A stretch of 64,000 bases of DNA from Struthio camelus (Eukaryota; Chordata; Aves; Struthioniformes; Struthionidae), in assembly GCF_040807025.1 (NCBI RefSeq), contig NC_090946.1, positions 81,156,641-81,220,640 of the forward strand, read 5' to 3'. The notes beneath the pieces are model-generated. The model ran no database searches and was not told the DNA's origin. It saw only the letters and a program-made list of their open reading frames with translations. This document shows positions 1-64,000 of this stretch, in pieces. A program made the position numbers and the translations under genes. Position 1 is the stretch's first letter; the number at the start of each line of letters is the position of its first letter.

Positions 1-598
<598 letters not shown>

Positions 599-1695
599 TT
601 TAACTGGTTTAAGAAGCTTGCCAGAAATTCAGAGTTGCTGTTTACTTGGCATAGTTTGAGCCTTCCACAGTTTAAGCTGTAAACTGACTGTGAAACAACA
701 TTAGGCATCCTGTGAAACTACAAACCAGAACTGTACTTGTGCAAAGAAGCTCTCTTGTTCCGAAACGCAGTACGCTGCCAGGTGCCATCTTTTGTCTTCA
801 GCAGGAACATCTTTGAGCTACGTGCTGACTTTCTGTTCTGCTTCTGCACCGTGTAGTGCAATGGGATCTCAAAATTGGAGTCTCGAGGTGGCAAAGTGAT
901 AGCAATAATATGTCCACTGTGGTTTTTAGTGCTATGTGTTCTATTGTACAGCCTTCTTTCCAAAGCCTATCTACGGAGGAGGTACTCAGCAACTTGTTTT
1001 GGTTAGGTCGTTTTTTGGTTAACTGATGGGGCAGACAGTTATGCATGAAGAAGGTATTTTGCATATAGTGCTTACACGGGAGGTAGGTCCAGTGTTTAAA
1101 AAAAAGCAGGCCATTTAAAATTTGTGCCTTTTTAAAAAAATCTCTTCACAGAATTTTCCGTCGTGAGATCTTTGACCACATGATCTGTCCTCTGGCAACT
1201 GGCTAGAGCTCTGGAGAGGACGGAGAGTGTAAAATAACACCACAAAGGGACTGTCTACTGTGTGGTTTGTGACTCATCTACAGAGCATCTTCTAGATGGT
1301 GGATTTGGCATGAGGTACTAAAAGAAATGGGCTGTTTAGACTAGATCCACTCATAGCACCTTTCATGGAGGACAAACGTGATCTGTTGATACCTACAGTG
1401 CAACCTCACTGATACAGAGGAGGGCAAAAATGGAACTGGAGTTTAATGTAGACCAGCATTGCGTTTCTGTTTCTGGTTACCTTTGCTGGGTAGCTGCTTG
1501 TCAAAGCAGCAAACAGCTTAAGAGTTCCCACAAAGCAGATGCAAGGATACCACGAAGAAGTCTGTGTGCCCTAAAGCGCAAAGGAAGCCAACAGCATCAC
1601 CTCTTCCTCCTGAGGAGGAAACTCTTCAGGTGGGCTGAAATTCTCCTTCAAAGAGGCCCAGATACCCAGTCAATAAAACTTTTGTACTTGAAATG
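599..1695 (+). other. VCPKMT: Probable VCPKMT 3' UTR with AATAAA at 1672-1677
   Basis: There is no supported reading frame. A canonical AATAAA at 1672-1677 is followed within about 30 nt by a GT-rich stretch, as expected for a cleavage site near 1690. A second AATAAA at 3243-3248, also followed by GT-rich sequence, could serve a longer isoform. Assignment is by position only. Confidence 0.45.
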
Positions 1696-2900
1696 GGTCT
1701 TGGCTGGTGACTTTCTAAGGCTGTAGCGTCTGTGTTTCTGCTTTGCAGACGTCCTGTGAGTCTGGTTCTAGGAGCAGGATCTCATGGTGGTAGGTACTGT
1801 ACAAATGTAACAAACAGATGGTCGCTCTTCTTGTGTGAAGTTGTTTGTTCTTTTAATTCCATCTGTGTTTTTTTTTAGTATAAGGAACTGCAGTGTTAAG
1901 ATTTGACACCTTTAAACTGTTCTTGTGAGCATGTTCATTGTTCCAATCAGTATTCATCACCAGGCTCCCTCTTGTAGTTATGCGTGATTGCTTTGAGATT
2001 TAATTTCAAAGAAAATGCTGCTTCTGCTCTGTAACGGAAGCAGCAGTGGCCGGCTGTGCCGTCCTGCATCCCTGAACGTGCTCTCTGAAAGTAGGTCTGC
2101 TTTGGCAGAGATGCTGCTTAGTATGAGTTATAATAGTCTGCTCCCTAAGCCTCTCTTGACTCATGTAACAAACAGTACAAGTGGTTCCTACTTCAGAAAC
2201 TTGAATATTCAAGCTTGGAACTGCTGAGTTTTCCCAAAATCTCAGCTGTTCGTCTTGGATAGAGTCCTATTTAGGGACACCTGGGCACTTACTGAACCTG
2301 TCTTCCTCAACTCAGGCTTTCTGTTTATACCCAGTCAAAGCGTTCCTTGCAAGCTTTGCACTTCATAAGACGCTCTCCTGGCTTGCAAAGCGCCACAAGA
2401 AATGATTAGCAAATGCAAGGCAAAGCGAGAACGTAATTTGTCGTAACCACACACATTATTTGTTAACTTGTTATGAAAAGAGCTCCTTAATTAAAAATTG
2501 GCCTTCGGGAAGATATTTACTGGTGTGTTTATGCCAGTATGACTTCCCTTGTGGAAACTTTTATTCTAGGATAATTATCCAAAGGTGCTTTATAAGGATA
2601 TTGTAAGAGCTGTAACAGTTTCTGGTGAAACGTCCCCGCAGATGCAGTCTCTTAGCTGCCTGTGATCCTCTGAGAGCGTGGAGCTGCTCTGACCTGGAGG
2701 TCTCTTGAATCAGCAGTGACGTTTGGGATAACGTGCTGAAACGCAAACTCGGTGCTCTCCTCGCAGATCTCTTGGGACAGGTGTCGAGTGTGTCTGTGGG
2801 TAACGCAGGATGTGGAGCAGCAGTTTTGATGGGGACAGAAGTACTGTATTTTATCTCCAGCAAGTGATTTTCATGCTTCCTTCTATAAGAGCTCTGATCC
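1696..2900. other. Intergenic, nothing recognised
   Basis: Mixed-composition sequence downstream of the likely VCPKMT poly(A) site. I see no exon, RNA gene or recognisable repeat. Confidence 0.5.
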
Positions 2901-3299
2901 CCCTTAAAAACGGGAAGAAATCATGCCTTTCTGTAACTTGTGTGCAGTCGGTGACTGCTGTTGTGTGCCCTTAACTTCATTTCTGTAACGCTCGAGTTGT
3001 GGCTGTTAGGTAAGAGGAACCTTTGGCGGAGAGCGAGGTTCCTGTCACACCCCCTCGCGCTATTTCGGTGCCTGTGGTTCCACCCCCAGCGAGGGGGGAT
3101 GTAAAGCCCAGGCGCTTGCACAGCTTTTGGTGCCTGCTCGATCTGTATGAAGAGGAAACTGCTGTTAAGCAGGGCAGAGCGGAGAGCACGGTCACGTGGC
3201 TGGCAGACGCCTGTTCCCCTCTCTTGCTCCCTGGAGAGATGAAATAAAAATGGTTGTTTTAAGCGGTGAAGGGGGGGAAAGGACTTTGCAAAGGGGCTC

Positions 3300-6200
3300 A
3301 AGATTGTGCCAGTGGCTGAGAGCTGAGCTCCTTGTGCTGCGGTGACCGGGGAGGAGCGCGCCCGGCCGCGCCGGGGGAGTCGCAGCAGATGGCTGCCGCG
3401 ACCCCCTCCGCGGGAGGCCGCCGCCGCCGCCCGGGATTAGCGCTGAGCCGCAGCTGGGGACGGCCGAGCCGCTGGGGACGGCCGAGCCGGGGGCCTGCCC
3501 AGGGGAAGGGCGAGCCCAGCTCGGCCGCGGTCGCTCCCGCCGCTCGGACGAGGGCGGCCCGAGTTCGTGCGTGGCTGCTCTTGCAAAAGAGCTGCTGCAC
3601 CGCAGCCCCACGGGGCCGGGCCCTGGTTGCGCCACCGCTCGCGCCTGAGCTCGCTGCGGCTCCCCTTGGCGCTCAGTGACGCCCGCGGCGTCCCTGCTGG
3701 GTCTCCCTTCGTATCTGCCTTGATTTTCTGGACTGAAGGCTGCGCTGAGGCTGTTGTCCGGACAGCATGCTTGAAAGCCCTCGAGCTCTCCTGGGCTGGG
3801 CAGTAAGGGCATAGCAAGCGCTTGCGAGAGCGGCTCCCGGTGCAAACTCGGCCGCGCTGGTCCAAAGCGCTGCCCCCGCTCTCACCGCAGGGCAGAGCTG
3901 ACCCGTCCCCTTCGCTCCCGCTGCCAAAGTCCAACGGCAGGTGCAGCCGCCTGGACGGGGCAGCGCGGGAGCCGGCAGCCCCAGAGGTGACGCGGGCCGG
4001 GGCCTCCCCCGGCTTGGAAACGTGGTGCTTGGGCACGCGGGGACGCAGCGGCTCCCGACCTCACTCTGCAGCTTCGGAGCAGGTCCGGCGGCTGCGAGCT
4101 TCTGCCCCGGCCCGGCCGCCTTCTCGCGGGCCAGCGCCTTGTTCCACGTCGGGGCCTGCGCCCACGGCAAGGCGGCGAGCAAGCAAACCTTGTGTCCTTG
4201 GTGTCCTTCTCCTTGCACAGTTATTTTCAATGAAATCTTTCTCCCCGTCTCGGTCGGGTGCTACGTTCCTGCTGTTGGCTCCTTGGCACGTAAATGCGGG
4301 GAAGGGCTTGCCAAAATTTGGTGGCACCGTCCCAGCAAAGAGGCCCTGCCCCGGCCCCGCCGGCTTGGGCGTCCCGGGGAAATCTGGCGCAGCTGGAAGG
4401 CCGCGCTTGGTTTGGATCCGTGAACGATGTGCTGGGATGCTTTAACGTAATTTACAGCTAACCGGCTGGGAAAAGTCGTTGCGTGGCTCGCCGGCGGGCA
4501 AATGGCTTTCCCTCTTCAAAACCGATGCTTTGCCTGCGGCGTTACGGAGTCGAAAAGGCTTTTTACTCCTGAGGCTCCGCTCTCGCGCCGCTGGTCTGCA
4601 ACGGGAGGAGAGTCGTTGGCAGCGGGGCGAGCGGCTGAGGACGCGCGGGGCGTTTGCGCGGGGCAGACGCCGCGGCGGCTGCGGGCTCTCCGCGACGGTT
4701 CCCGCGGCTCGGACGAGGGGTTACCGCAAACCGCCCGCTAGCTGCTTGAATCACCCGCTCGAAGCCGGAGAAGGGCAGGCGCGTGCCGCTGCCCCCGCCG
4801 CGCTGGGCTGCTGCGTGCCAGCGCCCCGGGAGGTCACGGGCGAGCGCCCGGCAGCGCACGATTGCTGCCTGCCCGTCCCCGTTGGGGCCGAATCACGTGA
4901 ATCCCGGCGGTTTGGGATTCCGGCGCCGTCCCGGGGACGTCCCTGCCTGGCTGCGCCCTGCTGCCTCCTCCTCCTCCTCCCTGCGGACGCTTAGCGAGGA
5001 CGGGAAAAGCAGGTTTCGCGGCGGCAGGACGCTCCCCGTCCCGGCCGGCTCCGGGCGAAGCTGCCTTGCGGCAGCGGGCGCCGGCGCGCACCGGCATTTT
5101 GCGTCGCACCGAGCAGCCGCGCCAACCTGCCGGCGGCTTTCCTCGTCCCCGCCGCCGCAACCCTCGGGCTCGGCGGGGCCACGCGGCGCCTGCGCTTCGG
5201 GCCGAGGCTCGTCGTCTCGCTCTGCCCGCGGGGGCGGCTGGCGCGGGAACGCCGGTGGCCCCGGGAGGGAGCGGGCGATGACGGGCCGGCCCTGGAAATG
5301 CCGTTACGGCTCCTGCTTTTTCCTCCCCGATGGCTCCCTGCGGACGAGCTGCGGCTCCGCCAGCCGGGCCGGGGGGGGGGGTGGCCGGGATATGAGCTCA
5401 CGAGGAAAACGCTCTCCGCCGCCGCTACGTTTGGCAGCCGGGAAGCAAAGAGCTGCTCCGGAGCACGCGGAGGCGGCCGGGCACCCGGCATCGCCGCCTC
5501 GCTCCGAACGGCGCGAGCCGAGGCCGTCGGTGCCGCGCCGGACGGGGCCGGCAGCCCTCGAGGGTGGCGCCGGCTCTTTCTTTCGCCCCCGCTTGGCTGC
5601 GTCTTTGCGTTGGGCCTTTCCCCGCCGATGCCCTTTCCGGCGCCGGGGGGAAAAAAAACAAAAAGAAAAAAAAAAAGCCTTTCTGGTATTTTTAGCTGGC
5701 CAGGAGCGGCGAGCGCCTCCCGGCCGGCGGCTCCGCGGTGTGCTGGCACTCGGGCCTTGTTAGACGGGAAAAAAAAGAGGGGAGGGAAAATAACAACGGC
5801 AGCGATTGCTGAGCCGGCTGCTGGCGCTGACTCGCGTGTCGCGCTCCGGCACGGGGCTGTTCGCCCGGTCGGCCGCGCTGCGTCGGGCTTAGTCGGCGCC
5901 GGACGCGGACGAGCCGGGCCGGCATCGGGGAGGCGGCAGGACGCGCTGGCGGAGGCCGGGAGCTGCCCCGGCGCTTTTGTTCCCGGGGGTTATCGGTGGG
6001 GCCCGGCGCGATGGGTTTTTGTGCCGGTTTCGGGTGGAAGCGCTTGTCGCCGCTTCGGAGCCGTCCGCCGGGATGCCCCCGGCCCATGCGTTCCCGCGCA
6101 GCGTCCCGTCCCCATGCCGCGCAAAGAGCTCGGCCTCGAGCAGCGGGCCAAAAAAGGGGCCTTTTGGGGGAAAACGCCGGGAAGGGTGAAATGCGAGGAA

Positions 6201-6900
6201 TGCGCCCTGCGCGGAGAGCCGGCGGCTCGGCCGGCGCCGGCGGAGCTGCGCTTCGAGCTGCGCCCAAATCGGGGGCCCCCGGGGTGGGGGGGGGGTCAGA
6301 CAAACTCCTGCGCCCGCCCCTGCCTGGAGTTGGAGCTGGCGCGGGGGGGACCGGCCCCGGCCCCGGCCTCGGCGGCTCCCGAGCGCGCGACAGGGCTCGT
6401 TCCCGTTAATGTGTAACGGGCAGCGCCGCGCACGGCTGCCTTCTCGCTGGCGCGAGTGCCGCCGCTCCCCAGCGCCGGGTTTTGCTGCCCTGCGTCGCCC
6501 GGGCTGCTGGCGACGCCGTGTGCGTGGCCCTGCCAGCGCGTCCCGCTAGCCGAAAGCCCGAGGTGCCCCCGGTCGGCCCAGCGCGGGAATGGGGAATGGC
6601 TCCCCCCAAGTCCCCCCGCTCGGCCCCTGCCCGCTCCGGCTACGACGGGGTCTGCCCTTTCGCCGTTTCCCCTACGCCGAGGGGCAGCAGAAAACCAGGA
6701 TTCACGGAGGTGCCGGTCTCCCCTCCCGGCTCGCCGCCTCGGCCGGCCGGCAAGGAGCAAGCCAGCGATGGGGCGAGCCGGCGCCGCAGGGATTCACGGA
6801 GGCAGGCGTTGGTGCCTGCGCGCACCGCCATGGCACGACTGCCCGAAGCCGCCGCTGATGCCGCAGCCTGCAGTGGGACTGGCAGAGGTTAAACACGTCC
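3300..6900. promoter_or_regulatory. Long CpG island without an identifiable gene
   Basis: Extremely GC- and CpG-rich sequence with many G and C runs, for example near 5371-5381 and 6285-6295. All six frames are open over long distances, which is a composition effect: the translations are Arg/Pro/Ala/Gly-rich and match no family I know. An 18-bp unit is duplicated in tandem at 3453-3488. Undepleted CpG implies germline hypomethylation, so this is probably an active promoter or regulatory region, perhaps of a non-coding transcript. I cannot define a start site or direction. Confidence 0.6.
3453..3488. repeat. 18-bp tandem duplication (2 copies)
   Basis: Two exact adjacent copies of an 18-bp GC-rich unit (3453-3470 and 3471-3488) inside the CpG island. 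Confidence 0.85.
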
Positions 6901-7548
6901 GCCCATCCAAAGCCTTCGGAGGCCTCGGGAGGAGCTCAGCCGTAAGCCTGCTCTCCATAAACCTGCTCTCCAGACTGGAAGACCCAAGCAGGAACTCCTC
7001 CAGGTCCCATTAAGCAGCATGTGGTTCATTAAGGAGCCAGGAGGCAGCAGTAAGCTCTGCGGGCGAGACGGCCGTTCAGCAAGCCCCGCCGGTGCTGGGA
7101 AGCGCCAGGGCTCCTGAAGCCCTGAAACAGTCACGCCGCCTGACTCAGGCAGCAGTCTGCCGAGACGGTGCGAAACACCAAACTGAGCAAGTTAATCCAG
7201 AGCCAGCTCCCATGCCGATGCGCTAACGTCAACGCGCTCAACCAGTTTCACTACTCGGTGCGCTTCCGAAGGGTGGGAAGCGCCCGGGGAGCTGCAGAAG
7301 TGCCCGAAGAGGGGCAGGAGCGGCTGTGCAGATGCCTCCCCGCTCCGCGGCAGCGCTGCACAGCCGTAGCGCCTCCAGGAAACACTAATGCGGGCAACAG
7401 CGCAAAAGGCTTAAGAGGGACCCATGCGCAAAAGCGCACACAGCATTACAGCAATGGTTTCCGTGCCATGACCTGGAGATCTTGGGTATGGGGGGGAACC
7501 TATGGACAACGCCAGGCAGGAAAAATGGTCAGGTAGTTTTTTTTTAAT
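6900..7548. other. Right shoulder of the CpG island, no gene recognised
   Basis: GC content falls gradually. No supported coding exon or RNA gene is visible. Confidence 0.4.
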
Positions 7549-7706
7549 GCCCAGAGAGGCTGTGGCATCTCCATCCTTGGAGACAGTCAGATGCCATCTG
7601 GACACCGTCCTGGGCAATGTGCTCTAGGCGACCCTGCTTGAGCAGGGGCTTGGACTAGGTGATCTCCAGCGGTCCCTGCCGACCTCCACCCTGCTGTGGC
7701 TCTGGG
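7549..7706 (+). mobile_element. CR1 LINE 3' end fragment
   Basis: Matches the CR1 3' tail I know from bird genomes: a Trp/Leu-type terminal segment with CATCTCCATCCTTGGAGA, then CTGGGCAATGTGCTCTAGG, CCTGCTTGAGCAGGGG and TTGGACTAGGTGATCTCCAG. The terminal ATTCTATGA-like repeats are degraded. It is an old 5'-truncated copy in sense orientation. Confidence 0.85.
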
Positions 7707-9400
7707 CACTCTGAGGCAGGGGGCTGCAGCCCGCCATGAGGAAACGCTTAACAAGGTCCACTGCAGAACCAAAAGCTAGAAAGCGTTGGTGCTCTGTTTG
7801 AGAGTATAACTAACTTCACGTCGCGTTGAGGGCAGACAAGGGCGAAACGCAGCAGATCGTGTCTTCATGAGAGACCAGCCAAACAAGTCACGCAGGCGCT
7901 GTGACCCTGGGATAGTAACTGCAAGCTTTCCTCGCACGAAGGAGCCGGGGAGCGCGGGCTGCTGGCCCTCGGGCCGGGGCCAGCGCAGGAGGCCTCCGGT
8001 GACCCTGGCTAACCCAGGCCACGTACCCACCATGCCTGAAGGGAAGAGCTAGAGGACTTTGAATTCATTAACTAGTCCAAGGTTGAGCGATGAGCCAGAG
8101 CAGGCTCCAGGGACGGATCGCTGGCAGCGGTTCAAGGCCTCGCACAACGCCGCTCCGAGCGCCTCTCGCCTGGGCCCTGGCCGAGTCTGCGCGGCCGGAC
8201 CTGCAGGCGGTCAGCAAGTTCTTCCCAAACCTTTGTACCTGGCAGCGGGACGGAGTCGAGCGCGCCGCCAGCAGCCGGCCGGCCGCTGCCCCTCGCTCCC
8301 CCCGGGCTGTTTGCGCTCAAGAGAACGCTTTTGTTTCTGGTGCTGACTTGCGAACCAGTCCCGCGCGGGCCCTTGCGGCTGAAACCCCCCTTCAGGAGCA
8401 AACTACACGTACCTGTGCCACGCAGGCGCTGTAATTCGAACGTCTGAACGGCCAGACGTGCTGGGGGGGGGGGGGGGGGAGCAGGCCGGATCAGAAGCAA
8501 ACCCCCGCTTCGTTTGCAAGTTTAGGCACAAGCTCCCGCCTCCGAGGGAAGAGCGGGCACTACTGGACTCGCACCGGCTCTCGTTTCCGTGAAGGCGGCA
8601 GATCGAAAGCCGCGAGGATACGATAGGAAAAGCTTCCGGGAGAGCTGGGCCGCTTCCAGACTAATCCAGCCCCCATGGGGAAAGGGCGTCCTGAGAGCTG
8701 TTAAGCTAATAGGATAACCGTACGCACACACCTCGGTACGCTGATGGGCGGCAGCTGAACGTTAGCGGCCACGCGGTTAGGGCCCGCTTTGCAATATCCG
8801 CCAGTTTTCGAAAGGAAAATTCAGAGAGCGCCTCAGGGCAAAAATAGCAAATATTAACAGCACGAGGGCTAAGCAATCCCCCGCGCCCCGTTCCCCAAGT
8901 GCAAAGTCTACTTCTGAGAAAGTATGTCAAGCGAACGTTACTTCCAAGTTCGGAGCTGTCAACACCCCGCGCAGACCCCGGCGGCGGTTACACCTTGCAG
9001 CGCTACCCGGGAACGCTGCAAACCTCTCTCATCCACACCGTTTATGTAACGAGTTGGTTCTTCGACTACCCGTTTCGAACGAACGCCGGGAGCATTTCGA
9101 AACGCCCCTGCTGGTGCTCTGAGCGCCGGCACCGAGCGCTTCCGCTCCTCGCCGTGCCGCGGCCGCTCTCCCGGCAGGTCCCCGAGGCGCTCTGCCTGCC
9201 GCTTCCCCCCCGGCCTCCCCACCACCGCCGCACACACGCACGCGGCGTCACTGCCCTAGCCTGAGAAAACACTTCCCCCATCTCACCCACCGGCTGAACC
9301 ACCGCTTCTGTCCTACTCTCCCTCGACGAGACAGCCTGAGATCCAATCTACGACAGCCAAGCGCGGAGAGGTGACCCAAGCGGCCTAAGTCCTCTTGAGG
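7707..9400. other. GC-rich intergenic region with a G17 homopolymer
   Basis: CpG-rich stretches (notably 8100-8450 and 8960-9250) continue the island to the left. They are interrupted by a run of 17 G at 8463-8479. No gene is recognised; the short reading frames here are compositional. Confidence 0.45.
8463..8479. repeat. G17 homopolymer
   Basis: Seventeen consecutive G residues. Likely to be length-variable and a G-quadruplex former. Confidence 0.9.
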
Positions 9401-12284
9401 TCTTTCTCCTACCCGTACAAATACCGGTTTTTAACGACCTATCTGCAGTCTGTAGGACAAGCAGCATTTCGCCGCGCTGTTTTCCTCAAGTTTTGACCTC
9501 CCGCAATGGTGAGAGAGAAGACCTCATCTCTCCTTCCCACCCGCTCTCCCCGAATGAAAACTTGGGATGAAGCTTGTGTCTGACCAGGCAGCGTTACTGC
9601 CATTATATTCTTAAACGAGGAATTTATTCAGTGCGCACGGGCAGAAACACTGTGAGCACAGAGTTCACTTTGCTTTCTAAACCTCGGCCTCCTTCTCCCC
9701 CAGCTATTTGGGGACGGTTGAGTAGTTTCCACCGAGGCTGAAGGTCAGCTGGGGCACACGGGGACCCGCGCAGAGCCGGGACTCCTTTGCGGCGCCCCCC
9801 GAGCACGTACTCGTCTGAATGCTTCTGAGAAGAGAACGTGTTTCAAAAGTTATCGGTGTGCCTCTCTCTCTCTTACAAAGCAGATACCACTTAAAATCCT
9901 GCTCAAGGATTGTTTTTTTCACTAGCGCTGGTCTAAAAGGTGTAACTAATCAAACCAGAAGGTAAACAACAGAAAACAAGTGTATCCTCTGGAAGAGAAA
10001 ACATTTCTCCTCAGGAGAAGCGCAGGCCTGAGCTGATGAGATCTTTGCAAGAGCTGCAGCTGGAGAACTCGGCGGATGACTCATACCTTTACTTTTTTTT
10101 TTTTTCTTCTTTCCCCTCCTCCTTTCTTTTTAAGGAGGCCAGAGATACCTGTTCTTAAGCGAGAGAAAAGTTACTTCCTGGACTACACAGAGCATATCCA
10201 GTTTACCATGCATAAAGAGCTGCCGTTCATAAGCCCACATTGGTTCACAGGGACAGAGAGGGAGAAAAATAAATAAATAAATGGGAATCACTCTTGAATG
10301 CCATGGTTCTCTGACTCATCCATGTTACCCTTCCAAAACTGAAGTCAGGGCTAGAATTATGCTACTACTCATGGTGCTCCAAATTTTGAAAGTGAGATTG
10401 ATGGTGGCGTTCAAGTAATTCATCTCGGCCTGAAGCACTGCAAGGATCTGCTCAGAACGTAGTTCTGAAACTTAAAGGCTTGAATGAGGTCACTGCTGGA
10501 GTCACGCTTCCGATGTCAGAAGAGGAACAGATTTAGTAAATCGAGATGCTGCTAACTCCAGAGCAGCGCTTGAAAGTTTACACTTCCCCCAAGGCGAATG
10601 GAAAGTTTTTTCCAGAAAGCGCCAAAGCCTGTGCGATTTCCGAATCTGCACATTCAGCCCTTCGGCTAGACAGATACTAGAAACGAATCCAAGATAAAAA
10701 CTTGCATTAGGGTTGAGACTGAGTCACAGTGCCCATTCCAACGCTGCTTCCATGTTCAAGAGCAAGCTCTCCAGTCTTGGCTGTTGTTACCTCTGTTTCA
10801 GTTCCCAGCAACGAGGGAAATAACATTCAGATCCATCAGCGACCGGCTACCACAGATCATCTGTCTTGTGGCCGGCTCTTTTTACGATGCAGTTAAGTTT
10901 TTCAAAAAAAAAAAAAAAAAGAAAGAAAGAAATCAAGAAACATTCCGCTGGGAGGAATATTACATGGATTAACTTCCAGTCAGAGATGCCAGGCAAATTT
11001 TTTCCAAACCCTGTCCACGAGGCCTGTGGCCCTGTGACTACGGGGAAAAAAAAAAAAAACCTGCCGAAATGTGACTCATGGAAAGGAGCAATTCAAGAAC
11101 GGCGCTCTACAGTCATACATGCTGCTGTAACAAAGGTCTGATTTTAAATGATAAGTGCTGACATTTTGAAAAATGACTAACTACTGCAATGAAAGAGACA
11201 TGAGTTTACTCTTCTGCAGCCTTGTCTACAAACTTGAAGTGGTTTAATTAAGCCAGGCTAAGTTCATTTACACAGCCACACCCTTAACTGACGCTCAAGT
11301 AGATGAGGCCTAACCTAAATGTTGCAGAATAAAAATGCTTTCCAGAGCATTGCAGCTGCCGTAGGACCACCGTCCACCCCTACACGCGGCGTGCTCCCCA
11401 GAAGCTGAATAAAGTTTTCTGGCAATCCCTTAAAGCTTTGCAACAACATGACACTAATGCCAAGTCACTAACGCCTGCCCTTGCACCTGCGGTTGGGGGT
11501 GCTGGAAGTTGCCTCGAAACCTCATCTGTCCATCCCTTCTGTCGGCAAACTCCCTACTCGAAGGCGACCAGACCGTCACCCCAGCTTCGGGCTGAAACCG
11601 TTAAGTGTTTCCTGCAACGTTTTTGTCTCCCCTTCAGCGTGAGGAACTGCAGCTGTTAGAGAAACCGTAGCCTGCTGCATCCTGCCCGGGCTGCCTCGCC
11701 CTGCCCTGTCCCCCCATGCATTCCCCTGCTGCACCTGCCCAAGTCCTTTTATTGGCTCACTCCTTTCCTATTCGGGCACCGCACCGAAAAACGTCCCAAC
11801 TTCACATCTGTCACTCCACAAGCACCCTTATTCATAGTCATCGACCCTTTTGTGCATAGCTGCATTTTCCACATTAGCCTAAAATCTTCCCTTTCCAACC
11901 AGCTAGTTTCTTCTGTTAAACACGGCCCTGTCCTCCTCCGCCACAGCCCCTGTGTGCCCTCTCACAGAAGCTGCCGTGCACTGTATGACTTTTCCAAGTC
12001 CTCATGCAAGTTGCTTGGGGCTGGCAGCTTTACCAAAGTCATTACAGATTTGACACTGAAGTTTGCTAAAAGAAGATTATTAAAAGTGGGAGTATTAAAG
12101 AAGCATCATCCTTTCCATTTATAAAAATAGTCACTCATCTAAGTCTCAAAAGAATTACAGACAGGCTTTCAAAACTGTGAAATATAGAACAGAGACCTCT
12201 TTATGTCAGCAGAATGCACTACTCCAGTACCATCTTGCCCCTTTCTGTTTCTCTCATAATTAAATATAAGTAACATACCAGGAG
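9401..12284. other. Intergenic, AT-leaning, simple repeats only
   Basis: Contains a T run near 10086-10104, an (AAAT)n tract near 10264-10281, and A-rich runs near 10904-10920 and 11044-11059. I see no supported exon or RNA gene. The far end borders the inferred ARF6 poly(A) site. Confidence 0.45.
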
Positions 12285-15256
12285 AGCTCCACTGTGTAAT
12301 TGCTTTATTTTCTGCTTATTAGTTCTTTACCAACACTACAGCCATATTGAGAACACAAAATTCCTGTTTACTTTAGTCAGGGAGATCACAGTCTACAAAC
12401 TCATTCACTTATCGGACACGATTAACGCCATTCAAAACTTACTCCATAAATTCACATGAACACAAATTGATGCACTTAAACTTCAGATTAGTTTTTAAAT
12501 CATTGGATTTCTTACAGATTGCCACTTTATCCTACAGGCTATGTTTACTGCCTCATAGCCACTAGTTCAAGGTGAGGTTCAGCTATAACCTATAAAGGAC
12601 ATGTTGAAAGTGAAAACTGTATTTTGTTCAGTAGCAATGGCCTTTTATTTTTGAAGTCTCTGCCACATGTTTCAGTAACTTTTTTCTCCCAAAAAAAGAC
12701 ATAAACAAAAAAACAGAAGCATAATCAGTTTCCTTTCACCTACAAAAACAGAATATCTAAAGTAACAAAGTTACTAAGGAAATACAAAATTGTGAATTCA
12801 ACTTAATGCAAAGTCTAGCAAAGAAGTCTGCCCCAGCATTTGAAGAGGAAAAAAAAAACAGTAAACCAACTTAGACTGAAAATGAAGTTATTTAAGTTTT
12901 CATTTTGACTGAGAATAGATTTAAGAAAGTTCAAGAACCATTAATAGACCTTCAAGTTTTCCAGTTTAGGCATTTACTTTGTGCTTGGCTATTTTATTTA
13001 TGCTCCAGAAGAAAACAATAACCATATTCTTATATTTTTAGTCTTTATACTACCACGCTATTTGTTAAGTTACATCAACAGAAAAAAGAATTCTTACGCT
13101 TATAAAAAAAAAAAAACCCTAGAAAATAGAGCAATGATATTCCAATGGCAAAAAGACTTAAGTGAAAAGCCTCACCTCCTCTTCTTCAGGACTGAGATTT
13201 AAGAGCTTTTGTACTGTACATGAAGCTTGTTTTTCCAGACTCTTATCTTTAACTTGCACAGGTTTATAATCAATCAGTGCTCTATCTTCTAGTATCAAGA
13301 ACCCATTCAATCCCATTTGCAACCCACATCAAGATAAGTCTTCTTTCGGAACCATGCTCTAAGGTAATTTGTAAGTGGTCCAAAGCATACAAATTCAGAA
13401 GTGAATTCAGCATTTTTATCTTCCCATATGTCTTTGGTAAGAGCTCCATACACAATGCATTTAGCATGCAGAGTAAACACTGCAGAAATGTAGTGTAATG
13501 CCCCAATTTCATGTAAAACTCATAACCTTGGAAAAGGAAGGAAAAAAAAAAAGAAAGCCATTTTCTTCTGGTTTTGTAGCATACATTCCTAGAATTCCCC
13601 AATTGAATTTTAACTCCTTGAGGAAATCTGAAGTTAATCCTTAAGGCTGAATAAGAACCAGCTGCTTTACATTTTTTGCACCCAGTATTAATACTTGATT
13701 GAGATTTTATACTAATACAAATACTTGCTTTGGGTGGGTTTTTTTTGCCAGTCACATCTGAAAACTGTGACATGGCAAATGAGCTGCTTGCCCTTTAAGA
13801 ACTAGTTATGGAAGTTTACATTCATAGTCGTCTTCTCACTCTCTCCTCCCGTTCTCATTAATAGTTACTCAATGGGCTTCAGACATCCAACATAGTTCCT
13901 TTCATACAGGACTACAGCAACAACATGCTACCGAGACAGATGGCGAAGACTGCAACTATTTGTATGAGTTAAGTCTAGTCTTGCAGAACTAAACCAGTAA
14001 GTGATTTCCTCAAAATGGCAATCATTCACATGTCAGAATTACTGAGCTCTGTTAAAGCTTCGCGCTGAACTTGCCCATTCGGGAGTCTACAAAATGGAAA
14101 AATAGGGTTCTGGTTCTCCTTTCTCCAATACATGCATTTCAGAAGTAACGAAAATAAATCCTTTTAAGGTTTAAAAGATGTCTTCAAGTGTCTTGAGATG
14201 AAAGCAACTTTTCTTTATCGCAAGACAGTAAAGTCAGTGCTAGATTTTTGCCTAAACGTTTGTGATTTAAATTAAAACTTGTCGCAATGGTTACACGTTA
14301 TTGCTGCATTTTTTTGGAAGGAACATATCTTGCGTTGAATTGGAGACTGACACAAGTAATAAAAACTGCAGCTAAACATCATTAAGTTTGCAATGCAAGA
14401 CAAAAACTGAACAGTATATACCCTGGAACTACTACATCATTCATGTTGTATTTGCTATATGGTTGCTATGTAGTATGGGGAACTTACTTGCATCCCTTCT
14501 CATGCATGATGTATGGTTCAGAACTTCACAGCTGACATTTCAAAGCAGTTCTTACATTACCTAGTTAACATTATGCCTGATATGCACTTTGAACATATTA
14601 CAATGGTATTCTCACTATCTGCCACTGTAGGCAAGATTTCGTTTCATTATTAGTCTGAGATATGAAGACAGACTGAGAGTCACTATTTAGTTACAGATTA
14701 ACAGAACTTTTAAAAAAGTCCTTAATATAAAAAGACAGACTGCAGTTTGATTTTAAGCAATAGTTTTCCGTTTACTAGATGAAGTAGACCTATCAACATA
14801 TTCTGCATGGATGCAAAAAAGTAGCAATCTACAGCAAGTGATAGAAGAAAAAAACGTAATCAAAAAAGTAGAACCAGAAAGCATACGCTGAAAATGGTAC
14901 CCCTCCCCCAACCATCCCCCAAAATAATCAAACCATCTTAAAGGCTATCAAGAGGAAAAAAAAAAGTTACTTAGCAAGTCTACAATGTGTCTTTCCCCTG
15001 TTTGCTGGAGGTCTGCCATAGCATCTAGTGCTTGTGTTCGTGTCACGTTTGAAGATTAGAGCATCCTAACGCCAAGCAAGGAGAGTTAAAACAGGAATCC
15101 AGTCAGTGTGTAGAACGAAAGGGTGGTAACTGGAGAAAGGTGATCATAATCCTATGGATGCTTTTGTTTTACTTTTCAGTAGAGAATCATTCGTCTGGAA
15201 AGCCATGTGGGTTATTTTTTTTTTAATTCTTTGTAGACTAAATAGTTATTCTCTCA
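12285..15256 (-). other. ARF6: Inferred ARF6 3' UTR
   Basis: AT-rich, gene-free sequence downstream of the ARF6 stop codon on the minus strand. TTTATT at 12304-12309 is AATAAA on the minus strand and would give a 3' UTR of about 3 kb, similar to the long mammalian ARF6 3' UTR as I remember it. Other minus-strand AATAAA hexamers occur upstream of it (near 12643 and 12990), so shorter isoforms are possible. The extent is inferred. Confidence 0.5.
12304..12309 (-). terminator. ARF6: Candidate distal ARF6 poly(A) signal (AATAAA)
   Basis: Minus-strand AATAAA about 2.95 kb past the stop codon. No transcript evidence is available; it was chosen because it gives the expected 3' UTR length. Confidence 0.4.
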
Positions 15257-17200
<1,944 letters not shown>

Positions 17201-20200
17201 CTGCTCTGCCGTGCCGAGGTTGGCAAAAGGTTTAGGCCACCTTGTGGGAAGGGCTTTCTGAGGGAAGCCATCTGCGGGGGGAGCCTGTGCGGTCCCTTCT
17301 TGAGGTTTTAGGGTCACGCGCTTTGGAGCTCAGACAGAAGCCTGTGGAGTATGATCCAGAGTGCTTGAGCTGGGCTCATGCATGGTGCTGGACTAACTAA
17401 TCCCTTAAGGTGTCGTCCAGTCTGCTGTTTTCTGTAATGCCGTAGCTGGAACATCAGACTGGCCCTCAGGGTCTCGACTCATTGCCTGCTAATGGAAGAG
17501 CAAAGCTGAACGCAGTGTTGGAGCCTCACAGGGAAGCTCAAATCCCGTGGTTGTGTCCCAAATCAATTACACTGAGGGTGCTCAGGCAACATACAGAAGA
17601 GGGATCCTGGCTAGGCCGCTCACTTGACCTGTGTGGTGGCGTAGAGCTGGTGGTATATTAGCTCCTGAATGATGCCCAGACGTAGCAAACGCCAACACTG
17701 GCCTTGGCAGGTGTTGGAAAAATTAACGTAGGTATGTTGAATGAATCGCTGTTAAAAATCTGTTAGTTGGGGGGAAGAAAGCAGGTCTCATCTGAGCACA
17801 GCACAAGCTGTATTTTCTTTAAGAAGAGGAAGTGCCAATGAAGGGCTTGCTGGAAAGGGAAGAAGGTGGCAGACTGGAGAAAGGAAGTGGGAAGTTGGGA
17901 GGCAGTGACTTTAGGGACATTATGAAGACTGTGTAGTGTCCGGTAGTTGGCAGGAGCAGTAGAGCAGGGGCAGGGAACAGACTGAAATGTGGGCGTGGAA
18001 GGGGCTTGAGCCCTTGTGTAGCTCTGAGTGGTCCTGCCTGACCCCTATGAGCCTGACCTATATGAGCCATAACTGAAAGGGTCATCATACTTAAATCTTT
18101 GAAAACCACAGAATATAAATTTGATGTTTGCCTTTTTTTTGTTTTTTAAGGCCTTGAGGAGGGCGGGCTGGCCCGGAAGGTACGTGCTGTATATTGAAAG
18201 ACGTCACAGGATATGAAACCAAGAACAGTCCTACGCCCAGTCAGCTACTGCCTGCGTTATACATCAGAGTGTTAGACATGGCTGTATGGTTAGGAGCAGC
18301 TTTTTTGTGCCCTGGCTCGTGCCAAGCCAGTGGCTTCACAGGCTTGGGAAGAAGACAAGCAGGAGCACATAACTTCTGCAATATAAAAAAGCCTACATTT
18401 GACAGCACAAACCACATTTGCAGTATCACTAGCCTTGATGCAAGATGCTTGAGGATATGAGCACAACTCCCCCACTACCATGACAAGATTACAGGAGGAG
18501 TAAGGAGGAGGCTGCAGAAGCACGTCTCCCCCCATACCTACACCAGGAGTCAGGATGTCTCGGCTGCAGCCATGCCTGTAGCCTATGGGGGTGAGCCCTC
18601 CCCAGTGTTCTCCAAAAAGAATCTCCCCTGTTTTAAAACAAAACAACTTGGGATGTGTAGTGGCAGAAAGGGTTAAGGCTCTTTGGTGGGTGGTGTCTTG
18701 GGTCACTCCAGATAACTAGGATCAGTGGAACTTAAACCGTGGCTAACCAACCAGGAAATAAAGTGTTCAAATACCTGGCCACATTCCTCCACTGCCTTCC
18801 CTGGGAGCTGTGCCCCACTGTGCACCCTGCACGGTGCAAAACGGCTCCTGCTGCACGTACTTCACAGCCACACGTTGGGCCAGTTTCACAGACAGAAACC
18901 CCTGCCGTATGTCGCAACCCCGCCAGGCTGGGCTGCCGGTGACTAGGTGGCGAGGCCGGTACGCCAGGACTCACCGCCCCTGCACGGGGCAGCCCTGTGC
19001 TTCCTCGTATGCTCTTAGTCACCATGGGGCTGGTCCTCACCTGGTGATTGCAGGGCAGGCGTGCTGGAGCAGGGCCTGCCTGCGCAGGGCGTTAGCCCGC
19101 TTTGTGCTGGCAGGGCCTGCGGGGAGGAAGGCAGTGGGAAATGCAGCCTGTGTTGGTAGCTGTATGTGAGTCACAGGAGAGGACATGGGAAGGGGGGCCA
19201 GGGTACAAACCCGGTGAAATGTCCCCCGTGGTCCCCTTGGCATCAGTCTTCAGGAGGCCAGGCTACGTGGCTGCCTTCCAGCCTGCCCGGAGAGCACAGG
19301 TGTGCTTTTACTTGAGATTGCATGTGTAAGAGACTTGACCCTCTGTCAATCCCTCTGTCGCTTCAAAAATAGCAAATCTTTCATTTGGGTTAATTTTTAT
19401 CACAGCCATATTTTTGCTGTTATGTGGCACATGCAAAGCAATCCCCCTTGGAACAGCAAAGGGGAAATCGTGTGCTCTCTTTGCAGTCTAGAATGAGAAC
19501 GGGAGATTTCCTAGATTACGGAATTATTAAGGGAATGACAACAACAGTTTCAGAGGAAGCCTTTCTCTTTCATGCATTGAGCAAAGAGGGAGAATGCCAA
19601 GGAAAACATACCATCCGTGACCTCTCTTAAGCAGCACGTGCAGGCTGAGCTGAGGGTACGATCTGCTGACATCAGGCCTCACGAGTGTCCCTGAGTGCAA
19701 CAGGCAGTGCCAGGGTTCATGCTCTGGTCTTTAAAGCAGCAAGTATTATGGCTGAGTACCATACTGCCCTGCAATTTACAGTGAGCCCTACCGATCCCCC
19801 TGGATACTGCCAGTTCAGTCTCATCTCTTTAGTAAAGGAAATTTATCTAAATGGAGTTTACTGCCAAGCAGGGCTAAAATTAACATCAGGATGTGGAGGT
19901 TAGTGGATTTGTACTTGGCTCTGTTCCATGAGACCATTTCAGTGTGTTGTGAACACCAGCAACAGTTCATTAATTAGACAGCAGTAGAACAAGTCTTGAC
20001 CCAAATATTTGGGAGAGGAGATGTTGGGAGTTTTAAAGTACTGCTTCTGTACATGTGCAGGTATTGACTCCTCTACTCCCTGGCCTCGGATAAACCTTTT
20101 CTGGTTTCAGGAAACGACTGCTTTTTTAGCCTTCTTATGCATAAGGCATAAGCAGAGGGTGTAAGTGTACATGAGAGTTCTGTGCTTGCTTTTAATAGCT

Positions 20201-22199
20201 GAGAGTTGCCTTTGATGCCTTCTCCCAGGATCCAGCAGTTAAGAAACACTGATCTCAAGCAAAGTATGTCTGTGCTCTGGATTGCAGCCAGCACAGCGAG
20301 TGAAACAGTTAACAGGATCTTGAATGCTTGTTTATCTGGGCTGCAGGAGGTGTGATGGCTGGGCTGCAGAGCTGTGCCACCGCCCGCGGTACCATGAGAC
20401 ACAAAGCAAAACAAAATGAGTAAGTAGAGAGTGGGGAAGTACCATTTCCATCCCACTCTGCTTTGGATTCAGACATACCCTTCCTTGGGTCTCTTCTAAA
20501 TAGCAACTGGTTCAGGTTTCTCAGTGACTCTCTTGCTGGCTGGGCTGCTCCCTCATTCTTGGGGACTGTCCGTAGATGGGGCTTGACCAGCTTTGTCTTT
20601 GCCCATTTCACTTGGCCAGCAGCTGGGTTCTGTCCACGCTGGTCTTCCTGATCTCCTCTTTTTTCCTTCCTGACAAGTGATGGGACACGTGTCATTGCTT
20701 GGCAGGAATTACTTGCTTAGGTACCAAGGTATTTTCAGGGATACTGTAGCTGTTCTTGGACTAGAGCCATTGAGGAGCCCACCTCTGTGCAGCAGGGCCT
20801 TCCCTTTGCCAAGAGGTAGTGCCACTTCCCTTCCCTGCAGGGTACCAGCATGCCTCTGCTTGATACCATCAAACGAAAGGGTGCTCCAGCCTCTGTTATC
20901 CCTTTGCCAGCACGGGCCTTCTCCTTCCAGAGCCCACTGCGTGCCTTGCCCTGTGCCTGCCCGAAGGTGCTGCAGATGTGGGCCTGTGGCTGAGCTGAGC
21001 GGTGCTGGTCCAGACCGTGCTGCGGGCTGTGGTCCGCACGTTCTGCTTAACTCCCTTTGCCCTGCAGGTCCCTGAGCCTGTAGTGAGTGCTCCCTTTAGC
21101 AGCTGCTTGTCCTATCCCTCTGCTGTGGGAGCTCCCTGGGGGCTGGCAGTGTCCCTCAGCTCTCCCACTGCTGCTGGTCAGAGCTTTCCAGCTTGGACCT
21201 GTTCCAGCCCTGAGCTGGAGCATATTACTGTATTCCTTTAGCTGTCACTGTGTGACATGCTGAGGGTCTCCGGAGTTGAACCTGGCATAGCCCAAGGCTA
21301 AAAACATGACAAAGCACTGTGCTGCCTTACTTCACAAAGTAATTGTGAAGCTTAAAAAGGCTTAATTCAGGACATGGGGGTGTGGCTATGTGCTGTAGAA
21401 GAGAAGTAGGATCCTCCCAGGCAAATACTTCTTCACCTGAACTGGGCTTTATTTGTAAGAATCCTCCTTGCCCTTCAGGAAAACTTACTCTCCATATGGT
21501 TTGTGGAGCTGAGTAAGATTTAACATGATTTGGTCTGTATTCTTTAAATAGCTATTAGTGTTCTTTAGGATCGTATAAGGCAAAGTGCATTCTATAAGCA
21601 TAAGGCATTTGAGAACTCAGTTCCCAGATCTTGTGAAGATCTCAGCTGAGTCACTAATAATTTCTGGGCACTTCCAAGTCTGTTCTGCTCACATTTACCA
21701 CCAGCAGGGTGACAAGGTGGTGAGAGAGCACCACCTACTTTTGAAACATTTTTATGTAGTCCTACTGTTTTCCATAAATGAACATAAAAGACTGTAAACA
21801 GGAAGCAGAATGTAAATGGCATACCTAAGTGAAGCAAAGAAAGACTCTGCTACTCTAAGGAACCCTGCTACTATGCTTCTACAGAGTTTGCATATCTCAC
21901 CTTGGTGATCCAGGAGATAAAATAGCTTTGCCTCATGATCTGTTAAAATGTGAATTTATCCCAGTGCGGGCTGTTTTGAAAGACAGGTTCTTATTTTTAA
22001 GACAGTTACTTAAGTGACTCACTAGGATGGAAATGTGTCACTGAAGAAGAAAAAGTGCGATGGTTTGAGCAAAACAGACTCTTAATCTCAGGTCTCAGCA
22101 TGCAGAAAGCTGATACGAATCTACACCCTGTCACCACCCCTCCAGCAAAGACGTTCACGTTACACATTATATATACTCGGTATAGTGTAGGTTCTTATA
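17201..22199. other. Intergenic between ARF6 and the 7SL cluster, left part
   Basis: No supported gene. Sequence at about 17385-17442 resembles a decayed CR1 3' tail (CTGGACTAACTAATCCCTTAAGG, then a TTCTGTAATG-like end). Short reading frames are unconnected and resemble no family I know. Confidence 0.4.
17385..17442 (+). mobile_element. Decayed CR1 3' tail (possible)
   Basis: Short partial match to the CR1 terminal block 'GGACTAGATGATCCCTT..AGGTC..TTCCA'. It is too short and diverged to be sure. Confidence 0.4.
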
Positions 22200-22213
22200 T
22201 CGCCGGATGATTT

Positions 22214-22235
22214 TCAAGGTCAAATTTCAAGGTCA
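22214..22235 (+). promoter_or_regulatory. Two TCAAGGTCA extended nuclear-receptor half-sites
   Basis: TCAAGGTCA occurs at 22214-22222 and again at 22227-22235, a 13-bp direct spacing. This nonamer is the monomer site of NR5A (SF-1/LRH-1) and ERR receptors. Its location in otherwise plain intergenic DNA makes a chance or local duplication possible. Confidence 0.4.
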
Positions 22236-25200
22236 AATATCTGACAAAAGCATTTACAATACCTGAGCATGTTCTAGATTACCTGAAAAATGTGACCTCT
22301 TGGAAGGAGTTCAGTTTCACATACCTGCTGAAGAATTAAAAGCCTTCTCAGGTCCTTGGCAACACCCAGTGAGTTACTGGGTAGCCTACAGAAGTTAAAT
22401 ATTTTAAAAGTAAGCAGTGGCTGACAATGTGTCACTGGATTAAGTGCCTGTTTTATGCTGCTGTGGACTGACAGCCTAGAGAGTAAAAAGTGATTATGGC
22501 TATAAAGTGATTATGGGTTAAAGCCCGAGGAAAAAGATAGCAAATATCTGTAGGACCTCTTGGTAACTCCATCTGGGTCTGTCGGCAAGGCAACCTCTTC
22601 CTTATCTTTCCTTCCATAGTGAGGAACTTACTGGTGGTGCAGGCACCAGCGTTTGCATCTATTGATTTTGATGGTTTTGTAAGACCATGTTTGCATGTTC
22701 TGTCCTCCACTAGTGATAAAGTGCTATCAGAAGAATGCGCTCAAAGAAAATAATACATGTTTGGCTTTACATAATAGCCATTACAACAGAACAAGCAAAT
22801 GTCAAGGAAATGGGTCAATAACCCCCTTTGTTATTACCTCTTTGAATGTAATTTACCTTTCCAATTAGATTAGCAGTCCAAACCTATTTTAATAAGGTAT
22901 AGCTCATCTTGCTTACTTTTCTCGCCTTTTTTGGCAGAGGGAGATGGCAAAAGACTCTGTCGCACTAATCCTTCAAAGACCTTATGGCTTCCCAAGGAAG
23001 GAGAGGGGAATATAACAATAATATTTTTTAAATAACTATTTTAGATAAATTCTTCTCCTGTGGTGAAAATGAACAATATTCTTGAAATTACAGTCGCATG
23101 TCACTGGAGCTTTTCTTATCTTCAGGATAGTTGCCACAATGGGCCCAATGTCTTCTTTGGCGGGGAGACAAGTTAGACAAGCATTTTCCATGAATGACTT
23201 GCAATGGTCACTCCTGGCAATAGGCAGGGAGTGGTGGAGATGGTGCCCCCGGGCATCTCAGCCTTATTTCCTGTGCTTCTGAGATGTCCATGAAAACCTG
23301 CCTTCAGTCTGTGCAACCGCAGCTGGGTTTGGCCAGGAAACTGCACCTTTAGTCTGGGGCGTATGTTCTTTATTGGCAGCGTGGCATTAAACAGCTCCTC
23401 AGGCCCTTCACATAAGACATAACAGAGTTAGGGAAGGAGTTAAGATGATAAGTTGGCGTCACACAGTATTCTCATTCGAACAGGTTTCTGTTAGCCAGTG
23501 TGTGTTCTGAAATGGTGTAGTAAGGACCCTGAAGAACAGCCAGAAATCCCACATGTCTCCTCAAGGGCAAGCTGTATCCTGGTGTCTGGAATTCTTCCAG
23601 CCTTCTGTGGGAGCAGGGGAAGAGCCCTTTGAAAGTGGCCTCTCAACAGGAGAAACAGGCTGTTTGTGTTTGTTTGTTCAAGTACCTCAAAATGCCTTTG
23701 CATTTACTCTTGGCAAACAAACCAAACCGGCTTCGCTTTTCACAGGTTATTTTCAGGAGCAGACAGAAAAAAAAGTAGGTGGGAAATACTGTATCACCTC
23801 ATTTCCATGTGCCAAAATCCTGAATCACCGTGATGACAGTAACAGCCTGAAATACCATGAAATCTTAACCAAAGTAATAATTTGAAGAACTTTTCCTTCA
23901 GTCTCCGAGTTTTTCAATTTCACATTCCATATTAAGCAGCAGCAGACACAGCAGTGGCCTCTAGGTCTTGGCTGGGCCTAGGGGCTTATGCCCTGGAGGC
24001 TTTTACCCTGAGGTTGTGCCCATGATGTGGGCATGTCTGAGAAGCTCAAGGTGGTGGGGCTTAGCAGCTAGTGCTGAACAGGCCGGCAGAAATCTGCTCT
24101 ATTCTGCATCCACACTGTAACGCAGAGGGGTTTTCAGAGGCAGTTTCCTGGGGGAGGGATCAAAACAGGCGAGGTCTTTTTTCCTGTAAAACACGGTGTG
24201 TTTTAGCCCTCCTTCGAAGGCGGCTCTGGCTCCAGATGCAGTGGAAGCGTTACCCCATGGCCACAACATCTCCAAGAGCTGATGAGAAGTGTCTAGCTCT
24301 CGCTGGGGTTCAGAGCTTGGTGGGAGCCCGTTCTTTGCACAGAGCCCAGAGCCCAGCTTAGCTGCATTCTGGCTCCTGGGACACTTGGGTAGGTCACTAT
24401 TTTGATACCGTCCTCCTCCAAGGAGGAGTATTTCTTCCCCAGCGAGAGGTATGCAAGCTAGCCCTGCACTCTGCTCCCCTGCATTTTTGTCAAATGCTCT
24501 TGAGGCTGTGTATGTATAGGTGCCAGGATCTTCTGCAAAATGAGTATTTTCATATGGGATAAAAAGTGTGTATTTGTGGCCAGAAGAAATAGTCCCTGAG
24601 TTTCTGGGTGGAGGAAGGGATGGGAGAGGGATGTCAGGCCCTGCTGGGGAGTGGCAGAAAGAGCACAGTGGTCAGGCTTTTGAATATTATGCCTGTATGC
24701 ATGGCCTGCATGTCTCTCCTTTTTGTGGACATCAGGACTACCTTTTCTTCTCGTGTCCATGACCTCTAAGTCATTATCCTAATGCCTTTAACTAAAATGC
24801 TAGCTGTTGCTGACAGCTCTTCTTTAAGTAGATGATAGGAGCCTGGAGCAAGATGTCTTGCCCGCGCCACACTAATACCCTTAATGACTTCGGGCTTATG
24901 CGGCACTGGGGAAGATCTTGTTTGTCGTTTCTGGGATGGGATTGCCCTGTGTGTACTTAAGCCCTGGGCTCTGCTCCACCTACTTGGGTCAGGTGGTGTG
25001 GAAGAAATGCTTAGGTACCTCTTGGAGTGGCTGCCAGTGGGTCTGGCCTTGGTCAGGAGGTATGTCCATGCCTTGGGAAAGAGGCACGCCCGAGCTTTGG
25101 TCAGGAGGTATGTCCATGCCTTGACCCTTGTGCTAAGAAATGCAATGCAAACACACTCGTCCGTACGGGTCAAGGTTGAACCGGCTCCAGGCTGGCTCTG

Positions 25201-26105
25201 TACAGAGCCGGTGTCAGCGACAATCGCGGCGGGGCAGGGCTGGGAGGAGGCCCGCGGGGCGGAAGCAGCAGCAGAGGCTCTGGCTGGGCTGCTGCTGCTG
25301 TTCTGGGGGAGGCCGTGCTGTTCTCTGGCTGTGTTTGCAGTCCCAGCTGCCGTTTCCTGGCTCCTCCCGGCTGGCGTGGAGTCAGCAATGGTTGCTGACC
25401 TCGGAGGTGGCCTGTGCACACCTTCTGTGGAGGGACACAACAGTCTGGGGACCCGTCCTCTACAGCGTGTGTTTGCAGTCATCACAAGTCCCCCAGGCTA
25501 CTGCTCAACTTGGTTGAAGAAACAACGTGGATCTGGTGGGAAAGCAAAAATGGCAATTTTGGCAATGGCAGTGTATGGTTAAGATCACCTTTAGCTAACT
25601 GTTAGAAAAGACACAACACTGTGCACACTGCTGGAGCAGACCAAAGGCTGCCTTCACTCTCTGAGCATGCTACGTCTAAGCCTTCCTTGCCCCTGCAAGT
25701 CTTCGTGTGAGTCAGGGTGAGGTGAGGGGCCTGCAACACCCCTAGCCCCAGCCAGCTGCACAGTTATGGTCACAGGATATCTAGGGGGGGGAGGTCTCTT
25801 GGATAGTCCTCTGAGGGAGCCAAAATACATAGGGAATATCTCAAACACTCTGTGAAAGTATTTCTAGCCAGCTATCTATTGCAGCAGTGAACTGATAAAG
25901 GCAAGAAGATTTCTAAGGTAAAACATTGTGTTGAATCTTTACTTGAGGAGCTAAATTAACCTCCTGCATTCGACTCTCTCTCTCTCTAGTGTTTCCAGGG
26001 CGTTGCTGAAGCATTAATGCATCCTGCTGCCTGAGGCTGCTGCGGTGAGGCCAGAGGAGCCGGTGCCTGAGCGCTGGAGAGCGGAGAAGGAGGGAGCTGC
26101 AGGCA
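22236..26105. other. Intergenic between ARF6 and the 7SL cluster, right part
   Basis: No supported gene. The longer frames at 24.77-25.58 kb lie on both strands of the same GC-rich segment and look compositional. A 27-bp direct repeat lies at 25049-25123, and a short (CT)n tract near 25975-25987. Confidence 0.4.
25049..25123. repeat. 27-bp direct repeat, 48-bp period
   Basis: The same 27 bases occur at 25049-25075 and 25097-25123. A local duplication of no evident function. Confidence 0.85.
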
Positions 26106-26404
26106 GCCGGGCACCGTGGCTGGTGCCTGTAATCCAAGCGCCGGGGAGGCTGAGGCTGGTGGACGGCTTGAGCCCGGGGGTTCTGGGCTGCGGCGCGCTG
26201 TGGCGAGCGGGCGTCCGCGCTAAGGCCGGCATCGATATGGTGTCCCCCGGGGAGCCAGGGGGCCCCAGGTCGCCTAAGGAGGGGTGAACCGGCCCAGGTC
26301 GGGAACGGAGCAGGTCAAAGCTCCCGTGCCGCTCAGTAGCGGGACGGCGCCTGTGAACAGTCCCCGTAGTGCAGCCCGGGCAAGAGAGTGGGACCCAGCC
26401 TCTT
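26106..26404 (+). ncRNA. RN7SL: 7SL (SRP) RNA gene, divergent copy 1
   Basis: Full-length 7SL of about 299 nt. It holds the Alu domain at the 5' end, the S domain with the helix 5/6/8 core (GGTGAACCGGCCCAGGTC), and the 3' strand that re-pairs with the Alu end. 7SL is the RNA scaffold of the signal recognition particle. The first Alu-domain hairpin pairs perfectly: GGCACC (26110-26115) with GGTGCC (26122-26127), around a loop keeping the conserved GG. The helix-8 tetraloop is GGAA (26302-26305), still of GNRA type. Internal Pol III boxes sit in the first 80 nt (B-box-like GGCTTGAGCC). It ends at TTTT (26403-26406). No poly(A) tail or target-site duplication is evident, unlike a retropseudogene. 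Whether it is transcribed is unknown. Confidence 0.85.
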
Positions 26405-26406
26405 TT
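26403..26406 (+). terminator. Pol III T4 terminator of 7SL copy 1
   Basis: Minimal oligo(dT) tract, one T shorter than that of copy 3, directly at the 7SL 3' end. Confidence 0.6.
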
Positions 26407-27230
26407 GGCATCTTTCTTTCCCCCTGCTCGATGCTGCACTTGTCAGCTCCAGCACCGTCTGTTCCGGGGAGCAATCGTGAAAGGGTCCGGTAGCGCTGGG
26501 GAAAGGCAGAAGCACCTTCTACAGACGTTAATAGCGAAGATGCTGTTGCAGCCTTGCTCCTTAGCGTGTGCTCAGGTTTCGGTTGCTTGTGCTGTGATTT
26601 CTTGCAGCACTGAGAGGTCACGGTGCAGGACTCTGCCAAACTTTTTTGGATCCCAGTGGATTTAACTACTAAAATGGGGAATCAGCAGCATTTCCCATTG
26701 TACTTCTGCCTCAGAGACTCTGCATTCCTGCGAGTCAGTTAACAGCAGGGTTAGTAACACCTTAGGCAGCCTGCCCCAGACCGAGACCAAGTCTCTGGTT
26801 CGTGGGAATGTCTCACTAGCCTGCTCCACTGGGTACTTACTGTCACAGCTCATTAGTGTCATCAGCTCTCAGCTTTAAGCTCTTCGGACAACATGGAGTG
26901 GTCAGTTAAGAAGCCTCTAACCAGTATTTCAAAGCTGGGAGTAGGGCATCTCTCAACCTCTCCAGTAAATGAAGAGGGCCAAGCCGTCCAAGTCTTGTAC
27001 TGGAGATAAAGCACCACCATGTGCCTCTTTTGGCTTAAAATGAAAACTCTGGGCTTTCTCAACTACTGAAATCTACTGCTGCTCAGAAATCTTTCTTTCT
27101 ATGTATTCATCCATTCTTAAATGTAAAACGCAAGCCACACAAAGACTGTTCTCTCAGTTGCCCACTGCCCCTCTGTGGCCAGGCAGAGCCCGTGCAAGAT
27201 GGGTCTCGAGGAAAAATTACTTGAAAAACA
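26405..27230. other. Spacer between 7SL copies 1 and 2
   Basis: No gene recognised. The sequence directly flanking copy 1 is not repeated around copy 2, so the duplicated unit appears limited to the 7SL body. Confidence 0.5.
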
Positions 27231-27530
27231 GCTGGGCACGGTGGCTGGTGCCTGTAATCCAAGCTGCTGGGAGGCTGAAACTGGTGGACGGCTTGAGCCC
27301 GGGGGTTCTGGGCCGCGGTGCGCTATGCCGAGCGGGCGTCCGCGCTAAGCTCAGCATCGATATGGTGATCCCCGGGGAGCCGGGGGTCCCCAGGTCGCCT
27401 AAGGAGGGGTGAACCGGCCCAGGTCGGGAACGGAGCAGGTCAAAGCTCCTGTGCTGATCAGTAGCGGGATCGCGCCTGTGAATAGTCCCCGCGGCTCAGC
27501 CTGGGCGAGACAGCGGGACCCAGTTTCCTT
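27231..27530 (+). ncRNA. RN7SL: 7SL (SRP) RNA gene, divergent copy 2
   Basis: Full-length 7SL of about 300 nt sharing many differences with copy 1: a GTAATCCAAGC segment in the Alu domain, ATCGATATGG in the S domain and a GGAA helix-8 tetraloop at 27427-27430. The first hairpin is GGCACG (27235-27240) with GGTGCC (27247-27252), five pairs plus one G-G mismatch at the loop end. It ends at TTTT (27529-27532). There is no A-tail. The second base pair of the RNA end is altered (GCTGGG for GCCGGG). An AT-rich patch 10-25 bp upstream could act as a TATA-like element. It may be a functional variant or a young pseudogene. Confidence 0.82.
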
Positions 27531-27532
27531 TT
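27529..27532 (+). terminator. Pol III T4 terminator of 7SL copy 2
   Basis: Four T residues at the 3' end of the 7SL-like sequence. Confidence 0.55.
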
Positions 27533-27896
27533 GCACGTTCAGGCCATCGAAATGGGAAAAGGAGGGAAAGGAATAGAGGAATAAATGGAGGAGTTAAACA
27601 GAGGAATAAATGGAGGGGTCTCTAAAAGGGCAGGAAGAGAGCCCAGAAACTCGTCCCTCGATCAAAGAGACGCCCCCGATCCTCCACTAGCCCCCAGCTG
27701 GATCTTACAGCGAGGCAAAGCCCCAAACCGCTGTTAGCGTGAGGAACCCGGGCTTGCGCGGCCCTCCCCGAGCAGAGGGCAGCAGCCCACCCCGCCGGCG
27801 GGGCCCGACAGGAGCTCGGAGGGAGCGGGGCTGGTGGCGGAGGCCTTGCCCGGGCCGGCGGGAGGCTCTAGTAGGCGGCGGGGCGGGCAGGCCGGC
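27531..27896. other. Spacer between 7SL copies 2 and 3
   Basis: Contains an imperfect direct repeat around GAGGAATAAATGGAGG near 27573-27617. The right half is GC-rich and would hold the upstream promoter of copy 3. I see no clear CRE or TATA element. Confidence 0.5.
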
Positions 27897-28195
27897 GCCG
27901 GGCGCGGTGGCGCACGCCTGTAGTCCCAGCTACTCGGGAGGCTGAGCCCGCCGGATCGCTTGAGCCCAGGAGTTCTGGGCTGCAGTGCGCTATGCCGAGC
28001 GGGTGTCCGCGCTAAGGCCGGCATCAATATGGTGATCCCCGGGGAGCTCGGGGTCACCAGGTTGCCTAAGGAGGGGTGAACCGGCCCAGGTCGGAAACGG
28101 AGCAGGTCAAAACTCCCGTGCCGGTCAGTAGTGGGATCGCGCCTGTGAATAGCCACTGCAGCGTAGCCTGGGCAACACAGAGAGACGCGGGCTCT
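27897..28195 (+). ncRNA. RN7SL: 7SL (SRP) RNA gene, canonical copy 3
   Basis: A 299-nt sequence very close to human 7SL along its whole length. It starts GCCGGGCGCGGTGGCGC, with B-box region GGATCGCTTGAGCCCAGG, S-domain segment GCATCAATATGGTGATC, the helix-6 hairpin with GGAG loop, and the helix-8 GAAA tetraloop at 28094-28097. It ends in a GCTC-T5 terminator (28195-28199). The RNA assembles with SRP9/14, SRP19, SRP54 and SRP68/72 to target ribosomes to the ER. This is the best candidate for the transcribed gene. It lies in the same orientation as NEMF, its 3' end about 290 bp before the NEMF start codon. Human RN7SL2, as I recall, also lies between NEMF and ARF6, so the locus is probably ancestral. 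Confidence 0.95.
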
Positions 28196-28199
28196 TTTT
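28195..28199 (+). terminator. Pol III T5 terminator of 7SL copy 3
   Basis: TTTTT immediately after the 7SL 3' end, the standard Pol III stop. Confidence 0.8.
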
Positions 28200-28486
28200 G
28201 CGTCACACCCCCCCCCCAACCCTCCTCGCTTACCCGCCGCCTTTTTACCCCCCGCTTCTGCCCCGCGCCCGCAGCGCCTCCTGCCGGCCGGCGCATGCGC
28301 GAGCGGCGCAGGGAGCGGGGCCGGCGCCGCCCGACGCGCTGCCGAGAGGAGGATTGGCGCGGGGCGCGACCCGTAGCCGCCGGCGGCGCATGCGCATGCG
28401 CGGATGTTTGGGGGGGGGGGGGAAGCTGCGCGGCAGCGGCGGCGGCGGTCGTGTGAGCGCCGCCGGTGAGGGGCGGCGGCGCCGCC
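28200..28486 (+). promoter_or_regulatory. NEMF: NEMF promoter and 5' UTR
   Basis: TATA-less CpG-rich promoter between the 7SL terminator and the NEMF ATG. NRF1-type palindromes GCGCATGCGC occur at 28291-28300 and as two overlapping copies at 28386-28401. An inverted CCAAT (ATTGG) lies at 28353-28357. A G run precedes the probable 5' UTR. The start codon context GCCGCCATGA is an excellent Kozak match. Confidence 0.75.
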
Positions 28487-54627
<26,141 letters not shown>

Positions 54628-55395
54628 TTTGATACTTGTATTTCTTATCACCAACCACCACCCCTGCTCAGCCAGAATCCAGCTGCCTTCAGATGAGACT
54701 GACAAACCTACCTGGACTGGACTGCTGTCAAGTGACTGAATGGAGTCTCCATGTCAGCAGGCAGATGTGGACCAGTTCCGGCTTCTTGGTTTAGATGGAC
54801 TCTAACAAACAGCTCACTTGGTCCAAAGAGCATAAAACCATGCAAGTAAATTACTGGCGTTTGGTCAGTGACATGATCTCAAGCTGTTCTTTCTTTAATG
54901 CTTTGAATGCTGGTGCTGAGCGCTCTTTCCCTGTGCTTTTGGGCAAAGGCATGCCTTGATTTGCTGCAGCAAACCCTGTCATGTTCAGTTTCCTCACACA
55001 GCTGCCCTTTTCCTCTGAAAGGGAGTGGAGTTTCTGGTGGAAGTAGGTGAGGTTCAGAAGTGAGTGTCAGTGCAGAATGCCTCACTTCAGAAAAGGCAGG
55101 GCTTTTTTTTTTTTGGGGGGGGGGTGTCTTTTTTTTTTTTCCCCCCTTCCTAAAACATGCTTCTGGTTGCCAGGAGATAAAAGTGCAGTTACAGGTAGAC
55201 CCGTTAATTAGCCCTGCCATTAGCTTGAGACTCAGCATTAAAAACTGCACTTGCTTTATCAGTATACCACAGGCAGAGCTCTGAAACAGCATCTTCACTC
55301 CTAGAGCTCGCAGGACCCTGAGCATTTACTCCATTTGTAGCCCAACCATACAAAAGGAACTTGGCGCAGGAATTAAAATACTGGAGTTTTGGTCT
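54628..55395 (+). other. NEMF: Probable NEMF 3' UTR
   Basis: Non-coding sequence after the stop. No AATAAA occurs nearby; ATTAAA variants at 55237-55242 and 55372-55377 are the best poly(A) signals I see. A T-G-T homopolymer block lies near 55107-55142. Confidence 0.45.
55107..55146. repeat. Homopolymer block (T, G, T and C runs)
   Basis: T12, then a G run of about nine, then T13 and a C run. Probably length-unstable and hard to sequence. Confidence 0.85.
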
Positions 55396-55409
55396 AGAAG
55401 TCAAAGTCT

Positions 55410-56386
55410 TTTATTGATTTTTTTTTTTTTTTTTTTGAGGACAGCTTAAACGTGATTTGACCCATTCCCCGTAGCAGCACAGCCTGTTCTTTGTCCCAAC
55501 TGTCACCAGCTGGGGCTGCAGATTAGTTGGGGCTGAGTCAATGAAGGCCAGCACTGACCCCCCTTTCACAGCCAATTTCCATGTACCTTTACCAAGATCA
55601 AGTCCGTGGTGGCTCAGGCTGCTCAGTTGGTAGGTGAGCTGTTCAGGCTGCTGACGCAGCTGCAGACAGGCTTGAGCACTTTCAGTTACTTCTCAGGGCA
55701 GAATATCTGCTACCTAAGGTTCGCATATAAGTTCCACAACATAGACGAGTTCCAAAAACCAGCTAGACACAAGCAGGAGTAGTGATGCTTTAACACCTGA
55801 AGGTTTAAGACAGTTTATCTACTCTGATTATGTAGAATTCGCAAAAAACCATTTCTCTGACCTTAAACATTTGTGGCAAAATGCGTGAAGCAGACACGGT
55901 CCTAAGGCTGTACACTAAAACAGGACTGCTCACCCATCACAGCACTCTTCAGCCTAGACTAACGCAACGCTCCTCTTTAATATTCATAGGGTGCCTCAGT
56001 ATTTCCTGCACAACAGCTAACGTCCACAGGTCCTTGGCTGGGGCTGCCATAAACAAGTACTTCCACACATGTGCGCAGCCCCTTTTCTCGCTTGGGGGTG
56101 GCCCTCACAAGTTCTTCAAGGTGGACAAACCCAGACCTACTTTTAGCTTAAGCATGGGATACATCTCCACTTGCATTAAATACATTTATTGCAAACATTT
56201 TTACACAAAAATAGGTTCTCTCTAGGCCATTCACATGCAACTTAAAGGCAGGAAGCAACTACCTACAACAATACCAATATTTAATCTATACAGGTTTAAT
56301 GTTTGCCACACTTGGTAAAATTATTACATCTTTTAGCCTTGCTCAGCCATGCACAGCTTGTTCAGAGCCAGCTCAGTGCAGCCAGC
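55410..56386 (-). other. KLHDC2: Probable KLHDC2 3' UTR
   Basis: Minus-strand sequence past the KLHDC2 stop. AATAAA occurs on the minus strand at 56185-56190 (3' UTR of about 200 nt) and at 55410-55415 (about 1 kb). Which is used cannot be decided here. Confidence 0.5.
56185..56190 (-). terminator. KLHDC2: Candidate proximal KLHDC2 poly(A) signal
   Basis: Minus-strand AATAAA (plus strand TTTATT) about 200 nt beyond the stop codon. Confidence 0.45.
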
Positions 56387-56510
56387 TCAGGAGCCCGAGG
56401 TGTTGTTGCTTCCAAACCGCTGATTGACGCTGTGCAGCAAGTGCTTGGGGAGGCAGTTCCAGGAACTGGCCAACATCTCCTTAAAGCAAATGACTGCTTC
56501 GAGGCACAGC
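56387..56510 (-). CDS. KLHDC2: KLHDC2 last coding exon
   Basis: Encodes LCLEAVICFKEMLASSWNCL and ends VNQRFGSNNTSGS with the stop at 56387-56389. The acceptor CCCCAAG is preceded by a C14 tract. Almost identical to human. Confidence 0.97.
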
Positions 56511-59500
56511 CTTGGGGCGAGGGGGGGGGGGGGGAGAGGAAAACAAAACAAAACAAAACCTGTGTCAGTTGTTAGCACAGTTTTGAACAAGTGCAACAAG
56601 ATAAGCTAATTCTTTAAAGCTAATTAGTTAGGACTTAGTCTCATCACCTGCAGTGCCAAACATGTGCTGTGTGCTTTATTAACAGCATCTTGCCATGTCC
56701 ACTTGTAATTGGCTGATGCTGCTTCAGCTTTCTTTGCAAGACAACAATGTTCGGCAGTGTCACAGAAACACGAGGAAAAAGGTCTGCTGTTAACCCTGCA
56801 CTAGTCATTTCAGATGAGTCAGGAGAGTTTAAAGTTTTGTTTTCTTACCTTACAAGAGATCTTGGTTGTAGAGAAAACACAAGTATTTCATTACTGTGAG
56901 CCTGAGAGAGAGAGAGAGGCAGTTGGGTTACGTGGCTTCACTTTATTACAGCACTGAGGAGCCAGAACAGCCAAGGCTCGCAGCAAACAGACCCTGGCGA
57001 GGAAGACAAAACCAACAGCAGCACTCTGTGGGCTGCAGAGGCTGACCATGGGGACCAGACCGAAGTTTTATATAAATCACAAAGGCAGCAAATAAGCTGA
57101 ACGCAGAATTCTTCACCAAATCCTACAAGAGGGGATGTTGGGGCACTCCGGAAACTATAAGGTGTATTAAAATACAGATAAACTGCTGCTGTATACAAGC
57201 AGCTGGGGGAGCAGGAGGGGCACGGGCACAGAAAGCGGCCGGGCTCACGTGCTCTCCCTACGCTGCATCTCCTGTTGCTGTCGGACAGGAGACTGGCTAG
57301 GTGAGCCTTGGTCTGGCCTGGGCGGGCTAGAGCCTGCCAGCAGCACACGCGCACACGGATCCGTCCCTGGCTGCGCTAGCCCCTGTCCCAGCTCCTACCA
57401 CAGCCAAGGGCAGAGCTTGCGGGGAGATGAGTGTCAGCACCTACCGGTGCTTCTGCAGAACGTTCAAGTCTCCAGTGAGCTGCAGGTGAGAGACTTTAGA
57501 TACAGGGACTACGTGCAGCAGCCACTGATGGCTTTTTTTTTTTTTTTTTTTAAAAACATCTGCTCCTTGAACGTACATAAACCTATCTGTCCTGCAAACA
57601 CAGTGCCTGTTTACCCTTTCCAGCCAACTGGCCGTTTTACAGATGTTAGCAATCCCCCCCGTCTTGGCTACTCTAGACTGAAGAGACCCTCTCTATGCAG
57701 CCAGGCCTCCTGGTAGGCATCAGAGAAGAAATGACTTTGGGAGAGGCTCCCCGAAAACATTCCTGGGGAAGCAGCACAGTGCAAAAACTAAAGGAGTAGT
57801 TGGAGATAGGAACAGGCCCTGTATGAAATGTGGATGTGAGGGAAAACAAGTAAGAGTTTGCTTGAGTAATGAATAATGACTTGGTTTCTAGAAAAGCAAC
57901 AAAACATTTCCCCTTTGAGCTCTGTTCAAGCTCCTTTGCCGTTCCTCACAAGACCACGCTGCTGACTGCTAGCATTTCCCATTTGCTGGAGCGACAGCCA
58001 GGGCGGCTCCTTCGGGAAGGGCTGGGCCGCGCAGGAAGGGAAAGCTCGAAATAAACTTACAGCTTTAGAATGGGCAAGTAAATTGTTGGCGCAGCCCCCG
58101 AAGACGATCACCTCTCCTTCTTCGCTTGCACAAGCTGTATGCCACAACCTAAAAACAGAAGTCGTCAACACTACATTAACCAAAGCAAACAAAAAAACCC
58201 ACGTGCTCAAAAAGACAGGGTTGGGATTTGTATTTCAAGTTAATACACACAGTTTGCCTTTCACCAGTACACTATAAAGCTAAATCAACAGGAGTTTTAT
58301 GTTCAGAGAAGGAAAATTCTTAGCCAGTAAATCATGGGCTGTGTAAGCTGCCCTGGTTAGAGCAAGGCTGTGGAGTCGTGGGGCTCAGCAACACACTGCC
58401 TGCAAGTACAGGCATGCGTGAAATCAGCACTCCTGTCACTTTTGCAGGATGACTGCAACAATCTGCTTGCACAAACTTCACTTTCATAACCCAGTGGAGC
58501 CACGTCACAGGACTGAAGGAACACCAGCAGATTTTTATCCAACAATACAGCGGTGCAAGACTTGTGGAAATCACTTTCTCACACATGCATTCAGTCCCTC
58601 TAACCACATCTACAGGCGCATAGGTTGGTGCAAACCTCCCTGTGTCCAGAGTTTTGCTGGCAGAGCAAGAATACACAGGTTAAAATATTAAGCTCTTGTG
58701 CTGGCACATTCATAGCTCATTGGCCTTTGCAGCCAGTAGATAAAACCTTAAATCCCCATCTGCATCTCCTGCTGTTTCAACAAAAAAGCCTTAAGCTATA
58801 TGCCGTCTCCAGCACCAGTCAAGCAGTGGTATTAAGCTTGACTGTGCTTGCATTCAATACATCAGCACTTCTGGGGTAGAAACTGCTAATTCAAGGTACT
58901 GCATTGTTTAAAAAAAATGAGTGGCATAAAGAGGAAGGTGTGTTGTCTCCCTGTCATGCCAACATGAAAGCTTTCCTCCCTAGTTTTTGTAAGTTTCCAG
59001 AAGAGCGTACACCTTACCTTGGCTTTTCTGAATAGTTATGCTCAAACTGTATCCACTCATTCTTGCTGATGCAATAAATCCAAGCATCACCTAAAAACAA
59101 CCAAAACGCCAAATACAAACAGTACTGTTAGTTCTTTCATGTTTGTTGGAGCATGTACGTTATTGTTATTAAACTGTCATTAAATAAATCAAGCTTTTCA
59201 GGACAAAACCTACAAAACTTAGTGCCGGCTATATGAAAACAGGCCTTAAGCACTGGCTTGCAGGAGCAAAGTAAGGAGGGAAACATGGAGGACTGCCAAG
59301 CTCTTACTGCTTGCAATTTGCAACAGAGGCATTTTTAGAGCACCTTAAATTCTAGAAATAGTAGTTTCTCAACACATTCATTGACTCCTACTGTGTCAAT
59401 TTAGCTGCTGTCCATAAGGAGTTCAATGACACGAGTGCACGGAAGGAATTTAGAAAGAATTTAAGGTGACCTAGGCAATAACCCGAGCTTCTGCGCGTAA

Positions 59501-62500
59501 CGGTTTAAGAAAACAAAGACAGCATAAAATCCTTTTGGAATGACTTACTTAGGGGCTGCTTGTCAGTGGTGAATCCTCCAAAGAGGAAGAGATGATCTGA
59601 GGAAATTGGTGTTAAAGAATGCCACGATCGGCCTACTGGGCAAATGCCTTGCGTGATTCTGTATTTAAATAAGAACATCACAAGATATATTACAGATATG
59701 CTATGGTAAAATGCTGCTGCTTTTTCCTGCTCTGATTATTTTTCAGATATTTGAATCATAGGACTTCGTCCTCTGCACAGCTTGTGACCCAAAAGCAATT
59801 AGTTTCTTTAGAATAGCAAAAGGCAGTTCACTGAAGATACCACACTAACCCTGTGAAGCCAGCCTGCAACACTCTAGAGGAAGTAAGAGTTTTGCTCATA
59901 TCCATACTTCACAATTCCTGACAGTAACAGGGTTAGGAGGATCAGTTCTACTCGAGTTTACTAAGTTTCATCAGAATATTTAGAAGTAACAAAACCAACC
60001 CCCTCCCCCCCCCAAAACACACGCACACAAAAACCCTCCACTTCTTCATATGCAATTACATACTGCTTTAAAAACAAAAGAGCACAAGTTTTAGTACCTA
60101 CATTTCATTCCACTCCCATGTATCCAAATTTAGATAGTAAAGATCATTCATTCTGGACTCCTACAATAAAGCAGATGATGGTTTAAACATTCTGTTTGGG
60201 TTTCAGTAATACACTGCTAAACTGGGCTGGGGTCTTACTCTGTATCTGCCACCAAACACGTAGCCTCTGTTCCCAACTGTAGCACAGGCATGAGCTGCTC
60301 GTGGTGACGGAGTTTTACCCTGGGGAAAGAAAAAGTGAAATAAGAAGCCAAGTTCATCTGCTATATTACCAAAAGATGTAGCATTTTCTTTTCTGCTGTT
60401 ACTATTTCACCAGCAACCTACAGTAGATGTTGTAAAGAGAGGAGCTGGGCTGAACGCACCCCCCGTACACACGAAGCAGCAGGGCTGCGGCCCCGCCGGG
60501 CGCCCTGGCAGGCACGGTGCATCATCAGGCGCAGCAGACCAGGGCTGCGCCCCTCAGGCCTCCCAGGAGAGCGCACCTGGGAGGCACCGTCAAGGTAAGC
60601 GAGATCTCACAGTCCCACAACTCAGTCACCCCAGGGGATGAAAGGCTGAACTTAAGTGAGATTTAAGGTCGCTAAGGAACAGAATGTGAAAAAACATCCA
60701 GTAAGTCGTTCTGTGTGCAGAAATTTGTTTTCATTGATGGACAGAAGATCAGAAAATTGACTGAGGAAGGCTTTTTCCCCCGCTTTTTACGTGACAAGCT
60801 ATAAATTCTGCTTCTAGAGGAGGGCTCAGACAGTCACGGAAGACCTCAGACTGAAAATGAGGCAATGAGATCATGAATCATTAAATAGTATTTTTCTTAG
60901 AGCGGCTTCTAAGATATTTGAGATCTGTATGCATTAAGACAAAAGAATTTTTCAGTAATCTGAATAATAAGCTTCTTATCTCAAATTTCATTTCCTCCAT
61001 TTCTGTGGCAGTATAATTCCATTTGCCTCCTTCTGAATACTTCTGGGACACTTCAAATGGTGTCTACTTGCAATTACAACACACAGAGTTTTGCGTTTTG
61101 TTTCTACCACAATCCAGCAGCCAAGTGAAACATACCAAAGCTCCACACAACAGTGAGCTGACACGAGACCATACGTTTTATTTTTCCAAGCTCCCCATGA
61201 GAACAAAGCCACTGAAGCGTGAAGAAAAGCAGGTCAGCAGGAAAAAAAGACGACAACGAGAGAAAGACAAAGTAAAACAAAAGGCTAGTTTCTCGTTGTT
61301 AGGAAGGAGAGAGGACGTGGGGAATGGTTTTAATTCAGCTAAAAATGGTCTCAAGAACGCAGCTGAATAAGCAAGTCATTTTATTTTTATTTTGAGGGGA
61401 AGTTTCCAGGCTAGTTCTACTGACATTGTTTCAAACCCACCTCTTTGGTCTTTCCCCCTCAAGCATCTTGTAGGGAAGACTGCAAACACAAGCTAATGAC
61501 ACCTCACGGAATGCACACACAGGAGACAAATAAAAACAGCCGTAGCTGGTAAGGAAGCAAGGTACAGGGAATTAAGACAGCTTGCTCTGAAGCATGAGAA
61601 GGGAAGAGAACCCAAGTCACGCAGTCCTAGCTTTAGCTCTTGGCTAGGTTTCCTCCTGTGGCTAGATCAGACAGACTGCGCGTCCCAGGAGACAAGTCAG
61701 AATAGCAGAAACGAGCAGTGCTGCAGGCAGTGCATCCAGCGGCCACAGCTACAGAGAGGGGCACTCAGTAATCAGTCAGTGATTCATCCCACGGAGAAAA
61801 CCAACTTAGGAAGAGCCACAGTGACAAGATCAGCGCCCCACGGTCCATCTACTCCAGGATCCTGCCTCCTGACCCAATGAGGCATTTCTCATGTCTCCTG
61901 CTAGCTAGCACTAGGTATTTCAGAGAGCTCTTGCATCTTTTGTAGCTCCTGATATTCAGGAACTGGTTTATATCCTGAAAAAGGCAGGATCAAGGGGCAC
62001 CTGACAACTGCTCACTCAGCAGTTAAAGACTGGTGACATGTAAACAAGGCTGCAGGGTAGAGCAGGAAAGCAGAAGAAGAAAAATTTATTCCAGGTGAGT
62101 TCACATGCTTCTTGCTCGGGAATAGCTACCTACCTCTTCTAAAAGGGTGGCAGGAAGCTACAGTAGAGATACAACAGGTTAAGACAGCCTCACGCTGCAA
62201 GTTAACTGAACCCGCAACCTTGGCACACAGAACATCTTACAGCCCAAAGCTGCTGCTGCTGCTGGGACAGGCCACTGCGAACAGCCTGTGGCTATGCACG
62301 GAGGCCACTTTATCAGCAGTCTCTTCTAACTTATCACAAACTAAAGCAATGAACTCAGGCCTAGCAGAGTCACGCTTATTTTTATACAACGCTAGAAGAG
62401 ACATGGCAGACAATGCACACACTTCTGAAGAACTCCAACTTAAAACAACTGACACAAGAATAGTAATTACCGTAGTTATAGGCTGGCTCCAAGTAAAAGT

Positions 62501-62739
62501 TTCAGTGTCCAGAACATGTACGTGGTCATTCCACCCTCTAGGAAGACCTGAATTCTTTAAAAATATTCAACAAGGAACAAGTTTTAATAAGCATTAATCA
62601 AATATTAGATTTAAAGTTTAAACAGAAATTATTTCAAGGTGGGAAAAGTTTGCTCACCCAAAAAGAGGTTTCATCAAATTCAAAAGTTCCCCGTTGTTTC
62701 CCTTCAGGAAAATAACCATAGCCTCCAAAAAATATTAGC
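56387..62739 (-). CDS. KLHDC2: Kelch domain-containing protein 2 (KLHDC2), nine 3' coding exons, partial
   Basis: Gene-level entry. The nine exons sum to 754 nt, about 251 residues of a roughly 406-residue family member; the N-terminal kelch blades lie beyond 64000. KLHDC2 is the substrate receptor of a CUL2-EloB/C ubiquitin ligase that binds C-terminal Gly-Gly degrons with its kelch propeller. The repeats show typical FGG and W-x(n)-G/R-x-H features: LIFFGGYGYF, GYVFGGRYR, HLFLFGGF and EVIVFGGC. The segment GGRYRESRMND keeps both arginines that, as I recall, bind the degron carboxylate (human R236 and R241), and GRSWHSL keeps the Ser/Trp pair. The C-terminal helices after residue LVR form the Elongin/Cullin-binding end, and the protein terminates in Gly-Ser. 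The gene converges on NEMF. Confidence 0.95.
56521..56534. repeat. G14 run (C14 on the KLHDC2 strand) at a splice acceptor
   Basis: The polypyrimidine tract of the last KLHDC2 intron is an uninterrupted C14, followed upstream by an (AAAAC)n tract on the plus strand (56538-56560). Confidence 0.9.
56849..56901 (-). CDS. KLHDC2: KLHDC2 exon (second last)
   Basis: AHSNEILVFSLQPRSLV plus two bases; acceptor after a CT repeat (TCTCTCAG), donor AAG|GTAAGA. Confidence 0.95.
56902..58060 (-). other. KLHDC2: KLHDC2 intron
   Basis: Holds a (GA)n tract beside the exon and a T run near 57533-57551; nothing else recognised. Confidence 0.6.
58061..58148 (-). CDS. KLHDC2: KLHDC2 exon (third last)
   Basis: LWHTACASEEGEVIVFGGCA, then NNLLAHSKA; last kelch blade. 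Acceptor TTTTTAG, donor GCT|GTAAGT. Confidence 0.96.
58149..59017 (-). other. KLHDC2: KLHDC2 intron
   Basis: No feature recognised in 869 bp. Confidence 0.6.
59018..59090 (-). CDS. KLHDC2: KLHDC2 exon (fourth last)
   Basis: DAWIYCISKNEWIQFEHNYS, then EKPR; acceptor TTTTTAG, donor AAG|GTAAGG. Confidence 0.95.
59091..59548 (-). other. KLHDC2: KLHDC2 intron
   Basis: No feature recognised. Confidence 0.6.
59549..59658 (-). CDS. KLHDC2: KLHDC2 exon (fifth last)
   Basis: ITQGICPVGRSWHSLTPISS, then DHLFLFGGFTTDKQPL; contains the GRSWHSL degron-pocket segment. Donor TAA|GTAAGT. Confidence 0.96.
59659..60101 (-). other. KLHDC2: KLHDC2 intron
   Basis: Contains a C-rich/CA tract near 60000-60030; otherwise featureless. 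Confidence 0.6.
60102..60160 (-). CDS. KLHDC2: KLHDC2 exon (sixth last)
   Basis: ESRMNDLYYLNLDTWEWNE; acceptor TTGTAG, donor AAT|GTAGGT. Confidence 0.96.
60239..60319 (-). CDS. KLHDC2: KLHDC2 exon (seventh last)
   Basis: GKTPSPRAAHACATVGNRGY, then VFGGRYR; acceptor CCCCAG, donor AGA|GTAAGA. The next intron downstream is only 78 bp. Confidence 0.96.
60320..62470 (-). other. KLHDC2: KLHDC2 intron, 2.15 kb
   Basis: A GC-rich patch lies at 60450-60600. Near 61840-61920, CGGTCCATCTACTCCAGGATCC-like text recalls an old amniote interspersed repeat that I cannot classify securely. No exon seen. Confidence 0.55.
62471..62554 (-). CDS. KLHDC2: KLHDC2 exon (eighth last)
   Basis: NSGLPRGWNDHVHVLDTETF, then TWSQPITT. 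I use the acceptor TTTAAAG at 62555-62556: the nearer AG would remove Asn-Ser and break frame with the neighbouring exon. Confidence 0.94.
62658..62739 (-). CDS. KLHDC2: KLHDC2 exon (ninth last, most 5' in window)
   Basis: LIFFGGYGYFPEGKQRGTFE, then FDETSFW; acceptor TTTCAG, donor TGG|GTGAGC. The preceding exon is not in the window. Confidence 0.95.
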
Positions 62740-64000
62740 CTGAAACAGAAAATGCATCAAGATCTATTAGGTATATAATATCACATTCATTGCTACAAAT
62801 TACAGCTATGTAAAGGCTGTACTCAAACAGAAGACAGGAAAACCAGGGAAGCCCCTTTGGCTTCACTACTCCTAATATGTCTACAACGCAAGTTATCCAG
62901 ATGTGGAGCCCTATCCCTTGCCTCAAGTACCCTGCCACCCACATTAAATCCCTCTGTAGCTCTTTCCCAGGCCTCAGGCTCCCAAGTTTTGCTCTGGTTC
63001 CAAGCGTGAAGCTACGGGGCCTGCTGCTTGGTTGCTGTGCTCAAACCGTCACTACTGGGGCTCCCATACAGCAGCTACTGGTGTTTGTTCCTGCAGTTTC
63101 CTGCCTCCACCCTTTCCGAGGCCTTTGCACATTTTCCCTGAGCCCAAAATATGGGTTGGGTTTACAGACACTGCTGTAAAAAGCAAAGGGAAAGCACATG
63201 GGGTGCGAGTGAAACACATACCACGTACAGCAGGCAGAGAATAGAGGGAAGTCACTCTGAACTGAGGTCCAAAAAGGAGACTGAAAGGAAAAGCTCAAGT
63301 GCCTGCTCTCTCTCAGTGGTTCGGTGCAGGCTCCTGCACTAAATCCATGTGCAAGTCCCTCTGCAACCAGCACCTGCACTGCCCCACACCAACGCTTGCC
63401 TGAAAGCACGGGCTTGTACAGTTTTCTGCTCTCCCTCTGCAGGGCTGATGCAGCCTGAAGACTGCCCAGCACCCAGAGCCGTCAGCGCTTCCCAAGACAC
63501 TGATGACTCGAGAAATCAGCTGCTCGGGTGCAGCCCCGGACACGGTCACTGTGGAGATGTGCACTGCCTGTGTGGGACTGGCAGGACAGGGCATCAGGAG
63601 AGCAAGGCAAGCGACACTTCGGGCAGCAAACTCCCTACCACTGAAGCTGCCCAGGAAGAGTTTTATTTTTTTTTTTTTTGGTTAGGAAAGACTTTTTTCT
63701 TCACACTTTTTTGTTTTGTTTCAAAGCCTGAAGAGCAGTTACTGTGAGCAATCAGTTACTTATCTGATTTTACTGCTCTTTTTGTCTCTTACAATGCAAT
63801 TTACATTTACATTTTATGTTTGCGGTTCAGTGCTCATTAGAAATGAATGGCATGGTTTTGCCAGAAAGTTTTATTAAATTAGGAGGTAACAGGAAACCAT
63901 CTACACCACCTAAGTGCAAGCTCACAACTCCAATCTAGCACAGATTTACACCTAAAATGGTTCTCAAGGGACAAACAAGAACAACAATAAAAAACCTCTC
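62740..64000 (-). other. KLHDC2: KLHDC2 intron, incomplete
   Basis: I searched for the reverse complement of the expected upstream GVWVYKNK exon and did not find it. A T15 run lies near 63665-63679. No other gene seen. Confidence 0.6.

Follow-up and report, generated by a model that had tools for sequence, protein, structure and literature searches.

Two divergent 7SL copies between ARF6 and NEMF in Struthio camelus: probable SRP RNA paralogues that evolved under structural constraint

The 7SL loci of vertebrates are generally divided between a handful of active genes, nearly identical in sequence, and a large number of dead copies. An earlier note on a stretch of Struthio camelus DNA (64,000 nucleotides, here called the window) described two divergent full-length 7SL copies that appeared to keep RNA structure despite sequence change. 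Scanning the whole window against Rfam with cmscan, we found three matches that exceed the gathering score, each of them to RF00017 (Metazoa_SRP; cut-off of 70 bits), on the plus strand and across model positions 1-299. The three copies lie between ARF6 and NEMF, with a fourth full-length copy beside RPS29. We take these neighbors to be ARF6, NEMF, and RPS29 on the basis of protein letters matched in six-frame translation.

15260-15784, minus strand: ARF6 open frame, border of the cluster, with its start near 15784 (six-frame motif search)
26106-26404, plus strand: copy 1, divergent full-length 7SL (SRP RNA) gene copy (RF00017, 234.1 bits)
27231-27529, plus strand: copy 2, divergent full-length 7SL gene copy, better preserved than copy 1 (RF00017, 262.2 bits)
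27897-28196, plus strand: copy 3, canonical 7SL gene (RF00017, 274.1 bits)
28487-29525, plus strand: start of NEMF, with its ATG at 28487 and an exon piece at 29469-29525 (six-frame motif search)
G000:C5:81320582-81320881, minus strand: copy 4, fourth full-length 7SL copy, 136 kb away

Copies 1 and 2 are full-length members of RF00017, as the note had claimed: each matches the whole model above the curated cut-off, and neither score falls far below that of copy 3, an outcome that the note had named as refuting. The span given for the pair, 26106..27530, was correct at its start, while its end lies one base beyond the Rfam end of copy 2, within a T-run that continues to 27532. The composition correction in the covariance score was 26.9 bits for copy 1, 12.9 for copy 2, and 8.9 for copy 3, so the score gap between copies 1 and 3 partly reflects GC content, and plain decay as the reason for the lower score of copy 1 was rejected in part. 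Copies 1 and 2 are identical at 264 of 299 columns in a gapless alignment, with 35 differing sites. Identity to copy 3 was 246/300 for copy 1 and 249/300 for copy 2, with a single-base gap in each alignment and 53 and 50 differing sites, respectively (17-18% divergence). The two copies were also said to have differences from copy 3 in common; this held at 31 model sites, and at six further sites all three copies differ.

A search of the 1.45-Gb genome (262 contigs) with RF00017 returned at least four full-length matches above the cut-off and at least two weak ones (35.4 and 34.5 bits); because scoring covered 26 of the 29,750 candidates from the first look, four full-length copies is a lower bound. 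A DNA search with copy 2 gave five matches, namely these four loci plus a 62-base piece (L011), around which the Rfam model scored 31.5 bits. Together with two other loci, L005 and L006, this piece provided three decayed 7SL copies for comparison. The L005 copy (1690-1501, minus strand; G000:C12:24691068-24691257) is a 190-nt 7SL-derived piece with an Alu-like layout, in which most of the S domain is missing. At L006 (1927-1501, minus strand; G000:C3 near 75496870-75497153), two bases separate a U4 snRNA-like copy (RF00015, 51.8 bits, full model) from the decayed 7SL copy that follows it on the same strand, an arrangement that resembles a chimeric retrocopy but could alternatively represent two insertions. 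Within the window, 25046-25123 holds three copies of a 30-nt repeat, spaced 24 bases apart, of which the second is 70% and the third 97% similar to the first, and a 23-nt direct repeat (91%) occupies 27572-27619, directly downstream of copy 2. No tRNA genes were found by ARAGORN with the bacterial code.

The evidence for constraint comes mainly from paired positions. Standard pairs occupy 102, 104, and 103 of the 120 Rfam model pairs in copies 1, 2, and 3, respectively. We simulated substitutions of the same number and kind at random sites with matching base and CpG context, a comparison that requires no ancestor when made directly between copies 1 and 2. In the direction from copy 1 to copy 2, which involves 35 substitutions, six pairs were compensated compared to 0.5 expected, with 0 of 10,000 simulations reaching six, and three standard pairs were newly broken compared to 12.2 expected. 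In the reverse direction there were again six compensated pairs (0.7 expected; 0 of 10,000 simulations reaching six), and five pairs were newly broken compared to 13.5 expected.

Changes private to each copy followed the same pattern. Copy 3 served as the outgroup, and the ancestor of copies 1 and 2 was assigned by majority with copy 3 or, at the six sites where all three differ, from the Rfam consensus if matching and otherwise from copy 1. The copy 1 branch (18 substitutions) had one newly broken pair compared to 7.3 expected (P 0.0001) and two compensated pairs compared to 0.12 (P 0.005), and the copy 2 branch (17 substitutions) had one newly broken pair compared to 4.6 (P 0.007) and four compensated pairs compared to 0.18; the branch and pairwise compensation tests use overlapping data and are not independent. 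When copy 3 was the reference, copies 1 and 2 each newly broke five pairs (19.5 and 15.9 expected) and each showed 11 compensated pairs (1.6 and 1.4 expected), results that are stronger yet less informative for these two copies, since the changes may have occurred in the canonical copy.

Shuffling gave a similar picture. In a MAFFT alignment of the three sequences, 15 pairs had changed on both sides compared to a shuffled mean of 5.6, a number reached by 0 of 500 shuffles, and structures slid along this alignment had only 0-1 such pairs. Four of five shuffle measures on the three sequences were reached by 0/500 shuffles, and the fifth, further pair types, by 2/500. Minimum free energy (MFE) z-scores fall from -3.54 for copy 3 to -2.58 for copy 2 and -2.03 for copy 1, which counts against intact function of the divergent copies. 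When depletion of differences was compared in three regions, helix 8 (model 168-221) alone was depleted, with 1 of the 35 differences between copies 1 and 2 compared to 6.3 expected (P 0.006). By branch, it held 0 of 18 differences for copy 1 (P 0.02) and 1 of 17 for copy 2 (3.1 expected; P 0.15), so that depletion on the branch of copy 2 itself was not significant. Judged from these substitution patterns, copies 1 and 2 evolved under structural constraint after diverging from each other.

The individual RNA motifs agree with the note's description. In copy 1, the first hairpin places GGCACC (model 5-10) opposite GGUGCC (17-22; GGTGCC in the DNA) to give six standard pairs. The corresponding letters in copy 2 are GGCACG, forming five of six pairs and leaving 10-17 open as G-G. 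The conserved GG of the hairpin loop, which the note had reported as kept in both copies, is invariant in all three. Also invariant are G13, G14, C34, and C37 in the helix 3 and 4 loops, which we take to be residues with tertiary roles, and the Alu-domain U-turn UGUNR is kept as UGUAA at 26128-26132 in copy 1 and 27253-27257 in copy 2. The reported change of the helix-8 tetraloop from GAAA in copy 3 to GGAA in copies 1 and 2, still of GNRA form, was confirmed at the following positions.

26302-26305, plus strand: helix-8 tetraloop GGAA, copy 1
27427-27430, plus strand: helix-8 tetraloop GGAA, copy 2

The GGAA variant had no exact match in viral or other genome contig collections. GGAA is given as the commonest helix-8 loop of archaeal SRP RNA in the passages of PMC2905702 drawn on here, so the change leads to a known functional form. 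Under the loop rule in the same passages (helix-6 GNAR, helix-8 GRRA), both adenosine clamp loops are present in copies 1 and 2, as GGAG in helix 6 and GGAA (GRRA/GNRA) in helix 8. The SRP54-binding internal loops of helix 8 are kept, alignment columns 183-215 being invariant except for 199, the tetraloop change. The adenosine of the 5e loop, equivalent to human A240, whose role is described in PMC2995471, is present in all three copies, and the loop reads AUC in copies 2 and 3 but ACG in copy 1. Every named RNA motif is therefore intact in copy 2, though its pair 10-17 is open.

We consider it fairly probable that copies 1 and 2 are old SRP RNA paralogues in the ARF6-NEMF cluster that evolved under structural constraint, with copy 2 competent and copy 1 eroding. 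They would have split from the canonical genes and then from each other while continuing to evolve as folded SRP RNAs, with substitutions accepted mostly where the fold tolerates them or together with a compensating partner, and with the SRP54-binding helix 8 left nearly untouched. RNA polymerase III would have transcribed both from their internal boxes as far as the T4 run, and the products would have been assembled into SRP or an SRP-like particle. It is likely that both copies functioned as genes over a long period, and they may do so even now. Copy 2 is predicted to be probably still competent and is the better candidate for present function. Erosion of copy 1 appears to have begun, at its 5e loop and at pair 98-250.

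Whether these copies could be expressed was considered from their promoter elements and terminators. The A-box and B-box positions in copies 1 and 2 were placed from 7SL/Alu biology and are presumably the internal promoter elements.

26117-26127, plus strand: A-box-like internal promoter element, copy 1, TGGCTGGTGCC (pattern match)
26180-26188, plus strand: B-box-like element, copy 1, GTTCTGGGC, letters as in copy 3 (pattern match)
26403-26406, plus strand: T4 terminator-like run, copy 1
27242-27252, plus strand: A-box-like element, copy 2, TGGCTGGTGCC (pattern match)
27305-27313, plus strand: B-box-like element, copy 2, GTTCTGGGC (pattern match)
27529-27532, plus strand: T4 terminator-like run, copy 2
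27866-27873, plus strand: TATA-like box CTCTAGTA at -31/-24 of copy 3, with the letters of the mammalian 7SL consensus (as given in PMC7279448)
28195-28199, plus strand: T5 terminator-like run, copy 3

Pattern matching on letters only finds internal A and B boxes in copies 1 and 2, together with a terminator of at least four T in each; that both end in T4 was among the original observations. All three copies have identical B-box-like letters, and in the A-box-like element copies 1 and 2 depart from copy 3 at four positions. According to the promoter description in PMC7279448, mammalian 7SL genes carry CTCTAGTA at -31/-24 and a CRE, TGACGTCA, at -51/-44, and mutating the TATA-like box or the CRE of human 7SL costs about 4-fold or 2.5-fold in vitro, respectively. 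Copy 4 has both elements, exactly placed, and copy 3 has the TATA-like box only. At -31/-24, CTCTAGTA is absent from copies 1 and 2, which read TGGAGAGC and TGGGTCTC, and the CRE at -51/-44 is absent upstream of copies 1, 2, and 3. The flanks of copies 1 and 2 showed no similarity beyond shuffles to those of copies 3 and 4 or to each other. Without a TATA-like box and a CRE, strong expression of copies 1 and 2 is doubtful, and the missing elements argue for weak or differently regulated expression; for copy 2, we would expect a low or restricted level for this reason.

The same absence of the TATA-like box and CRE would suit a different history, in which copies 1 and 2 were real genes for most of their existence, lost their upstream promoter, and are now recently silenced relics. 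The lower score and altered 5e loop of copy 1 point in this direction, as does the finding that L005, L006, and L011 are each nearer copy 3 than copies 1 or 2, which suggests that the canonical RNA fed the decayed copies and is the abundant one. However, the private branches each added just one broken standard pair, although recent silencing would still fit this number because few neutral changes would have accumulated so far. The copies have also stayed CpG-rich, with observed/expected values of 0.76 (copy 1) and 0.77 (copy 2) compared to 0.24-0.42 in the flanks, except that the interval between copies 2 and 3 as a whole, which runs into the NEMF CpG island, has a value of 0.73. On balance, we regard silencing of both copies as possible but doubtful.

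Changes on both arms of a helix could also arise from mutation or copying rather than selection, either by gene conversion, with a functional paralogue outside the sample as donor, or by template switching inside a hairpin. The family does contain a tract resembling conversion: copy 4 is identical to copy 3 over 300 nt as well as 40 bases upstream and 12 bases downstream, after which similarity ends on the upstream side, and this shared stretch (roughly -40 to +312) has the appearance of gene conversion. Because its upstream end falls slightly short of the CRE, copy 3 has a TATA-like box without a CRE. Among the changed pairs, 48-295 and 49-294 were altered side by side, as such copying might produce. 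Against this account, the genome searches yielded at least four full-length copies and five DNA matches with copy 2, and the six compensated pairs are distributed across helices 5 and 6, their partners separated by 19 to 247 positions, making short tracts an unlikely source. We therefore consider a mutational or copying origin improbable. In the preferred reading, that of paralogues under constraint, copies 1 and 2 would have stayed distinct by escaping the homogenization that keeps copy 3 the same as the copy on the RPS29 side.

The decayed copies show what relaxed 7SL sequence looks like in this genome. CpG decay, which the earlier note had allowed as a cause of some of the changes, was rejected, as copies 1, 2, and 3 hold 28, 25, and 27 CpGs compared to 3, 2, and 4 in L005, L006, and L011. 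From the 27 CpG positions of copy 3, 14 are kept in copy 1 and 12 in copy 2, the remainder of their CpGs being at new positions; the decayed copies kept 1/19, 0/27, and 2/21 canonical CpGs in their aligned stretches, counting deleted ones as lost. Relative to copy 3, L005, L006, and L011 have 8, 13, and 4 gap events and 43, 65, and 44 mismatches, while copies 1 and 2 have one gap event. Their newly broken standard pairs (5, 24, and 3) were close to chance (6.2, 22.4, and 4.2), as were their compensated pairs (0, 3, and 1 compared to 0.68, 2.29, and 0.96), although with 27, 92, and 32 readable pairs the weight of this control lies mostly with L006, and the L011 stretch was selected by eye.

Signs of retroposition were also sought in the flanks. 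In the 25 bases preceding and the 30 to 60 bases following copies 1 and 2, no A-tail was present, in agreement with the note, and comparison of the 25 preceding with the 30 following bases of each copy gave no direct repeat beyond chance. Retroposition with an A-tail or target-site duplication thus left no sign in the flanks searched, and the features of a retropseudogene (A-tail, target-site duplication, and decay of pairs and CpGs) were not found in copies 1 and 2. Flank similarity ends sharply at both ends of the copies, so the copies may have arisen either by an old duplication at the DNA level whose flanks have since decayed or through an RNA intermediate. That the copies are ordinary neutral 7SL pseudogenes altered by CpG decay and chance is very improbable: the absent external promoter and the very common occurrence of 7SL pseudogenes in the human genome (PMC4378963) would fit, but pair retention, compensation, CpG number, and few indels set them apart from L005, L006, and L011, no A-tail was found, and such a history is contradicted by the simulations and the decayed-copy control. 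Of the original proposal of paralogous SRP RNA variants under structural constraint, the constraint is upheld by simulations, shuffles, and the decayed-copy control, beyond what was first claimed; present activity of both copies is so far not, given the absent external promoter elements and the altered 5e loop of copy 1.

The locus itself has a counterpart in human, where RN7SL1, RN7SL2, and RN7SL3 form a cluster on chr14 and the RN7SL genes are nearly identical among themselves. The neighbors are the same, copies 1-3 being flanked here by ARF6 and NEMF and copy 4 being adjacent to RPS29, but in Struthio camelus two of the four copies are divergent. Since human RN7SL2 overlaps lnc-NEMF-1, as stated in PMC12893535, the ARF6-NEMF site looks like a conserved vertebrate 7SL cluster. 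Compared to metazoan SRP RNA as represented by RF00017, copies 1 and 2 share the full 299-position match and the helices and motifs of the family, but they differ by 17-18% from the canonical genes of their own genome, carry GGAA for GAAA, and lack external promoter elements.

The number of copies is in keeping with other birds. Gardner et al. (2015; PMC4378963) report four annotated SRP RNA loci in chicken, only two of which were confirmed by RNA-seq (a point against the preferred reading), and a median of three loci in 48 birds; at least four full-length copies are present here, and divergent constrained paralogues do not appear in the part of that description considered. Copies 1 and 2 share a 7SL origin with 7SL retropseudogenes and Alu-like elements, and SINE copies also lack the -50 element according to PMC7279448; unlike L005, L006, and L011, copies 1 and 2 have no A-tail, target-site-like repeat, or decay. 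In the miiuy croaker, 24 7SL copies are described, of which one is particularly active and eight adjoin on one chromosome (PMC11893794). Multiple 7SL genes are thus common to both species, but a structural-constraint test on divergent copies is absent from the portion of that report used here. A literature search covering titles and the starts of abstracts, with subscription journals mostly outside its scope, recognized no divergent constrained 7SL paralogues in an amniote among the matches listed, which is weak evidence of novelty.

These data make the locus a well-founded and testable example of paralogy among SRP RNA genes, within a family and at a type of locus that are both known. More tentatively, and with some doubt, the lineage may maintain two kinds of SRP RNA, one canonical and homogenized (copies 3 and 4) and the other divergent and evolving separately (copy 2, possibly joined by copy 1). 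The divergent kind would carry a GGAA loop, be driven by a promoter of its own and serve certain tissues or the germ line, making SRP itself heterogeneous. Because the genome has few 7SL copies and reads can be assigned to each locus, the use of more than one SRP RNA is directly testable. The presence of constrained and decayed copies in one genome could help annotation pipelines separate the two, and copies that are 17-18% divergent yet keep their fold would form a third class of 7SL loci.
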